A DNA stretch of 64,000 nt from Roseobacter cerasinus (GTDB taxonomy: Bacteria; Pseudomonadota; Alphaproteobacteria; Rhodobacterales; Rhodobacteraceae): the NCBI RefSeq assembly GCF_009811755.1, contig NZ_BLIV01000002.1, positions 675,001 through 739,000 on the forward strand, written 5' to 3'. Positions 1-64,000 of the stretch are shown here, one piece after another. Positions within the stretch are counted from its first letter, which is position 1. Every line of letters starts with the position of its first letter. A program made the position numbers and the translations under genes. A model generated the notes under the pieces. The model had not been told where the DNA came from, did no database searches, and saw only the letters and a program-made list of their open reading frames with translations.

Positions 1-507
1 TGGGTCAAGTGGCTGCGCCGCGTCGAGGTGACTGATATGGCCGTGGAAAGCCGCGAAGAGACCTCGAAATACACCGACGTCTATGCCGATGGCACCGCGC
101 GCAAATGGACCTGGGTGATGGATGCGAAATCCGTCATCACCACGCCGAGCCCGCAAATGCCGATCACACACGGCCCGGGGCCGCTGGTGATCTCGGGGCT
201 GGCTTGGTCCGGTCACGGTCAGATCACCCGCGTCGACGTCTCCAAGGACGGCGGCATCACATGGGAGACGGCGCGGCTGGGCAAGCAGGGCGATACAAAG
301 GCGCTCACCCGCTTCTATCTCGATACCGAGTGGGACGGCGCGCCCATGCTGCTGCAGGCCCGCGCGATGGATGAGACCGGCTATGTCCAGCCCACCAAGG
401 AACAGTTGCGCGACCAGCGCGGCGAAAACGCCGTCTATCATAACAATTGTATCCAGACCTGGTACGTGAACGCAGAAGGGATCGCCGAGAATGTCGAAGT
501 CTCCTAA
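1..507 (+). CDS. soxC: SoxC, sulfite dehydrogenase molybdopterin subunit (3' part only)
   Basis: The reading frame is open from base 1 (W-V-K-W-L-R-R-V-E-V) and ends at TAA 505-507, so only the last ~168 residues are present. They correspond to the C-terminal Moco-oxidoreductase dimerisation domain of sulfite-oxidase-like SoxC, with the typical W-V-K-W-L-R-R strand, SGLAWSGHG and a final NNCIQTWYVN segment. SoxC pairs with the cytochrome SoxD in the periplasmic sulfur dehydrogenase of the thiosulfate-oxidising Sox complex and removes six electrons from SoxY-bound sulfane sulfur. The Moco-binding N-terminal domain lies outside the window. The 3' end overlaps soxD by 17 nt, and the adjacent soxD-soxE-soxF order makes the call firm. 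Confidence 0.93.
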   Translation, partial: WVKWLRRVEVTDMAVESREETSKYTDVYADGTARKWTWVMDAKSVITTPSPQMPITHGPGPLVISGLAWSGHGQITRVDVSKDGGITWETARLGKQGDTKALTRFYLDTEWDGAPMLLQARAMDETGYVQPTKEQLRDQRGENAVYHNNCIQTWYVNAEGIAENVEVS

Positions 508-1789
508 CATCTTCATTCCCGCCCTCGCTGGCACCGCCGGGATTCTGGGCGTGGCCTTTGCGGTGACCTCGCGCGACTATGGCGCCGATAAGATCAGAGC
601 GCTGGAGACCCGCATGGGGCAGGTCGAGGCGCAGGCCTCCGCCGCCAGCGAGAAGGCCAGCGTCGAAGCACAGCGGGCCGCCGAGTTAGAACTCAAGATC
701 GCCGAAGTGCAGGCTGCTGCAAGCCAACGCGTCGCCAGCCTCACCGCACCAGCCCCAGCGGTTGAAGGCACCTATGGCATCGGCCGTCCGGCGCTGGACG
801 AGGAGGTCGCCGCCTGGGATGTGGATGTGCTGCCCGATGGTCGTGGACTGCCCGCCGGCGGCGGTGATGTCTTTACGGGCGAAGAGGTCTTTGCCGAGAA
901 ATGCGCCTCCTGCCACGGCGATTTTGCCGAAGGGGTCGACAACTGGCCGGTGCTGGCGGGCGGGTTTGACACGCTGGCTGATGAGGATCCGGTGAAGACC
1001 GTGGGCTCCTACTGGCCGTATCTCTCGACCGCCTGGGACTACATCCACCGCTCCATGCCTTTTGGCGAGGCGGGCACGCTGACAGCGGATGAGACTTATG
1101 CCATAGTCGCCTACATCCTCTATTCGAACGACCTCGTGGACGACAACTTTGAACTGACCCGCGAGAACTTCGCGGACTTCAACATGTACAACATGGATGG
1201 CTTCACCGTCGACGACCGCCCCGAACAGGAATACGCCGCGTGGCGGGCTGAACCCTGCATGGAAAACTGCAAGGACGAGGTGCAGGTGACCATGCGCTCG
1301 GTGTTTCTGGTCGACACACCGCCTGAGGGCGGATCGGACTCCGTCATGAACCCGGCAAGCATCGACGGGCTGCCAAGTTTCACTGCCGCCGGCCCATCCT
1401 TCATTCCTGAGGCCGCACCAAAGCCTGCCCCGGTTGTGCAGAAGGCTGCCGTGACGCAGCCCGCAGCACCAGACCTCATGGAAGCAGGCGAGAAGGTCTT
1501 CAAGAAGTGCAAGGCCTGCCATCAAGTGGGCGAGGGCGCCAAGAACCGCTCCGGCCCGCATCTCAACGGATTGATCGGGCGCACCATGGGGTCCGTCGAC
1601 GGGTTTGCCTATTCCAGTGTCTTTGCGGCTGCCCTGGATGAGGGGCGCATCTGGGATGAGGCAGCGCTGGCTGAATTCCTCGCTAAGCCCAAGACTTATA
1701 TGAAAGGCACAAAGATGTCCTTCTCCGGCCTGAAAAAGGACGAGGATCTGGCCGCGATCACCGCCTACCTCAAGTCATACGGTGAATAG
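491..1789 (+). CDS. soxD: SoxD, diheme cytochrome c subunit of sulfur dehydrogenase
   Basis: 432 residues. A hydrophobic N-terminal segment (about residues 6-25) suggests export or anchoring and is followed by an Ala/Glu-rich coiled region (33-85). Two c-type heme sites are visible: C138-x-x-C141-H142 (CASCH) and C340-x-x-C343-H344 (CKACH). The second belongs to a class I cytochrome c domain with a GTKMSF methionine-ligand segment near residue 409. SoxD accepts electrons from SoxC in the periplasm. The ATG at 491 lies inside the end of soxC, indicating translational coupling. The middle linker is rich in Ala and Pro. Confidence 0.95.
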   Translation: MSKSPNIFIPALAGTAGILGVAFAVTSRDYGADKIRALETRMGQVEAQASAASEKASVEAQRAAELELKIAEVQAAASQRVASLTAPAPAVEGTYGIGRPALDEEVAAWDVDVLPDGRGLPAGGGDVFTGEEVFAEKCASCHGDFAEGVDNWPVLAGGFDTLADEDPVKTVGSYWPYLSTAWDYIHRSMPFGEAGTLTADETYAIVAYILYSNDLVDDNFELTRENFADFNMYNMDGFTVDDRPEQEYAAWRAEPCMENCKDEVQVTMRSVFLVDTPPEGGSDSVMNPASIDGLPSFTAAGPSFIPEAAPKPAPVVQKAAVTQPAAPDLMEAGEKVFKKCKACHQVGEGAKNRSGPHLNGLIGRTMGSVDGFAYSSVFAAALDEGRIWDEAALAEFLAKPKTYMKGTKMSFSGLKKDEDLAAITAYLKSYGE

Positions 1790-1792
1790 ATA

Positions 1793-2497
1793 GTGCGGAT
1801 CCTGCGGTTCTCCCTGTCGGTTGCTGTGGCGGTGTTCTGCACCGTCGCAGCGGCTGATGAGTTTGGGGATCCGACCGCAGGCGAAAAGATCTATCGGCAA
1901 TGCAAAAGTTGCCATCAGATCGGCTCAGCGGCCAAACATCGCATCGGGCCGCATTTGAACGGGATCTTCGGGCGGCAGGCCGCGAGCCATGATGGCTTTC
2001 GTTACTCCAAAGGTCTGGCAAGGGTCGGGGCAAGCGGGCTTGAGTGGCACGCGGAGACGCTGGACGCCTTTCTGGAGAATCCGCGCGCCATGGCCAGCGG
2101 CACTCGTATGAGCTTCAAGGGGCTAAAGAACCCGCAGGATCGTCGCGATGTAATCGCCTATTTGCGAGGGTTCTCCGACAGCCCGGCGAATATACCCGAG
2201 GCTGATCCAACCGCGACGGCCACCGATCACAACCTCGATCCGGCGATCATAGCGCTGAAAGGGGACCCCGAATACGGTGAGTACCTCAGCAGCGACTGCA
2301 CGACCTGTCACCAGCCGGACGGCGGCGATGACGGCATCCCGTCCATCGTGCTCTGGCCGGAAGAGGACTTTGTGGTCGCCATGCACGCCTACAAGAACAA
2401 GGACCGGCCCAACCCGGTCATGCAAATGATGGCCGGACGGCTCAACGCGGAGGAGATTGCAGCGCTCGCGGCGTATTTCGCGACATTAGACGACTAG
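1793..2497 (+). CDS. soxE: SoxE, diheme c-type cytochrome
   Basis: 234 residues starting at a GTG three bases after the soxD stop. A signal peptide (about 1-21, ending VAAAD) precedes a heme domain with C37-x-x-C40-H41 that closely resembles the C-terminal domain of SoxD, including the GPHLNGIFGR and GTRMSF segments. A second domain has C169-x-x-C172-H173. Length, two hemes and position directly before soxF match SoxE of Paracoccus/Rhodovulum-type sox operons, where SoxE and SoxF form a flavocytochrome-like pair. The resemblance to the SoxD cytochrome domain suggests origin by domain duplication. Confidence 0.9.
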   Translation: MRILRFSLSVAVAVFCTVAAADEFGDPTAGEKIYRQCKSCHQIGSAAKHRIGPHLNGIFGRQAASHDGFRYSKGLARVGASGLEWHAETLDAFLENPRAMASGTRMSFKGLKNPQDRRDVIAYLRGFSDSPANIPEADPTATATDHNLDPAIIALKGDPEYGEYLSSDCTTCHQPDGGDDGIPSIVLWPEEDFVVAMHAYKNKDRPNPVMQMMAGRLNAEEIAALAAYFATLDD

Positions 2498-2519
2498 AAG
2501 TGTTTTCAGGGAGGGAAAC

Positions 2520-3785
2520 ATGACACTTGATAGACGGACATTCATGGGATCGACGGCTGCAGCCGCCGCTGTCCTGTCAGCCCCAACGGTCAAGGCGGCA
2601 GGTCACGGAAAACCGCGTGTGGTGGTTGTTGGCGGCGGTGCGGGCGGGGCCACAGCCGCGCGATACATCGCCAAGGACAGCAAGGGTGACATCGACGTGC
2701 TGCTGATCGAGCCGAGCCGGACCTACTACACCTGTTTCTTTTCCAACCTCTACATTGGCGGTCTGAAAGACATCGACGACATCGGCCACACCTACGGCAG
2801 CCTCGCGGCGAGCGGTGTGAACGTCGTGCATGACTGGGCCGTTGGGGTGGATCGTGACGCCAAGACCGTGTCGCTCGCGGGCGGTGGCTTTGTGCCTTAT
2901 GACAAGCTGATCCTGTCACCCGGTATTGATTTCGTTGAGGGGGCCGTCGAAGGCTGGAGCCTCGCCGCGCAGAACGCCATGCCGCATGCCTACAAAGCCG
3001 GGTCGCAGTCTGAACTGCTCAAGGCGCAGATCATGGCGATGCCCGAAGGTGGTGTCTTTGCCATGGTGGCACCACCCAACCCGTACCGCTGCCCGCCCGG
3101 ACCATACGAGCGCGTATCTATGGTCGCGCATGTGCTGAAAGAGACCAATCCAACCGCCAAGATCATCGTGGCAGATCCAAAGCCGAAGTTTTCCAAGATG
3201 TCGTTGTTCCAGGAAGGCTGGGCGGATCACTACGCAGGTATGATCGACTGGATCGGTGAAGACTTCGGCGGCGGCAACGTCAGCGTCGACCCCGATGCGA
3301 TGACCATCACCATTGACGGGGAAGAGACGCAGGCCGATGTTTGCAACGTCATTCCAGCCATGAAAGCCGGCCGAATCGCAGAACTGGCGGGTGTGACTGA
3401 TGGCAACTGGGCCCCGGTGAACGGGGCGGACATGTCCACCAAGGCGGATGCTGACATCTACGTGCTGGGCGATGCCTCCGCCCAAGGCGATATGCCGAAA
3501 TCTGGCTTTTCGGCCAACAGTCAGGCGAAGGTCTGTGCCAATGCGGTGCGCGGTGCGCTGACCGGGTCCAAGGTATTCCCGGCCAAATTCTCCAACACTT
3601 GCTGGTCGCTGATTGCCCCGAATGATGGCGTGAAGGTGGGGGCCACCTATGAGGCCACGCCGGAGAAGATCGCCAAGGTCGACGGCTTCATCTCGCAGAC
3701 CGGTGAAAGCTCTGACGTTCGCAAGGCGACCTATGAGGAATCCGAGGGCTGGTACACCGGCATCACCAGCGACATGCTCGGTTGA
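2520..3785 (+). CDS. soxF: SoxF, FAD-dependent sulfide dehydrogenase flavoprotein
   Basis: 421 residues with a Tat-type signal (DRRTFMGSTAAAAAVLSAP, about 4-22) and an FAD dinucleotide-binding motif VVVGGGAGGATAARY near residues 35-49. It is the flavocytochrome c sulfide dehydrogenase flavin chain family: conserved cysteines occur in PYRCPPGPYERVS and SNTCWSL, the two positions that form the redox disulfide in FccB-type proteins. A late GDAS segment fits the second FAD contact. The ATG follows a GGGAGG Shine-Dalgarno at about 2511-2516. Expected role is periplasmic sulfide oxidation or reactivation of SoxYZ, with SoxE as electron acceptor. Confidence 0.92.
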   Translation: MTLDRRTFMGSTAAAAAVLSAPTVKAAGHGKPRVVVVGGGAGGATAARYIAKDSKGDIDVLLIEPSRTYYTCFFSNLYIGGLKDIDDIGHTYGSLAASGVNVVHDWAVGVDRDAKTVSLAGGGFVPYDKLILSPGIDFVEGAVEGWSLAAQNAMPHAYKAGSQSELLKAQIMAMPEGGVFAMVAPPNPYRCPPGPYERVSMVAHVLKETNPTAKIIVADPKPKFSKMSLFQEGWADHYAGMIDWIGEDFGGGNVSVDPDAMTITIDGEETQADVCNVIPAMKAGRIAELAGVTDGNWAPVNGADMSTKADADIYVLGDASAQGDMPKSGFSANSQAKVCANAVRGALTGSKVFPAKFSNTCWSLIAPNDGVKVGATYEATPEKIAKVDGFISQTGESSDVRKATYEESEGWYTGITSDMLG

Positions 3786-3802
3786 TGTGACACGAACCTG
3801 TC

Positions 3803-3830
3803 GCGGGCCTTGAGCCTTATCAAGGCCCGC
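3803..3830. terminator. Perfect 11-bp hairpin after soxF
   Basis: GCGGGCCTTGA (3803-3813) and TCAAGGCCCGC (3820-3830) pair perfectly around a 6-nt loop, 18 bp after the soxF stop. No U-run follows, so it may act as an attenuator or 3' stabiliser at the sox operon end rather than as a classical terminator. Confidence 0.6.
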
Positions 3831-3878
3831 GGACCAATCGTATGCCAAGCTCTCAGCACATCAAAGGAGGAGACCAAA

Positions 3879-4313
3879 ATGAAACCTATCGCTTTGGCCG
3901 CTGCACTTGGCTTTGCATCAACAATGCCTCTTTGGGCTGAAGACGCGTTCCTCTATCCGTTTGATGGGTCTTTCGAGGATGCGACATTCGCGGTTGAAAG
4001 CGCGATCGTCGGTGAGGGGTTGGTCATTGACTATGTCAGTCACGTGGGCGACATGCTCAACCGTACGGGTGCGGATGTTGGCAGCGAAGCGGTGATCTTC
4101 AAGAATGCCGATATCTTCCTGTTCTGCTCTGCCGTGATTTCGCGCCAGGTCATGGAAGAGGATCCGATGAACATCACCTATTGTCCCTATGGTATCTTTG
4201 TAATGGAGACCGACGAGGGTGTGATCGTCGGGCACAAAGACTATCCAGACGGCTCGATGCAGGCGGTCGAGAATCTGATGCAACAGATCGTCGCGGAGGC
4301 CATTGGCGGCTGA
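3879..4313 (+). CDS. DUF302 family periplasmic protein
   Basis: 144 residues from the ATG at 3879, chosen because AAAGGAGGAG lies just upstream and a clear signal peptide follows (MKPIALAAALGFASTMPLWA). The mature part is a DUF302 domain (VESAIVGEGLVIDYVSHVGDMLNRTG, then ITYCPYGIFVMET), a small fold of unknown biochemical role often found beside sox and other sulfur genes. A single Cys in the CPYGI motif and one in FLFCSAV are visible. The stop TGA shares one base with the ATG of the adjoining hemA remnant (TGATG), so the two were once translationally coupled. Confidence 0.8.
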   Translation: MKPIALAAALGFASTMPLWAEDAFLYPFDGSFEDATFAVESAIVGEGLVIDYVSHVGDMLNRTGADVGSEAVIFKNADIFLFCSAVISRQVMEEDPMNITYCPYGIFVMETDEGVIVGHKDYPDGSMQAVENLMQQIVAEAIGG

Positions 4314-5021
4314 TGGGCTACACTGCGTTTTTCCGGGCCGAGCTTGATACCCTGCGCGATAGTGGAAACTATCGGCAGCTTGCTGAGCTTGAGCGCCGTT
4401 GTGGAGCCTTTCCAAAGGTCCGGTGGCATGACGGCTTGGGGTGAGGTGACGACCTGTTGCTCGAATGACTACCTGGGGATGGGGCAACACCGGGATGTGG
4501 TCAATGCGATGCATGAGACCCTCGACCGCATTGGCGCAGGAGCTGGCGGAACGCGCAATATCTCCGGCACACCCCATGATCACGCGCTGCTGGAGGCAGA
4601 GCTTGCCGAGTTGCACGACAAGGAAGCTGCGCTGCTCTGTACCAGCGGGTATGTGTCGAACTGGGCGGCATTGGGTACGCTGGCGTCACGCATTCCGGAT
4701 TGCGTGGTCGTCTCGGACGAGTTGAACCCCGCGTCGACGATCGAAGGCATATGACATTCCCGCGCCCGCAAGGTGATCTGGAAACACAACGATCTGGCTG
4801 ACCTCGAAACCAGGCTGGCGGCTCTGCCAGCGGGCCAACCCAAGCTGATTGTGTTTGAGAGCGTCTATTCCATCGATGGCGACATCGCGCCCACCGTCGA
4901 GATCTGTGATCTGGCCGATCACTATGGCGCCATGACGTACCTGGATGAGGTGCATGCGGTCGGCCTCTACGGGCCGAGGGGCGGCGGCATGCCGCCGTTT
5001 GTAAGGCAGCTGATTGTCTGA
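4313..5021 (+). pseudogene. hemA: 5-aminolevulinate synthase (hemA) pseudogene, frameshifted, stopped and truncated
   Basis: The ALAS N-terminus ([18 protein letters not shown]) starts at 4313. After HDGLG the frame must shift in a G4 run (4438-4441) to continue as [16 protein letters not shown], a hallmark ALAS segment. An in-frame TGA at 4752-4754 stands where homologues have Arg (IEGI-*-HSRA, CGA to TGA). The frame then continues through [14 protein letters not shown] and [17 protein letters not shown] before losing similarity and stopping at 5021. The PLP-lysine region and C-terminal half are absent, about 230 of ~400 residues remaining. A functional hemA must exist elsewhere if the cell makes heme by the C4 route. 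Confidence 0.88.
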
Positions 5022-5083
5022 GGGGCAGGAGGCGCAACCATGGTCAGTACGCTGACCAAAATCGTGGCGCCGCCCGGTAAAGC

Positions 5084-5272
5084 TCAGCAATCCTGGCAGG
5101 TTTTCAACCCCAGGATCCGGTAGATCGGGCAAAAGTTGACGAAGGCGGTGCCAACCAAGATCACGCCGAGATAGCCCCATATGCCGATGCTGCCCATGGC
5201 GGCCAGGATGATCAGAAGTGTGCCCAGAACGAAACGGGCGATGCGGTCAAATTGTCCAAGATTGCGGGTCAT
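5084..5272 (-). CDS. DUF2892 small inner-membrane protein
   Basis: 62 residues. It begins MTRNLGQFDRIARFVLGTLL, followed by two hydrophobic helices (about 12-30 and 33-50) and a C-terminal CPIYRILGLKTCQDC. This is the DUF2892 (YgaP-like membrane) family, frequently linked to rhodaneses and sulfide handling. Start at 5272 is fixed by AGGAGG at 5281-5286 on the minus strand. A GTGAC-N3-GTCAC palindrome sits 60 bp upstream, shared with the ccdA/MBL promoter region. Three C-terminal cysteines are typical of the family. Confidence 0.85.
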   Translation of the reverse strand: MTRNLGQFDRIARFVLGTLLIILAAMGSIGIWGYLGVILVGTAFVNFCPIYRILGLKTCQDC

Positions 5273-5331
5273 ATGCGAAGCCTCCTGTGTCTGCATGGGA
5301 CACAGTGAACATCTGCCTGGCATCGGCGTCA

Positions 5332-5344
5332 GTGACTGTGTCAC
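5332..5344. promoter_or_regulatory. Candidate Crp/Fnr operator GTGACTGTGTCAC
   Basis: Palindrome GTGAC-TGT-GTCAC located between the end of the Crp/Fnr gene and the DUF2892 start, 60 bp upstream of the latter. A near-identical site, GTGAC-AGT-GTCAC, lies at 7927-7939 about 60 bp before ccdA. Same half-sites, spacing and distance argue for one regulator, most simply the Crp/Fnr protein encoded here. That assignment is inferred. Confidence 0.6.
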
Positions 5345-5347
5345 AGA

Positions 5348-5971
5348 TCAAAGCGCGTTTCCGTACGCCTCCAGTGCGTCGGGCTTCAGAATATCGACCG
5401 ACCCGCGACTGATGCTGATCCAACCGCGCCGTTCGAAGGACTTCAGTGTCCGCGAAGCCACCTCGCGGGCCGTACCAAGCTCTTGTGCGAGTTCCTGTCG
5501 CGTCATCCGTAACTGGCCCTTACCTCGCCGTGCCAGCCAGCGGGCAAGGCGCAGATCCGTGCGATGTTCGAGTAGATCATCAATCACATCCGTCAGCTCA
5601 CCGACCCGAGCCGCAAATCCGCGAAAGACGAGTTCCTGAAACTGGTTGTCGGAGGCCAGAAGGCTCTTAAACCTGTTGGCAGAGATGGCCACAGCCGTCA
5701 CGGCACCTTCTGCATAGCCGTATCCGGAGTAGGGTTTGCCCGACAGCAGACAGGTTGTTGTCAGTACGCAGCTGTCTCCGGCCTCAACGCGGTAAAGAAC
5801 CACCGTGCGCCCGGCACTGTTGGTTTGCTCAACCCGGACAGCGCCGGACTTTACAATCAGAAAGGCGCGGCCCTCATCCCCAGGTCGGAAAAGGCACGCA
5901 CCATCCGGTGCCTCAAGCGCGTCGCCTTGGGCAAAATAGGCCGCCAGATCCTGGGTGGGGGCGTCGCTCAT
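5348..5971 (-). CDS. Crp/Fnr family transcriptional regulator
   Basis: 207 residues: an N-terminal cNMP-like beta-barrel (about 15-115, with FRPGDEGRAFLIVKSGAVRV) and a C-terminal winged helix-turn-helix (TRQELAQELGTAREVASRTLKSFERRGWI, about 155-185). The N-terminal iron-sulfur cysteine cluster of FNR is missing. Two cysteines lie in CVLTTTCLLSGKPY on the barrel (near residues 68 and 74), which could be a redox or persulfide switch. The gene ends an operon behind two MBL-fold genes, overlapping the preceding one by 4 nt (ATGA), and sits beside DUF2892. It likely controls both via the matching palindromes. Confidence 0.88.
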   Translation of the reverse strand: MSDAPTQDLAAYFAQGDALEAPDGACLFRPGDEGRAFLIVKSGAVRVEQTNSAGRTVVLYRVEAGDSCVLTTTCLLSGKPYSGYGYAEGAVTAVAISANRFKSLLASDNQFQELVFRGFAARVGELTDVIDDLLEHRTDLRLARWLARRGKGQLRMTRQELAQELGTAREVASRTLKSFERRGWISISRGSVDILKPDALEAYGNAL

Positions 5972-6909
5972 TCGAACTCCATCTGCTCATAGACCCGGCC
6001 CGCGTTTCTGGTTGCCAGTTCCTCGAAGGTGTCCAGATGCGCATAGGGGCTCTGATCGACATAATAGGCGTCTGCCAGATCACCACCTTCTTCCAGATGC
6101 GCGCCGACTTTTTCCCGCAAATAGACCAGGTAGTCCCGCGTGTAGCGACGGACCTGCGCCATATTGGTCGGTGTGCCGTGCCCTGGGATGACATAGGTCG
6201 CATTCAGCGGCTCGAACCCGGTGTCCCAGGTTTCAATCCAGTCATAGACGATGGTGTCCTCAAAGATCGGCAGCATGCGCTGATGAAAGGCCATGTCGCC
6301 CGCAATCACCAGACTTTGCTCCGGCAGCCAGACCTGCACGTCGCCTGGTCCGTGCGCGGGGCCCAAATGCAGGACTTCGATCTGAAAGTCCCCCATCTGC
6401 AGGCTGTGGTTCTCCTCAAATGTCTGCGTGGGTGGGGCGACAAAGGTGCCCTTGGCCTTGTCACGGTTGTAGCGCTGCATGCTCTCCAGAATACGGTTGC
6501 CGCGCTCTTCGATCTCGTGGGCGGCATCCACATGGGCTAGAATCGGCACGCCCTGCTCGGCCCAATATGAATTGCCCAGCATCGCGTGGCCCTGCCCATT
6601 CTCATTGATGACCAGCTTCACAGGTTGATCAGTGATCGCTTTGATTTCCGCGTGCAGCGCTTCGGCCAAAACATAGGCCGCGCCGCCGTTGACCACCACA
6701 ACCCCATCGCCGGTCACGATAAAGCTTAGGTTGTTGTTGTGGCCTGCGTTTTCATAGGTTGGTGGGGCGGTTGCGCCGATGGCAGACCAGACATGTGGGA
6801 TCACCTCCACCGGCTTCGAATAGAGCGGTGAGCCGGGGTATTGATCCGGGATATCCTCGCTCCCCAATACGGGAGTTGCCAGCAAAAGAAACAGCCGCAG
6901 TATATGCAT
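5968..6909 (-). CDS. SoxH-like MBL-fold protein with degenerate metal site
   Basis: 313 residues from ATG 6909, followed by a short signal peptide (MHILRLFLLLATPVLGS). Metallo-beta-lactamase fold: FIVTGDGVVVVNGG strand, then VINENGQGHAMLGN (residues 100-113), where active family members have V-I-N-T-H-x-H-P-D-H. Thus the HxHxDH ligands are replaced by N-Q-H-A at the aligned positions. Later metal-ligand regions remain (GPAHGPGD, AGDMAFH, VIPGHGTP). It resembles the SoxH/quinoprotein-relay hydrolase group. It is translated one base after the preceding MBL gene and overlaps crp by 4 nt. Confidence 0.82.
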   Translation of the reverse strand: MHILRLFLLLATPVLGSEDIPDQYPGSPLYSKPVEVIPHVWSAIGATAPPTYENAGHNNNLSFIVTGDGVVVVNGGAAYVLAEALHAEIKAITDQPVKLVINENGQGHAMLGNSYWAEQGVPILAHVDAAHEIEERGNRILESMQRYNRDKAKGTFVAPPTQTFEENHSLQMGDFQIEVLHLGPAHGPGDVQVWLPEQSLVIAGDMAFHQRMLPIFEDTIVYDWIETWDTGFEPLNATYVIPGHGTPTNMAQVRRYTRDYLVYLREKVGAHLEEGGDLADAYYVDQSPYAHLDTFEELATRNAGRVYEQMEFE

Positions 6910-6910
6910 C

Positions 6911-7819
6911 TCAAACCTCCACAAATCGGTAGCCATCATCTGTCTGTTCGGCCCGCCCGATGCCGCCATTGGGCAGATGGAACCCCACAAGCGGCATCTG
7001 TTCGACGGTCAGCCGGTCAAGCAACATCTTGCGTGTGGCGGCTGCGGTCGCGGCATCCTGGTCCGATCCACTCTCCCACTCAGGCCGCCGGAAGGCGACG
7101 TGGTGATTGCCGATGGCGTCACCGACAACCAGCGCCGCCTGCGACCCTTGCCGCACTTCAAATGCCATATGTCCCGGTGTGTGCCCGGGGGTGGATAGTG
7201 CGGCTATGCCGGGCAGGATTTCATCGCCGTCCTCAAAGAGCGCGACGCTGTCTTCGATCACCTGCATCCGGCGCTTGGCACCCACCGCAAAGGTCGCCCG
7301 CGCCTCACCGATGGTGCTGACCGTGTCTGGGTTCCACCAATAGTCCCATTCCGCACGGCCCATGAGGTAGCGCGCGTCGTAAAACAACGGCTCGTCAAAC
7401 TCGTCCAACAGGCCCCAGATGTGATCGGGATGCGCATGTGTGAAGACGACATGCGTGATGTCCTCGGGCGCCAGGCCCAAGGCCTCCAACCCGCTTAGAA
7501 TCTTGCCTGCCGTTGGCATGAAATCCGGGCCGGAGCCGACGTCGAAGAGCACATTATAGGTGCCGTCCCGGTAAAGCGCGAGGTTGCACTCAGGTTCGAG
7601 ACTGCCGGATGAGAGACCATAGTCGCGCAGGATCGGGGCCAACTCTTCCTGCGGCATCGGATCGAATACAAGCGCGCCGGGCAGCATCAGGTGGCCGTCG
7701 CTGACCGTCGTCAGGGTGGCCGATCCCAAAGCAAGCTCAGCGGTCGCAAAGCCGGGCAGGGCGCTGACAAGAGGGGCTGCGGCAGCCGATTGCAGGAATG
7801 CGCGGCGTGACACGGGCAT
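6911..7819 (-). CDS. Exported MBL-fold metallo-hydrolase
   Basis: 302 residues from ATG 7819 (GGGAGG upstream). A Tat-like signal SRRAFLQSAAAAP is followed by a metallo-beta-lactamase domain with an intact T-H-A-H-P-D-H motif (VVFTHAHPDHIWGLLDEFD), the third ligand in STPGHTPGHMAF, the bridging aspartate in VVGDAIGNH and a final GFHLPNGGIG. Such enzymes hydrolyse thioesters, lactones or persulfides; persulfide or thiol-sulfur chemistry is favoured only by the neighbourhood. It is the first gene of the minus-strand operon MBL-MBL-crp and is divergent from ccdA across a candidate operator. Confidence 0.85.
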   Translation of the reverse strand: MPVSRRAFLQSAAAAPLVSALPGFATAELALGSATLTTVSDGHLMLPGALVFDPMPQEELAPILRDYGLSSGSLEPECNLALYRDGTYNVLFDVGSGPDFMPTAGKILSGLEALGLAPEDITHVVFTHAHPDHIWGLLDEFDEPLFYDARYLMGRAEWDYWWNPDTVSTIGEARATFAVGAKRRMQVIEDSVALFEDGDEILPGIAALSTPGHTPGHMAFEVRQGSQAALVVGDAIGNHHVAFRRPEWESGSDQDAATAAATRKMLLDRLTVEQMPLVGFHLPNGGIGRAEQTDDGYRFVEV

Positions 7820-7926
7820 GGGTGGCCTCCCTATAAATTCTTGTATGCGAATATGAATGTATTTTAGGATCAACGCAACAAAATGCTGGTGTTGGTGCTG
7901 CACACGGGAACGTGACCAAAAACTAT

Positions 7927-7939
7927 GTGACAGTGTCAC
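7927..7939. promoter_or_regulatory. Candidate Crp/Fnr operator GTGACAGTGTCAC
   Basis: Perfect GTGACA-G-TGTCAC palindrome, flanked by CTATGT on the left and ACATAG on the right, in the divergent region between the MBL operon and ccdA. It lies 60 bp before the ccdA ATG (8000) and 107 bp before the MBL start. It matches the site at 5332-5344 except at one central base. Confidence 0.62.
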
Positions 7940-7999
7940 TTACATAGGGCCGTTGCGACATATGTAGAGGTGCGAAACCACAAGCGGAGCATGCCTGCC

Positions 8000-8713
8000 A
8001 TGGAATTTATCTTCGCCTATCTTGCCGGGCTTCTGACGCTGATAAACCCGTGCGTCCTGCCCGTTCTGCCGATTGTGCTGGTGAGCGCGCTGAATGCGAA
8101 CAAGGCTGGTCCGCTTGCTCTGGCAGCCGGTATGAGCGCTTCTTTCGTGGTCTTTGGCGTTCTGGTCACCGCTTTTGGCGCAGGGATTGGCCTCACTCAC
8201 GACCGTCTCGGACAGATCGGCGCGGTGATGATGGTACTTTTCGGGCTCATTCTGATTGTCCCGATGTTCGCGCAGCGATTTGAGATGGCCACAGCCGGTG
8301 TCGCCGCCGGAGCGGACGCGCGGATGAACGACCTCAATACCGGGTCGCTGCGCGGGCAGTTCCTTGGCGGCTTGCTGCTTGGCATGGTCTGGTCACCCTG
8401 CATCGGCCCGACGCTGGGCGGGGCCATCGCATTGGCATCGCAGGGCGAGAGCCTCGGCTATGTCACGCTGATCATGTGCGCCTTCGCACTTGGGGTGTCG
8501 ACGCTGATCATCGGCCTTGGTTTTGGTGCGCGCGAGGCGATACAGGCGCGCGCCAAATCGCTGCGCCGCCTGGCAGAGCGCTCGAAACCCATCATCGGGG
8601 CAACCTTTATCGCTGTGGGTGCCATGTTGTTTTTCCAGGTTCATCACGTCATCGAAGGGTGGCTGTTGGACATCATGCCGATCTGGCTACAGGATCTGTC
8701 TGTTGCCTTGTAA
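8000..8713 (+). CDS. CcdA/SoxV-like thiol-disulfide transport membrane protein
   Basis: 237 residues, about six transmembrane helices. It begins MEFIFAYLAGLLTLINPCVLP, where the Cys in NPCVLP and a second one in MVWSPCIGPTLGG are the conserved redox pair of CcdA. CcdA-type proteins pass electrons from cytoplasmic thioredoxin to periplasmic thiol carriers; in sox clusters the SoxV version feeds SoxW/SoxS. An ATG at 7991 is also in frame, but GCGGAG at 7984-7989 is better spaced for 8000. The next gene, 15 bp downstream, is an exported thioredoxin, its natural partner. Confidence 0.9.
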   Translation: MEFIFAYLAGLLTLINPCVLPVLPIVLVSALNANKAGPLALAAGMSASFVVFGVLVTAFGAGIGLTHDRLGQIGAVMMVLFGLILIVPMFAQRFEMATAGVAAGADARMNDLNTGSLRGQFLGGLLLGMVWSPCIGPTLGGAIALASQGESLGYVTLIMCAFALGVSTLIIGLGFGAREAIQARAKSLRRLAERSKPIIGATFIAVGAMLFFQVHHVIEGWLLDIMPIWLQDLSVAL

Positions 8714-8728
8714 ACGAAGGAGTATCTG

Positions 8729-9127
8729 ATGAAACGCCGTCACTTTCTTGCTGCAGCCGGGGTGGCCGCTCTGGTCCCGTTCCATGCCATGGCCGCAGAG
8801 TTTGTCGAATATGAACCGGGGGTGATCGAGGCGGCGCTGAATGACGGCAAAACCGTGTTTGTCGACTATTCAGCCACTTGGTGCGGCACCTGCAAACGTC
8901 AGGAACGGGTGATCAATGCCCTGCGCAGCGCTGATCCGACCTACGATTCTGCGATGACCTTCGTGAAAGTGGATTGGGACACGTACAAGACCCATGAAGT
9001 TGCCGTGTTTCGGGACATTCCGCGCCGGTCGACCCTGATCGTGCTGCGCGGCGAAGAAGAGTTGGGCCGGGTCGTGGCTGGGACTTCGGAAAGCCAGATC
9101 AAAGCGCTCATGGACAAGGGGCTCTGA
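8729..9127 (+). CDS. Exported thioredoxin-like protein (SoxS/SoxW-like)
   Basis: 132 residues with a cleavable signal (MKRRHFLAAAGVAALVPFHAMAAE) and the active site W51-C52-G-T-C55. The rest fits a short thioredoxin fold with the cis-Pro region at DIPRRSTLIVL. It probably receives electrons from the CcdA-like protein encoded upstream and reduces Sox proteins or cytochrome c thiols in the periplasm. AAGGAG precedes the ATG. The twin basic residues KRRHF could also fit a weak Tat signal. Confidence 0.88.
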   Translation: MKRRHFLAAAGVAALVPFHAMAAEFVEYEPGVIEAALNDGKTVFVDYSATWCGTCKRQERVINALRSADPTYDSAMTFVKVDWDTYKTHEVAVFRDIPRRSTLIVLRGEEELGRVVAGTSESQIKALMDKGL

Positions 9128-9153
9128 TCCTCTTGCCTGTGTAGGATCGTGCC

Positions 9154-9213
9154 ATGTCGATCATAGGTATATCCCCCGCGTTGCGCGGGCCTGCCGGTTT
9201 TGGCACCAGATGA
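9154..9213 (+). other. Possible 19-codon leader ORF with hairpin before the flavoprotein
   Basis: ATG 9154 opens a short frame (MSIIGISPALRGPAGFGTR) whose TGA overlaps the ATG of the next gene by 4 nt. Within it, CCCGCG-TTG-CGCGGG (9175-9189) can form a hairpin. The flavoprotein ATG has no clear Shine-Dalgarno of its own, so coupling through this leader is possible. No strong ribosome site is seen for the leader either, hence low confidence. Confidence 0.25.
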
Positions 9214-10307
9214 CAGCGCGCACCTTACGCCGCGTGGCGCTCGTTGGCGGCGGGCACACGCATGCGCTGGTTCTGCGCGCTCTCAGGGCTGAGCCGCTTT
9301 TGGATGCAGAGGTCACCGTCATCAACCCCGGACGCACGGCCCCTTATTCCGGAATGCTGCCGGGTTTTGTGGCGGGTCACTATCAGCGGCATGAGTTGGA
9401 CATCGATCTGCAAAAGCTGGCGGATGACGTGGGCGCGACGCTCATCGACGGGCGCGCGGTGGGCATGGATGTCCACAACCGGCTTGTTCATCTGGCGGAT
9501 GGGTCGTCACTGCCCTTTGATTTGGCGTCCATCGATGTGGGTATCACATCCCGGATGCAGACGTTACCAGGGTTTGAGCAGCACGGCATACCTGCCAAAC
9601 CGCTCGCCGATTTTGCTCAGCGCTGGGAGGGCTTCCGGTCCTCGCAGGGGAGTAAGCAGGTCGCTGTGATCGGCGGCGGGATTGCAGGGGCGGAACTGGC
9701 GATGGCCATGGCATTCGCCCTGCGCGAGCATCGAGGTGAGGTCTCGGTCAGGCTGCTCGATCGCGGCAGGGTCCTGAGCGCCAACAGCCAGACAGCTCAA
9801 AGACATGTGCGGCGAGAGCTGGCCCGACATGCTGTCGAGATTGTCGAGGGCGTCGATGTGTCGGAGGTCACGGCATCCGATGTCAGGTTAAGTGATGGCA
9901 CCACAATGTCAGCCAACTTCATTGTCGGTGCGGCGGGCGCCACCCCACATGACTGGCTGGGCAACACGGGCCTCAAGCTGAGAGATGGTTTCATAGAGGT
10001 GGACCCCGCGTTGCAAAGCAATGTGGCTGGTATCTTTGCCGTTGGCGACTGCGCGCATATGGTCGCTGATCCCCGACCGAAAGCCGGGGTCTATGCTGTG
10101 CGACAGGCGCCCATCCTGTTGGCCAATCTTCGAAACCTGCTGTCCGGATCGGGTTTGCAAGGCTACAGGCCTCAATCTGACTATCTCAAGCTGGTGTCAC
10201 TTGGTGGCAAACGCGCCTTTGGTGAAAAGCTTGGTTGGGGCCTGTCTGGGCACCTGATCTGGCGGCTGAAGAACCGGATTGATCGCAATTTCATGGACCA
10301 GTTTTGA
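9210..10307 (+). CDS. FAD-dependent pyridine nucleotide-disulfide family oxidoreductase
   Basis: 365 residues. N-terminal FAD motif VALVGGGHTHALVLRAL, a second Rossmann motif VAVIGGGIAGAELAMAMA (about 150-167) and a late GIFAVGDCAHM FAD contact. The GGGHxHALVLR start and general architecture resemble the NADH-dehydrogenase-like flavoprotein domain fused to selenophosphate synthetase (SelD) in some bacteria and NDH-2/SQR relatives. No SelD domain is attached here. The substrate is not evident. Its position after the CcdA/thioredoxin pair suggests a redox or sulfur role, but 80 bp separate them. Confidence 0.78.
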   Translation: MTARTLRRVALVGGGHTHALVLRALRAEPLLDAEVTVINPGRTAPYSGMLPGFVAGHYQRHELDIDLQKLADDVGATLIDGRAVGMDVHNRLVHLADGSSLPFDLASIDVGITSRMQTLPGFEQHGIPAKPLADFAQRWEGFRSSQGSKQVAVIGGGIAGAELAMAMAFALREHRGEVSVRLLDRGRVLSANSQTAQRHVRRELARHAVEIVEGVDVSEVTASDVRLSDGTTMSANFIVGAAGATPHDWLGNTGLKLRDGFIEVDPALQSNVAGIFAVGDCAHMVADPRPKAGVYAVRQAPILLANLRNLLSGSGLQGYRPQSDYLKLVSLGGKRAFGEKLGWGLSGHLIWRLKNRIDRNFMDQF

Positions 10308-10807
10308 AGGCCTGATGCGCCGGACGGACGGCACAGCCTGGGTTGGATGTCGGAGGTGAAGACTGGCTACTGGGCGGAGCTTTTTTGCATCAGCGCGCTG
10401 TCGCGTCCGGCGCGGGACAGTTTTGTTGACGTCGCAGTTAGCTGTTTGATGGCTGTATAGTAGCGCGGCTGCCGAGGCTTGCAGGCACTTGCAGCAGGCC
10501 TGCATGACCCATGCCGGCTGGCCTGATGCTCTCAGGCAACAAGTCCGGTGATCGCGATGTATCCCGGTCGGTCTTGCCAACGCTGGTGGCGTCAGTCTGA
10601 GGCGGGCTTTGTGCCAGGCAGCAACCGATATGATGAACCGTGGCCGATCAACTTGGCTAAGACCAAAGAGGCGCTCTGCCTGGTGATCAAATTATCGTCC
10701 GGCGATACTATTTTGGCCAAGTTTAGCGCAAACGAAAAGCTGACCGTGCAGGTTCGGTGAGCCTCCCACTCTGCACGTTCTGCACAGACCATCTTGAACA
10801 CAGATCA
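10308..10807. other. 500-bp region without a supported gene
   Basis: Several short open frames exist on both strands (for example 10548-10760 plus), but none has a recognisable domain, convincing start or codon pattern. The region borders a segment rich in gene debris and may be decayed coding DNA. Confidence 0.4.
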
Positions 10808-11428
10808 TCAGGTTCGATCCGCCTTCGCATCAGGGAAGTATTGCGGAGCTTCCGCCCGCTCAAACATGCTGTAATCCCTGGAGACAAGTGCCAGCATCGC
10901 ACTGGATGCGTTGGGATTCATCATTGCTTTGGCGATGAGTTCGTCGCCGTGATCGCGAGTTGCCGCGTTCGTCACGCAGAGAAAATTTTCATCGGCAGTC
11001 ACGCTGTGGAAACATTCCCCTCCCAGGTCCACCGGGGAGCCCTTGGACGCGACAATGGTGAGAAAACGGGCGGGTGTGGCGTCGACGTTGGTATATGCAC
11101 CCTCGGCGGACCAAATCTCGGGGTCGGTATCCTGACGCATCATTTTCAATACATGCGATATGCGCAGTCGGTAGTCGCTGAAATGCTTGTTGCGGCCTGC
11201 GGTCTGCGACCGGTGGTGGTCGGGATCGCTGCGCCATTTGGCCAGTGACGCTTCATCCCGCCAGTGGGAATGCGACAGGATCATCTTTGGACGAGAGATT
11301 GACTTGAAACGTTCGATGAAGAGGAGGCCTGCATGCTGGGCAAGCAATGGACGCAGGGCTTCCGCGTGCTTGAAGTAGTGACCCTCATGGCCCGATCGGG
11401 GTTCCATTTCGAATAATAGTGCGTGCAT
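10808..11428 (-). CDS. Antibiotic biosynthesis monooxygenase (ABM) domain protein
   Basis: 206 residues. The N-terminal half (HEGHYFKHAEALRPLLAQHAGLLFIERFKS, then ILSHSHWRDEASLAKWRSDPDHH) is a dimeric alpha-beta barrel of the ABM family, with the usual W-R-D-E-A-S-L-A-x-W helix and paired histidines. The C-terminal half (about 105-206) looks like a second, diverged copy of the fold without a clear motif. Substrate unknown; members range from heme-degrading enzymes to stress proteins. An AraC-type regulator remnant lies 9 bp upstream on the same strand, suggesting a lost regulator. Confidence 0.65.
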   Translation of the reverse strand: MHALLFEMEPRSGHEGHYFKHAEALRPLLAQHAGLLFIERFKSISRPKMILSHSHWRDEASLAKWRSDPDHHRSQTAGRNKHFSDYRLRISHVLKMMRQDTDPEIWSAEGAYTNVDATPARFLTIVASKGSPVDLGGECFHSVTADENFLCVTNAATRDHGDELIAKAMMNPNASSAMLALVSRDYSMFERAEAPQYFPDAKADRT

Positions 11429-11437
11429 CTTTCGACC

Positions 11438-11604
11438 TTAGTGCTTGGACGTGTCGTCTTGAAGGTGTTTTTTCGATGTCGGTGTCTGGAACGAATGCGA
11501 CGGTTCCAGCTGACATGCTTGCCGAAAAGCACCCGGTGTCGTTCCGTAGTGCTTTAGAAATGCGCCCCCACGTGACTTTGATCTGCAAAGCAGGCGCCAT
11601 CCAC
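11438..11604 (-). pseudogene. C-terminal remnant of an AraC-family regulator
   Basis: Reading the minus strand, GACFADQSHVGR matches the second HTH of AraC proteins (GFADQSHFxRxF). After a frameshift, AFLKHYGTTPGAFRQA gives the conserved end of that domain (F-x-x-x-G-x-T-P-x-x-Y/F-R). Nothing upstream encodes the rest. The remnant precedes the ABM gene and probably represents its former regulator. Confidence 0.6.
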
Positions 11605-11689
11605 ATAGGAGCCGCATAGGTGACCAGCTCCCCCTTGAGTGGTGTTTGTGCATGACGTGCCTTTGGTCCATCTGGACGATGGTTTCGGG

Positions 11690-12170
11690 CGTCGGTTGGC
11701 GTAGCCTGACGAAACAGCGTGACGATTGGATCAGATGCCGCCTGCCAGCCGTGTCGGCTCAGCCGGAGTGCATTGTCTTTGTGGATGAAACCTAAGTCAA
11801 ATCAATCCGACCCGCCACCATGGCTGGTCACGGATGCGCCCTTTGGATCATGGGGAACGTAGACCCTCATCGCAAGCTTCAGCGCCGAAGCGCCGATCAC
11901 TCTGTGGGTTGTCAAAGGTGCGATGGATTGCGAAGCCTTCGTCGCCTATGTCTCGCAGGTCCTGGTCCCTGTCTTGGGACTGGGCACCGTCGTCATTCTC
12001 GACAGCCTTGCTACGCACAAGAACGGGCTTCCGCCAAAACCATGCGCGAAGCAGGATGCTGCTTCTTGTCCTGCTGCCATACAGCCCAGACCTCAGGCCG
12101 CATCAATGTTGCCGGCGCAAGATGGGCCTGTTGCATGGAGCTGCTCAAACCCATTTTTTGAACACTGCCC
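11690..12170 (+). pseudogene. IS630-family transposase remnant
   Basis: Pieces of a DDE transposase appear in different frames: IVFVDET followed by a TAA where Trp is usual (~11774-11796), then MDCEAFVAYVSQVLVP and VVILDSLATHKN (second catalytic Asp region, ~11923-12020), and LLPYSPDLRP in another frame (~12080). These are hallmark IS630 segments. At least one stop and two frameshifts disable it, and the third acidic residue is lost. Limits are approximate and no clear terminal repeats were found. Confidence 0.72.
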
Positions 12171-12210
12171 ACACCGGCATGAATGCGTGGTTCTCTATCT
12201 TCCATGATGA

Positions 12211-13737
12211 TCAAGTGAAACCCAACTCCGCGGCCGCCATCTTGCAAGCCGCGTAGATTTCGAATTCCTGCGGGCAGAATCGCTTGAGGTTGTCGACCGC
12301 TAACCTGCTCAACGCGTCACCCGACTGGATCGGGGCTGTATTTTCCCGAGTGCCCACCGGTATGGATGTCGATAGATGCAAGGCGTCCGTGATCTGGCGA
12401 ATGTTGTTGTCGATCCGATCCGTCTCGCAACATATGATCAGGTTTCCCGCATCCATTTCGTAGCGGACTGCGTCGGGCGAATGAAGATAGTGCACGTAGT
12501 CATGCTTGAGATGGCAAATTGATGCCATTGAAAACCTGGCAGCCGATTTCAGATAGTCGTCCTGTGCGGACAACGCTTCCCCAAGGGCGTCAGGCGTCCG
12601 GAACAGTGAGAATGCGACGGCCTCCGCCGTTGTCCAATTTACATTGTGTCTGGGCCGGCCCTGCCGCAGGCGCGCATTGAACCCCGAGACAAAACGCTCC
12701 ACCGGATCGCGAAAGAAGAAGGCCAGTTTTCTGGTTCGTCCGAACTTATTGATGGTACTGATCAATGTGTCGTCATGATTTCCCAAATGCAGCCTGTCCG
12801 GCTTGGCGGCGTCAGCGCTTGCCAACGACTGCACGATACGCCCGCCAGTCCTGCCGATACGCAAAAAAACGGTTTCATCTTGGCGGGCTGGGGCCGGATC
12901 TGAACGCCAACGGGAGCTCTGGACCTGCGCGCCTTCAGAGCGCTTTCGACTTTCTAAAAATGACGCGCCTAACAGCTTTCGCAGGTGGTCCAGATCGCTT
13001 TGGTAGATCTCAAATAGGGCTTGCCGCTGGGGTCTGGAAAAGATTTGTGTCTCTTTTGTGTCTCCCAATCGGGCAAGTCCGCCGAAGTCACCCCTCTCCA
13101 GCAAGGCAGAAACGATGGCGCTCTCGTCCGGCCGCACATTTTGTGCGCGCCTGTTCAGTTTTGCGTCTGCCCAGGTGTCCCAGCCGGTCGCAAGTCTGAG
13201 AAACCGTTTGGGGTTGTCCTGAAGGTGGGCAAACTCCCGCACAACCAGTCGCGCATGTGGAAATACCGATTGAACATCGGCGACGACATCTCTCCAACTG
13301 CGCTTGTCGCTGCAGATCGCATTCAGATGACCTTGTGATGGCAAGGTGGTTTCGTGTCTGGCAAGCGAAAACAGGATGGCGGATGTCCAATATTCCCCAA
13401 GCTCCCGCACGGACATCATGACAACATCTGGTTTATAGAGCGAGGCCAGTCGGCCGAGGTTCTCTTTTGCGTTTGGATACAGGCTGCCCGTTGCGATATT
13501 GTGCCCCATCGTACCGGGCAGGTTCTCCTCGCTGATCAGAAACCTTTGAGATGCTGTGTCCGCGAGCTGCGCCAACCAATCGGGAACAACATCGGCGATT
13601 TTCCCGTGGCGACTTTCTGGCGGGCACAGAGTTTCAATGCCCCCCGCTGTCAAAAGATCTGCGTTGTTGCGCAAGAACCGCTGGAGTGATGTTGTGCCCG
13701 TACGGTGTGCGCCAATGTGTAGAATTATCTTGTTCAT
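12211..13737 (-). CDS. Two-domain sulfotransferase-like protein
   Basis: 508 residues from ATG 13737. The first domain opens with IILHIGAHRTGTTSLQRFL, a PAPS 5'-phosphosulfate loop, and contains a later SVREL-type strand. A second domain starts near residue 290 with VFLRIGRTGGRIVQSLAS, a looser copy of the same loop, and has FFRDPVERFVSGFNARL, the 3'-phosphate-binding segment of family-2 sulfotransferases. Two fused sulfotransferase units of different subfamilies are unusual. A role in decorating a surface polysaccharide is a guess. A frame continues upstream of 13737 but lacks similarity. Confidence 0.72.
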   Translation of the reverse strand: MNKIILHIGAHRTGTTSLQRFLRNNADLLTAGGIETLCPPESRHGKIADVVPDWLAQLADTASQRFLISEENLPGTMGHNIATGSLYPNAKENLGRLASLYKPDVVMMSVRELGEYWTSAILFSLARHETTLPSQGHLNAICSDKRSWRDVVADVQSVFPHARLVVREFAHLQDNPKRFLRLATGWDTWADAKLNRRAQNVRPDESAIVSALLERGDFGGLARLGDTKETQIFSRPQRQALFEIYQSDLDHLRKLLGASFLESRKRSEGAQVQSSRWRSDPAPARQDETVFLRIGRTGGRIVQSLASADAAKPDRLHLGNHDDTLISTINKFGRTRKLAFFFRDPVERFVSGFNARLRQGRPRHNVNWTTAEAVAFSLFRTPDALGEALSAQDDYLKSAARFSMASICHLKHDYVHYLHSPDAVRYEMDAGNLIICCETDRIDNNIRQITDALHLSTSIPVGTRENTAPIQSGDALSRLAVDNLKRFCPQEFEIYAACKMAAAELGFT

Positions 13738-14098
13738 CAGTATTGGCGGCCTCCACGGCCAACCGGTTTGGCGGCGTTCGGCACAATCAATACTACCCTC
13801 CGAAATTTGCTTCAAACGTAGTTTGCAAAAGAGACAGATGCGCGCTGCAATCTGTGACCGAAGCAACAGGGCGCAGTCTTACGGCTGCAAAACTAATGTT
13901 ATCCGCTTCTTTCGCTCTTCTGACATTGAGTTAAGGCCCCACAATAGAGCGCTTTGGCTTCGAACATCGATGATGCGCTGGCTAGCGTAGAAGAAATCGC
14001 ATCTAACCAGGCGAGCCGATTTTATGGGCGGCTCCAGGGTGATGCCCGATTGATTTTGGTTGATCGACATGCTTCACGGCTCGAAAACGCGCGGTGAA
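13738..14098. other. Intergenic region with no recognised gene
   Basis: About 360 bp between the sulfotransferase start and the IS5 remnant. Overlapping short frames show no domain. It should contain the sulfotransferase promoter; no clear operator was seen. Confidence 0.4.
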
Positions 14099-14204
14099 CA
14101 TGTTTGATCTTTTCTGGCTGACCGATGCGCAGATGGCGCGTCTTGCCCCCTTCTTCCCCAAGGCCCATGGCAAGTCACGCGTTGATGACCCTTGACCGGC
14201 AGGC

Positions 14205-14221
14205 GATCTGCAAAGCAGATC
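14205..14221. repeat. Palindrome P1 inside IS5 copy 1
   Basis: GATCTGC-AAA-GCAGATC, within a roughly 40-bp segment (about 14190-14234) that splits the codons for VDD and RRVLSGI. CGGCA/TGCCG extend the stem imperfectly. The same palindrome interrupts copy 2 at 15183-15199. Confidence 0.75.
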
Positions 14222-14328
14222 TGCCGAGAGGGGGCGTGTGTTGAGCGGGATTATCTTCATCAATCGCAATGGGTTGCGCTGGCGTGACGCGCCTGCTGCC
14301 GATGGTCCGCACAGTTGAAGGGGAGCGT

Positions 14329-14343
14329 GGCCCCAGTGGGGCC
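14329..14343. repeat. Palindrome P2 inside IS5 copy 1
   Basis: GGCCCC-AGT-GGGGCC lies in an extra stretch (about 14313-14360) between the codons for GPH and LYNRWKRW. A diverged version of the same stretch is present in copy 2. Confidence 0.65.
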
Positions 14344-14568
14344 GCGTCAGCCCCGGAAACGCTTTACAATCGCTGGAAGCGGTGGAGCGATGAGGGGGGG
14401 TGCGCCCGGATGATGGCGGGACTGGCTGCAGAGCACGGCCCACAGACGACCGTGATGATCCCTCTCATCATTTGCAGTGCAAACGACTGCCGGTCAATGG
14501 ACCGTGGCTACGGCGCTGATGGGCTCCGAGACGCGTTGAAGGACAGAGGGTACGTGCTGTTCAGGGCT

Positions 14569-14591
14569 GATTTGATCCACTGGATCAAATC
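14569..14591. repeat. Palindrome P3 inside IS5 copy 1
   Basis: GATTTGATCCA-C-TGGATCAAATC, a perfect 11-bp inverted repeat with a one-base centre, interrupts the C-terminal coding part after ADGLRDALKDRG. Confidence 0.7.
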
Positions 14592-14653
14592 TGACCGCCC
14601 CTCACCGCAGACCGAAAGTAGCGCAAGAAACCTGTGAAGCCGCCCTATTGTGA

Positions 14654-14668
14654 CATTGCTGCGCAATG
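14654..14668. repeat. Palindrome P4 inside IS5 copy 1
   Basis: CATTGC-TGC-GCAATG sits in about 30 extra bases just before the codons for KRRYKRRNWIE. Confidence 0.6.
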
Positions 14669-14833
14669 CGCTGCGGGGCAATGGGCAAGCGTCGATACAA
14701 GCGACGCAATTGGATCGAGATCATGTTCGGCAGGCTGAAGGATTGGCGGCGCGTGGCAACCCGCCGTGACCGCTACCCAAAGGTATTCCTGTCAGCAATC
14801 GCGCTCGCGGCAAACGTTATCTATTGGCTATGA

Positions 14834-15057
14834 GGCCTGACCCTAGTCTTCGCAGGGGTTTTCATAACAGTGCGATAAGGTGTTTGCCGAGACAAAAACC
14901 GATTTGTGCGGCACAGCGCCCAAGATATCGGAAGAAAGTCAGCTACGACAATGGAGCGGTCCGTCTGCGGCCATAAGATATCCGCGACAGGAATTGACTT
15001 TCTGAAGCCATCTAGTTTGAACGTCGATATCTGAAATGCGGTGGTCTGGCGTAGCAC
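14834..15057. other. Spacer between two IS5 remnants
   Basis: No gene recognised. An open frame on the minus strand (14821-15057) has no similarity to a known domain. The spacer separates oppositely oriented pieces of the same IS and may be part of a rearranged element. Confidence 0.35.
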
Positions 15058-15297
15058 GCGGCCCCACTGAAGCCACGGCCCACTTCAACTCTGTGAGCCA
15101 TAGGCAGCAGGCACGTCACGCCAGCGCAACCCATTGCGATCGATGAAGATAATCCCACTCAACTCACGCCCCCCTCTCGGCAGATCTGCTTTGCAGATCG
15201 CCTGCCGGTCGAGGGTCATCAACGCGTGGCTTGCCATGAGACTTCGGAAAGAAGGGGGCCAGACGCGCCATCTGCTTGTCGCTCAACCAGAATAGGC
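15058..15297 (-). pseudogene. IS5-family transposase 5' fragment (copy 2, inverted)
   Basis: On the minus strand this is a close copy of 14099-14347: FWLSDKQMARLAPFFPKSHGKPRVDD, the P1 palindrome, LSGIIFIDRNGLRWRDVP and the P2 stretch. Only the 5' third remains. With copy 1 it forms a long inverted repeat about 0.7 kb apart. Confidence 0.8.
15183..15199. repeat. Palindrome P1 in IS5 copy 2
   Basis: GATCTGC-TTT-GCAGATC at the position homologous to 14205-14221 in copy 1, so the insertion predates the duplication or is native to this IS lineage. Confidence 0.75.
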
Positions 15298-15371
15298 CCT
15301 GAGCCCGGGCAGAGCATATTCGAAGCAACGATCAATTTGGCTGACAATCACACGATAGGCTTTGTCCAGAA

Positions 15372-15395
15372 ACGAGCGCGACGGCGCGCGCTCGT
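15372..15395. terminator. GC-rich hairpin downstream of cheW
   Basis: ACGAGCGCG (15372-15380) and CGCGCTCGT (15387-15395) pair around a 6-nt loop, 66 bp past the cheW stop on the minus strand. The plus-strand side is followed by TCTTTC, the minus-strand side by no U-run, so its orientation as a terminator is uncertain. Confidence 0.4.
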
Positions 15396-15460
15396 TCTTT
15401 CGGATGGGAGGCCCTGATCTCAATTGCGCGGGCGCTGAGGCGGCGACATTGATGTTGCTG

Positions 15461-15913
15461 TCAGAACAGGGCGCCGAGATCCAGTATTCTCACAATGTTT
15501 TCTTCAACCAATGTCAACGCGGCAACATAGTTGTCTTCACCTGTCTTGGCCCCTTCCGGAGGTTCTTTGATCTCCTCCTCGGGGGGCGCGATGATATTGG
15601 ACACCGAGTCGACGAGCATGCCAATTGTATTCTCTCCGATCTCGACCACGATGATCACACTGCGCTCGTTGATTTCTGGCGTCGCCAACCCTAGCTTTGC
15701 GGCGAGATCCATCAAAGGCAGGATCTCGCCGCGCAGATTGATGACCCCCATGATGCAAGGCTCTGCGTCAGGCATGCTCGACGGTTCGGTCCAGCCGCGG
15801 ATTTCCCGTACCGATGCGATCGCGACGGCATATCTTTGCCCGCCGACCTCAAACGAGAGGTACTCTTCGGTCCCTTGGGCTACACTTGCGGTTTCTACTG
15901 CTGCTTGTGTCAT
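15461..15913 (-). CDS. cheW: Chemotaxis coupling protein CheW
   Basis: 150 residues with the CheW fold: EYLSFEVGGQRYAVAIASVREI at the start, then IMGVINLRGEILPLMDLAAKLGL, and MLVDSVSNIIAPPEEEI. CheW links chemoreceptors to the CheA kinase. It lies 5 bp after the chemoreceptor gene on the same strand, forming a two-gene unit. No CheA, CheY, CheB or CheR is in the window, so this pair must plug into a kinase encoded elsewhere. Confidence 0.92.
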   Translation of the reverse strand: MTQAAVETASVAQGTEEYLSFEVGGQRYAVAIASVREIRGWTEPSSMPDAEPCIMGVINLRGEILPLMDLAAKLGLATPEINERSVIIVVEIGENTIGMLVDSVSNIIAPPEEEIKEPPEGAKTGEDNYVAALTLVEENIVRILDLGALF

Positions 15914-15918
15914 AATTT

Positions 15919-18516
15919 CTAGAACTCGTCCCAGCCATCAAGATCCTGAGCCAGATTTCCGGCCGCAGGTGGTGCCACCTTCTTCTTCTCCGGAGCAGGA
16001 GGAGGAGGCGCGGACGCCGGTGTCTCCGACTTGAATGCAATCACCTCAGAGCCGGTATGGAACCGTGCGGTCGACTTCTTGAGACCTTCAGCTTCGTTGG
16101 ACAGCACCTTGCTGGCGGCGGTGACTTCCTCAAAAGATGCCGCCTGTTTCTGGGTGTTTCTATCAACCTGTGCAACAGCGCTGTTGATCTCTGCAACGCC
16201 GTTCACCTGTTCCGAGATTGCCTGAGCAACCTCCTCAATGCTGCTGGAAACGTCGATCACGCTCTCCGAAATTTTTTGCAGTGCAACTTCTGCATCGTTG
16301 ACCTTTTCGACCCCGTCCGAGACTGCCGTATCGCTGCGCGAAATGACCCCGGCGATTTCATTTGAGGCTTCGCTGGCGCGTTGCGCCAACTGGCGCACTT
16401 CGGATGCAACAACCGAGAACCCTCGGCCTGCTTCGCCCGCGCGTGCTGCCTCCACCCCGGCGTTGAGCGCCAACAGATTGATCTGGAAAGCAATGTCGTT
16501 GATGACACTTATGACTTTCGAGATTTCGCCAGAGGCCTCATTGATCCGGGTCATGGCCTCCGCCGCTTGAACCGCAACTGAGCTGCCCTCCTTGGCCGAT
16601 GCACTTGCAACGCGGGCGTTGTCGTTGGCACTGGATATATTCTGGTCGACCTGTTTGAAGCTGGCAGACAATTCTTCCAGCGCCGCTGACGTTTGCTCAA
16701 GGGCTGCGGCGTTCTGTTCGGTCTGTTTCGACAGCGCGTCAGCCGTGCCGCTGAGCTCGGCAGAGGAATGCGCCAGATTGTCTGTGCTTCCAGAGATGCC
16801 GCCGACGAGGTCCTTAAGCGAATCGATCATTGCATTGGTGTTGACCTGAAGTTCGTGGAACGCCCCCTTGAAGTCGCCCTGCATGGTTTGGGTCAGATCG
16901 CCCTGAGCGACCCGGGACAGGGCGGCACCCGCCGCGTTAAGGCCGGAGTCCACCGTGTTCATCAGCTCATTCACGTTGGTCGACAGGGTCTTGAGTGTTT
17001 CGTCATCGAAGTTTGCTTCCACACGCGAAGAGAAATTCCCGACTTTTGCCTCGTTCACGACCGCACCAATGGAGTCGCCGAGTGCGCGCATCATTTCGAT
17101 CCGTTCCTCTTCAGCTGCTTTGTCGCGGGCTTCCTTCTCGCGCAGACGCTCTGCCTCGCGCTCTGCCTCGCGTGCTGCTTCTTCCTGCTTGCGCGCAGCT
17201 TCCTGCTTTTCCTTGGCCTTCAGGTTTTCGTCGAGCTCGCGTGCCTTGCGTGCGTTGTCCAGAAACACGACCATTGCGTTGGTCATCTTGCCGATCTCAT
17301 GCGTATTCTTGGATGCTTCAAGCTCGACGGACAAATCGCCAGACGACACAACTTCCATGGTCTCTGTCAGCTTCTTGATGGGCTGACCGATCATTCTGTT
17401 GTTTACAAAGACAATCGCTCCACCAACCGCGATCATGGCACCCAAAAGGCTCAACATGGTGATCTGCCCGCTGCGTACCTGCTGTGCCGCCAGTTCATCT
17501 GCGCCGTCGCTGACCGCATCTGCGGCGTCCGCCACAGCGTCGAGGGTGGCGATCATGGTGTCGGCAGCGGTGTCAAGCTCTTCAGCCAGACGGTCTGCCT
17601 CAAACTCTGCGGCCAACATATCGCGGTGCGTATCGAAAAGCTGCTCGTCCGCTTCGCTGTTCTGTACCCAGGCCTCCAGGTCTGCCTCCAATGCCGCGAA
17701 TGCCTGACGTTCGGCTTCGCTTTCCGCGCGTTCGTTCAGGATGATGAACTGCGGAGCGACCATGGCATATGTATCAGTGAACTCGGTGCGAATTGTATCA
17801 AGTGCACCGGGATCTTCCGACGCCATGTATTCGCGGGCAGCCCCTTCCAGGACAGCCACAATCAGCTGAAGTTGAACCGCGGCTTCGTATGCCGGGTAGT
17901 CATCTTCAAAAAGTTCGCCGATCAAATCATTCAACTGCTGCGCGGTCGTGGTCGGCAGCGCAGCCAGATCGTCGGCGCGGTTTTCCGCCGCCTGCATTTC
18001 AATTTCCTGAGCGTTTGCGATGTCCGCCAGCCGATTGATCAGCTGTGTGCCGCGCGCCTCGAAATCAGACAGGAGCTGCTGTGCCTTCGCCTCTTCTTCG
18101 AGTTCAATATTGTGCGCGGCGAACATAGCCTGCGCGCTGTCAAAAAAGGCGGGCCATTCCGTCCCGGTCTCCTCCAGCGTGCTTTGCACGACCGGGTCCG
18201 TTACGATGTCGTCCAGTTCGGCAATCGCGGCCTGATAGCGTTCAACTGTCGCGTAGAATTGCTCTTTGCGATCCGCGATGTCCGCCGGCTCCTCGTCTGC
18301 CAGGATCTCGACACTGATCTTGTGAGCCTCTTTGACGAAATATGTCACGTCAGCCGCGGTTTCCACCGTTGGCGTCGCGACATCCGTAATCTGGTTCAAT
18401 GTCCCGTTGATCTTAGAGATCGACATCAGACTGACAGTCACCACACAAATGCCAAAAGCAATCAAAGCGGCTATTCCAATGGTGGTCTTTGCACCAATAC
18501 TGAGGTTCTTAAGCAT
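15919..18516 (-). CDS. Large methyl-accepting chemotaxis protein
   Basis: 865 residues. TM1 about 9-31; a long, very acidic helical periplasmic domain (about 32-345); TM2 near 352-372 (ITMLSLLGAMIAVGGAIVFV); a HAMP domain; a charged coiled coil rich in Glu/Lys/Arg (about 425-470); a second HAMP-like unit; then the MCP signalling hairpin with the kinase-contact tip FQINLLALNAGVEAARAGEAG. The C-terminus is a flexible Pro/Ala linker ending DGWDEF, which resembles the pentapeptide CheR tether of receptors. AGGAGG precedes the ATG. The ligand is unknown. Confidence 0.92.
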   Translation of the reverse strand: MLKNLSIGAKTTIGIAALIAFGICVVTVSLMSISKINGTLNQITDVATPTVETAADVTYFVKEAHKISVEILADEEPADIADRKEQFYATVERYQAAIAELDDIVTDPVVQSTLEETGTEWPAFFDSAQAMFAAHNIELEEEAKAQQLLSDFEARGTQLINRLADIANAQEIEMQAAENRADDLAALPTTTAQQLNDLIGELFEDDYPAYEAAVQLQLIVAVLEGAAREYMASEDPGALDTIRTEFTDTYAMVAPQFIILNERAESEAERQAFAALEADLEAWVQNSEADEQLFDTHRDMLAAEFEADRLAEELDTAADTMIATLDAVADAADAVSDGADELAAQQVRSGQITMLSLLGAMIAVGGAIVFVNNRMIGQPIKKLTETMEVVSSGDLSVELEASKNTHEIGKMTNAMVVFLDNARKARELDENLKAKEKQEAARKQEEAAREAEREAERLREKEARDKAAEEERIEMMRALGDSIGAVVNEAKVGNFSSRVEANFDDETLKTLSTNVNELMNTVDSGLNAAGAALSRVAQGDLTQTMQGDFKGAFHELQVNTNAMIDSLKDLVGGISGSTDNLAHSSAELSGTADALSKQTEQNAAALEQTSAALEELSASFKQVDQNISSANDNARVASASAKEGSSVAVQAAEAMTRINEASGEISKVISVINDIAFQINLLALNAGVEAARAGEAGRGFSVVASEVRQLAQRASEASNEIAGVISRSDTAVSDGVEKVNDAEVALQKISESVIDVSSSIEEVAQAISEQVNGVAEINSAVAQVDRNTQKQAASFEEVTAASKVLSNEAEGLKKSTARFHTGSEVIAFKSETPASAPPPPAPEKKKVAPPAAGNLAQDLDGWDEF

Positions 18517-18870
18517 GGCCGATGGCCTCCTGCGTCACAAAATCGAATCTGAGTGAACACAGAAGCCCTAACGTAAAGTGATTTGTGCCATTGATATGGC
18601 GGGAACGTGTAAAATACGACGCATTTAGCGGGTTTCAGCCCAAGTATGACCGCAATACCTGCTCAGAATTTAAGCGCTTACATCCCTTAATAATATGGTT
18701 CTTGCGGTATGCATAGGTATGCCGTTCTGCAGATTCGGTCGGGCAGCCCTGAAGTCCGGTGGAGCGCGGTGCAACCTCTCATTCACCGATTTCTGCGGGT
18801 CGATGCTGTTATGAGCCAGCCTGCGCGCGAGACATTGGCGCGCGTCCTTTGGCCCAGCGACATGCGGTCT
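18517..18870. other. Upstream region of the chemoreceptor; no gene seen
   Basis: About 350 bp holding the presumed promoter of the mcp-cheW unit and the 3' flank of the DUF1523 gene. An AT-richer stretch lies near 18660-18710. No recognised gene. Confidence 0.35.
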
Positions 18871-19521
18871 CTAGTACCCGCGCCGCTTGGCGGCCCACCA
18901 CCGGCGCAAGCGGCTGCGTTTCTCAGCAAGGCTGTCCTCGGTCGCTTCCCAGCTGTCCTGAATTTCTTCCAGTTTCGGGTCGATGCGCTTTTGGCGGAAC
19001 CGGCGCCATCTGATCCAGATTCCGTAAAACACAGCCGCGAGCAAAGCGAGGATGACCGTGTTCAGCCAGGGCAGGGGTTTGCCCGCCTCGGGGCCGTCGA
19101 CGGGCCAGACCGAGATGGCATTGGGAAAGATGGAGAAGAATTCATTGCGCCAGCCGTAGTGCCGGATCGCCACGTAGCGGGGCGCGTCGGCAGTTGATCT
19201 CAGATCAGCGGCCTCGGCCTGCAGGTTGGACGTGTCGAACTTGAAGTAGGGAGGCCAACCCCAGCCGGTGTCTTCGTTGCGGTAGACCATCACACCGCCA
19301 TCGACCAGCCGGGTCTGGATGAAAAAGACATCGCGGCTCAACACGGTGGGGTCTGATCCGGCGTCCGCCTGTGCCCAGAACAGCCTGTTCTCGCCCGGGT
19401 CGACCCGTCGCTCGTAGGTGTCGGTGACGCGCACGATATCCACCTGCGGCAAGGTGTAGTGCAGGAATGATGCGATCATCAGCCAGATGCTGATCAGGAC
19501 ACCCCATTTAAAGTAGAACAT
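18871..19521 (-). CDS. DUF1523 family membrane protein
   Basis: 216 residues: an N-terminal helix (about 6-24), then HYTLPQVDIVRVTDTYERRVD, the signature start of DUF1523, a soluble domain, a second helix (about 151-168) and a basic C-terminal tail (RRFRQKR...RLRRWWAAKRRGY). The function is unknown; the family is typical of Rhodobacterales. It lies 11 bp after a smaller membrane-protein gene and presumably forms an operon with it. Confidence 0.82.
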   Translation of the reverse strand: MFYFKWGVLISIWLMIASFLHYTLPQVDIVRVTDTYERRVDPGENRLFWAQADAGSDPTVLSRDVFFIQTRLVDGGVMVYRNEDTGWGWPPYFKFDTSNLQAEAADLRSTADAPRYVAIRHYGWRNEFFSIFPNAISVWPVDGPEAGKPLPWLNTVILALLAAVFYGIWIRWRRFRQKRIDPKLEEIQDSWEATEDSLAEKRSRLRRWWAAKRRGY

Positions 19522-19532
19522 GGCCAGCCCCC

Positions 19533-19799
19533 TCAGGCGAAATTCGTGAAGTAGATCAGCAGGCCAATCGCAATCGACGGGATAACGTAGACGCCGAGGA
19601 TCAGCTTGCGGCGCAGTGAGCCGTCATAGTCCTGCAGGCCCGCCCGCACAAAGCTGTCACGGTCGCCGGGGCCTCCGGCCTGGTCCCACTCTGCCTCCAG
19701 CTTGCTGCGGCGCACCGACCGTGAATAGAACGACAGGCACATGTAGATGATCGTCAGGACGATAAACCCGATGAATACCATCCGCGCCAGTGCGGCCAT
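19533..19799 (-). CDS. Small two-helix membrane protein
   Basis: 88 residues with hydrophobic helices at about 5-25 and 64-84 and a charged middle (RRSKLEAEWDQAGGPGDRDSF). Proteins of this kind accompany DUF1523 genes in Rhodobacterales. GAGATCAC precedes the ATG. No enzymatic motif is visible. Confidence 0.7.
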   Translation of the reverse strand: MAALARMVFIGFIVLTIIYMCLSFYSRSVRRSKLEAEWDQAGGPGDRDSFVRAGLQDYDGSLRRKLILGVYVIPSIAIGLLIYFTNFA

Positions 19800-19910
19800 T
19801 GTGATCTCCTCTAAGATATCTTCCCACGATATAGGTCATGTAAACTATATTTACATCAGCCTGCCGCAGTGTCGCAGGTTCCATCGCAAATGTCGTGCGC
19901 CTTGGAAAGG

Positions 19911-20070
19911 CTATTTCTGTGGCGTTGCCTCCAGCATCCGGCGTGTCAGGTCGCGTAAGGTGCGTTGCAGATCTTTGATCTTGGGCAGCGCCAGGCCGGT
20001 CGCGCGGACAATCTCCTGCGGCACATGGGCGACCTGTGCCTCAAGCGCGCGCCCTGCGTCGGTCGGAGCC
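19911..20070 (-). pseudogene. C-terminal remnant of OhrR-like MarR regulator
   Basis: The minus strand encodes APTDAGRALEAQVAHVPQEI, then VRATGLALPKIKDLQRTLRDL and a natural stop at 19911. This is the last ~50 residues of a MarR-family protein of the OhrR type (LTxAGRAL ... TGLxxxxxxxLxxxLxxL). The DNA-binding N-terminal part is absent, and the sequence joins directly to an ohr fragment of opposite orientation. Confidence 0.72.
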
Positions 20071-20075
20071 ACCAC

Positions 20076-20169
20076 CACCGCACAAGATCTGATCGAAGGT
20101 GGACACGCCGTCTGCCCCTATAGCCATGCCACCAAGGGCAGCCTGACCATCACACCGGAACGCGCCTGA
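20076..20169 (+). pseudogene. C-terminal remnant of Ohr-type organic hydroperoxide reductase
   Basis: The frame AQDLIEGGHAVCPYSHATKG ends at TGA 20167-20169. It matches the end of Ohr/OsmC peroxidases, including the second catalytic Cys in the CPYS-x-A-T-x-G motif. The first ~110 residues and first Cys are missing. The break lies about 20071-20080, back to back with the OhrR remnant. Confidence 0.75.
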
Positions 20170-20207
20170 TATGTTGGCCCACGGCCTCTTGACCTGGCCG
20201 CGGGCGC

Positions 20208-21431
20208 TCAGCCCACGATATTGAACTCCGGGCCATAGGGGTAACCGGTGATGTTTTCGGCTCCGTCTTCTGTGATGACAAGGATGTCATGCTCGCGGTA
20301 GCCGCCCGCCCCGGGTTTGTCGGCGGCAATGGTCAGCATCGGCTCCATCGAGATGACCATCCCCGGCTCCAGCACCGTGTCGATGTCCTCGCGCAGTTCC
20401 AGCCCGGCTTCGCGGCCATAGTAGTGGCTCAGCACACCAAAGGAATGCCCGTAGCCAAAGGTCCGGTATTGCAGCAGGTCCCGCTGGGCAAAGAAATCAT
20501 TGATCTTGTGGGTCACGTCCGCGCAAGAGGCGCCAGGTTTCAGCAGGCTCATACCGTATTTATGTGCGGCGACATTGGCCTGCCAGATCTTCAGGCTGTC
20601 GGGGTCACACTCCTGCACAAAGAGCGTCCGCTCAAGCGCGGTGTAGTAACCTGAGATCATCGGGAAGGCGTTGAGCGAGAGGATATCACCGCGTTCCAGC
20701 GCCCGGCCCGTGACGGGATTATGCGCGCCGTCGGTGTTGATCCCTGATTGGAACCAGACCCAGATGTCGCGGTACTCAGCCTCCGGAAAGCGCTTGGCGA
20801 TCTCCAGCTCCATGGCATCCCGGCCTGCCATCGCCACGTCGATCTCGCGTACGCCCGGTCTGATCGCATCGCGGATGGCGTAGCCTCCAACATCGGCGAC
20901 CTGCGCGCCATGGCGGATCAGCGCGATTTCGGCGTCGGATTTGTGCATTCTCTGACGCATCGTGGTTTCGGCCAAATCCACCATGGTCAGCGGTTGCAGA
21001 AAGTCCTCCAGCTTGTCGCGCTGAACCAGCGTCAGGTGATCCCCCTCATAGCCGACAATTGCGTTCTTACCGGTGACAGAGACCACCGCGCGCCAGAAGT
21101 TATCGCGCTGCCAGTCAGTGTAGGTGACATTGTCGCAAAAGCTGCGCCGCCAGGGTTGGCCCGCGTCGATGCCCGCGCTGATCGTGACGGCATCCGTCTC
21201 CGTCACCACCATGCCGTAGGGCCTGCCGAAGGCGCAGTAGAGAAAGCCGGAGTAATAGGCGATGCTGTGCATGGAGGTGAAAACGGCCGCCGTGGTGCCT
21301 GCAACCTCCATACGCTCACGCAGTTCAGCCAGCCGAGCCTCGTATTCGGTGGGATCAAACGGCAAGGGTGACTTTTCACCGTTGTGATAGCGGTACATCT
21401 CCGGGCGGTCAGTCAGGGGGGATGTGGTCAT
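20208..21431 (-). CDS. Creatinase (creatine amidinohydrolase)
   Basis: 407 residues of the M24 pita-bread fold, full length for creatinase (about 404). Diagnostic segments: YHNGEKSPLPF at the start, YYSGFLYCAFGRPYGMVVTE, YTDWQRDNFWRAV, FQSGINTDGAHNPVTGR with the active-site His near residue 237, GYGHSFGVLSHYYGREAGLEL and SMEPMLTI. The enzyme splits creatine to sarcosine and urea in the cytoplasm. It is divergent from a semialdehyde dehydrogenase. No sarcosine oxidase or urease gene is nearby, so downstream steps must be elsewhere. Confidence 0.9.
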   Translation of the reverse strand: MTTSPLTDRPEMYRYHNGEKSPLPFDPTEYEARLAELRERMEVAGTTAAVFTSMHSIAYYSGFLYCAFGRPYGMVVTETDAVTISAGIDAGQPWRRSFCDNVTYTDWQRDNFWRAVVSVTGKNAIVGYEGDHLTLVQRDKLEDFLQPLTMVDLAETTMRQRMHKSDAEIALIRHGAQVADVGGYAIRDAIRPGVREIDVAMAGRDAMELEIAKRFPEAEYRDIWVWFQSGINTDGAHNPVTGRALERGDILSLNAFPMISGYYTALERTLFVQECDPDSLKIWQANVAAHKYGMSLLKPGASCADVTHKINDFFAQRDLLQYRTFGYGHSFGVLSHYYGREAGLELREDIDTVLEPGMVISMEPMLTIAADKPGAGGYREHDILVITEDGAENITGYPYGPEFNIVG

Positions 21432-21674
21432 GGCAGACCCTCCTTTTTCAGAAAGATCCCGGCGTTCAGGACGGGGTGCGCCTTTGTGCGAGACGACGCC
21501 ATCGTCGCGCGGCTGATTGGAGCTTTTCCTGATTTGGCGGGCGCGCGCAAGTGTGGTGTTCGGCGGTCGGCACGCGGGCTGTTGAATAAATCAAACAGGG
21601 GCGGCGCATCGGAACTGGACAATCACAACCGGAGTTGAAATGACAACAGCAATGATGTTCGCGGAGGATCCGAC

Positions 21675-23153
21675 ATGAAAGATATTCTAAACACCGATCT
21701 CAAATCTCTTCTGAAAGATCCAAGCCTGCTGGAAACCCGTGCCTACATCGGTGGTCAGTGGGTCGATGGGGAGGACGGCACCTTTGAGGTGAGCAACCCC
21801 GCGCGCGGCGATGTGATTGCCGAGGTGGCCAACCTGAGCCGCGCACAGGTGGCAGGCGCCATTACGCAGGCCGAAGCTGCGCAGAAGGGCTGGGCCGCGT
21901 GGACTGGCAAGGAGCGCGCGCAGGTGCTGCGCAAGTGGTTCGATCTGATGATGGAGAATGCGGATGATCTGGCGACCATTCTGACCGCAGAGCAGGGCAA
22001 ACCGCATGCCGAGGCCAAGGGTGAGATCGGCTATGGTGCGAGCTTCATCGAGTTCTTCGGGGAGCAGGCCAAGCGCATCTATGGCGAGACAGTGCCGGGT
22101 CACCAGCGCGACAAGCGCATCATGGTGCTGAAACAGCCCATCGGTGTGGCGGCGTCGATCACGCCATGGAACTTCCCCAACGCGATGATCACGCGCAAGG
22201 CGGCACCCGCGCTGGCGGTGGGCTGCTCTTTTGTGGCGCGCCCGGCCAAGGAGACACCGCTCAGTGCCATCGTGATGGGTGTGCTGGCCGAGCGCGCAGG
22301 TATCCCGGCGGGTGTCTTCAATGTGGTGCCGTCGGCCTCCGCCTCGGCCATTGGCAAGGAATTTTGCGAGAATCCGGCGGTGCGCAAGCTGACCTTCACC
22401 GGCTCCACCGAAGTTGGGCGCATCCTGCTGAAACAGGCCGCCGATCAGGTGATGAAATGCTCCATGGAGCTTGGAGGCAATGCGCCCTTCATCGTTTTTG
22501 ACGATGCGGATCTCGACGCGGCTGTCGAAGGCGCGATGATGTGCAAGTTCCGCAACAACGGGCAGACCTGTGTCTGTGCGAACCGGATCTACGTGCAGGC
22601 AGGGGTCTATGACGCCTTTGCCGAAAAGTTGAAAGTGGCCGTTGAGAACCTCAACGTTGGGGACGGGCTGGAGGAGGGCGTGACCACCGGGCCACTGATC
22701 AACGCGGAAGCGGTCGAGAAGGTGCAGGAGCACATGCAGGATGTGGTCGACAATGGCGGCGCGATCCTGACCGGTGGCAAGCCGCATGAGAAGGGCAGGA
22801 CCTTCTTTGAGCCCACCATCGTGACCGGCGTGACGCAGGACATGAAAGTCGCGACCGAAGAAACCTTTGGCCCATTGGCCCCGCTCTTCAAATTCGAGGA
22901 TGAGGATGAGGTGATTGCGATGGCCAACGACACGATTTTTGGCCTTGCGAGCTATTTCTATGCCAAGGATCTGAGCCGCGTCTACAAGGTGGCTGAGGCG
23001 CTGGAGTATGGGATTGTCGGTGTGAACACCGGGATCATCTCGACCGAAGTGGGCCCCTTCGGCGGCGTGAAGCAGTCCGGCCTTGGGCGTGAAGGTTCGC
23101 ATCACGGGGTCGAGGACTATTTGGAGATGAAATACATCTGCATGTCCGTCTGA
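21675..23153 (+). CDS. gabD: NAD(P)-dependent succinate-semialdehyde dehydrogenase
   Basis: 492 residues of the aldehyde dehydrogenase family, closest to GabD. Cofactor region TPWNFPNAMITRK, catalytic Glu265 in MELGGNAPF and nucleophile Cys299 in GQTCVC, with the CxC pair that is typical of GabD. The C-terminal PFGGVKQSGLGREGSHHG is family-specific. It oxidises succinate semialdehyde to succinate, feeding GABA-type substrates to the TCA cycle. GCGGAGGATCCGAC precedes the ATG. Divergent from creatinase, the two may respond to related nitrogen sources, though this is inferred. Confidence 0.92.
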   Translation: MKDILNTDLKSLLKDPSLLETRAYIGGQWVDGEDGTFEVSNPARGDVIAEVANLSRAQVAGAITQAEAAQKGWAAWTGKERAQVLRKWFDLMMENADDLATILTAEQGKPHAEAKGEIGYGASFIEFFGEQAKRIYGETVPGHQRDKRIMVLKQPIGVAASITPWNFPNAMITRKAAPALAVGCSFVARPAKETPLSAIVMGVLAERAGIPAGVFNVVPSASASAIGKEFCENPAVRKLTFTGSTEVGRILLKQAADQVMKCSMELGGNAPFIVFDDADLDAAVEGAMMCKFRNNGQTCVCANRIYVQAGVYDAFAEKLKVAVENLNVGDGLEEGVTTGPLINAEAVEKVQEHMQDVVDNGGAILTGGKPHEKGRTFFEPTIVTGVTQDMKVATEETFGPLAPLFKFEDEDEVIAMANDTIFGLASYFYAKDLSRVYKVAEALEYGIVGVNTGIISTEVGPFGGVKQSGLGREGSHHGVEDYLEMKYICMSV

Positions 23154-23175
23154 GCTGTTTTTGCAGCCGGGCAAA

Positions 23176-23208
23176 CAAAAGGGGGCCGTATCGAACGGCC
23201 CCCTTTTG
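23176..23208 (+). terminator. Rho-independent terminator after gabD
   Basis: CAAAAGGGGGCCGT (23176-23189) pairs perfectly with ACGGCCCCCTTTTG (23195-23208) around a 5-nt loop. It starts 22 bp after the gabD stop, and the TTTT at the end of the stem gives the U-tract. Confidence 0.88.
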
Positions 23209-23326
23209 TGGTTCCGCCGGACGCGGAACGGCGCATTTGGCAGCTGGATCGGCCCCGACCCTGCTTCTGGGACGACATGTGGCGGCCCGGAATTGTCCCG
23301 AACCGTCGTGTCTCAGTCGCTCAGTT

Positions 23327-23794
23327 TCAATTGACGGATTTGGCGTCGACCACGTCTTTTTCGATCTGCTTGGTTGAGGAGATCGCGATCTGTCGCGGCT
23401 TCAGCGCCTCTGGCACTTCGCGCATCAGTTCGATGTGCAGCATGCCGTCCACATGGCTTGCGCCGGTGACCTGCATATGATCTGCCAGATGAAAGCGGCG
23501 TTCAAAGGCGCGCGTGGCGATACCGCGGTGCAGATAGCTGCGGTCCGCGTTTTCGTCGGCCTTGCGGGCGGAGACGATCAGCGCATTCTCCCGGACCTCG
23601 ACGCTCAGATCCGCGTCTGAGAACCCGGCGACCGCGATAGAAATGCGATAGGAGTCGTCATCGAGCTTTTCGATGTTGTAGGGCGGGTAGGACGGCTGTG
23701 TGCTTTCGCTGGTCAGGACCCTGTCCATCAGGTCGGCAATCTGGTCAAATCCGACGGTGGCCCGGTAAAGCGGTGCAAAATCATAGGTACGCAT
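23327..23794 (-). CDS. Small heat-shock protein, Hsp20/IbpA family
   Basis: 155 residues beginning MRTYDFAPLYRATVGFDQIADLMD, the usual start of the IbpA group; an additional ATG one codon upstream (23797) is possible, with AGAGG better spaced for 23794. An alpha-crystallin domain spans about 35-125 (YNIEKLDDDSYRISIAVAGF, then ATRAFERRFHLADHMQV and DGMLHIELMREVPE). It is an ATP-independent holdase for unfolding proteins. It converges with gabD, whose terminator lies between them. Confidence 0.92.
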   Translation of the reverse strand: MRTYDFAPLYRATVGFDQIADLMDRVLTSESTQPSYPPYNIEKLDDDSYRISIAVAGFSDADLSVEVRENALIVSARKADENADRSYLHRGIATRAFERRFHLADHMQVTGASHVDGMLHIELMREVPEALKPRQIAISSTKQIEKDVVDAKSVN

Positions 23795-23982
23795 CATGTA
23801 TCCTCTTCTTGAGCGATATGGTGCCGGCGGCTCCCGTGGGACGCACGCCAGCAATGGTGTGTAAGCTGGGGCCCTGTTGCGGCACCCCCGCGCGCTAGAT
23901 GTGGGAATAGGTGGTCGGGCTTTCAAGACCTTTTCGAGCCGTGCTGTGCGTCGTTGACGGCGCCGGTTCTGGGTGGCCTGCC

Positions 23983-24804
23983 TTACTGCGGCGGTCTGAC
24001 GAATTTCGCGCCAGCGGAACTAGACCTTTCGCCAGCGCCCAGCCGCGCGGCGGGCGGCGGGCTTGCCTCGTAACCGCCCTTGCCGGCCAAAAGTTCGGCA
24101 CGCAGCAAATCCAGAGGTGCCCCAAGAGACGTGCCCAGGGAGACTGGTGCGTCGCCCATCTCCGCCTTGGCGGAGACGATGGAAACGATTTGCGCGCGGC
24201 CACCTTCAAGGGTGAAAATCGGCGCGCCAGACGATCCAAAATCGACTGCACAGGAGGTCACTAAGACGCCCTGCTGCCGCCCGAGGACCTTGCAGACCTG
24301 CTGGAGTGAGGGCACCTCGGCCCGGTTGCGCGCGTAGCTGACCACGCCCACATCCGCCCCTTTGCGCGGGCGCGGCGCGGTCTCGAACGGCTCAATCGTC
24401 GTATTGCGGATCGGATGCGCCAGTTTCAGCAGGGCAATATCACTACGGACGCGCGCCGAGGACACCTCGGCGGCATAGCTGTAGTCAGGATGGACCACTG
24501 CGCGTGTGACCTGGCGGTAGGCTGATGCGCGCCCGTCGCGCCAGCCAGCGCGGAATTCGAGCGTCTCGGGGTCGATCCGTTGCCCCGAGGTCTTGTCAAA
24601 AAGGCAATGCGCAGCTGTCAGCACCAGGTCGGCGCCGATCAGAGCGCCTGTGCAGAAACCTTTGCCGTCGAGATCGAGACGCCCCACCGCTTCCCAGTCG
24701 CCAGCCTCGACAGCTGTTCGCAGGCTCTGCAGTGCGGTATCCTGCGCCTGTGCTGCAGCGGCGCAAAACCCCACGAGAAATAGCAATGGAACCCAACGCG
24801 CCAT
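23983..24804 (-). CDS. Exported trypsin-like serine protease
   Basis: 273 residues with signal peptide (about 1-20, AAAAQA). S1-family triad: His66 in VLTAAHC, Asp122 in RSDIALLKL, Ser192 in DFGSSGAPIF. The GDSGGP motif reads GSSGAP, a variant seen in bacterial trypsin-like proteins. Cys pairs at 51/67 and 171/185 fit disulfides. The last ~35 residues are Pro/Ala/Ser-rich and probably disordered. It likely works in the periplasm or outside the cell. Target unknown. Confidence 0.85.
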   Translation of the reverse strand: MARWVPLLFLVGFCAAAAQAQDTALQSLRTAVEAGDWEAVGRLDLDGKGFCTGALIGADLVLTAAHCLFDKTSGQRIDPETLEFRAGWRDGRASAYRQVTRAVVHPDYSYAAEVSSARVRSDIALLKLAHPIRNTTIEPFETAPRPRKGADVGVVSYARNRAEVPSLQQVCKVLGRQQGVLVTSCAVDFGSSGAPIFTLEGGRAQIVSIVSAKAEMGDAPVSLGTSLGAPLDLLRAELLAGKGGYEASPPPAARLGAGERSSSAGAKFVRPPQ

Positions 24805-24889
24805 AGATCCTCCCTAGATCCTTGGCACCCGATTATAGTGAGGCGATGCGGCAGGAATAGGGCAAAATGCCAGGTGGTCGGCCTCCGGC

Positions 24890-26209
24890 CTAGCGCAAGA
24901 TTGGCACCGGGCTTGTCCCCGTGTCATTCGCAAGCGCCGGGGGCTGCGGGCCGCCCGTGGCCCAGTCGAGCAACTCGACCGTATGCACAATCGGCACCTG
25001 TGTGGCTGAGCCAATCTGCATCATGCAGCCGATATTGCCCGCAGCGATTGCATCCGGGGCCTTGGCCTCAAGTGTGCGTACTTTGCGCGCCTTCAGTTTT
25101 GCCGAAATCTCCGGCTGCATCAGATTGTACGTGCCCGCCGAGCCACAGCAAAGATGCGGATCGGACGGCTCCACAACCATGAACCCGGCACGCTTCAACA
25201 GGTCCTTCGGATAGGTCTTGATCTGCTGACCATGCTGGAGCGAACAGGCAGCGTGATACGCCACGATCATCTCCTTGTCGGCCCCTTCGGGCAGATCAAG
25301 CTGCATCAGCAACTCCGAGACATCCATGGCGATGCCCGACACCCGCGCCGCATCTTCGGCCAGCGCCTCATTGCGGAACATATGGCCGTAATCCTTCACA
25401 GTTGTGCCACAGCCCGACGTATTGATGACAATCGCATCCAGCCCCGCCCCGTCCATCTCCGCCGCCCAGGCGCGGATGTTCTTCGCCGCCGTCGCGTGGC
25501 TCTCTTCGGTCTTGCCCATGTGATGGGTCAGCGCGCCGCAGCACCCCGCGCCCTCGGCCACCACCACCTCACAGCCCAGCCGCGTCAGCAGGCGGATGGT
25601 CGCATCATTGATGTCGGTGTTCAGCGCCCGCTGGGCACAGCCCGTCATCAGCGCCACGCGCTTGACCGCCTTGCCCTGCGGCGCAAAGCTCTGCGGGTCG
25701 TCGTTGCGGCTCACGGGCGGGATGCGCTTTGGCGCCATCTCCAGCATCGCGCGCAGCCGCGCATCGGGCATGACCCGCGCAAAGGGCCGCCCCAGCTTCG
25801 CCCCCGCCAGCGCCAGCCGGAACCGCATCGGATAGGGTAGAATCTGCGCCAGGATCCACCGCAGCGCCCGGTCGCCAAACGGCCGCTTGTAGCGCTGCTC
25901 GATATACGCGCGCGCATGATCGACCAGATGCATGTAATGCACACCCGAGGGGCAGGTGGTCATGCAGGCCAGGCAACTCAGACAGCGATCAATATGCTTG
26001 ACCGTCTTCGCATCCGGGTCGCGGTCGTTCTCCAGCATGTCCTTGATCAGATAAATCCGCCCCCGCGGACTGTCGAGCTCATCGCCCAGCACCTGATAAG
26101 TGGGGCAGGTCGCGGTGCAGAACCCGCAATGCACGCAGGAGCGCAAAATCTCATTGCTGCGCGCGACGCTGGGGTCTTTCAGCTGCTCCGGCGTGAAGGT
26201 CGTCTGCAT
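24890..26209 (-). CDS. glcF: Glycolate oxidase iron-sulfur subunit GlcF
   Basis: 439 residues. Two 4Fe-4S ferredoxin motifs: CVHCGFCTATCP (about 25-36) and CLSCLACMTTCP (about 76-87). Two CCG domains follow (GAGCCGALTHHMG; LCCGSAGTYNL). This is the electron-transfer subunit of the membrane-associated GlcDEF complex oxidising glycolate to glyoxylate. Its ATG overlaps the glcE stop (TGATG), so it is the last gene of the operon. Confidence 0.95.
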   Translation of the reverse strand: MQTTFTPEQLKDPSVARSNEILRSCVHCGFCTATCPTYQVLGDELDSPRGRIYLIKDMLENDRDPDAKTVKHIDRCLSCLACMTTCPSGVHYMHLVDHARAYIEQRYKRPFGDRALRWILAQILPYPMRFRLALAGAKLGRPFARVMPDARLRAMLEMAPKRIPPVSRNDDPQSFAPQGKAVKRVALMTGCAQRALNTDINDATIRLLTRLGCEVVVAEGAGCCGALTHHMGKTEESHATAAKNIRAWAAEMDGAGLDAIVINTSGCGTTVKDYGHMFRNEALAEDAARVSGIAMDVSELLMQLDLPEGADKEMIVAYHAACSLQHGQQIKTYPKDLLKRAGFMVVEPSDPHLCCGSAGTYNLMQPEISAKLKARKVRTLEAKAPDAIAAGNIGCMMQIGSATQVPIVHTVELLDWATGGPQPPALANDTGTSPVPILR

Positions 26210-27351
26210 CAGGCGACCTCCTCGGCCACCGGCCCCATGAGCCCGCGGTTGAGGATGCCGCGCGGGTCAAATCGCGCCCGCAGCCCGGCGCTGATCTTGG
26301 CCACACCCGGCGCCTCGGGGTGGAACATCGGCAAAGCCCTCCGCGTCTCCGGCGCCGCCCGGACCAGCGTCGCATGCCCATCAAAGGCGCCAAGGGCCGC
26401 GCGCAGGTCCTGCCCCACCGGCATCCGCACCCAGATCCGCCCTCCAGCCCAGTCATAATACCAGCTGACAGCGCCCGAGCGTGCCATCAGCCCCGGCGCC
26501 TCGGACGGTTTGCAGCAGACGCGCCAGATGTCCTCCGGCACATCCCGCAACAGCTCCGCATCGCGTACGCTGCGCCAGATCCACTCGCTCATCGCCGCGT
26601 CGCCCACCGTCATCTCCGCACCAAACCGCGCCAGCAAGGCCTTCAACTGCTCCAACCGATACACAACCGACCGCTCGAACCCTTCCACGCGCAGCGCGGT
26701 CACCGGCCCATCCTGTATAATGGTCGCGCAATGCGCCGCCCCTGTGACCTCGAAGGGCGAGGCCATCGCCGCAGCCATCGCCTCCACCGCGCGCGCATCG
26801 CTCAGCCCGCGCAGCAGCAGCGTGCCCTCCGTCTCCGGCCGGGGCAGCACCTTCAGCGACACCTCCGTCAACACGCCCAAGGTCCCAAAGGCCCCGCACA
26901 TCAGCTTCACAAGGTCATAGCCGGTGACATTCTTCATCACCCGCCCGCCGTTCTGCACAACCTCGCCCTTGCCATCCACAAACCGCACGCCCAGCGCATA
27001 GTCCCGCGCGGCCCCGCCCTGAATGCGCCGCGGCCCGCTCACATTGGCGGCAATCACCCCACCCAGCGTTGGCGCCCCGCCCGTCCGCAACAGCGCGCGG
27101 GGGTCCATCGGCTCGAACGCCAGCCGCTGGTTCTCCGCCGCCAGCGCCGCCTCGATCTCCGCAACCGGCGTGCCCGCCTGCGCCACCAGGGTCAGCGCGC
27201 CGGGCTCATAAAGCGTAATGCCCGAGAGCCCCGCCAGGGACAGCACCTCCCCCTCCGCGATGATCCCGCGCGTCCCCCCGCCCTGGACAGCCAAAGGATC
27301 CTTGGCCGATGTCACAATATCGGCCAGCGCCGCTTCGCTCTCTGGTGTCAT
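26209..27351 (-). CDS. glcE: Glycolate oxidase FAD-binding subunit GlcE
   Basis: 380 residues. FAD-binding PCMH region: LAVQGGGTRGIIAEGEVLSL, then DPRALLRTGGAPTLGGVIAANVSGPRRIQGGAARD and GGRVMKNVTGYDLVKLMCGAFGTLG. The protein is the smaller flavin subunit of glycolate oxidase and is related to GlcD. The ATG lies 57 bp after glcD, and the stop is fused with the glcF start. Confidence 0.94.
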   Translation of the reverse strand: MTPESEAALADIVTSAKDPLAVQGGGTRGIIAEGEVLSLAGLSGITLYEPGALTLVAQAGTPVAEIEAALAAENQRLAFEPMDPRALLRTGGAPTLGGVIAANVSGPRRIQGGAARDYALGVRFVDGKGEVVQNGGRVMKNVTGYDLVKLMCGAFGTLGVLTEVSLKVLPRPETEGTLLLRGLSDARAVEAMAAAMASPFEVTGAAHCATIIQDGPVTALRVEGFERSVVYRLEQLKALLARFGAEMTVGDAAMSEWIWRSVRDAELLRDVPEDIWRVCCKPSEAPGLMARSGAVSWYYDWAGGRIWVRMPVGQDLRAALGAFDGHATLVRAAPETRRALPMFHPEAPGVAKISAGLRARFDPRGILNRGLMGPVAEEVA

Positions 27352-27408
27352 ATCTTCTCTTGGCCCTAAATATCCTGGGGGAGCGCCAGAGGCGCGGGGG
27401 CAAAGCCC

Positions 27409-28857
27409 CTACTCCGCCGCCATCCGCTCCGCCCGCCGCGCCTCGGAGACCGCCAGCGGAAACACCTTCGCCGGGTTCAGAAGCCACGCCGCGTCAAACA
27501 CATCCTTCACCGCCATCTGCGCCTCCAGATCGGCTGGCGCATACTGATGGCTCATCAGATCCCGCTTCTCGATGCCCACCCCATGCTCCCCGGTCAGACA
27601 GCCGCCCGCCTCGACACAGAGCTTCAGCACTTCCGCCCCGAACGCCTCGCAAATCTCCAGATCGCCCGGCTTGTTCGCGTCATAGCAGATCAGCGGATGC
27701 ATATTGCCATCGCCTGCATGGAACACATTGCCCACCGGCAAGCCATACTGCTCCGACATCTCGCCAATCCGCCGCAACACATACGGCAGCGCGCTCACCG
27801 GGATCGTGCCATCAAGGCACATGTAATCGCTGATCCGCCCGATCGCCGAAAACGCCGCCTTCCGCCCCGCCCAGATGCGCGCGCTCTCCTCTGGGGACGC
27901 GCTCTCGCGCACCGCCACGAGGTCATGCCGCTCGGCAATCTCGGTGATCAACGCCAGTTGGTGGTCGATCTCCTCGTCCGAGCCTTCCACCTCGACAATC
28001 AGCAGCGCCTCGCACATCGGATACCCCGCCTTGGCGAAGTCCTCGCAAACCTCGATCAGCATCTTGTCCATGAATTCGATGGCCACCGGCAGCACGCCCG
28101 CCTTGATGATATCCGCCACACAGGCGCCCGCCACCTCGGCGCTGGCAAAGCCCATCAGCACAGGCCGTGCGCCCTCGGGCTTCGGCAGGATGCGCAGCGT
28201 CGCCTCGGTCACGACACTCAACTGCCCCTCCGAGCCGCAGATCAGCCCCAGCAGATCGAGCCCGCCCGCATCCATATGCGCACCGCCCAGCTCAACCACC
28301 TCGCCGTCCATCATGACCATTGTCACGCCGAGCAGGTTGTTGGTCGTGACCCCGTACTTCAGACAATGCGCGCCACCCGAATTCATCGCGATGTTGCCCG
28401 CAATCGCACAGGCCAGCTGGCTCGACGGGTCGGGCGCATAGAAAAACCCATCCGCCTCCACCGCTCCGGTGACGCTCAGATTGGTGCGCCCGGTCTGCAC
28501 CCGCACGAACCGGTCCGCATAGCTGGTCTCCAGCACCTCATTCATTCGCGCCACACCGAGGATCACGCAATCCGCCGTGGGCAGCGCGCCCCCCGCCAGC
28601 GAGGTGCCCGCGCCGCGCGGCACCACCGGCACACCCTCCTCATGACAGATGCGCAGCACCTCCGAGACCTGCTCGGTGCTCTCCGGCAACACCGCCACCA
28701 TCGGCGGGCAGCGGTAGGCCGTGAGCGCATCGCATTCGTAAGCCCGCGTCTCCGTCTCCTCATGGATCACCGCATCCTCGGGCAGCACGGCCTTCAGCCG
28801 CGCCACCACGCGGTCCTTGCGGGCCAGAACGGCCGGGTCGGGATTCGGCATTTCCAT
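27409..28857 (-). CDS. glcD: Glycolate oxidase catalytic subunit GlcD
   Basis: 482 residues from ATG 28857, chosen over ATG 28863 because GGAGG is 7 nt upstream of the former and abuts the latter. FAD domain VPVVPRGAGTSLAGGALPT, SQLACAIAGNIAMNSGGAHCLKYG and a C-terminal HAGDGNMHPLICYD plus GCLTGEHGVGIEKRD, characteristic of D-lactate/glycolate FAD-linked oxidases. It oxidises glycolate, for example from phytoplankton excretion or photorespiration-type phosphoglycolate salvage. First gene of glcDEF and divergent from a DUF599 gene. Confidence 0.95.
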   Translation of the reverse strand: MEMPNPDPAVLARKDRVVARLKAVLPEDAVIHEETETRAYECDALTAYRCPPMVAVLPESTEQVSEVLRICHEEGVPVVPRGAGTSLAGGALPTADCVILGVARMNEVLETSYADRFVRVQTGRTNLSVTGAVEADGFFYAPDPSSQLACAIAGNIAMNSGGAHCLKYGVTTNNLLGVTMVMMDGEVVELGGAHMDAGGLDLLGLICGSEGQLSVVTEATLRILPKPEGARPVLMGFASAEVAGACVADIIKAGVLPVAIEFMDKMLIEVCEDFAKAGYPMCEALLIVEVEGSDEEIDHQLALITEIAERHDLVAVRESASPEESARIWAGRKAAFSAIGRISDYMCLDGTIPVSALPYVLRRIGEMSEQYGLPVGNVFHAGDGNMHPLICYDANKPGDLEICEAFGAEVLKLCVEAGGCLTGEHGVGIEKRDLMSHQYAPADLEAQMAVKDVFDAAWLLNPAKVFPLAVSEARRAERMAAE

Positions 28858-28936
28858 GGGCATACCTCCGTTTGGTAAGATAATATGACCAATTTCACCC
28901 ATTGGCAAGATTTATCCGACCTGCCATGCGTGCGCC

Positions 28937-29629
28937 ATGACCCTGATGGACCGCCTCGCCCTGTTCCAGCCACTCGATTTCATCGCTGTAGCTGCCCTTT
29001 TCGTCTTCTGGGCAGGCATCGGCTGGCGGGTGGAACACCCCTCGGCCAAGCACCTCTCGACCACGCGGATCATGGCCGGGTACCGGCAGGAATGGATGCG
29101 CCAGATGGTCACGCGCGAGCCCCGCATCTTCGACGCCCAGGTGCTCGGCACCCTGCGCCAGGGCACGGCCTTCTTCGCCTCCACCTCGGTTATCGCTATC
29201 GGCGGCACGCTGGCGGTGCTCGGCAACGCCGAACGCCTCGCCAATGTCGCCGCCGAGATCACGCTGATGGATCACCCCACCATCGTGTGGGAGATCAAGC
29301 TCATGGTGCTCACGCTGTTCCTGACCAACGCGTTCCTGAAATTCGTCTGGGCCAACCGGCTCTTCGGCTATTGCGCGGTGATCATGGGCGCCGTGCCGAA
29401 CGACCCCAACGACCCCGAGGCCTACAAGCGCGCCGAACAGGCCGCCCAGATCAATATCACCGGCGCGCGCAGCTTCACCCGTGGCTTGCGCTCAATGTAT
29501 TTCGCACTTGCCTCCGCTGCGTGGCTTGCGGGGCCTATCCCATTGATGCTGGCAGCAAGCATCACACTTGTTGTGATCTGGCGCAGGGAATTTGCATCCG
29601 CCTCTCGCAAAATTCTGTTAAATCCTTAA
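28937..29629 (+). CDS. DUF599 family membrane protein
   Basis: 230 residues with about four transmembrane helices (16-34, 78-97, 120-138, 184-208). Segments MAGYRQEWMRQMVTREPRI and LTLFLTNAFLKFVWANRLFGY are typical of DUF599. Biochemical role unknown. Starts at 28937 or at the ATG three codons later; the 80-bp divergent region with glcD should hold both promoters. Confidence 0.82.
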   Translation: MTLMDRLALFQPLDFIAVAALFVFWAGIGWRVEHPSAKHLSTTRIMAGYRQEWMRQMVTREPRIFDAQVLGTLRQGTAFFASTSVIAIGGTLAVLGNAERLANVAAEITLMDHPTIVWEIKLMVLTLFLTNAFLKFVWANRLFGYCAVIMGAVPNDPNDPEAYKRAEQAAQINITGARSFTRGLRSMYFALASAAWLAGPIPLMLAASITLVVIWRREFASASRKILLNP

Positions 29630-29669
29630 GTTATCAGCGTAGACAGTTTTCGTTTTGGGTACATTTCCA

Positions 29670-30020
29670 ATGAAATACTCATTCCTGGCCCTCCTGATTG
29701 TAGCGGCCCCGGCCTTTGCGGAACCTCCGCGGGTGGACAATGTCAAAGTCAGAAAGACAGGTGATACGTGGCGGTTCGATGTGACGATCTCACATCCCGA
29801 CACAGGGTGGGATCACTATGCGGATGCCTGGCGCATTCTCGACATGGATGGCAATCAACTGGCGATCCGCGAGTTGGCGCATCCGCATGTTGAGGAGCAG
29901 CCTTTCACGCGCTCGCTTTCTGGCGTTCGGATCCCGGCGGGGACCACACAGGTGCAGGTTCAGGCCCGTGACCTGCCCGGCGGCTGGAACCCTCAGACGC
30001 GAACGGTCAATCTGCCTTAG
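29670..30020 (+). CDS. Small exported protein, beta-sandwich-like
   Basis: 116 residues with a signal peptide (MKYSFLALLIVAAPAFAE). The mature region (PPRVDNVKVRKTGDTWRFDVTISHPDTGWDHYADAWRI split over several strands, then FTRSLSGVRIP, QVQVQARDLPGGWN) looks like an all-beta periplasmic domain. No named family recognised. Codon use matches neighbours, so it is a likely gene. Confidence 0.7.
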   Translation: MKYSFLALLIVAAPAFAEPPRVDNVKVRKTGDTWRFDVTISHPDTGWDHYADAWRILDMDGNQLAIRELAHPHVEEQPFTRSLSGVRIPAGTTQVQVQARDLPGGWNPQTRTVNLP

Positions 30021-30055
30021 TCGGGGGGTACGCCTGTTCTGCCATGACCCCGACC

Positions 30056-30433
30056 CTACGCTTTGGCCAGCATTCGGCCCAAGTGGCGCCCGCCGAGGAT
30101 GTGGATGTGCAGATGCGGCACCTCCTGCACCCCATCGGCTCCGGCGTTCGAGATCATTCGGAACCCATCACCAGTGGTCAGGCTCACGCCCTCAAGACGG
30201 CAGACCTCTGCGATGGCGCGGGTATAGTCCACAATCTCCGCTGCGGAGGCCTCCTCCGCGAAATGATCGTAGCTGACATAGGCGCCCTTGGGGATCACAA
30301 GCACATGGGTGGGCGCCTGCGGGTAGAGATCACGAAAGGCGAGGCTGTGCTCGGTCTCCAGCACCGTTGTGTTCGGGATCTCCCCGCGCAGGATCTTGGC
30401 AAAGATGTTCTGGTCGTCATAGGTGTAACTCAT
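30056..30433 (-). CDS. HIT family nucleotide-binding protein (HinT-like)
   Basis: 125 residues beginning MSYTYDDQNIFAKILRGEIP, ending with the histidine triad HLHIHILGG (about 107-115). HinT proteins hydrolyse aminoacyl- or phosphoramidate-AMP. The frame continues upstream of this start, but AAGGAGCGCGC directly precedes ATG 30433, and the longer version would overlap the glycosyltransferase gene. Confidence 0.92.
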   Translation of the reverse strand: MSYTYDDQNIFAKILRGEIPNTTVLETEHSLAFRDLYPQAPTHVLVIPKGAYVSYDHFAEEASAAEIVDYTRAIAEVCRLEGVSLTTGDGFRMISNAGADGVQEVPHLHIHILGGRHLGRMLAKA

Positions 30434-30533
30434 GCGCGCTCCTTGAGGCATCTGGTTTGCGGCATCATGCCAAGTCTCATGGCCTTTTGCATCAGGCGAA
30501 ACCTGGAAACTGCGATACGCGCCTTTGTCGAGG

Positions 30534-32111
30534 TCAATCCACAAAAAGCTGCGGGCCGTCGATGATGTCGCGGGCGGTCTGATGCGGGATCGACAGGAAA
30601 TGGGCGAGCGCCTGCGCATTTTTCTCCAGATCCCCGGTTTCGCAAAAGCGGTGGTGGTTCTGGAAGGCGGCGTCGCGAATGCGGTCGCTCTCAAAGAGGA
30701 TATCGTTGCGGATTGTGGGCAGCAGCCGCGCGAAAGTGTCCGCTGAGGTCTGCTCGCCGGCCAGACCCACCCGCATGGCATGTCCGATCAGATAGTCGTC
30801 GCTGAAGGTGCACTCGATCTCCAGCAGCCGGGTGACCGACCGGTCGGCGGCGAAGTCTTCCAAAAGCTCGATATTGCCCGGATCCATACAGACCATCATG
30901 CGGTCGGTCTCGTAATAGTCGAACAGCATCCGCATCAACGCGCGCCTGTGGCGGCTGCGCTTCTCAACCGTGGTCTGAATGCCACCCAGGTCGGGCAGGG
31001 CGGCGTCTTCTTCGTTGAAGATGTATTCGACTGCGGGCACATTTGTGGTCTGTCGAATGCGCTCAAGTACACGCTTGGCCACATGCCATTTCTTGCAGAC
31101 CACGACCAGCAGCTCCCGTTCGCGCCCCAGGGTCGATTCCTTCTCCCAAAAGCGGGAGGCGAACCGGCGCCCGACCCGCCCGCGCCCGGTCAGGAACTTG
31201 AAGAGCTCCGGCCCCTCGCCCGAGATCTGAAAGGGCACATCGCGGGCGGCATAAAGCAGACCAAGGCGGCGCTTGAGATCCTGCGCCTCTGGGCTGATCT
31301 TGCGTGCAAAGAGGTAATCTTGCCCAAGGAGCATGTCATAGTGATCATTGTAGAAGGTCACCGGCATGCCGTAGTCGCTGAACATCAGAAAGGTCAGTGT
31401 CCGGTCGTGTATCTCGTCTCGTGGCACAAGATGGGGCACCACGGTCTGAAAGAAGGTCTCGTCAGGGATCCAGGTGGTCGAGAAAAACCGCAGAACATCG
31501 CGGCGTTGTGTCAGGAAAACGAAGATCTTCTCGACCGTCTCCCGGCGCAGACACCACCATTGGCTGCCTATCCTGATCTGCATGTCCCGGGGCGGCTTGC
31601 GGTCGAGCCTGAGGTGGCGCTGTAGCTCCAACACGGCGTAAAACAGCCGCTTGGACTTTCGTTCATTGAAGAAATGGCGATAGATCAGGCGATCTTCTCT
31701 CAGGCCCGTCTTGATCCAGTTGCCCTTGAAATAATCGACGTTCTCGATGAAGTCGGCATCGTGGGTGTCCAGAAACCTGTGCGTGTACTCCGCCGTCTTG
31801 ATCGGCATGCAATCGCCGGACAGCATGTAGAAATGCGTGGCTTGCGGAAAGGCGGCGACGGCTGTTGTGAGGGTGTTGAGCGTCGCGCGCACCAGAGACC
31901 ACTCTCCCCAGCCGCATTTTATCCGCTTGTCCGCGAAGGTGACGTGAGCATTTCCGCCCAGCGCCGATGTGATTTGCTGATACTCAGCGGCGGACGAGCG
32001 TGCGTCGAAGTGGATGGCTATATGGTCGCCGGTCGCTGTCAGACGCTCCGCTTGCCGGATGACAGCATCGGGATCCTTGTGGCACAAAAGGATATAGGCG
32101 ATTTTGGCCAA
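30534..32111 (-). CDS. GT14-type glycosyltransferase with DUF5928 C-terminal domain
   Basis: 525 residues. The first ~280 residues match the core-2/I-branching beta-1,6-N-acetylglucosaminyltransferase family: IAYILLCHKDPDAVIRQAERL, HFYMLSGDCMPIKT, ENVDYFKGNWIKTGL and GSQWWCLRRE. The C-terminal ~240 residues (GRERELLVVVCKKWHVAKRV onward) fit DUF5928, found behind this enzyme in Rhodobacterales. It probably builds a branched surface glycan. It is divergent from a sulfotransferase across 144 bp, suggesting a sulfated polysaccharide. Confidence 0.82.
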   Translation of the reverse strand: MAKIAYILLCHKDPDAVIRQAERLTATGDHIAIHFDARSSAAEYQQITSALGGNAHVTFADKRIKCGWGEWSLVRATLNTLTTAVAAFPQATHFYMLSGDCMPIKTAEYTHRFLDTHDADFIENVDYFKGNWIKTGLREDRLIYRHFFNERKSKRLFYAVLELQRHLRLDRKPPRDMQIRIGSQWWCLRRETVEKIFVFLTQRRDVLRFFSTTWIPDETFFQTVVPHLVPRDEIHDRTLTFLMFSDYGMPVTFYNDHYDMLLGQDYLFARKISPEAQDLKRRLGLLYAARDVPFQISGEGPELFKFLTGRGRVGRRFASRFWEKESTLGRERELLVVVCKKWHVAKRVLERIRQTTNVPAVEYIFNEEDAALPDLGGIQTTVEKRSRHRRALMRMLFDYYETDRMMVCMDPGNIELLEDFAADRSVTRLLEIECTFSDDYLIGHAMRVGLAGEQTSADTFARLLPTIRNDILFESDRIRDAAFQNHHRFCETGDLEKNAQALAHFLSIPHQTARDIIDGPQLFVD

Positions 32112-32255
32112 GGTCGCTCAGTTCTGTTGTTCGTGCTTCCGCTCGATACGCCCGCAAGGGTGAAGATAGATTGAAAATAGAGCAAATATTTGCTTTTTTC
32201 TAACCAAATTGAGGCAATAGACCTAAAACCGCCGCTGGAGCAGGAGAGAGGCAGC

Positions 32256-33074
32256 ATGGGTTTCCCCGGCACATGGATGACGACAAGCGAGAGCATGGTG
32301 TATCGGGTGGTGCCGAAATGCGCCTGCTCGACCATTGGGCAGATCATGTATTACTCCGACCATGGGGCATTTTTTGATGGCGATATCCATGATGCGCGGG
32401 ATGGGCTGCACAAATGGGCCATGGACGACAGTCAGGAGCCGATCACCCAGAATGTGCGGCACCACAAGTCATATGCCTTTACCTGTGTGCGCAACCCCTA
32501 CAGTCGCATCCTGAGCTCTTTTTTCGACAAGATCTGCGGCATCCAACGCAACGGTAAGCGGTACCGTGGCAACCTGGTGCCAGTTCTGGCGCAGAAGTAC
32601 GGGATCGACGTTGGCGGTGAAGATGGGCAGGGTGAGTTTGACCAGATCGCCGCCTTCCGCCGCTTTTTGCTTTTTGCCCGTGACACGATCAAGTTCCGCA
32701 AGCCGATGGAGCCGGATATCCACTGGTCTGCGATGTCAGGACACATCAGCACGTTTGTTGTGAACGGCGGGACCTATGACAAGATCGTCTGGACCGAGAG
32801 CTTCAATGACGGCATGCGCGACGTGCTGGAAGCGATTGAAACGCCGCATCCCATTCTGCTCAATGACGTTCCCCGCTTCAATGAAAGTGAGAGCCATGGG
32901 CCGAAGCGGGCGTATCCGGTGGAGGACTATTTCGACGATCTGTCGATGCATCTGGTTTATGAGATCTACAAGACGGATTTTGAGTTGTTCCGCTATGACT
33001 TCGAAAACCCGGGCAACAAGATGCCGCTGTCCGAAATCGACTTGGGCGAGGTACACGCCAGACTTGGGGGTTAG
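32256..33074 (+). CDS. Sulfotransferase family 2-type protein
   Basis: 272 residues from ATG 32256 with AGGAGAGAGG upstream. PAPS-binding 5' loop VYRVVPKCACSTIGQIM (about 15-30), 3'-phosphate segment FTCVRNPYSRILSSFFDK (about 96-113), and DIHWSAMSGHI typical of carbohydrate sulfotransferases. It presumably transfers sulfate from PAPS to a glycan built with the divergent GT14 enzyme. Confidence 0.85.
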   Translation: MGFPGTWMTTSESMVYRVVPKCACSTIGQIMYYSDHGAFFDGDIHDARDGLHKWAMDDSQEPITQNVRHHKSYAFTCVRNPYSRILSSFFDKICGIQRNGKRYRGNLVPVLAQKYGIDVGGEDGQGEFDQIAAFRRFLLFARDTIKFRKPMEPDIHWSAMSGHISTFVVNGGTYDKIVWTESFNDGMRDVLEAIETPHPILLNDVPRFNESESHGPKRAYPVEDYFDDLSMHLVYEIYKTDFELFRYDFENPGNKMPLSEIDLGEVHARLGG

Positions 33075-33266
33075 GTTGCAAGGGTGGTCGGCCAGACCCC
33101 GGTACCAGTGAGACAGATGCGGTTGATAGCTGCGCAGCCCGTCTTCCACGCTAGTAGTTTGGTTGCATTGTAATTGTCTCTGGGAAAAGCGAGGATGCCG
33201 CCGCAATTGAGGCCTCTCTTGCCAAGAATACCGAAGGTCTGCGGATAGATGCGGATATCCGCATCA

Positions 33267-33401
33267 AATCAGGCAGCGATTGTGCACGCTCTTGAGGCCC
33301 ACGGCATACAGTTCTTGGGCACGGGAGAGCTGGCCGGTGGACCTGGGGTGGCGTTGGTGCGAAACCTCTGCTTCTCCCATCCGCAGTTTGCGGAGTTTTA
33401 G
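33267..33401 (+). pseudogene. C-terminal remnant of an XRE-type regulator
   Basis: The frame AAIVHALEAHGIQFLGTGEL continuing AGGPGVALVR resembles the conserved tail of XRE regulators (LRxALExAGVxFI...GGPGVxLR). It ends at TAG 33399-33401. No HTH is found upstream. The surrounding 33075-33528 contains no other recognisable gene. Confidence 0.45.
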
Positions 33402-33528
33402 CAGGCGCAGGTCAACACAAGGGGTTTGTTCTAAGGGCTTCTTGCATCAGAGCACACTGAGGCTTGGCGCGCTCCGAGACTTGATGGGCCGGTTACCTCG
33501 CTTTGCGGGGAGCTGGCGGTCTCAAATA

Positions 33529-35271
33529 CTAGCGGAAGTCGAACATCCAACGGCTTTCCCGTGTGTCCGTCTCCCGAGCTGCTATTGAGGCCTGCCGTCC
33601 GGACACACATACATCATCGCCGGGAAGAGCGGAACGTCTGACAAGACCTGTTCTGCAACCTGCCGAGGTACCCAGTTTCAGGCGCACGTGCCTTTGCCCC
33701 TCAGCGCGGACGGCCGCGCGACGAGCAGGTGTCACGCAGACATAGTCATAGTTGGTGATGTTGCGCCAGACGAGTCCGATATTGCATGTCATGGGCCCAC
33801 GGGCGCGCTGCGCAAGCCGGAAGCTTCCATTGCCGTGATGAATGGAGTTTTCGACCCTAACCTGATTGCGTTCTGCTTGTGTGACGCAAACGTTGTCGCC
33901 CGGAACAGCATTTCTCGGGAAAAGGTCTCCGGTGCACCCGAGGCTTGGGGGGCTGCCGCTTGCGTGCCGGATATTCTGCGCTTTGGTTTCGCTCCAGCGA
34001 CTTCGCGATACACAAACCCTATCGGCGGGCGTTGCCTCACGCCAAACGAGACCTCGGACACAGGCATCCGCAACCGCACTTGTGACCTGTAGCCGTATGC
34101 TGTTGTCGGACTGCGAGAGAATGGAGACGCTTATCGGGCCATCGGAGAAGCCCTGCAATGGTCTCTGGAAGGTCGGGGCACGATTGTTCCGCGCCTCTAT
34201 TCGGCTCACATACATCAATACAGAGCGAGTGCTTGGTGGATCGACTGTCTTCCAACCCCAGTTGTTCACGCGTCCTGAGATTTTGTCTATCTTGTACACA
34301 TAAAGCCTGTCCGCGCGCCGCGCGCCTCTGAAAACTTTGCTGGCGTACTCGACGAGGTAGTAGCGTCCAGAGTCGTTGGGGTCGAAGGGAATCCGCAAGG
34401 CCCGAAAGCCGAAACGGCTGCTTAAGCCTTTGCCGTTAGCACGCAGCCGGATGACCTCGGACCGCGTCCGATTCCCTGGGGCAGCCTGATCTGTCCGAAG
34501 ACCGATGGAAGCAACATCGTGCTGCCCCAGCGCACCGATCCGATCCAGAGCGTGCAGGTTCAGAGCTGAGCCGTTGCTGCCCATGACTGCGTAGAGGTCA
34601 CCGTATTCGAAAGGATCGCGTTGCGGCCATTGCATGAATTGTCCGCCAAATGCATGACGCAGCGATAAGGTATGACCAAATTCATGACGCAGGCCAGCAA
34701 CACCTATTCGAAACGGTGTCGAAAGCCCTCTGTTGGCTGCAACACCGTAGTAGAGCACACCCCGGCTGCCCCAGATGCCACTATCATGCATCATCATGAG
34801 AACCCAAATGTGGTTCTCTTGGCTCGGTCGAAAACCGCTACGGATCGCCGCGTCTATACAGCGCCTCTCACGGGTGCTTCGATCCGGTATGCTGGTGCCA
34901 CCCAAATCAAACTCTTGTGGTAGCCTGACTGGAGCTCCAAATCGAGTCGTGAACCCTGAGTGGGGAGGGGAATTCCCATCAACCCCCTTTCGACTATAGA
35001 ACTGAACAACATTGGTGATGTTTCCAGCAATCTGCGCACGCTGGCTTCCTGTCGGCAGGGCACCATTTTTGAAGGTGCACGTCGCAACAAGCACCTCCGT
35101 ATTGCCCACAAGAGGGAGGCGAGGTTGAGCACTTGCGGCGGACCACTGTAGCATTGCGGAAAAAGTAAAAATTAACAGAGCCTTAAGGGCGAAGCGGTTC
35201 GAAAAAAAAGAGTTATTCAGTGAAACAATTGATGCCAACTTGAGCAAACCTATTCTTGTCATAGTTGTCAA
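33529..35271 (-). CDS. Secreted metzincin-like metalloprotease with four C-terminal repeats
   Basis: 580 residues. A hydrophobic export segment at about 28-49 (ALLIFTFSAMLQWSAASAQ). Zinc site H196-E-F-G-H200-T-L-S-L-R-H206, spacing as in metzincins but with Ser at the usual Gly, and Met-turn YAVMGS near 228-232. C-terminal part (about 405-575) has four units of about 45 residues of the form C-x-x-G-L-V-x-R-x-A-x-x-x-D-x-V-C-V (GLVWREATPADRVCV; DLFPRNAVPGDNVCV; GLVWRNITNYDYVCV; GLVRRSALPGDDVCV), each with two Cys. Codon use is less GC-rich than in its neighbours, hinting at transfer. Substrate unknown. Confidence 0.75.
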   Translation of the reverse strand: MTTMTRIGLLKLASIVSLNNSFFSNRFALKALLIFTFSAMLQWSAASAQPRLPLVGNTEVLVATCTFKNGALPTGSQRAQIAGNITNVVQFYSRKGVDGNSPPHSGFTTRFGAPVRLPQEFDLGGTSIPDRSTRERRCIDAAIRSGFRPSQENHIWVLMMMHDSGIWGSRGVLYYGVAANRGLSTPFRIGVAGLRHEFGHTLSLRHAFGGQFMQWPQRDPFEYGDLYAVMGSNGSALNLHALDRIGALGQHDVASIGLRTDQAAPGNRTRSEVIRLRANGKGLSSRFGFRALRIPFDPNDSGRYYLVEYASKVFRGARRADRLYVYKIDKISGRVNNWGWKTVDPPSTRSVLMYVSRIEARNNRAPTFQRPLQGFSDGPISVSILSQSDNSIRLQVTSAVADACVRGLVWREATPADRVCVSRSRWSETKAQNIRHASGSPPSLGCTGDLFPRNAVPGDNVCVTQAERNQVRVENSIHHGNGSFRLAQRARGPMTCNIGLVWRNITNYDYVCVTPARRAAVRAEGQRHVRLKLGTSAGCRTGLVRRSALPGDDVCVSGRQASIAARETDTRESRWMFDFR

Positions 35272-35382
35272 AGACTAGCAGCACTCAAGTCTACAGTCGA
35301 TCATACAATAGTCTGTTAGGGTTCCGGCGCTCGTATGACACCGGTGCTTTGGGGCTCGCGTCCATCTCGGCTCTGCGGGCTT

Positions 35383-36362
35383 CTACAATTCGGAACCAAG
35401 ATGACAGCTCATCCTATGTTCAGGTGATTCAAGCTCTCTGAGCTTTGGTTCGGTGGTCTTGCAAATGTCGCCGATGACGCTCTGGCATCGTGGATGAAAG
35501 GGGCAGCCCGATGGCGGGTTCACGGGAGAGGGGACGTCGCCACGCAGGACGATCGCTTCATGCGGGTTATCGACCCGAAGCGGCAGAGCAGCTGACAATA
35601 GCGCCTGTGTATAGGGATGCCGAGGATCGTCAAACATCTGGTCGGTCGGACCAATTTCCACCAGCTTGCCCAGATACATCACCGCGATCCTGTCGGCCAT
35701 GAACCGTGTTGTGCCCAGATCATGGGCCACCACCACGTAGCTGCAGCCAACGTCCTGCTGCAGATCCTTAAAGAGGTTCATGATCTGCGACCGGATCGAC
35801 ACATCGAGCGCAGAGACCGGCTCATCCAGAATAATCAGCTTGGGCCGGGCGATAATCGCGCTGGCAATCGCGATCCGTTGACGCTGCCCGCCGGAGAACT
35901 CATGTGGATAGTAATTTGCCTGTTCGGGCCGCAGACCCACCGCAATCAACGCCTCGTCGACCCGGCGGGTGAGCTCCCCCTTGCTGAGGTTGTCATTCAC
36001 CACAAGCGTTTCGGCCACGATGTCAAAGACCCGCATTCTGGGGCTCAGCGAGGCCCATGGGTCCTGAAAGACGGCCTGCACATTGGTTCGGAAATGTCGA
36101 AGTTCGGACTTGGACATCGTGTTTATGTCCTTTCCCTCGACCTCGACATTCCCGGATGTCGGATCCAGCAGGCGCAGCAACATGCGCACCAATGTGGTTT
36201 TGCCGCAGCCGGATTCGCCAACCAGCGCAAGGGTTTGCCCATGCTCAAGCGCAAAACTCACGTCATCGACGGCACGTACCGTGTGTTCCCCCCGACCGAG
36301 CAACCCATGCGGGATAGAGAAGTGCTTTGTCAGATTGGAGACCTTGAGGATCGGTGGATGGC

Positions 36363-36366
<4 letters not shown>
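35383..36366 (-). CDS. Peptide-type ABC transporter ATP-binding protein (OppF/DppF-like)
   Basis: 327 residues. Start is GTG 36366, which shares GTGA with the stop of the preceding ATPase gene. Walker A GESGCGKTT, signature SGGQRQRIAIA, Walker B LIILDEPVSALD, and the C-terminal oligopeptide-transporter domain with PPSGCPFHPRC. It powers import with DppD, B and C encoded upstream. Last gene of the minus-strand transporter operon. Confidence 0.92.
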
Positions 36367-37352
<986 letters not shown>

Positions 37353-37355
37353 GGA

Positions 37356-38201
37356 TCACACCTGCCGCAGTTTCGGGTCAAGCCAGTCGCGCAGGCTGTC
37401 GCCCAGCATGTTGACCGACAAGACGGTGAGCAAAATGGCCATGCCCGGGAAAAACGAAATCCACCAGTTCGAGACAATCAGCTGGCGCCCATCCGCGACC
37501 AGCAGACCCCAGGCCGGGATCGGGCGCGGGATGCCGATTCCCAGAAAGCTCAGCGTGGCTTCGAGCACGATCACGACGCCGATCTGCAGCGTCGCCAGCA
37601 CAACGATGGTGTTGATGATGTTGGGCAGGATGTACTTGCGCAGAATGCGAATGTCTGAGGCCCCGGCCACACGGGCGCGCGCCACAAAGTCGCGCTCGCG
37701 CAGGATCAGCGTTTCGGCCCGGACCTGCCGGGCGAAAAATCCCCAGATCACAAAAACGACCACCAGGATGACCAGCTGAAAGCTCGGGCCGGATACGGCG
37801 GCCAGCGCCAGCGCCAGCAGGATGCTGGGCAGGGCAAATGTGATATCGACCACCCGCATGATCAGCGCATCGACCACGCCCCGCACATACCCGGCGATCA
37901 GGCCCAGGACGGTGCCGACGATGGCCCCCAGAATGATCCCGACGAGCGAGATGACCAGCGCGTAGCGCGCGCCATGCATGATCCGGCTGAGGATATCCCG
38001 GCCCAGCCGGTCGGTGCCGAGAATGAACTCCGTTGTGCCCCCGAAAAACAGCGGCGGTTGCAGACGGTTGCGCAGATAGGCCTTGAACGGGTCATGCGGC
38101 GCGATGAGGTCGGCAAAGAGCGCCGGAATGACCAGCACGATCATCAGGACCGCGATGGGCAGAAAGGGCAACCGACCGAGGAGTTTTGGTGTCTTTTTCA
38201 T
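37356..38201 (-). CDS. Peptide-type ABC transporter permease (DppC-like)
   Basis: 281 residues from ATG 38201. N-terminal helix, ADLIAPHDPFKAYL loop and HFLGTDRLGRD-like segment (FILGTDRLGRDILSRIMHGAR), five further helices and the EAA loop RERDFVARARVAGASDIRIL. The gene starts 13 bp after dppB. Confidence 0.92.
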   Translation of the reverse strand: MKKTPKLLGRLPFLPIAVLMIVLVIPALFADLIAPHDPFKAYLRNRLQPPLFFGGTTEFILGTDRLGRDILSRIMHGARYALVISLVGIILGAIVGTVLGLIAGYVRGVVDALIMRVVDITFALPSILLALALAAVSGPSFQLVILVVVFVIWGFFARQVRAETLILRERDFVARARVAGASDIRILRKYILPNIINTIVVLATLQIGVVIVLEATLSFLGIGIPRPIPAWGLLVADGRQLIVSNWWISFFPGMAILLTVLSVNMLGDSLRDWLDPKLRQV

Positions 38202-38214
38202 CCCTCCACCCCCG

Positions 38215-39135
38215 TCAACTGAAGCGGATGCGGGGGTCGACCACCGCGTAGAGGACATCCACAAGGAAGTTGGCCAGCAGGTAGAACACCGCAAAGAACA
38301 TCACGACAGACTGCACCACGGGGAAATCCCGCCCGCGGATCGCGTCGATGGCCAGAAGGCCCGTCCCTGGCCAGGCAAAAACGGTTTCCACAACCACCGA
38401 TCCGGTCAGCAGGGACCCGGCCAGCACGCCAAAATAGGTCACCGGCACAATCGCCGCATTGCGAAAGGCGTGCTTCCAGATCACCGCGCGCTCGCTCACG
38501 CCTTTGACCCGGGCCAATTTGACGTATTCGGTATCGAGCACTTCCAGCATGGCGGAGCGGGTCAGCCGCGTCAGGGCCGCGATCTGGAACCAGGCCATCG
38601 CGATGGCGGGCAGGATCATGTAGGATAGCCCCCCGTACCCCGATGTGGGAAACCAGCCCAGGGTCACGGCGAAGATCCACATCAGGATGATGCCCAACCA
38701 GAAGGCGGGAAACGACTGCCCCAACAGCGCAATGATCCCGGCCATGCGGTCAAAGATCGAGCCGCGCCAGATCGCGCTGAGCACACCCAGCGGAATGGCC
38801 ACCGCCACACTGATCAAAACGGCCAGACCGCCTAGCTTCAGCGTTGCCGGGAGACGCTCCAACACGACACCTGCGGCGGTATTGCCTTTCCACTTGGTCG
38901 AGTCGCCGAAATCGCCGACCGCCGCGTTCTGCAGAAAGGTCAGGTACTGCACATAGTACGGCCGATCCAGACCCAGATGTTCCGTCAGGGAATCGATCTG
39001 CTGTTGTGTCGCGTCATCCGGCAACAGCGCATCGATCGGGCTGCCTGTCAGGTGGCTGAGGCTGAAGACGATCACGGTGATCACGAAGAGAGCGATCAGC
39101 ATATGCGACAGCCGGGTGAAAATGAAACGCAGCAT
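38215..39135 (-). CDS. Peptide-type ABC transporter permease (DppB-like)
   Basis: 306 residues beginning MLRFIFTRLSHMLIALFVITV. Six predicted helices, the DppB EAA loop LDTEYVKLARVKGVSERAVIWKHAFRNA and GSVVVETVFAWPGTG. It forms the channel with DppC. It lies 75 bp after the binding-protein gene. Confidence 0.93.
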   Translation of the reverse strand: MLRFIFTRLSHMLIALFVITVIVFSLSHLTGSPIDALLPDDATQQQIDSLTEHLGLDRPYYVQYLTFLQNAAVGDFGDSTKWKGNTAAGVVLERLPATLKLGGLAVLISVAVAIPLGVLSAIWRGSIFDRMAGIIALLGQSFPAFWLGIILMWIFAVTLGWFPTSGYGGLSYMILPAIAMAWFQIAALTRLTRSAMLEVLDTEYVKLARVKGVSERAVIWKHAFRNAAIVPVTYFGVLAGSLLTGSVVVETVFAWPGTGLLAIDAIRGRDFPVVQSVVMFFAVFYLLANFLVDVLYAVVDPRIRFS

Positions 39136-39210
39136 TCGTTTGGGTCCAGCACTGATGTGGTGTTGAAATCCCGGGCCGAACGCCGGCCCGGGATGCGGCG
39201 TGCACGCGGA

Positions 39211-40806
39211 TCAGTTCGCCGGAACGATGGATCCGAAATGGCTGACGCCCACCGATGTTGTGCCGGGGAAGGTCCATTCCCTGACGGTCTCGGGGTTCAC
39301 GATGACCTCGGCCGAGATGCTTGCCAAGGGCGCCACCGCATATTGCTCGAACACGCGTGTGAAGATTCCACCGGCCAGTTCATTGCGTTCCTCCAGGTCG
39401 ATGGAGACCATATATTTCTCCATCAACCCTTCGATGACCTCGTCCTCGTAATTGTTCCGAGGACCGCCCGTCGCAGAGTAATAGTTGCGGATCCCCACAG
39501 CGCTGGGTTTGACCGGCAGATTGCGCATCGGGTGGAACATCTTGGCCTCGCGCGCGCTGCGCAATCCGCCCAGGCTGGCCCAATCCATCTCGACGATCTC
39601 GGTCTGGAAACCTGCCTCATCGAGGAACACCTGCATCAGCTCCGCCATCGCCGGGAACTCCGGGTTGCCCGCCAACGTGGACGACAGGATCGGGATCACC
39701 GGGTTCGAGAAGTTCTCCGGATATCCGGCCTCGGCCATCAGCGCGCGGGCTTTTTCCAGATCATAGCCATATGCCGCCTCGAACCGCTCGGCCAACTCAG
39801 GCACATACCCTTCGTGGCGGGGATCCATCCCGAAGACGGGCAGGATCTCGGCCCGCCCGTCATAGAGAACATCGATCACGGCCTGTCGGTCGATGGAGCG
39901 GTTGATGGCTTCTCGGATGCGGATGTCCAGCCAGGGCAGCGTTTTATCCAGACCGTCGTAGCCGGGCAGAAGGAAGGTGCCGTTAAAGAGCATCGTCGTC
40001 TGGTTGGATGCGTTGGTGGAGGGGATCGCCTCGAAGCCCGCGTCAAGCGCGTCGCCCTGAAGCTCGCGCGGCAGGATGACGATATCCGCCTCCTTGGAGA
40101 GAAGCTGCGCGAGGGTCGTCGCGGGCTCCGCCACAAACTTCAGCTCAAGCCGGTCGAACTGCGCATCCTGCCCCGACCAGTGGCCCTCGACCTTCTCAAA
40201 GGTCAGACCCTGCCCGATGTTGCGCTCAACATATTGCAGGTTGGCCGTGCCCGCGGGCTTCGCGTCATAGCCTTCAAGACCTTCCTTGTCGAACTGTGCC
40301 TTGGAGTAGATCACCAGCGACCCGCGCCCGCCATGCACGAAAAGGAAATCGACCTGCGGCGCGGGCAGGGTGAATTTCACGGTATGCTCGTCAATCGCCT
40401 CAGCCACTGCGCCTTCGAGCTGGCTGATGCCGTTCAAAGTCGTGTCAGGACCGGTGTGCAACGCGAGGCTGTGCACCACATCCGCCGCGGTCACAGGCCC
40501 CCAGCCAAAGTGGAATTCGGCCTCTGGCTTCAGCTTGAAGGTCCATTCGGTGAAATCATCGTTGTGGCTCCAGCTTTCGGCCAGACCACTGTTGTCATAG
40601 GCGCCGGTCACCGGATCATGACCAACAAGGCCCTGCATGGACGGGCCAAGGGCAAAGTCCCCCGGCGTGTTCCAGTACCGGTTCGTCTCCACGGCTGGCG
40701 GGCTCATCACCATTTCAATGGTTTGCGCCTGCGCTGGCATAAGTGCCGCTGCTGACGCCAGCACTGCACTGATCGCGGCCACGCGCACGAGTTTCGATGC
40801 AAACAT
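39211..40806 (-). CDS. Family-5 extracellular solute-binding protein (copy 1)
   Basis: 531 residues with signal peptide (about 1-28, ALMPAQA). SBP family-5 fold: LVGHDPVTGAYDNSGLAESW, FTEWTFKLKPEAEFHFGWGPV, INRSIDRQAVIDVLYDGRAE. It delivers a substrate to the DppBCDF-like transporter that follows. A close paralogue is encoded at 44083-45687. GGGAGGATATT precedes ATG 40806. A GTTATCGATAAC palindrome lies 109 bp upstream. Confidence 0.92.
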   Translation of the reverse strand: MFASKLVRVAAISAVLASAAALMPAQAQTIEMVMSPPAVETNRYWNTPGDFALGPSMQGLVGHDPVTGAYDNSGLAESWSHNDDFTEWTFKLKPEAEFHFGWGPVTAADVVHSLALHTGPDTTLNGISQLEGAVAEAIDEHTVKFTLPAPQVDFLFVHGGRGSLVIYSKAQFDKEGLEGYDAKPAGTANLQYVERNIGQGLTFEKVEGHWSGQDAQFDRLELKFVAEPATTLAQLLSKEADIVILPRELQGDALDAGFEAIPSTNASNQTTMLFNGTFLLPGYDGLDKTLPWLDIRIREAINRSIDRQAVIDVLYDGRAEILPVFGMDPRHEGYVPELAERFEAAYGYDLEKARALMAEAGYPENFSNPVIPILSSTLAGNPEFPAMAELMQVFLDEAGFQTEIVEMDWASLGGLRSAREAKMFHPMRNLPVKPSAVGIRNYYSATGGPRNNYEDEVIEGLMEKYMVSIDLEERNELAGGIFTRVFEQYAVAPLASISAEVIVNPETVREWTFPGTTSVGVSHFGSIVPAN

Positions 40807-40914
40807 AATATCCTCCCAGATCGCTTGTTTATGTCCTCGGATGCCGCAACTTGACCGAACCCGCCTCCCAGGGGTTCAATGTCAGGATTTGCAGTTCTTT
40901 TACTGCCCGACTAG

Positions 40915-40926
40915 GTTATCGATAAC
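40915..40926. promoter_or_regulatory. Candidate LacI-family operator GTTATCGATAAC (site 1)
   Basis: Perfect 12-bp palindrome in the divergent region between binding protein 1 and the ketopantoate-reductase-like gene, 81 bp before the latter's ATG. The identical palindrome, with a shared flank (GGTTATCGATAACT in one orientation), stands 77 bp before the lacI-type gene at 45923-45934. A central CG with A/T-rich arms fits LacI/GalR operators. Confidence 0.72.
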
Positions 40927-41007
40927 TTTGTTAACTCTAGGAGACGTACCGCTTATGTCAACACACTTGTCACACGGGGCTTTTCCGTCTTTCAGAGCTG
41001 AGCCCTC

Positions 41008-42003
41008 ATGCGCATTCTAGTCCTTGGTGCCGGGGCCGTTGGCGGGTTCTTGGCTGGCGCCTTTCATGAAAAGGGCCATGACGTCAGCGTCTTGGCGCGC
41101 GGTCCGCACCTGGCCGCCATCAAATCCGGCGGCCTGCGGGTGCGGCGCCCAGATGGTCATGTGAGCACATGTGCGGTCACAGCGACGGACACCCCCGGCG
41201 ATCTGGAGCCGCAGGACCTCATTGTGACCACCGTCAAGGCTCCCGCGCTGGCGGAGGTGCTGTCCTCCTGCAAGCATCTCCTGCAGCGGGGCACACCTGT
41301 CATTGCGGCCATGAACGGCGTGTTCTGGTGGTACGGGAGCGGGTTCAAGGTTGGCGGCCAGACGCCGGAGTGCGCAAGGCTCGACCCTGGTGGCACGCTG
41401 GCCGATCTGGTGCCTGTGGATCAGGCGGTGAGCATGGTTATCCACTCGACCAATCAGGTTGTGGAACCGGGCCTGATCGAGAACCGATCCGCGCGCAACC
41501 GCTTTGTGATCGGTGCGGCCACCGCGGCGGGTGCGGATCGGATCAGGGCGATGCTGCCATCCCTGCAGACCGACACCGCCCGGTTCGAGCTGGAGGAGGA
41601 TCTTCGCCGACCCATGTGGCACAAACTGTTGCGCAACCTCTCGACCGCGCCTGCGTCGGTGCTGACCGGCGGCATGGCCTACGAGGTGCTGAACGATCCC
41701 GATGCGCAACCCATCGCGCGGGCCTTGTTTCTGGAAGGAGCCGCAGTGGCCCAGGCCCATGGGTTTGCCGGTCTGGGCGATGATGTTGACAGCGTCTTCG
41801 CGCCGGGCTCCGGCGCGAGGCAAAAACCCTCGATGAGCCAGGATGTCGATCTGGGGCGCCCCATGGAAATCGATACCATGCTGCGGATCGTGCAGGATTT
41901 TGCGCGTCAGGCCGGGGTGCCGACACCAACGCTCGATGTGGTGGTGGGGCTTGTGATCCTGCGTGCGCGGCTCGTCGGCGGCTACCCGCCAGCCGGAGGT
42001 TAA
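41008..42003 (+). CDS. Ketopantoate reductase family protein (PanE/ApbA-like)
   Basis: 331 residues. N-terminal NADPH Rossmann motif MRILVLGAGAVGGFLAGAF and the family's C-terminal domain (DLRRPMWHKLLRNLSTAPASVLTGG, and SMSQDVDLGRPMEIDTM, matching the P-S-M-x-Q-D-x-x-x-G-R-x-x-E-I-D signature). It reduces a 2-oxo acid such as 2-dehydropantoate or dehydrogenates the matching hydroxy acid. Within a LacI-controlled uptake locus it is more likely catabolic than a pantothenate-synthesis enzyme. Converges with, and overlaps by 4 nt, the hydrolase gene. Confidence 0.86.
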   Translation: MRILVLGAGAVGGFLAGAFHEKGHDVSVLARGPHLAAIKSGGLRVRRPDGHVSTCAVTATDTPGDLEPQDLIVTTVKAPALAEVLSSCKHLLQRGTPVIAAMNGVFWWYGSGFKVGGQTPECARLDPGGTLADLVPVDQAVSMVIHSTNQVVEPGLIENRSARNRFVIGAATAAGADRIRAMLPSLQTDTARFELEEDLRRPMWHKLLRNLSTAPASVLTGGMAYEVLNDPDAQPIARALFLEGAAVAQAHGFAGLGDDVDSVFAPGSGARQKPSMSQDVDLGRPMEIDTMLRIVQDFARQAGVPTPTLDVVVGLVILRARLVGGYPPAGG

Positions 42004-42839
42004 GCCGTCTTTTTCGCGGCAAGACTGCCCGCAAACGCCACCAGATCATCGACAAACCGGCTCGGATACTCCGCGTGCAGGGAATGCCCGCCGTCGGGGT
42101 AGACGATGCTCTGCACATCCGGGATCTGCGCCATAATATCATCCACATCGCTTTGGATGCGGAAAAGCCGGTCATGCAGGCCGGTGAGCACCAGCGTCGG
42201 GATGTTGAGGTCAGGCCATGGAAAACCCCAATCGGCCTTATGCACGCCTTCGGCCAATCGTCGGCGCGGGTGGTCCGGTGGCCAGGGGGTGTAACCGTCC
42301 TCGGGCAGATGCGACGGACGCAGCATCTCCAACTGGTCACAGCTCGACAGAACCGGGCGCAGCACATCCAGCACGAGCGGCATGCCCCCCATGGCGATCA
42401 GGCGGGCCTCCAGCTCATTGATCCACTCGACCTGCGCATTGGGCTTTCGCAGCGTATTGACCAGCACCATCGCATCCGCCGCAGCTCCGTTGAGCCACGA
42501 CCGCACAGCAAAGAGACCGCCAATGGACAGGCCCACGAAGATCGGGTTCTGGGGGTGCTCCTGCGCCAATGTGAAGCCGATATCGGCGATGATTTCTGAG
42601 GGCTCCAACGTCGCCGCCGCGCCGTATTTCGAGGCACCCTGGCCACGATAGTCGAATGAAAGCGTCCCAAAGCCCTTTTGGCGCAGCATGGGCGCGATCT
42701 CATCCTCCCAGACGACTGTGGAGGCCCCCATCGAGTTCAGGAAGACAAATGTCGCGTTCTCACCCTCGGGCGAGCTGTGAATGACATGAATGGCGTTCTC
42801 AGCATCGATCGCGACAAAGCGCGGCTCACCTTGTTTCAT
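42000..42839 (-). CDS. Alpha/beta-hydrolase
   Basis: 279 residues. Oxyanion region FVFLNSMGASTVVWEDEI, nucleophile elbow G-L-S-I-G-G in VGLSIGGLFAVRSW (Ser near 106), acid near VLTGLHDRLF and catalytic His in YPDGGHSLHAEYP. The layout resembles 3-oxoadipate enol-lactonase-type esterases. It probably opens an ester or lactone of the imported compound. Followed by the beta-propeller lactonase gene on the same strand upstream. Confidence 0.85.
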   Translation of the reverse strand: MKQGEPRFVAIDAENAIHVIHSSPEGENATFVFLNSMGASTVVWEDEIAPMLRQKGFGTLSFDYRGQGASKYGAAATLEPSEIIADIGFTLAQEHPQNPIFVGLSIGGLFAVRSWLNGAAADAMVLVNTLRKPNAQVEWINELEARLIAMGGMPLVLDVLRPVLSSCDQLEMLRPSHLPEDGYTPWPPDHPRRRLAEGVHKADWGFPWPDLNIPTLVLTGLHDRLFRIQSDVDDIMAQIPDVQSIVYPDGGHSLHAEYPSRFVDDLVAFAGSLAAKKTA

Positions 42840-42881
42840 CTTGGGCCTCTCTTTGGGTGTTCATCTTGCCTTTGGGCGTGG

Positions 42882-43934
42882 TCACAGGATTTCAACCCAC
42901 CCCGGTTCTCCGCCTGTCGGCAGCTCTAGGCGTTTCTCAGGTGCGGCAGATTTTCGGGACACGTCATAGAGCGCGATGCAGTCCCCCTTCAGCGCGCTCA
43001 GAACGGCAAAGCGCCCATTTGGGGTCACATCAAAACAGCGCGGGTTTTCAGGTGTCGCCACGATGTGCCGATCCAATGGGCGCCCGCTGTTCTCGTCGAT
43101 GTCCCAGACGGCAAAGCTGTTGCTGCGGCGCTCTGAGGCAAAGAGCCGATCTCCTCGGGGCGAGACCTTGATCTGCGCGCCCCAGGGGCTGCCCGCGAAC
43201 CCCTCGGGCAGGATGGACGTGCGCGTTAGCTCCTGAAGGCCCCCGGTCGCCGCATCCAGCCGGTAGCAGATCAGGCTGCCGTCGCGCTGATTGAGGAGAT
43301 ACATGGACCTGCGGTTCGGATGAAAGGCCAGATGTCGACAGCCCGCGCCGGTTTGCAGAGGGATCTCCGGGGGCGTGTTCGCGGTGAACCTGCCGGTTCG
43401 TTCGTCGAAGCGCAGGCTGACCAGTATGTCGTCGCTGAGGCTTGGGACATAGGCATACCGGTTGGTGTAGTCGGTCAGGATCTGATGCGCGCCGGGCAGC
43501 GGCACCACACTGTCGCTGGCCCGCGCCTGCACAAGCCCGTGATCCCCAAGGGGATAGGCCACCACAAGCCCCGAGGGTTCGGACGCGCCCAAAAGGAAAC
43601 CGCCGGTCCGATCCACAGAGATATGGGAGAGCTGCGCCATCACCGGCGTGCTCGACATATGCGTCAGATGCCCGGTGACGGGATCAATGGCATAGGTGTC
43701 AACGAGGTCGCCGTCGGGACCGGTCTGATCCCCGTACACGGCGGCATAGAGGCGCCGCCGGTCCGGCGCCTGTGCAAGCGGCAAGCCCCTGCCGACCAGA
43801 CCGGTGCCGCGCCCGGGCAGTACAATCGTTTGGACCTGTTCCAGATCACCTGTCACATCATGGCCCGAAAAGACGTTGATCTCATTGCCCGACAGGCAGG
43901 AGACATAGGCGGTATAGTTGCGGTTGGTGGTCAC
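42882..43934 (-). CDS. Seven-bladed propeller lactonase (6-phosphogluconolactonase-like)
   Basis: 350 residues of the lactonase/Pgl (YbhE) family: repeated blade motifs such as YAVYGDQTGPDGDLVDTYAIDP (in part), VTGHLTHMSSTPV, HQILTDYTNRYAYVPSLSDD, GAGCRHLAFHPNRRSMYLLN and NPRCFDVTPNGRFAVLS. Such enzymes hydrolyse sugar or cyclic-muconate lactones. It lies between the alpha/beta-hydrolase and second binding protein on the same strand, so may form one operon. Confidence 0.82.
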   Translation of the reverse strand: MTTNRNYTAYVSCLSGNEINVFSGHDVTGDLEQVQTIVLPGRGTGLVGRGLPLAQAPDRRRLYAAVYGDQTGPDGDLVDTYAIDPVTGHLTHMSSTPVMAQLSHISVDRTGGFLLGASEPSGLVVAYPLGDHGLVQARASDSVVPLPGAHQILTDYTNRYAYVPSLSDDILVSLRFDERTGRFTANTPPEIPLQTGAGCRHLAFHPNRRSMYLLNQRDGSLICYRLDAATGGLQELTRTSILPEGFAGSPWGAQIKVSPRGDRLFASERRSNSFAVWDIDENSGRPLDRHIVATPENPRCFDVTPNGRFAVLSALKGDCIALYDVSRKSAAPEKRLELPTGGEPGWVEIL

Positions 43935-44082
43935 ACTCTGCTGCCTATTCCCATGTTCAGCCCAGTGTCAGACGGTCGACGACACCTAAGCTTCGGTCGC
44001 TTGTTCGGATGGGACAGAGCGATCCCGGACGAGGGTGTTGCGCACCGACCCCCGGGACCGCTCCTGTTATGACGCCGCGCAG

Positions 44083-45687
44083 TTACTCCGCGCTTTTGAT
44101 GAGATGCCAGTGGCTGACACTGTTGGTCGTCACACCCGGGAACGTCCAATCTGCCACCACTGTCGGATCGACGGCAACCTCCGCATGCACGGTGGCCAGC
44201 GGCATATCTGCATACTGCTCGAAGAGATAGGTGAACGCCTCCGACGCGATGGCATTGCGCTTGTCAGGATCAATGGTCGCTTCCAGCGTGTTCGCCAGAC
44301 CTTCGATCTTGTCATCCTCAAAGCCACCGTACGGCGTGCCACGCTCGGTGTGGAAATTCACCAGCGCCGCCTCGGTTGGTCGCAAAGGCGCGTTGCGCAC
44401 GGGGCTGATCATATAGCTTTCCCGCGCACGGCCCATGGATCCGAGCGTGGGCCAGTCCATCTCCACGATCTTGGTTTGCAGCCCTACCGCATCGAAATAG
44501 ACCTGCAGCAGTTCAGACATGACCGGGAATTCCGGATTGCCGTTCAGCGTTGACGAGACGATTGGAATGACCGGATCCGCGAAGGCATCGGGGTAGCCCG
44601 CTTCTTCCAGCAGCGCCTTGGCCTTCTCCGGGTCATAGCCGTACATCTCTTCGAACCGGTCAAAGAGTTCGGGCACAAACCCCTCGTTACGCGAATCCAT
44701 CAGCCAACTGACCGCCGGTTCCGCGCGGCCATCGTACAGCACATCAATCATTTCCTGGCGGTTGAGCGCCCGGTTCATCGCCTCGCGCACCAGCACATTG
44801 GACCACGGCAGATCGGGGTTGAACGCAGGGTCCCCCGATTTTCCGTACATCCCGTTGAAAATCGCCCCCGTAGCCATGGCCGGATTCTTCGAGGAGATCA
44901 CTTTCTTGCCCGCGTCGAGAGCCTGTCCCTGCAGCTCGCGCGGAATGCTGGCGATGCTCGCCTCGCCTGAGAGTAGCAGGGCAAGAATGGTCGCCTGCTC
45001 CTGCACATACCGTATCTCCAGCACTTCGAAATCCGGTTGTTCGCCCTGCCAGTGATCGGCGACACGCTCGAATGTCACGCCAACACCCGGTTTGCGCTCG
45101 ACATATTGATAGGCTGCCGTGCCTGCGGGCCGGGTGTTGTACCCGTCAAGCCCCTCGGCCTCATATTGCGCCTTGCTATAGATCACCAAGGACCCGCGCC
45201 CCGCATGTTGGAAGGCATAGTCGGTCCGCGGCGTGTCGAACTTGAAGACAATCGTATGATCGTCAATGACTTCGACGGATTGGGCGCGCAGCAGCTCCAG
45301 CGAATTGATCGTGCTGTCGGGACCGGTGGTCAGCTCATAGCTGTGCAGCACATCCGCAGCCGTGACCGGGCCCCAGCCATAGTGAAACTCGGCGTCTTTC
45401 TTCAGCTTGAAGGTCCATTCCGTGAATGTCTCGTCGGCGAACCAGTCCTCGGCCAGCTCGGAATTGTCGTATTTGCCAGTGATCGGATCATGCCCGACCA
45501 GCGCCTGGAACGAGGGCAGCCTTTCCCCGGTGCCGCCCCAGAACAGGTTGGATTCGTTTTGCGGCACTGTCGTCGCAAAGACCACGCGGTCCGCAGCGAC
45601 GGCGGACGTTGCCATGAAAGACGCCACAAGCGCACTCGCCACTGCCGTTCTGACCGGCGCATTCCAACAAAAGTCTCGAAGTTTCAT
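44083..45687 (-). CDS. Family-5 extracellular solute-binding protein (copy 2)
   Basis: 534 residues; signal peptide (about 1-32, ending AVAADR). Closely related to the protein encoded at 39211-40806 throughout: LVGHDPITGKYDNSELAEDW, TFKLKKDAEFHYGWGPVTAAD, GRGSLVIYSKAQYEAEGLDGY. No permease genes adjoin it, so it presumably shares the DppBCDF-like transporter and widens substrate range. GGGAGGAAAAG precedes the ATG. It is divergent from the lacI-type gene. Confidence 0.92.
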   Translation of the reverse strand: MKLRDFCWNAPVRTAVASALVASFMATSAVAADRVVFATTVPQNESNLFWGGTGERLPSFQALVGHDPITGKYDNSELAEDWFADETFTEWTFKLKKDAEFHYGWGPVTAADVLHSYELTTGPDSTINSLELLRAQSVEVIDDHTIVFKFDTPRTDYAFQHAGRGSLVIYSKAQYEAEGLDGYNTRPAGTAAYQYVERKPGVGVTFERVADHWQGEQPDFEVLEIRYVQEQATILALLLSGEASIASIPRELQGQALDAGKKVISSKNPAMATGAIFNGMYGKSGDPAFNPDLPWSNVLVREAMNRALNRQEMIDVLYDGRAEPAVSWLMDSRNEGFVPELFDRFEEMYGYDPEKAKALLEEAGYPDAFADPVIPIVSSTLNGNPEFPVMSELLQVYFDAVGLQTKIVEMDWPTLGSMGRARESYMISPVRNAPLRPTEAALVNFHTERGTPYGGFEDDKIEGLANTLEATIDPDKRNAIASEAFTYLFEQYADMPLATVHAEVAVDPTVVADWTFPGVTTNSVSHWHLIKSAE

Positions 45688-45922
45688 CTACTTTTCCTCC
45701 CAGTAAATTCCCATGGCTGCGTCTTTTGGATTGAGATCGTGTGGACCGGTTCCTGCCCAAAGCCACGCGAGCCTCCTACCCGCCTCAGCCAAAGTCGATG
45801 TCCAAGACCTGCGGCCTACAGCGCGCGGGCGCCAAGCAGCGGTCTTGCGATGATCAGGGCCAGCGCATCGAGGCGACACACGCCTCAGTTTGATCTATCC
45901 GGCCCTCTCCCATGGAAAAAGA

Positions 45923-45934
45923 GTTATCGATAAC
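45923..45934. promoter_or_regulatory. Candidate LacI-family operator GTTATCGATAAC (site 2)
   Basis: Identical to the palindrome at 40915-40926 and lies in the divergent region between binding protein 2 and the LacI-type regulator, 77 bp before the regulator ATG. Implies autoregulation plus control of both ends of the locus. Confidence 0.72.
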
Positions 45935-46011
45935 CTAACGTTAAGTCAACTCTGACCGGTCCGACGGGCCGTTCTGTTGTCGGTGATCCGAATTGTGATT
46001 ACGGTGCGCGC

Positions 46012-47034
46012 ATGAATGAGCCTGTGAGACCCAAAAAGAGAGTAACTTTGGCCGATGTCGCGGTCCGTGCGGGTGTCAGTCAGATGACGGCGTCAAAGGT
46101 TTTGCGCGGCACAGGCAGCATTTCCGCCGACACGCGAAACCGGGTCAAACTGGCGGCCAGCGATCTGGGATACGTTCCCAACCTCTTTGCCGGGTCATTG
46201 AGCTCAAGATCCAGCAACATCGTTGCTGTCGTGCTGCCCTCGATCAACGACGCGGTTTTCGGCGAGGTCGTCGCGGGCATCAACGACGTGCTCCGCCCCG
46301 AGGGCTATGTCACGTTCATTGGCGAGTCGCACCTCAATCCTGAGACCGAAGAAAAGATCCTTCAGACCGTGCTGTCGATGCAGCCTGCGGGCATCATCCT
46401 GACCGGCGGCATCCATCGGACGGCCAAGGCCAACCAGACGCTGCAGAACTGGGAATGCCCGATCATTCAGATCTGGGACGAAGAAGACGAACACTATGAT
46501 GGCTGCATCGCACCCAACCATGCCAAGGCGGGCCGTCTGGTGGCGCAGCATTTCATCGACCGAGGCGTCAGACGACCCGCTTACATCGGTGCCGAGCTGC
46601 GCAAGGACATCTGCGCCGCGCGGCGTCTGGACACGTTCCGGCAGACCATCAAGGAGGCGGGCCTGAGCCTTGTTGAAATGATCGAACAGGATCTGCCCCG
46701 ACAGCCGCAGACGGGTCGGACGCTGGTCGCAGAACTGATGCAGGCCCATGCCGAAACAGATGCGATTTACTTCCTGAATGATGCGATGGCGACCGGCGGT
46801 CTCTCTTGGCTATATGAGGCCGCCTATGCGGTGCCCGATCAGGTCGCGGTGGCCGGTTTCAACGGAACGTCACTGATGCATGCCATCCGCACCCGCCTGA
46901 CCACCGTGCATGTCGAGCGCCTCAAGCTGGGCCAGGTTGCCGCGAAAGCCCTGCTCGAGTCGATCGAGACCAGCTCAGCGGAAAAGAGGCGCCAGATCTT
47001 CTATGTCGAGCTATCCAAGGGCAACACCACGTAG
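46012..47034 (+). CDS. LacI-family transcriptional regulator
   Basis: 340 residues. N-terminal HTH VTLADVAVRAGVSQMTASKVLRG (about 11-33) with hinge VKLAASDLGYVPNLFAGSL, then a periplasmic-binding-protein-like sensor domain (IVAVVLPSINDAVFGEVVAGI; VAVAGFNGTSL; TTVHVERLKLGQVAA). The GntR-subgroup style sensor suggests an acidic sugar-like or hydroxy-acid effector, though that is inference. It most likely binds GTTATCGATAAC in its own promoter and in the 40.9-kb divergent promoter. Confidence 0.92.
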   Translation: MNEPVRPKKRVTLADVAVRAGVSQMTASKVLRGTGSISADTRNRVKLAASDLGYVPNLFAGSLSSRSSNIVAVVLPSINDAVFGEVVAGINDVLRPEGYVTFIGESHLNPETEEKILQTVLSMQPAGIILTGGIHRTAKANQTLQNWECPIIQIWDEEDEHYDGCIAPNHAKAGRLVAQHFIDRGVRRPAYIGAELRKDICAARRLDTFRQTIKEAGLSLVEMIEQDLPRQPQTGRTLVAELMQAHAETDAIYFLNDAMATGGLSWLYEAAYAVPDQVAVAGFNGTSLMHAIRTRLTTVHVERLKLGQVAAKALLESIETSSAEKRRQIFYVELSKGNTT

Positions 47035-47416
47035 CAGCGGCGAGAGCGCACGTCTGCCTCATTCTGTCACGATGACAAAGCGCTCCGGGCCACGCGCGCC
47101 CCATTGCTTGCGGGTAAATTGAGCACTAGGCGGACATAGATGGGGCCAGTAGCAACCGTCTCGGCGGCAAATAGAAGACGGACCGGTGCAAAAGCCGGGC
47201 GGGTCGCCGTCATTGAGAAAATGCCCGATTGCAGGGCGTCAAAGCAAAGACGTCCATCGCAATCAAGTGCATGACCAACTGCAGCTCTGTAAGTGTTTGC
47301 TAAAGCGGGGTTTTCAATCGTGATTGTGGGTGAGAGAATTTGTCGAAAGCGACAGTCGCATGCCGTCCATTTCCAGTCCAAAGAGCAGTAAGATTTGCAC
47401 GTGGGAGCAAGCTGTT
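47035..47416. other. Region between lacI-type gene and dinB-like gene; one unassigned ORF
   Basis: A 104-codon open frame on the minus strand (47067-47381) starts MDWKWTACDCRFRQ and has no recognised domain. It faces the DinB gene start. It may be a small real gene or decayed sequence; evidence is insufficient to call it. Confidence 0.3.
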
Positions 47417-47926
47417 ATGATTGATATCGAATACGCACGGACAATGTCGCGATATGACAGGTGGCAGAACCAGTCGCTTGTGGCGGCGGCCGATAGGATG
47501 ACCCAACAAGATGGGTGGAAGGACAGGGGCGCGTTCTTTGGATCCATTGCTGGAACGCTGAACCATATCCTCTGGGACCATCGCGTTTGGCTTGCGCGCC
47601 AGCGGGGCGACAGCGCGACTGCCAGCGAGATCGGCGCACGCCAACCCTATACAAACGCGCCGCGTGAGTGGTCTGATTACAAGCGCCAGCGACGGGCACT
47701 AGACGAGGAAACCGGAACGTGGTGCGATCGCCTGACCGCTGCTGACGTCTCACGGCCCGTAAGATGGATGAGAGGCAACACGCCTGTCGTCACAGAGTTC
47801 GGCTTCAATCTCGTCCACATGTTCAATCACGCAACACACCACCGGGGGCAGGTTCATGCCATGCTGACGGCTGCCGGCGTTGATCCGGGGTCTACAGATT
47901 TACCCATGCTGCCCAATGATGTCTAA
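47417..47926 (+). CDS. DinB family metal-dependent protein
   Basis: 169 residues, four-helix DinB/YfiT fold: YARTMSRYDRWQNQSLVAAAD, GTLNHILWDHRVWL with the first ligand His and HMFNHATHHRGQVHAML with the two others. DinB-like proteins include bacillithiol/mycothiol-type thiol transferases and metal-binding stress proteins. Start at ATG 47417, preceded by GGGAGCAAG. It stands alone. Confidence 0.88.
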   Translation: MIDIEYARTMSRYDRWQNQSLVAAADRMTQQDGWKDRGAFFGSIAGTLNHILWDHRVWLARQRGDSATASEIGARQPYTNAPREWSDYKRQRRALDEETGTWCDRLTAADVSRPVRWMRGNTPVVTEFGFNLVHMFNHATHHRGQVHAMLTAAGVDPGSTDLPMLPNDV

Positions 47927-48110
47927 ACAGGCATAGGCGCAAACAGCCATCGGCGCTGCCGCCGCGAAAAGGCAGACTCACGTTCAAGCTCTTCTGGCGG
48001 CGGTACAGAATGCTGACGTCTGGCACCGACCAGCCCAAGCCGATGAGCCGCAACAGGCTTTGGGGTATCTCGCGGGGCAACGAGGTTGGCGGCCCCGCGA
48101 AACAACTACT

Positions 48111-48584
48111 TTATTGTTGCAGCGAGGCCGGTTCCGCGCCCTCGATGTTTTCCCAGTTCGCATCAGCTTGCTGGATGAAGCCGGGGATGTCCTTGGACCA
48201 GCGCTCCTGAATGTCTTGGGACAGGTTCAGGAACAGCTCTCCATCAACGATTTTCCAATGCTGCGGGTCCCCGTCAAACTTGAAACCCATGGCGGCCCCA
48301 AAGGCACAGTAGCCACCGTATTCCGGCAGGAAGGACTCAGGGTTTTCTTCGAAGGCCGCTTTGTGCTCTTCATTTGCGAACCAATATGTGGCGTCGTTGT
48401 GCGCAACTGTGATCTTGTAGCTGCCTTTGGTGGCCTCACCCAGAGTGAAGTAGGCGACCGGGTCATAGCCCTGCATGGCCAGGCCCGTGGAAGATGCGTT
48501 CAGCTCCGGACCTGCCGCCAGTGCGGAGGTTGCAACAGCGAAGGTCAAGGCTGCGGCGAGGCCGGCAGATTTGAAAAATGTCAT
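48111..48584 (-). CDS. Exported YHS-domain protein
   Basis: 157 residues with a signal peptide (MTFFKSAGLAAALTFAVATSALA). YHS signature: MQGYDPVAYFTLGEATKGSY, ATYWFANEEHKAAFEENPESFLPEYGGYCAFGAAMG. This version is the periplasmic YHS family, a possible metal-binding domain of unknown role. AAGGAAATCCG precedes ATG 48584. It is divergent from the TetR gene. Confidence 0.88.
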   Translation of the reverse strand: MTFFKSAGLAAALTFAVATSALAAGPELNASSTGLAMQGYDPVAYFTLGEATKGSYKITVAHNDATYWFANEEHKAAFEENPESFLPEYGGYCAFGAAMGFKFDGDPQHWKIVDGELFLNLSQDIQERWSKDIPGFIQQADANWENIEGAEPASLQQ

Positions 48585-48770
48585 CGGATTTCCTTTTCTG
48601 AGCGGCGCGGGCTCTGCGCCATATGTGTGGATCTGTGTTCCGGCTGGGGGGAACACCTGGACAGATACAGTTTAGAACCATTCAGTACAAAACAAGTAAA
48701 CGTGAGCATAGCGTGAGGCCGACGTGCCGTGCTGTGTTGAGACGACCGTTCTTTTGTGTGAGGTTCAGAC

Positions 48771-49319
48771 ATGGCACGGCCCCGCGAATTTGAATATGAG
48801 ACAGCCCTGCAAGGTGCGATGGATATCTTCTGGCAACAGGGATATCGCGCCACCAATCTGCCGGATCTGTTGCAGGCCATGGGGCTGACGCGGGGCAGCT
48901 TCTATCAGGCCTTTGGTGACAAGGAGGCAACCTATCTTCAGGCGCTGGATTTCTACGACGCTTGTGTGGTCAGCAAGACGGTAGACATGCTGAACCAATG
49001 CAATGCAGACGATGCGACAGCCTGCCTGCTGCCCCTGTTTCAGCCAAACGGCAAGGAGGCGCGGGGCTGCTTCATCTGCAACGCCATGGTTGAGTTGGGG
49101 TCCGAAAATCGACGCGCCGCGGAGAAAGCCAATGCGATGGCCGGTCGTTTGCGCGCTGCGATACTTGGCGTGCTGACCCGTTGTGGCGAAGGGCGCGGTG
49201 AACGCAGCCCCTCGGACACCGCAGATCTGATGCTGCATCTCTATTTCGGCAAACAGGCCATGGGCAAGGCGGGTGGGTCCTCCAATGACTGGGAGGCCCG
49301 GCTGCGGTCACTGCTGTGA
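48771..49319 (+). CDS. TetR-family regulator
   Basis: 182 residues; HTH region AMDIFWQQGYRATNLPDLLQAMGLTRGSFYQAFGDKEATYLQAL (about 14-57) is clear. The C-terminal half (GCFICNAMVELGSENRRAA) matches the group that regulates reductases and quinone/aldehyde detoxification. Cys residues in CNADDATACLL and GCFICNA could be reactive. Divergent from the YHS-domain gene, a plausible target. Confidence 0.9.
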   Translation: MARPREFEYETALQGAMDIFWQQGYRATNLPDLLQAMGLTRGSFYQAFGDKEATYLQALDFYDACVVSKTVDMLNQCNADDATACLLPLFQPNGKEARGCFICNAMVELGSENRRAAEKANAMAGRLRAAILGVLTRCGEGRGERSPSDTADLMLHLYFGKQAMGKAGGSSNDWEARLRSLL

Positions 49320-49382
49320 GCGGTTCACGCGAACACCTCTATATGCTGTCCGGGTTTTTGAGCAGCACCTGCCTATTTTGGC

Positions 49383-50966
49383 TCATTTTTTTATATTGCT
49401 ACGCATCCACTGGAAGAGCCAGACCTCTGAGAGCTTGCGGTCCTCATCCGCGACATGGGCCATCAGCTCGATCAGATCCGCCTCCTGGCCATCGACGTCA
49501 AAGAACAGCCGCCAGCGGTGATCGGCGTCGTCGATCTTGTGCAACACCGCGTTGGAGATCTCACCGGCCGAGGCTGTCACCACCGGAAAGACAGCCGCCT
49601 CCGGGTCGAGACCGCCTAAGACACCGCCTTCAAAATCAATGACGAATTTGCGCAGATTGCGGTTCTCTACCGGCACGCCCGAGGCCCCGCCCACTCCGGT
49701 CCGCGTACTTTGCACGTAAGCCAAGGCACCGCTGTCCTCCGCTGGCAGCGCACCCCAATGCATCCGGTAGCGATAGGTGCGGTTCTCGCCCGCTTGCGGG
49801 GCGACGTCGGGTGTCCAGAGCAGAACGATGTTGTCGTCAATCTCCAGATCCGCCGGGATCTCGACCAGGCGGATTTTGCCCGCACCCCAGTCGCCCAAGC
49901 GGTCGATCATCACCGACGGGCGGTTGTGATACTGCGCGCCGGCATCCTGATAGGCCTCGTAGCTCCTGTCCCGTTGGATGAGGCCGAACTCCATGATCCC
50001 CTCATCCGCGAAAAAGGAATTCGACACCCGCGGCGGGTTGTTGAGCGGCCGCACCAGAACATCACCAGAGCTGTGCACCATGCGCAGCAGATCACTGTCA
50101 TGAACCTGCGGGCGGAAGTCATCAAAGCGGCGCTCGGAATGCTCTGCGAAGTAGAACATCGAGGTCAGCGGCGTGAGGCCCAGATGCGCGACCGACGTCC
50201 GGAAATAGAGCGCGGCCTCCACTTCGATGACCGTATCGGCGCCAGGTGTGATCACAAAGTGATACGCCCCGGTGACAGAGGCGCTTTCCAGGGCGGCGTA
50301 AACCTCGATTGTGCTGTCCCCGGTGGCCGGGCGCTGGACCCAGAAGGCAGAGAAGCGCGGGAACTCCTCCGGGCCGCTTTGCCATGTGTTCAGTGCCAGC
50401 CCACGGGCGGACAGCCCATAGCTGTTGCCCGATCCCAACGCCCGGAAATAGCTCACCCCCAGAAAGGTAATCAACTCGTCATATTTACCGGGTGCGTTGA
50501 ACGGTGTGTTGATCTTGACGCCCGCCACCCCGGGCAGCGAGGTCTGGTCGGGCAGCTTCTCTCCGACCTGATTGCGATACTCGAAATCTCCGGTGCGGAA
50601 CGTCAGGGGGCGGGCCATGCCCTGCACGATCTCGTAAATCCCGACGGGCTCCTGAAACAGCCAGCCTGGGTGGAAGGCCTCCAGGCGAAACCGGGTGTCC
50701 GTCTGCGCCCAGAGGGCCGCATCAGGGCGGAAGTAGATGTTGCGGTAGTCGTCATAACTCAGTGCGCTCAGAGCCGTATCGAGTGGCGCAGGCGGGGCAT
50801 GCGGCACAGCGGCGCGCGCCTTCATCTCACGCTTCAACCCATCGAAGGAAAAGGGGGTCTCGGAGGGTGTCTGCGTCTGGGCGACAAGCAGGTTTGGCCC
50901 GAGAGCCGTGCTCGCCAGCAACCCGCCGAGAACCCGCCGGCGGGAGTGTCTGTGTGTCCGTATCAT
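49383..50966 (-). CDS. Periplasmic glucan biosynthesis protein (OpgG/OpgD family)
   Basis: 527 residues from ATG 50966. Tat signal SRRRVLGGLLASTALG, then the MdoG domain: FSFDGLKREMKARA, YDDYRNIYFRPDAALW, EFPRFSAFWVQRP, FYFAEHSERRFDDFRPQVHDSD and YRYRMHWGAL. It acts in the periplasm on the beta-1,2/1,6 backbone of osmoregulated periplasmic glucans. The Tat signal is more typical of OpgD. No opgH homologue is nearby. Confidence 0.9.
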   Translation of the reverse strand: MIRTHRHSRRRVLGGLLASTALGPNLLVAQTQTPSETPFSFDGLKREMKARAAVPHAPPAPLDTALSALSYDDYRNIYFRPDAALWAQTDTRFRLEAFHPGWLFQEPVGIYEIVQGMARPLTFRTGDFEYRNQVGEKLPDQTSLPGVAGVKINTPFNAPGKYDELITFLGVSYFRALGSGNSYGLSARGLALNTWQSGPEEFPRFSAFWVQRPATGDSTIEVYAALESASVTGAYHFVITPGADTVIEVEAALYFRTSVAHLGLTPLTSMFYFAEHSERRFDDFRPQVHDSDLLRMVHSSGDVLVRPLNNPPRVSNSFFADEGIMEFGLIQRDRSYEAYQDAGAQYHNRPSVMIDRLGDWGAGKIRLVEIPADLEIDDNIVLLWTPDVAPQAGENRTYRYRMHWGALPAEDSGALAYVQSTRTGVGGASGVPVENRNLRKFVIDFEGGVLGGLDPEAAVFPVVTASAGEISNAVLHKIDDADHRWRLFFDVDGQEADLIELMAHVADEDRKLSEVWLFQWMRSNIKK

Positions 50967-51879
50967 AGCAGTCGCGGCCTTTCGTGATCTCGCGGTATAG
51001 TGCCTGCTGATCCCGGCGTGACAAGCCGCCACCCATCACAATACCGCAACACATCTTCCGAACAGCGCATCTGACATCGAAGGCTCAGCTATAAAAACAC
51101 GCAAAAACGAAGGCGCGCCTGCTGCTTTTACGCAATGTCCTGCCCGACCTTTCTGTAAGAGATCCCGCAGTAGCAAGTATGTTACACGAGATTTACTATG
51201 ATTTTTACAGGTATGGATGTCAGGCCAACCATATGTGCCGTCCGCCTGCAGTGTCGTCCAGACCCCGGCACCTTTGGCGCGCGGCGTTTGGACCTCGAAA
51301 AACCATACTCCTGAACGATGGGGCGCGACCCGTTCACAATCGTCTGTATCGAGCCGCAGTGATCTTACAGGCTCTTAAATATGTTCTATTTTTTGCCGTG
51401 AAATAGGCACGCGTCAGATCGCGGCGCCAATGTTTGATCTGCCTGTGACATCCCCTGCATCGCCTTCAGCCTTGTTGCAAACGCACCCGATGCCTCTCCT
51501 GATCCGGATCTCCAGCACAACCCCCGCACTTTGGCCGGATTTCATCGCCATGCCGCGCCTCTCGGTCGATACCAGTGGGCAACCCTGAACTTGAGACCTC
51601 CAAACCACGAAAGCGACCCGTGCAGCGCACAGTTATGTCAGGATCTCCCGATCGCTCCGCTGCACGTAATGCGGGCCAGTTGCGCCTCACCTGGTTAAGC
51701 CAGATGAGGCATAATCACCGCGCATCTGCCTAAGTTGAGGTGCACCACTAGACAAAAAAATCAAAGGCACCGGAAACGAGTTTGCTGTAGTAACTGCCAT
51801 AGGAAGTGGGTTATCAACACGTGGTCGGCCCACGCCTCGCCATTTCTGGCGCCAAAGTGGGTGTGGGTGTGGGTGTTGG
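50967..51879. other. Roughly 900-bp region with no supported gene
   Basis: Short frames on both strands (for example 51466-51690 minus) have no recognisable domain. Base composition is patchy, with an AT-rich segment around 51180-51400. It may contain decayed genes. A promoter for the cyclase gene is expected near the 3' end; a poly-A stretch lies at about 51752-51758. Confidence 0.35.
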
Positions 51880-53646
51880 ATGGAGCCTTCTCAAGTCACA
51901 CATTACGGTCTTACGACAGTCCTTGTCGCGGATATCTATGGTTTCTCAAGACTTATGAGCCGCGACGAGGAAGAGACCTCGATTCGAGTATCCCGTGCAA
52001 TCGACCTGATCCGACAATTGGCAATCGACTACGGGGGAACAATAAAAAACATCGCCGGAGACGGCGTGTTGGCCCTGTTCGACAGTGTGTCAAACAGCGT
52101 GCAGTTTGCGGTGGCGATGCAGCAAGAGTTTCTGAACGATGCTGTTTGGAACTCCGGGTCTGATCCACTCTCTTTTCGTATCGGCATCAATATGGGTGAA
52201 GTGCGAGAAGGGCATTTCGGCATGCACGGCCATGCGATCAACGTGGCAGCGCGGCTTCAGGGGCTGGCAAAACCAGGCGGTATCTGCGTGTCGGAAGTTG
52301 TCTCCCGCGTCGCACGGGACCAACTTCAACTGCCCCTGAAGTCACTGGGCACGCCTGTTCTGAAAAACATTGACGACCAGATCGAAGTCTTTGAGATTGA
52401 ACCCAAGGCACTTTCCATACGCGCACCAGCCGAAGCGCCGACGATCATTGAGCGCGTGACGACGCTACAGGATCTGCCGGACAACTCGGTTGCTGTGCTG
52501 CCGCTTGAAAACCTGTCCGGTCAGCCCCAAAATGCGCATCTTTGTAACGGGGTAACCGGCGATATCATTTCGAACCTGACGCGGTTCAAGGCGTTGCATG
52601 TGATCGCGCAGCAGTCATCGAACCTGTTTGCCGGCCGGCACATGCCGATCAGTGATATCGGCAGACTACTGGGCGTCAGATATCTGGCGACAGGGGGCTT
52701 TCAACGCTCAAACAATCAGCTGCGTGTTCAGATTCAGCTTCTTGAGGCGGAATCAGGTCGTTCAGTCTGGGGAGAGACCTTCAGTGGCAACATCGAAGAT
52801 ATTTTCACATTCCAAGATGAAATAACCGCAATCATTGCATCCTGCTTGTCGGTAAAAATCGACAAGGCCGAGCGGCAACGACAGCAGCGGAAAGCGCCGT
52901 CAGACCTACAGGCTTACGGCCTTATCTTGCGTGGCCGCGATGTATACGCGCAGCCCCGGCGAGAGCTGAACCTGCATGCACGGCGGCTCTTCGAGCAAGC
53001 CTCTGCCATTGATCCTGACTATGCGGCCTCCTACACCAGCATCTCGCGGACGTCGAATGACGCCTGGAGGTTCAACTGGGTCGATCACCCCGACGGTGCC
53101 CTTGACGACGCCATCTCAAACGCCGAGATGGCCTTGCGCCTGGACCCCGATGATGCACGCGGGCATGCAGCGCTTGGCAACGCGTGCCTGTACAAACGCC
53201 GTCATGATGAATCATTGGCCGCCTACGAACGCGCCATTCAATTCAACCCGAACGATGCTGATATTCTGGCCGAAATGGGTCATTCCGCAGGTGTCTACGG
53301 CGAGCCGGAGCGTGCAGTGGAGTTGATCAAGCGCGCCATGCAGCTCAATCCCTTCTATCCGGATTGGTACCTATGGCATCTCGGCGAAGCCTATTTTGAT
53401 ATGAGTGACTACGAAGAAGCGATACGAACACTGACCCAGATGCGGGACAAGACCGATGCGTATCGCATGTTGACGGCCAGCAACGCCCTGCTTGGGCGTA
53501 TGGATGTGGCCAAACGTCATGCAGCGCAGATCCTCAAGACCCATCCGGAATTCACGCTGACACATTGGGAAAATGTGCCTCCTGACCGCAATCCCGGGCC
53601 GCGGGATCGATTGATCGAAGGGTTGAAGAAAGCAGGTCTGGAGTGA
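51880..53646 (+). CDS. Class III nucleotidyl cyclase fused to TolB-like and TPR domains
   Basis: 588 residues. Cyclase domain about 10-170: VLVADIYGFSRLMSRDEEET with first metal Asp, KNIAGDGVLALFDS with second, and GHAINVAARLQGLAKPGGICVS. A middle TolB-N/FlgO-like module (about 203-330) begins SVAVLPLENLSGQ and contains IGRLLGVRYLATGGF. The rest contains TPR repeats (AISNAEMALRLDPDDARGHA, SLAAYERAIQFNPNDADIL, AVELIKRAMQLNPFYPDW). This architecture is common in alphaproteobacteria. Start is ATG 51880; an in-frame upstream extension is not supported. Confidence 0.9.
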   Translation: MEPSQVTHYGLTTVLVADIYGFSRLMSRDEEETSIRVSRAIDLIRQLAIDYGGTIKNIAGDGVLALFDSVSNSVQFAVAMQQEFLNDAVWNSGSDPLSFRIGINMGEVREGHFGMHGHAINVAARLQGLAKPGGICVSEVVSRVARDQLQLPLKSLGTPVLKNIDDQIEVFEIEPKALSIRAPAEAPTIIERVTTLQDLPDNSVAVLPLENLSGQPQNAHLCNGVTGDIISNLTRFKALHVIAQQSSNLFAGRHMPISDIGRLLGVRYLATGGFQRSNNQLRVQIQLLEAESGRSVWGETFSGNIEDIFTFQDEITAIIASCLSVKIDKAERQRQQRKAPSDLQAYGLILRGRDVYAQPRRELNLHARRLFEQASAIDPDYAASYTSISRTSNDAWRFNWVDHPDGALDDAISNAEMALRLDPDDARGHAALGNACLYKRRHDESLAAYERAIQFNPNDADILAEMGHSAGVYGEPERAVELIKRAMQLNPFYPDWYLWHLGEAYFDMSDYEEAIRTLTQMRDKTDAYRMLTASNALLGRMDVAKRHAAQILKTHPEFTLTHWENVPPDRNPGPRDRLIEGLKKAGLE

Positions 53647-54134
53647 GCAGGTCGAGCAACCCGGCATCTGTATCAGATGTTGCGCCTCCGGACTTCGCAC
53701 TGCGGCCCGCTCAGGACGGTGATTTCAGCTTTGCCCGACGCCTTTACATGGACTCGATGAAACCCTTGCTGATGGCGTTGGACGCATGGAACGCGGATGA
53801 AATGGAAGCCGCGTTTCGCAGCTATTTCGTCCGGGACGAGATCAAACTGGTCATGTTGGACGGCCGGGACGTGGGCTGGTTTCAGGTTTCCCAGACTGAC
53901 ACTGACATGTGCATTGATCAGCTTTACCTCCTCCAGGAGGTGCGCGGTCAGGGCATTGGCGCAGCTTTGGTCAAATCCATCATCTCAGAGGCCGCGGAGC
54001 AAGACAAAGATGTCTGCTTATCATTCGTCCACGGCAACCCTGCCCACACTTTGTATCACAGGCTTGGCTTTCGCCAGATATCTGAAGACGATACAAAAAT
54101 CCACATGCGATATCAAAACGAACAGGCCTCGTAG
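53643..54134 (+). CDS. GNAT-family N-acetyltransferase
   Basis: 163 residues starting at GTG 53643, overlapping the cyclase stop (GTGA). Acetyl-CoA motif A: IDQLYLLQEVRGQGIGAALVKSIISEA with R/Q-x-x-G-x-G/A, followed by HGNPAHTLYHRLGFRQIS. Substrate unknown. It converges on the repeat protein of the YcaO/TfuA cluster, 27 bp away, so a role in that system is possible but unproven; coupling to the cyclase gene points to co-expression with the latter. Confidence 0.88.
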   Translation: MSRSSNPASVSDVAPPDFALRPAQDGDFSFARRLYMDSMKPLLMALDAWNADEMEAAFRSYFVRDEIKLVMLDGRDVGWFQVSQTDTDMCIDQLYLLQEVRGQGIGAALVKSIISEAAEQDKDVCLSFVHGNPAHTLYHRLGFRQISEDDTKIHMRYQNEQAS

Positions 54135-54161
54135 CGATGTCAGCCCGGGCTGGGGCAGCGT

Positions 54162-54758
54162 TTAGTCGCTGCCACCAAATGCCTTGCCACCGCTGTAGGC
54201 TTTACCGCCGCTATAAGCTTTGCCACCGCTATAGGCCTTACCCCCGCTATAGGCTTTGCCGCCGCTGTGACCAGCACCGCCTTGGCTGAGTTCGGCGTCA
54301 AGCAGGATTTGATCCAGGGGGCCAATCTCGGGGTCCAAACGGATGGAAAAGTCGGACTTTTCATAGGCCCAGGCCCGGACGTCATCGGCAAAGAGGATAT
54401 TGCGTTGTGCAAGCCCAGCCTGATCGACGCTACCCCGCCCGCGCGTCGCAACCGCCTTGGCGTCTTCCGCCGGCGCGCCAGCGCCGTGAACAAGAAAGAT
54501 CTGAGGCCGTGCCAGGTCATAATAGTGACCTTCGAAGCTGAACCCGAAGATCCTGGCAAACCGCGCGTTGCCGCCTGCCAGTTGCGCATCCAAAAAGCCG
54601 TTCCTGTCTTCTTGGACGGGTGTTTTCGTCTCTCCTGAGGCCGGATCATCGGCTCCGCCAGCAGGCGTTTGTGGCGCCGGGACCGCCTTGTATACAAAGT
54701 CATCCAATTCTCTGCCAAACAGCAAAATTGTCGAAAAATTGATTAATCTATCACCCAC
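54162..54758 (-). CDS. Candidate RiPP precursor / modified substrate with SGGKAY repeats
   Basis: 198 residues starting at GTG 54758 with AGGAGGG 7 nt upstream. Residues 1-160 look like a soluble folded or leader region (LINFSTILLFGRELDDFVYKA, NGFLDAQLAGGNARFARIFG, FEGHYYDLARPQIFLVHGAG). Residues 165-198 are four SGGKAY units, then SGGKAF and GGSD. The gene lies downstream of the YcaO, TfuA and metallopeptidase genes on the same strand, with a 102-bp gap before it. Thioamidation by YcaO/TfuA needs a substrate peptide, and this Gly-Gly-rich tail is the best local candidate. The length is large for a classical precursor. No known family was recognised. Confidence 0.7.
   Translation of the reverse strand: MGDRLINFSTILLFGRELDDFVYKAVPAPQTPAGGADDPASGETKTPVQEDRNGFLDAQLAGGNARFARIFGFSFEGHYYDLARPQIFLVHGAGAPAEDAKAVATRGRGSVDQAGLAQRNILFADDVRAWAYEKSDFSIRLDPEIGPLDQILLDAELSQGGAGHSGGKAYSGGKAYSGGKAYSGGKAYSGGKAFGGSD
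54165..54266 (-). repeat. 18-bp tandem repeat encoding SGGKA(Y/F)
   Basis: Five 18-bp units at the 3' end of the precursor-like gene. The codons differ between units (GGC GGC AAA GCC TAT, GGG GGT AAG GCC TAT, GGT GGC AAA GCT TAT, GGC GGT AAA GCC TAC and GGT GGC AAG GCA TTT), while the peptide is kept. That pattern indicates selection on the amino acids rather than recent slippage. Confidence 0.85.
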
Positions 54759-54860
54759 GTCTTTTCCCTCCTAAAGCACCTGCAGCCAATTCTATGCCGC
54801 ATCTCAGTGCGCTTATGGCATATGGGGCTGCTGGATGTCAGTAACTTCTTTGAAGCGACG

Positions 54861-56216
54861 CTACCGTATCTGCGAAATTTCATGCAACATTCTAAAGGGT
54901 AAACGACCTCCGCAGCGATGCGGAAGGTCGTCTGGAACATCTGTGCGACTGGAAAAGGCGTGACTGGACTCATCAGGCGGGGCAAGGCGCGGACCTGCGC
55001 TGATGACACCAATGCCGCGGCGCTCCATATTCAGGGAGATAATGCGGTGATACTGCCCACCTGACATCGCATGATCGACCTCCAAGAAGGTCTCATAGAC
55101 ATCCGCAAAGTCCAGTGTTTCAATTGAGAGACGCTCCCAGATACTCGCCATGGCAAACCCCATGTAGTCACGTGACCCGACCAAGGCATCTGCAAAACCT
55201 CCGGGATTGCGGGCATATGCCTGATCAAAGAGCGGCTGAATGACCTTGTGATAATCCGGATCACCTTCCAGACGGTCGGACAAATCTTCCAGTTCTTCGG
55301 AGATCAGGTGACCGCGCAGAAGATTTTCGTGGAAAATATCGATCCAGATGTCAAAGAGCGCCCCAGTCAGAACTTGTGACAAATCGTGCTCATAGGCCCA
55401 GCCATCGGCAAACTCATAAAGGGTTCGGTCGTTGGAGGCGGATCTTAGCTGGCTGCTGTTCGACACCTCACCAAAACGGCTTAACCTGTTGAAAGAATAA
55501 AGGTTTCCGCTTGTCGAGTCCAGCAGGCCGACCACTGCGCTGTCGAAGTGCAGCAGGGAAATCAGCGCCACCATGTCAGCGGCGGATTCGTGAAATCCGA
55601 AGTACTCCCCGTGCACCTCGACTTTGCCGGGAAGACCGATCTCGTTGTAAATGATGAGATGTCCCAATTCATGCGACAGGATATCAAAGCTGAGGCCGAA
55701 CTCGACCAGCTCTCCGGTCTTGAGAGTGTAAGAGCCAATCTCGATGGAGCCGAACCCAGCGAAGGCATTGTCCAATCCCCGCAGAAACAGGATCTCAAGG
55801 CGGTCGTAGTGGTCTTGAAAGTGCCACTCCAACTGCCGCTCGAAATAATGCTCCCAGATATCCATCGTAAAACGGATTGCGCCAAATGCGTGGGCTTGCT
55901 CAAACGCATAGGTTCCAATCTCCAGATGGTCAAAATGCCCCTCCGGGTCCGGGTGAGCTTCGGGCAGAACCGGTCCATTCCAGGGTGGACGGTAGTGAAA
56001 CGTCGCGCCGCTGGGTGTCGGGTAGTAGCCATAGGCGCGTTCCTTACCCACCGGATCAATGACATACATTCGGTGATCTGCAGGACCGGGCAACAGCGAC
56101 CCGGCGGGTGAAGAGACCCAAACCGTTTCAGGCTCCTGTTGCTGATCCAATGAAGGCAGCTGCGGAAACAGTCGAAAACGCGTGCCACCGGAATGTTCAG
56201 TTTCAACGTATCGCAC
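54861..56216 (-). CDS. HExxH metallopeptidase of the YcaO/TfuA cluster
   Basis: 451 residues starting at GTG 56216, 5 bp after the tfuA-like stop. Zinc site H182-E-L-G-H186 in FDILSHELGHLIIYNE, with a downstream F-H-E-S-A-A-D (209-214) placing Glu210 as third ligand, as in gluzincins. Segments IRFTMDIWEHYFERQ and WAYEHDLSQVLTGALFDIWIDIFHE recall the M36/M4-like secreted peptidase fold. No signal peptide is visible, so a cytoplasmic role such as leader cleavage is plausible. The C-terminal ~60 residues are variable and polar. Function within the cluster is inferred. Confidence 0.75.
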   Translation of the reverse strand: MRYVETEHSGGTRFRLFPQLPSLDQQQEPETVWVSSPAGSLLPGPADHRMYVIDPVGKERAYGYYPTPSGATFHYRPPWNGPVLPEAHPDPEGHFDHLEIGTYAFEQAHAFGAIRFTMDIWEHYFERQLEWHFQDHYDRLEILFLRGLDNAFAGFGSIEIGSYTLKTGELVEFGLSFDILSHELGHLIIYNEIGLPGKVEVHGEYFGFHESAADMVALISLLHFDSAVVGLLDSTSGNLYSFNRLSRFGEVSNSSQLRSASNDRTLYEFADGWAYEHDLSQVLTGALFDIWIDIFHENLLRGHLISEELEDLSDRLEGDPDYHKVIQPLFDQAYARNPGGFADALVGSRDYMGFAMASIWERLSIETLDFADVYETFLEVDHAMSGGQYHRIISLNMERRGIGVISAGPRLAPPDESSHAFSSRTDVPDDLPHRCGGRLPFRMLHEISQIR

Positions 56217-56221
56217 GCGGT

Positions 56222-57583
56222 CTACCTTTCCATTATCAGCGGTTGCGTCGGCGCATCATAATCATCGCCCCGCGATGCCTCATCTTGCCAAAGAACATAG
56301 GTCCGGGCCATCATTTGTTCGAACTCAGTGCGGTCCGCAAAGTCATTTTGCCCGATGAAAGCATCGAGATCGTCGGGCACCGCTTGATTGCGGACCTGCT
56401 CAAAATACCAGATCAAAAGCATGGCGGGGTTGATATCCAGATCGCTCGCTGTTGGGTAAGGGGTGCCAAGGCGATCAAGGGCCATCCCCATCCGTTTTGC
56501 CTCGGCCAACAGCTTGTCGTAACCTCCGTCAGCTTTCAGCGTTTCGATCATGGCCAGGTGGAAAGCATCACGATGGGCGGCGATGGCCGCCGTTAGACGC
56601 AGCTCCGCTGCAATCTGTTCCTCAAGCGCAGGCAAATCCAGATCATTGGCCGCCAGCCAGCTTTCCAGAACCTCTCCGGTGTAAAGTCTGTTTTCCGCGC
56701 GAAATCTGGTCATAGCCCGGTTCAAATCCGCCTGCGGGATTTCAAAGACTTGTTCGGACATCAAACGACTAGCCGCTCGACAGCGCAGGTCGGCGTAAAA
56801 TGTCGGGTCCACGCGCGCCTGATCAATCACCAACAACATTTCTCTGTTTGGGCCTGTCTTCTCGACCGAGCGTGTCAGTGTCTCCCACATTGCAGTGTGT
56901 TGGAATTCGAAGTTTTGTGCAGGGGTAACGCGGGCCTCTCGATAGAATCGTGCCATCTCAGATACCATCTCGAGGGCATCAAGGCGTTTTTGGTCAACGG
57001 CCCCGGTTGGCAGCCAGTTTTCCAACTCTTCTAGGCGCAACCTCGGATGCTTTTCCCTGGTTTGCTGAATAAGGCTCTTCCACGACCGCTCCGGAAAGTG
57101 CATTTTCTTGGAGACGTCTATCAGACAGTCTGCATCACCAGCGCTGAGTACACCCGCCGACACGGACCGCCTGAGTGATGCACGTATGTTCACCATCGGG
57201 ACTGAGAGCGCCACATACCCCAGATCCGCTGGACCATGCTGCAGCGCAACCTCATCGTCATCTTCGAGCGTTCCCTCGCGGAACGCCTCAAAAATCGCGC
57301 CGACCCCTATCATCCCGAAGCTGTGCAGTTCAGCAGCCCGCAACGCGCCCATACTTGATGCGCCAAAGACTGGGATGTCCCGCGTGATCGCAAACAGGAT
57401 TTCCTTGTGCCACACCGACGGAACACCGCTGAAGTATCCATCGATGAGGCCGATGCCGGTAGCCCCCTCCTGGCAGGCCAGATAAACGTCGCCTGCGCGC
57501 GCCGGGGGGCGAACCTCAACCTCACTCAATGCAGTCCTGACGTCGTCCGCGTGGAGTGTCGGGCCTGTGAAAACATAGATCAT
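56222..57583 (-). CDS. TfuA-like protein
   Basis: 453 residues from ATG 57583, which overlaps the ycaO stop by 4 nt (ATGA). TfuA core at the N-terminus: YVFTGPTLHADDVRTAL, GLIDGYFSGVPSVWHKEILFAI, VFGASSMGALRAAELHSFGMIGVG, FEAFREGTLEDDDEVALQHG. A C-terminal helical extension (about 190-453) is not part of the core. TfuA proteins partner YcaO in peptide backbone thioamidation (McrA thioglycine, thioamide RiPPs) and in trifolitoxin synthesis, probably delivering or activating sulfur. The 3' neighbour is the metallopeptidase gene. Confidence 0.93.
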   Translation of the reverse strand: MIYVFTGPTLHADDVRTALSEVEVRPPARAGDVYLACQEGATGIGLIDGYFSGVPSVWHKEILFAITRDIPVFGASSMGALRAAELHSFGMIGVGAIFEAFREGTLEDDDEVALQHGPADLGYVALSVPMVNIRASLRRSVSAGVLSAGDADCLIDVSKKMHFPERSWKSLIQQTREKHPRLRLEELENWLPTGAVDQKRLDALEMVSEMARFYREARVTPAQNFEFQHTAMWETLTRSVEKTGPNREMLLVIDQARVDPTFYADLRCRAASRLMSEQVFEIPQADLNRAMTRFRAENRLYTGEVLESWLAANDLDLPALEEQIAAELRLTAAIAAHRDAFHLAMIETLKADGGYDKLLAEAKRMGMALDRLGTPYPTASDLDINPAMLLIWYFEQVRNQAVPDDLDAFIGQNDFADRTEFEQMMARTYVLWQDEASRGDDYDAPTQPLIMER

Positions 57584-58812
57584 CGGGCAGCCTGCTCCAA
57601 CACGCGGTGCGCACGTTCTCCGGGGCAATAGTCATCGTGATCATGCGGGCCTTCCAAACCCGGAATGACAATTCGGTGCACTGGAATGCCAAATGCTGGC
57701 TTGGTCAGATCCACATCTATGACCTCAGCGACACCCACCGCCCTAAGACGCGCCAGCACCCAGTCCAAATCCTCTTCCAACGTGTCAAGCACACGCGAAG
57801 GTACAGCTTCAAACGGGATCAGCTTTGGCGATTGCGCTGCCATCAAGCGCTGCGCATACCGGTTCTTTTCGGCGATGCCCTTGGACGAATATTCATCATG
57901 CCGCAAATCATCGCGCGCCCCGGTGATGTAGTTGGTCCGCACCTGCACGGCTTCGGTCACCGCCCGGAGGAGCGCGACTCTGCTGCTGGGGTGCGTGCCG
58001 GCCCCACTGCCCGAGTGCCCGTTCTCAACCTGCATATCCGCAATCAGACAGTGAAACGTCGCAACGCCGACGTCCCCCGTCATGTCCCAAATCGCGACCG
58101 ACATGCCTGCCTTTTGCAAAATCTCAAGCAATGACCGGCAAACCTCGTCGGATATGCTGTCCAAATCAAGTCTGGTTTCGGTCTTTGCGCCAAACGGCAA
58201 GATATGCCACAGCGTGTTCGCATCTCGCTCGATCACCTCGCACATGCCATGCACAACGGCTTCCAGCCGATGATTGCCAGACGCCAAACCGTTTGTACTT
58301 GCGACAAAGCATCCGGCGTGAGGCCGCCGCGGCAATGTGTAGTCCGTATGTACCAACTCCGACGGCAGCCAAACGCGATCGCCCGAGAGAAGGTCGCGCC
58401 CCTCTGCCCAGAAGATCGGCCGGTCGGGGTGAAATGCCGTGCCATCCAGAAACGGCAGTCGTTTGATATCGATCACACGCCCGCGCATGCTCACATCATC
58501 AAAACGACCTTCGAACAGGGGCAGATCAATCTCTTCTGCATGAAAGCCTTCTACCGCCTCCATGATTGCAGACGCCTTGGCCGCTGCAAGGCTCAAACCC
58601 TTTCCTTGCGACACGGATAGAGAGCGTGAGTTTGGTCGATAGGCGTTAAAGACGGGGATGCCGATCCGATCAAGCCCGGTCACGTTCGCCACTCTCGTAA
58701 TGCCCATGGCCGAGAGGCGTGGTTCGACAGTCTGAAGTGTCTGAGCCGGAGCTATGACGCGGTGCGTGCCGTCGGCGAATGACTTGCGAGTGATGTCCAT
58801 GTCAGATGACAT
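57580..58812 (-). CDS. YcaO-domain protein (TfuA-associated)
   Basis: About 410 residues from ATG 58812; an in-frame TTG at 58887 would add 25, and no strong ribosome site decides. YcaO ATP-binding features: SLAAAKASAIMEAVEGFHAEE (S-x-x-x-E-x-x-E), AVVHGMCEVIERDANTLWH (second Glu/Arg helix) and LRAVTEAVQVRTNYITGARDD (E-x-x-Q-x-R). The C-terminus PAFGIPVHRIVIPGLEGP is typical of TfuA-linked YcaOs rather than proline-rich azoline-forming ones. YcaO uses ATP to phosphorylate the peptide backbone amide; with TfuA the expected product is a thioamide. First gene of the putative operon. Confidence 0.93.
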   Translation of the reverse strand: MSSDMDITRKSFADGTHRVIAPAQTLQTVEPRLSAMGITRVANVTGLDRIGIPVFNAYRPNSRSLSVSQGKGLSLAAAKASAIMEAVEGFHAEEIDLPLFEGRFDDVSMRGRVIDIKRLPFLDGTAFHPDRPIFWAEGRDLLSGDRVWLPSELVHTDYTLPRRPHAGCFVASTNGLASGNHRLEAVVHGMCEVIERDANTLWHILPFGAKTETRLDLDSISDEVCRSLLEILQKAGMSVAIWDMTGDVGVATFHCLIADMQVENGHSGSGAGTHPSSRVALLRAVTEAVQVRTNYITGARDDLRHDEYSSKGIAEKNRYAQRLMAAQSPKLIPFEAVPSRVLDTLEEDLDWVLARLRAVGVAEVIDVDLTKPAFGIPVHRIVIPGLEGPHDHDDYCPGERAHRVLEQAAR

Positions 58813-59086
58813 AACAGCATAGAACCTGACGATGGGAAAAGAAAAAGCGTCTTCGTCATGTTCACCGAAGATCGGGTCATTCTTCAACTTCGTAGGTCAT
58901 CGGTCAGCCCATGCTCCGCTCCTTGGCCGAAGACCTGGCTGGTGACGCGCGTCGGGCTGCCCCACTGAATCAAGCCCGCCCGACTCGAAAAAGACGATCA
59001 GCTTAATCGGCACATCCTCGCTATCTATGGTTGACTAAATATAGAATTGCAAAAAAGAACACCCGATCAGTGCAAGTGCATCATAT
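58813..59086. other. Upstream region of the YcaO/TfuA operon
   Basis: No further gene recognised apart from the possible 25-codon N-terminal extension of YcaO. It should contain the operon promoter (minus direction); an AT-rich stretch near 59030-59060 is a candidate location. Confidence 0.35.
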
Positions 59087-60320
59087 CTAGTTGAAATCGT
59101 CATAGCCTCTCTTTCGCACCCAGACAAATCTGTCAATTTTCGAAACCACTGCAACGTCAATAGGCTCTCCAACAGTTTCGATATCAGTGGACATGCGGCG
59201 ACGCAGCGACGTGAGGCGAACAAATGCATCCGCAAGAGAGGGCAGCTCCAATTTCGGCAGACTCTTGGCGGCCTCCATCACCGGTTCAAGGAAATTTAGG
59301 CGCTTATAGTCCGACAGCATTCCGCCGATGTGAACAAACTTCTTTTCAAGTATCTTCGCCAACTTTTCTTGAATTGCCTCTGCCTTTTCTGGTTCAGCAA
59401 GTTGGTCCACCGTAAAAAACGCAATTTCGCGTGACAGTTGCTGGAGCGCACCAATCGCATAACGCTCATAGTGCTGATCCACACCTTGAAGAAACCAATG
59501 CACCATATCTCTCTGGGCGAGCGGAATAATGACCGCCTTGTTGGAATGCGTGACGCTGCGGTCTATTTCCAGCTTCACTTTCAGCTTGCCTGGCATAATG
59601 CACTGGATATTAAAGCAAAGCGCTGCCGGTAATAGCTCCTCTGATCCGAAGCCAGCAAAGACCAAACCAGTGTGAGACATTGAAAAGTAATCGCGATTGA
59701 CCAGAAGAGTACATATTCGCCAAAGGCGGCGACGGGCATCGCGATTCAACGTATTTTTGTCAACCTGTGAATAGACCGTATTTCAGCTTTGTAAATGCTT
59801 CGCCGACATTGCCAGAGAAAGTCGATGTCCGACTGCTCTTCTTCAGGCGCGAGTACCGGGCAATTGTCCAGATACGCTTCAACTTCCTTGAGGGCTTGAT
59901 CCATTTCGTTGGTCGGGATGACGTCGCCCCCGACCGCCAACAGGCACTCATCCAATAATTCGTCGAGGTTTAGAGCGTCTGACGAAATACCTGAGACGTC
60001 GCATATCACGTAACGCGTTGAAATCTATGATTTCAGGCAGCGCTATGTGATTCAGGTTTTTCGCATGACGCTTTAAGGTTATGAAATCAAGAAGCGCTTC
60101 CTCAGCGGTCACATGAGTCGGAATAAACTCGTGCAAAAGCGACACAAAATGATCTGCGCAATCTCGGACTGTTGCGTGATTGCAGTCGCTGTGTTTTTGG
60201 GAATAATCACTAATGATTGTTTCCCACGGCACACCCAGGAATTCTGGCGTGTGATAGATCATCACACCGATGCCGTTTGGCGGGTGAGCGCCCCCATGCT
60301 ACCGCTGCCAAAGACGTGAA
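59087..60320 (-). pseudogene. Proteasome-like (Ntn-hydrolase-like) protein pseudogene
   Basis: Reading leftwards, pieces in successive frames rebuild one protein: RLFTSL (~60310), GIGVMIYHTPEFLGVPWETII (60265-59948 frame), SGISSDALNLDELLDECLL (60009-59746 frame), DKNTLNRDARRRLWRI and GLVFAGFGSEELLPAA, ending SLRRRMSTDIETVGEPIDVA...IDRFVWVRKRGYDDFN at 59087. These segments recall a family of bacterial proteins with proteasome-beta-like sequence. At least three frame changes are required, and the N-terminal catalytic start is missing. The last segment is open for 220 codons but is unlikely to fold alone. Confidence 0.65.
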
Positions 60321-60565
60321 TAGCCTCGCACCATGCTGACCGGGTAGGCTGTCCGGCTTGCGTGTCTTTGTCGAGTCTTCCGGTTGTTCGAGAACTGAAC
60401 CATCATCATCAACTGACATAAGCTTCCCGTCAGGTGCGCTCCTCTATCAGGAGCTTGTCAATCGGGAAGACGTACTGCTGGCCTGCGCGACCAACGCCGG
60501 TTTGCGTCTGCAGATGACCGAGCGTTCAGCCAGCCATTCACAGCCGCAGCGTCGCTATGAAATGA

Positions 60566-60892
60566 TCAGAACTCTTCCCATTCATGATCTTTGCTGGCCA
60601 TGACAACATCAACTTCGCTGTATCTGAGTTCTGATCTGAACGCCCTATATAGTGCATGCAATTCATCGTCTGAGTTTTCAGCGGGAGGCATGGTCGCTGA
60701 GCGTTTTTTCAGGACCGCCCCCAAAACGTCGACAAGTGATCCCACGTTGTCTAGCGTGCAGGCCGCTATAAATCTTTCAGCCTGCATGCGCTCCAATATC
60801 ATTTCTTGTCGCTGTTGATCGTCAAACAACGGCCCCAGACTCGTCGGCTGACCAATGTCACGCAATAGAATTTCATGCAGTTGCCCAGCCAT
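60566..60892 (-). CDS. Small cytoplasmic hypothetical protein
   Basis: 108 residues from ATG 60892, preceded by GGAGAAAGCT. Helical and acidic (MAGQLHEILLRDIGQPTSL, ERMQAERFIAACTLDNVGSLVDVLG, ELHALYRAFRSELRY). No family recognised. An upstream start would add 13 residues. It lies near the proteasome-like remnant on the same strand. Confidence 0.5.
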   Translation of the reverse strand: MAGQLHEILLRDIGQPTSLGPLFDDQQRQEMILERMQAERFIAACTLDNVGSLVDVLGAVLKKRSATMPPAENSDDELHALYRAFRSELRYSEVDVVMASKDHEWEEF

Positions 60893-61454
60893 AGCTTTCT
60901 CCGATCGTAAACTTGGCCTTCCGGTTTTCACCTGGCCAACTTGTCAGAGACACTGTAGCGGAACGCCGATCCCACTGCCGAGTTAATTTAACTTTTAGTT
61001 AAAATCGTCAGTTTCGGGTCAGAGTGGAGGTTTTATGAAGGACGTCCTGAGTCTGCCACGTCCAGGACTTATCTGCCACACCGGTCACAGATCGGATATT
61101 CGTCTTGGCCAGCGCACCGCCACTTGCGGGCTGTGCGGTTGAGGTCTGCTCTTTTGGGAAACAACGTATTGAGCGTACCCTGAGCGCGCGTCTGCAGGGT
61201 GCACAAGCGTCTCTCGGCCCCGGATTTCCTATGGACGCTGCGGTGCAGGCAAAGGGTCAAACCCTGTTCGTTGAGTCTGCCAACCCTCCTCTGGATGCAA
61301 TCGCTGCTTTCCATGTCTGTGCGTGCCCGTTGGTTGCGCCTGTTGCTACGGAATGCAGGTGACATCCTGTCTCATCTGCAATAGCAATTTAGCAGGGAAG
61401 ACGTGTTCAATGCCGCACGAAGGCGCGCAGAACAGGGTAACGGGAGGAACCAAC
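60893..61454. other. Intergenic region before the TRAP operon
   Basis: About 560 bp. It holds an inverted repeat TTAAC-TTTTA-GTTAA (60988-61002), a possible 35-codon ORF at 61035 and otherwise decayed-looking sequence. The TRAP operon promoter should lie near its end. Confidence 0.4.
61035..61142 (+). CDS. Possible 35-residue small protein
   Basis: ATG 61035 follows TGGAGGTTTT, a good ribosome site, and opens a 35-codon frame (MKDVLSLPRPGLICHTGH, ending TCGLCG) to TGA 61140-61142. GTCCTG (61043-61048) and CAGGAC (61062-61067) can pair within it. No family recognised; it may be a leader peptide or a remnant. Confidence 0.25.
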   Translation: MKDVLSLPRPGLICHTGHRSDIRLGQRTATCGLCG

Positions 61455-62492
61455 ATGATCATTTCACGGAAATCTTTTTTGTCTCTGGCCGGGGCTGCCT
61501 TGGCCTTTGGCGTCACGGCAGGAGCGGCCGCTGCACAGGAGGTGACACTGCGGCTGCACCAGTTTTTGCCACCGCAGGCCAATGTGCCCAAGCTGGTGCT
61601 GGATGTCTGGGCCGACAAGGTGGAAGAGGACAGCGCAGGCCGCATCAAGGTGGAACGCTATCCCTCGATGCAGCTGGGCGGCAAGCCGCCTGAGCTGATG
61701 GATCAGGCGATTGACGGCGTGGCCGATATCGTCTGGACGGTTGTGGGCTATACGCCGGGCCGCTTCCCCTCGACGGAAGTGTTCGAGCTGCCTTTCATGA
61801 TGACAAACGCCCGTGCTGCGTCCCGCGCCTATTGGGAGATGTTCGAGACCCACATGAAAGACACGGAGTTCAAGGATGTGCACATCCTTGGCACATGGGT
61901 GCACGGGCCCGGGCTGATCCACGTCAACAAGGAAGTGCGCACGCCGTCGGATATGGAAGGGCTGAAGATCCGGGGTGGCTCGCGATTGGCGAATGCGCTG
62001 TTGGAGAAGGTGGGCGCCACGCCCGTTGGCATGCCAGTGCCTGCCGTGCCGGAGGGGCTGTCGAAAGGGGTGCTCGACGGCACCACGATCCCTTGGGAGG
62101 TTACAGCGGCGCTGAAGATCCCGGAGCTGGTGGACAACCATACCGAATTCACAGGCAACGCGCTTTATTCGCTGACCTTTGTTCTGGCCATGAACAAGGA
62201 CCGGTACGACGGGCTGCCGGACGATCTGAAACAGGTAATCGACGACAACTCCGGCGTGGAATTCTCCGTCTTTGCGGGCGGTACGCAGGCTGACAGCGAT
62301 GGCCCGGCGCGTGAGGCCGCAGCCGCACGGGGCAACAACATCGTGACCCTGACCGAAGAGGAAACCGCTGTTTGGAAGACCGCCGCGCAGCCGATCTATG
62401 ACGAGTGGGTGGCCGAGATGAACGAGAAAGGCATCGATGGCCAGGCGCTGATCGACGAGGCCCGCATGCTGATCGACAAATACACCGAATAG
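61455..62492 (+). CDS. dctP: TRAP transporter solute receptor, DctP family
   Basis: 345 residues from ATG 61455 (GGGAGGAACCAAC upstream); signal peptide about 1-26 (AGAAAAQE). DctP fold: LRLHQFLPPQANVPKLVLDVWADKVEEDSAGRIKVERYP, GVADIVWTVVGYTPGRFPSTEVFELPFM and SDMEGLKIRGGSRLANALLEKVGATPVGMP, where Arg in IRGGSR is the carboxylate-clamping residue. It captures an organic acid in the periplasm and delivers it to DctQM. Confidence 0.94.
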   Translation: MIISRKSFLSLAGAALAFGVTAGAAAAQEVTLRLHQFLPPQANVPKLVLDVWADKVEEDSAGRIKVERYPSMQLGGKPPELMDQAIDGVADIVWTVVGYTPGRFPSTEVFELPFMMTNARAASRAYWEMFETHMKDTEFKDVHILGTWVHGPGLIHVNKEVRTPSDMEGLKIRGGSRLANALLEKVGATPVGMPVPAVPEGLSKGVLDGTTIPWEVTAALKIPELVDNHTEFTGNALYSLTFVLAMNKDRYDGLPDDLKQVIDDNSGVEFSVFAGGTQADSDGPAREAAAARGNNIVTLTEEETAVWKTAAQPIYDEWVAEMNEKGIDGQALIDEARMLIDKYTE

Positions 62493-62565
62493 GTCCCGCG
62501 GTTTTCAGCTTCGCAGCACTGCGCCATGTGCTGCGGAGCGTCATGTTTCGGAAACGGAGTTCAAG

Positions 62566-63066
62566 ATGCATCAGGTCGTGCAGCTGCTCGCCCGAGGAAC
62601 GGCGATTGTTGGTGGGCTGGTGCTCGTTGGGCTTGTCATCCTGACCACAGTCTCGACCGTGGGGCGTGAGCTTGGCATCGGCGAGGTCAACGGCAGCTAT
62701 GAGATCCTTGAGGCAGGCGTCGCCTTTGCGATTTTCTCTTTCTTTCCGGTCTGCCAGCTTTATGGGGCCCACGCGACCGTGGATATCTTCACCTCGAAAC
62801 TGCCCGGGCGCTTGAACCGCCTGATTGCAGCCTTCTGGGAGGTTGTGCTGACCGCCGCACTGATCCTGATCAGCTGGCGGCTCTACGAGGGGATGCAGCG
62901 CTACATCGGCAATGGTGAGACAACCTTCTTTCTGCAGTTTCCGGTCTGGTGGGGCTATGCCTGCAGCTTTGCCGCGTCCGTTGTCACCTGCATCGTGGCG
63001 GTCTATTGCGCGGCTCTGCGTATCCGGGAAAGCCTCTCGGGGCGCGACCTGCTGCCAACTGCCTGA
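62566..63066 (+). CDS. dctQ: TRAP transporter small permease, DctQ family
   Basis: 166 residues, four transmembrane helices (about 10-32, 45-65, 85-105, 125-148). The segment FAIFSFFPVCQLYGAHATVDIF matches the DctQ helix-2/3 region. It is the scaffold subunit of the sodium-driven TRAP carrier. It lies 73 bp after dctP. Confidence 0.92.
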   Translation: MHQVVQLLARGTAIVGGLVLVGLVILTTVSTVGRELGIGEVNGSYEILEAGVAFAIFSFFPVCQLYGAHATVDIFTSKLPGRLNRLIAAFWEVVLTAALILISWRLYEGMQRYIGNGETTFFLQFPVWWGYACSFAASVVTCIVAVYCAALRIRESLSGRDLLPTA

Positions 63067-63077
63067 GGACCTGAGAT

Positions 63078-64000
63078 GTGAGCAACCTCGAACTTGGCTT
63101 TTGGTCTTTCCCCATCCTGCTGATCATGGTGCTTCTGCGCGCGCCCATTGGGCTCGCCATGCTGCTCTGTGGTTTTGCGGGCTGGTATTTTGCCATGGGC
63201 GGCAACCCGAACGTCTTGCTCAACAAGCTGAAATCCGAGACCTATACGCAGTTTTCCAGCTACTCGCTGTCGATCATCCCGATGTTCCTGCTGATGGGAC
63301 AATTCGCGACGCTCTCGGGCATGTCCTCAGCGCTCTTCAAAGCGGCGGAGAGCTTTTTGGGCCACCGGCGCGGCGGGGTCGCCATGGCCTCTGTCGGCGC
63401 CTGTGCGGGGTTTGGTGCGATCTGCGGGTCGTCCCTGGCCACGGCGGCGACCATGTCGAAGGTCGCGCTGCCCGAGCTGCGCCGCTACGGCTATTCGGGC
63501 GGCTTCTCGACGGCGACACTGGCAGCAGGCGGCACGCTGGGCATCCTCATCCCGCCGTCGGTCATCCTCGTCATCTACGCCATCCTGACCGAGCAGAACA
63601 TCGCCAAGCTGTTCCTTGCGGCCTTCGTGCCGGGCATTCTCGCCGCGCTCGGCTATATGCTGACCATCTCTCTCTATGTGCGGCTTTACCCTGCCTCTGC
63701 GGGCACGCGCCCGCCACAGCCCATGTCTGAACGCTGGGCCGCACTCGCCAAAACCTGGCCGGTGCTGGTGATCTTTGGCGTTGTGGTCGGCGGCATCTAT
63801 CTGGGCTGGTTCACGCCCACCGAAGGCTCCGCCATTGGCGCTGCAGGCACGGGGCTAGTGGCGGTGCTGTCCGGTTCGCTCAACTGGGCGGTGTTCCGTG
63901 ACAGCCTGCTGGGCACGGCGCGCACCACCGCCATGATCTTCTTTATCGTGCTGGGCGCGGGGTTCTACAACAGCTTCCTCGCGCTCTCGGGCGTGCCGCA
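63078..64000 (+). CDS. dctM: TRAP transporter large permease, DctM family (5' part)
   Basis: The frame opens at GTG 63078, 11 bp after dctQ with GAGGACCTGA upstream, and stays open to the window edge, giving about 307 residues. MSNLELGFWSFPILLIMVLL, RAPIGLAMLLCG, YSLSIIPMFLLMGQFA, GACAGFGAICGSSLATAATM and AGGTLGILIPPSVILVIYAILTEQNI are hallmark DctM segments. It forms the transport elevator domain. Roughly the last quarter is outside the window. Confidence 0.92.
   Translation, partial: MSNLELGFWSFPILLIMVLLRAPIGLAMLLCGFAGWYFAMGGNPNVLLNKLKSETYTQFSSYSLSIIPMFLLMGQFATLSGMSSALFKAAESFLGHRRGGVAMASVGACAGFGAICGSSLATAATMSKVALPELRRYGYSGGFSTATLAAGGTLGILIPPSVILVIYAILTEQNIAKLFLAAFVPGILAALGYMLTISLYVRLYPASAGTRPPQPMSERWAALAKTWPVLVIFGVVVGGIYLGWFTPTEGSAIGAAGTGLVAVLSGSLNWAVFRDSLLGTARTTAMIFFIVLGAGFYNSFLALSGVP

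What the first reader, a model, noticed from the sequence alone, without database searches (positions are those of the whole stretch)
54162..58812. YcaO-TfuA cluster with a metallopeptidase and a repeat-tailed substrate candidate
Four same-strand genes, three of them overlapping or within 5 bp, encode YcaO, TfuA, an HExxH peptidase and a 198-residue protein ending in SGGKA(Y/F) repeats. YcaO plus TfuA is the established pair for backbone thioamidation (McrA thioglycine; thioamide RiPPs). A Gly-Gly-rich, evolutionarily conserved repeat tail is an attractive thioamidation substrate, and the peptidase could release the tail. No exporter or classical RiPP leader was recognised, so it may be a self-modified protein rather than a secreted peptide. 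The combination is not one I can match to a described system.
Basis: partly seen in the sequence, partly recalled or inferred. Interest (0 to 1): 0.93.

Follow-up and report, generated by a model that had tools for sequence, protein, structure and literature searches.

The report
Thioamide peptide cassette with repeat-tailed precursor
A set of bacterial genes that probably swaps oxygen for sulfur in the short repeated tail of a small carrier protein and then cuts the tail into modified peptides; related sets occur in many Alphaproteobacteria, including root-nodule bacteria, and I found no published description.

The parts
57580..58887 (-).
   Evidence: Pfam PF02624 E 1.4e-79; NCBIfam methan_mark_1 (McrA-glycine thioamidation YcaO) 244.8 bits, below its cut-off of 365; best solved relative MJ1094 6pe3, E 4.4e-33, with the three E-rich stretches aligned; one PF02624 match in the genome
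56222..57628 (-). TfuA with a C-terminal extension of about 240 aa beyond the known TfuA match (likely ATG at 57583, overlapping the YcaO stop as ATGA)
   Evidence: Pfam PF07812 E 6.5e-45; NCBIfam McrA-thioamidation TfuA model 200.6 bits, below its cut-off of 235.2; solved relative 6xp8 E 1.3e-35 over residues 18-230 of 468
54861..56216 (-). PEP: metallopeptidase of M36/thermolysin fold, no hydrophobic N-terminal stretch
54162..54758 (-). SUB: candidate precursor, about 150-aa conserved domain plus repeat tail
   Evidence: No Pfam/NCBIfam match for the window protein; 70 homologues; model only pLDDT 63.8, no PDB fold match with E below 1
54177..54266 (-). Tail repeats of SUB: SGGKAY x4 + SGGKAF
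   Evidence: Sequence; TRF score 131 for period 36 and 105 for period 18; pS 0.78, pN 0.029 between units
53643..54134 (+). GNAT N-acetyltransferase, convergent with SUB
   Evidence: Pfam PF13508 E 8.2e-11; kept convergent to SUB in 10 of 10 SGGKAY loci; also found upstream of YcaO in 1 of 2 Paracoccus loci (L076); not detected in the other loci
51880..53646 (+). Adenylate/guanylate cyclase domain + TPR protein, probable regulator; overlaps the GNAT gene by 4 bp
   Evidence: PF00211 E 1.2e-8 and TPR_1 E 2e-16; kept in 10 of 10 SGGKAY loci; in Aminobacter L008 only the part from residue 196 on is matched

Best explanation
A thioamidated-RiPP-like pathway with a protein-sized precursor. SUB's conserved ~150-aa N-terminal domain acts as leader or carrier and presents a flexible C-terminal tail of 1 to 12 copies of a 4-9 residue core (here SGGKAY x5). 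YcaO activates a backbone amide of each core with ATP and TfuA supplies sulfide, giving one thioamide per core, most simply at the Gly where there is one. PEP, a cytoplasmic thermolysin-fold zinc endopeptidase without signal or propeptide, then cuts between cores next to a hydrophobic residue of the unit, releasing several copies of a small thioamidated peptide. In the SGGKAY lineage the GNAT would acylate or detoxify the released peptide; the cyclase/TPR protein regulates. Shown by calls: gene content, order, correlated divergence, PEP fold, conserved catalytic residues, tail constraint. Inferred: every chemical step, the thioamide site, the cut site, the GNAT role, the fate of the peptide.
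For: YcaO-TfuA is the known backbone-thioamidation pair (PMC5589413, PMC6511847, PMC13174530; passages). 30 of 38 loci read have YcaO-TfuA-PEP-SUB contiguous (L082's SUB, E 5.6e-5; L052's SUB assigned by position). In a class sample of 385 genomes 8 of 8 strong PEP genomes have TfuA adjacent, and PEP occurs in 8 of the 21 TfuA genomes. YcaO, PEP and SUB distances correlate over 28 loci (Mantel r 0.91, 0.92, 0.95; 0 of 2000 permutations). Tails: 40 of 63 homologues significantly periodic; the unit differs between proteins (SGAHARI, SGADLR, GANVR, SGARV, SGQKVRY...) and is near-uniform within one. Copies constrained: pooled pS 0.67, pN 0.036 over 19 genes. In the SGGKAY group the part before the tail averages 54% pairwise identity (minimum 39%, 11 genes) while the unit hardly changes. 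PEP zinc-site residues invariant in 72 of 72 and M36/thermolysin fold. No N-terminal hydrophobic segment in PEP or SUB. Precedent for repeated cores with YcaO-TfuA and N-acetylation: thiovarsolin.
Against: PEP-SUB without adjacent YcaO/TfuA in 3 of 3 Rhizobium plasmids read from one clade; a window-SUB search hits 49 Rhizobium plasmid records of which only these 3 were read, so the class may be large by record number. YcaO-TfuA-SUB without PEP in 2 of 2 Paracoccus plasmids. L022 has no detectable YcaO. Two loci (L019, L077) have Arg-rich tails without repeats, and 4 of 4 rhizobial single tails lack the Gly. No RRE domain in the eight proteins scanned with Pfam/NCBIfam and no exporter among them. 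The PEP profile contained sequences from some of the genomes it then found. The Mantel correlations partly reflect two deep clades and shared ancestry; TfuA correlates less (r 0.52-0.67).
Confidence: 0.58

Rival explanations
1. SUB is modified but not cut into peptides: the thioamidated tail stays on a working protein (as thioglycine stays in McrA), for instance as a rigid or metal-binding tail, and PEP only trims, activates or turns over the protein.
For: The domain before the tail is strongly conserved and larger than usual leaders; no exporter was seen; Paracoccus lacks PEP next to SUB. Precedents for YcaO acting on folded proteins: McrA and ribosomal protein uL16, where E. coli YcaO needs the folded protein and works without TfuA (PMC13063428, passages).
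Against: The unit sequence changes freely between lineages while staying near-uniform within a protein; PEP is the most frequent neighbour: of 36 SUB-bearing loci long enough to judge, PEP in 34, TfuA in 33, YcaO in 32 (with L052 and L082; several of these loci were found through PEP, which favours it).
Confidence: 0.19
2. YcaO-TfuA modifies something else (a small unlinked or unannotated peptide), and PEP-SUB is a separate protease-substrate or protease-inhibitor module that is merely often co-transcribed.
For: PEP-SUB without YcaO-TfuA in Rhizobium, and YcaO-TfuA with 47- and 88-aa neighbours in the same strain TA1 on another plasmid.
Against: Order and adjacency kept over very divergent loci, YcaO down to 111 bits against a model of the close relatives; in Paracoccus SUB goes with YcaO-TfuA and not with PEP, so SUB follows each partner independently.
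Confidence: 0.15
3. PEP is not (only) a hydrolase but an oxidative HEXXH enzyme (alpha-ketoglutarate dependent), as recently shown for RiPP HEXXH proteins.
For: HEXXH proteins in RiPP clusters once called metallopeptidases proved oxidative, one of those clusters also encodes a GNAT, and PflC can cleave backbones oxidatively and hydrolytically (PMC12636437 passages).
Confidence: 0.05
4. The tail is a short pentapeptide-repeat-like beta structure or low-complexity linker with no modification.
For: 4 of 71 members hit the Pfam pentapeptide-repeat model, best E 5e-6.
Against: Unit lengths run from 4 to 9 residues, some tails have a single copy, and the tail region of the model has pLDDT below 50.
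Confidence: 0.03

Closest known systems
Thiovarsolin pathway (VarA/VarY/VarT; Streptomyces; PMC6511847, passages read)
   Same: YcaO-TfuA pair; precursor with imperfect tandem cores; small linear thioamidated peptides, N-acetylated
   Different: Actinobacterial; no specific protease in the cluster and the acetyltransferase is taken to be endogenous; further enzymes (amidinotransferase, ATP-grasp ligase, heme-oxygenase-like protein) not seen here; that its precursor is much shorter than SUB is recalled
std cluster of Streptomyces thermodiastaticus (PMC13174530, preprint, passages read)
   Same: YcaO-TfuA thioamidation (shown on Asn) in a cluster with its own peptidase domain that cleaves the precursor
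   Different: The peptidase is an S8/S53 domain fused to a carbamoyltransferase; one SNKEWQE core motif; an MNIO enzyme and an RRE partner protein; no such genes here
McrA thioglycine YcaO-TfuA of methanogens (PMC5589413, passages read)
   Same: YcaO and TfuA relatives (NCBIfam McrA-thioamidation models match below cut-off); protein-sized substrate; glycine as target
   Different: Substrate is a housekeeping enzyme; no repeats, peptidase or regulator cassette
TfuA-related gene cluster families of Proteobacteria/Rhizobium (Malit et al. 2021, PMC8120280; parts 1-4 of 6 and a term search read)
   Same: Very likely includes rhizobial copies of this cassette: over 500 clusters are assigned to Rhizobium
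   Different: 'repeat' and 'metallo' do not occur in the text; the one 'peptidase' is a prolyl endopeptidase S9 in a figure legend. Precursors were sought with RiPPER at standard settings; that this favours short peptides and would miss SUB is recalled. Supplements could not be read
M36 fungalysins and M4 thermolysins
   Same: Fold and zinc-site residues of PEP
   Different: 10-15% identity in the aligned rows; no signal peptide or propeptide seen; not matched by Pfam or NCBIfam; genetically tied to SUB and YcaO-TfuA. A review passage on leader removal lists M1, M16, M61, M103 and M50 metalloproteases, not M4/M36 (PMC10885120)

Membership tests
YcaO-TfuA backbone-thioamidation system | YcaO domain with the three E-rich ATP/Mg motifs | tested here: met
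   PF02624 full-length match; residue alignment to MJ1094 6pe3 keeps the three stretches; that these are the ATP motifs is recalled
YcaO-TfuA backbone-thioamidation system | Adjacent TfuA | tested here: met
   PF07812 E 6.5e-45, ATGA overlap with YcaO
YcaO-TfuA backbone-thioamidation system | Thioamide in the substrate | not testable with these tools
   needs mass spectrometry
Thiovarsolin family | var-type partner genes (amidinotransferase, ATP-grasp ligase, heme-oxygenase-like) | tested here: not met
   none among the eight window proteins scanned around the cassette
RiPP precursor (general) | Conserved leader plus variable C-terminal core(s) | tested here: met
   conserved domain; variable tails, 40 of 63 periodic
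RiPP precursor (general) | Core released and modified | not testable with these tools
   -
M36/M4 metallopeptidases (gluzincins) | HExxH plus downstream Glu ligand | tested here: met
   H182, E183, H186, E210, D214 invariant in 72 sequences; assignment as zinc ligands recalled from thermolysin
M36/M4 metallopeptidases (gluzincins) | Family-level sequence match | tested here: not met
   no Pfam or NCBIfam hit at E 0.1, no PDB sequence hit at E 1; the fold matches, so it works like one but is outside the curated families
Pentapeptide-repeat proteins | PF00805 match | tested here: not met
   0 families for the window protein; 4 of 71 members match

The most novel reading that the evidence does not exclude
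An undescribed class of thioamide natural products in Alphaproteobacteria, built on protein-sized carriers with up to a dozen tandem cores and matured by a dedicated cytoplasmic thermolysin-fold peptidase. The core has diversified lineage by lineage (SGGKAY, SGAHARI, SGARV, SRAVMA, GMSV...), so each clade would make its own small thioamidated peptide, possibly an intracellular or community signal rather than a conventional antibiotic. It would account for at least part of the orphan YcaO-TfuA loci of rhizobia.
Probability: 0.45. Interest if true: 0.88.

Novelty: new variant of a known kind. Interest (0 to 1): 0.76.

Why it matters
It names a likely substrate and a likely protease for a group of orphan YcaO-TfuA loci, including some of rhizobia, whose substrates may have been missed because the precursor is a ~200-aa protein rather than a short peptide (in 2015 the substrates of TfuA-associated YcaOs were stated to be unknown: PMC4603692, passages). 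If true it gives repeat-encoded, easily counted thioamide sites (up to 12 per precursor in the loci seen), a protease type not in the list of leader-removing metalloproteases seen, and tractable hosts (Paracoccus denitrificans, Rhizobium etli, Roseobacter relatives).

Tried and rejected
SUB structure: AlphaFold2 with a 71-row alignment gave pLDDT 63.8 and no PDB fold match with E below 1; no fold claim is made. Sequence profile of SUB against the PDB: nothing at E 1. Defence-system reading: PADLOC gave only weak Pycsar-cyclase matches for the cyclase protein (best E 1.1e-7) and none for the other nine window proteins scanned; rejected as main reading. My first repeat test picked units by their amino-acid pattern and was partly circular; it was replaced by an in-phase count between the first and last seed, which still leaves out degenerate end units. 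My first identity figure for the SGGKAY group (64%) included the tail; the tail-free value is 54%. Pentapeptide-repeat reading rejected. Weak distant PEP matches in three genomes (G146, G184, G284; E 1e-13 to 1e-20) have no YcaO, TfuA or SUB match in the stretch fetched. A Nostoc PEP relative sits beside a radical SAM protein and ferritin-like proteins, with no YcaO, TfuA or SUB match. Of the 13 class-sample genomes with TfuA but no strong PEP I fetched 8 (one locus each), plus second TfuA loci of G148 and G211: none of these 10 loci had a PEP or SUB match, but the SUB profile also missed the divergent SUB of L052, and I read the neighbours by eye in only six; their substrates were not identified. 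The SUB and PEP profile searches included members from some genomes they later matched, so those matches are partly by construction. Papers: 9 searches listed no description of this cassette; passages or parts of 11 papers were read, no paper whole; only open-licence PMC papers are searchable and no supplements could be read.
Full report
OBSERVATION. The four minus-strand ORFs are present as described: YcaO 57580-58887, TfuA 56222-57628, PEP 54861-56216, SUB 54162-54758. YcaO and TfuA are unambiguous by Pfam. PEP and SUB match no Pfam or NCBIfam model at E 0.1. The YcaO stop overlaps the likely TfuA ATG (ATGA), and TfuA ends 5 bp before PEP (sequence). SUB ends in (SGGKAY)4 SGGKAF GGSD. The window's genome has a single YcaO match.

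THE CASSETTE IS LARGER THAN REPORTED. Ten relatives from titled records (Roseobacter, Roseovarius x3, Tateyamaria, Anderseniella, Aminobacter, Roseibium, a Hyphomicrobiales MAG, a Pelagibius MAG) were compared by tblastn and with profiles. Nine keep YcaO-TfuA-PEP-SUB in order; the tenth (L010) is cut by its contig end. All ten keep a convergent GNAT and a cyclase/TPR protein. In the window these are 53643-54134 and 51880-53646 on the + strand. In Aminobacter (L008) only the part from residue 196 on is matched, and a rhizobial YcaO-TfuA locus has a BTAD-domain regulator annotated in the same neighbourhood. So this gene is most likely regulatory (inference).

WIDER FAMILY. 70 SUB homologues share an N-terminal domain but carry different tail units: SGAHARI, SGADLR, GANVR, SGARV, SGQKVRY, SGMDARIRS and others. 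In 63 testable tails, 40 are periodic against shuffles (at most 5 of 500 reach the observed value) and 23 are not; the 23 include single-copy tails of the same kind such as YYSGQDAFLRR or FAGKNVRLRG. 49 of 63 contain [YF][SAG][GSA] and 41 of 63 contain [SAG]Gxx[AVLF][RK]. Seven of the 70 were left out because no tail could be delimited. Whole-genome searches with the SUB profile matched 6 of 385 genomes of the class, 5 of 398 of the phylum and 8 of 295 of the family (overlapping sets, each counting the window's own genome), then 4 of 17 and 1 of 39 in two further families, each counting the genome used as centre.

CO-OCCURRENCE. I read 37 fetched loci plus the window. 30 of 38 have YcaO-TfuA-PEP-SUB contiguous; in L052 SUB was assigned by position (a 291-aa protein with 12 RAVM repeats, counted, that the profile missed) and in L082 SUB is weak (E 5.6e-5). 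Two are cut by contig ends (L010, L053). The six exceptions are: L022 without detectable YcaO; three Rhizobium plasmids with cyclase-PEP-SUB and no YcaO-TfuA (L070 R. etli p42c, L071, L073 strain TA1); two Paracoccus plasmids with YcaO-TfuA-SUB and no PEP (L075, L076; in L076, P. denitrificans, a GNAT lies upstream of YcaO). The plasmid loci were chosen by me from hit lists (PEP: 129 records; SUB: 51 records, 49 Rhizobium and 2 Paracoccus), so 30 of 38 is not a population frequency. A more even view: in the class sample, 11 of 385 genomes match PEP and 8 do so strongly (E below 1e-100). All 8 have TfuA next to PEP; 7 of 8 have SUB after PEP and in the eighth the contig ends inside PEP. TfuA occurs in 21 of 385 genomes, so PEP accompanies TfuA in 8 of 21. 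The PEP profile held sequences from four of these genomes (G037, G148, G154, G233) besides the window, so only G071, G211 and G355 are finds independent of it. In rhizobia a divergent form of the full cassette, with a one-copy tail such as RSPLAYAQTQLLAPQRLRD, lies on 4 of 4 plasmids read from the second PEP branch (Rhizobium sp. CIAT894, R. phaseoli N161, S. meliloti Ak57 pSymB, R. leguminosarum WSM1689).

THE TAIL IS SELECTED. Between in-phase units of the same gene, synonymous sites are near saturation and nonsynonymous sites hardly differ: pooled pS 0.67, pN 0.036 over 19 genes; window pS 0.78, pN 0.029. The highest ratios are L035 (0.23) and P. denitrificans (0.20). The copies are therefore old and each is held to the same peptide. 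In the SGGKAY group the part before the tail averages 54% pairwise identity with a minimum of 39% (11 genes), while the unit stays the same apart from SGGKAF as last unit in 5 of 11 genes and a GGGKAY in L010.

MECHANISM. Proposed: SUB domain as leader/carrier; YcaO-TfuA thioamidate each core; PEP cuts between cores beside a hydrophobic residue of the unit, which each unit type named here contains (thermolysin-like preference, recalled); GNAT, where present, acts on the product. YcaO, PEP and SUB distances correlate strongly over 28 loci (Mantel r 0.91-0.95), TfuA less (0.52-0.67), none reached in 2000 permutations; shared ancestry contributes to this.

WHAT SPEAKS AGAINST. SUB can live without YcaO-TfuA next door (Rhizobium) or without PEP (Paracoccus). 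In strain TA1 the YcaO-TfuA pair on another plasmid has its own 47- and 88-aa neighbours. Two loci have Arg-rich tails, and the rhizobial single tails lack a shared Gly. YcaO can also act on folded proteins without any cleavage (McrA; uL16, PMC13063428 passages). These facts weaken 'thioamide at Gly in every copy', keep the uncut-protein rival alive and leave a protease-only branch possible. They do not break the association in the lineage of the window.

KNOWN WORK. Thiovarsolin is the nearest precedent for YcaO-TfuA with repeated cores (PMC6511847, passages); the std cluster for YcaO-TfuA with an in-cluster peptidase domain (PMC13174530, passages). The global TfuA survey counts over 500 Rhizobium clusters but, in the parts read and by term search, mentions neither a repeat-tailed protein nor a metallopeptidase (PMC8120280). 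The same 2026 preprint lists thioviridamide-like compounds, thiovarsolins, thioamidated thiopeptides and chimeric lanthipeptides as the characterised YcaO-TfuA RiPP classes and adds its own. Nine literature searches listed no description of this cassette.

VERDICT. Real, conserved and, as far as the held literature shows, undescribed. A new variant of the YcaO-TfuA thioamidation kind with a protein-sized multi-core precursor and a dedicated thermolysin-fold peptidase; chemistry unproven.

Noticed in passing
L072, L074, L085 (Rhizobium plasmids): A second rhizobial YcaO-TfuA locus (BTAD/TPR regulator, 47-aa ORF, YcaO, TfuA, 88-aa ORF) with no PEP or SUB annotated beside it; the 88-aa protein is nearly identical and the 47-aa one clearly related between TA1 and R. 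lentis. Candidate substrates of that system.
   Followed up: partly
L080:6965-8227: A PEP relative on a Nostoc plasmid beside a radical SAM protein and two ferritin-like proteins, without a YcaO, TfuA or SUB match.
   Followed up: partly
L070:10974-11312, L071:10973-11299 and L073:9600-9932: A ~110-aa protein follows SUB in the Rhizobium PEP-SUB loci that lack YcaO-TfuA; function unknown.
   Followed up: no
window 51857-51876: (GTGGGT)3.3 tandem repeat immediately before the start of the cyclase/TPR gene at 51880; could be a length-variable regulatory tract.
   Followed up: no
window 56222-56938: TfuA residues 231-468 lie beyond the match to the solved TfuA 6xp8; long and short TfuA versions both occur among cassettes.
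   Followed up: no
L054, L055 (G316, G131): TfuA matches lie in very long open frames of 1123 and 909 aa, possibly fusions or long overlapping frames, next to YcaO without a PEP or SUB match.
   Followed up: no
P0001: One metagenomic SUB homologue, identical to L005's SUB over its first 169 residues, has Cys in the tail (SGGKAFCGGKAYSGC) and fewer copies; variant or assembly error.
   Followed up: partly
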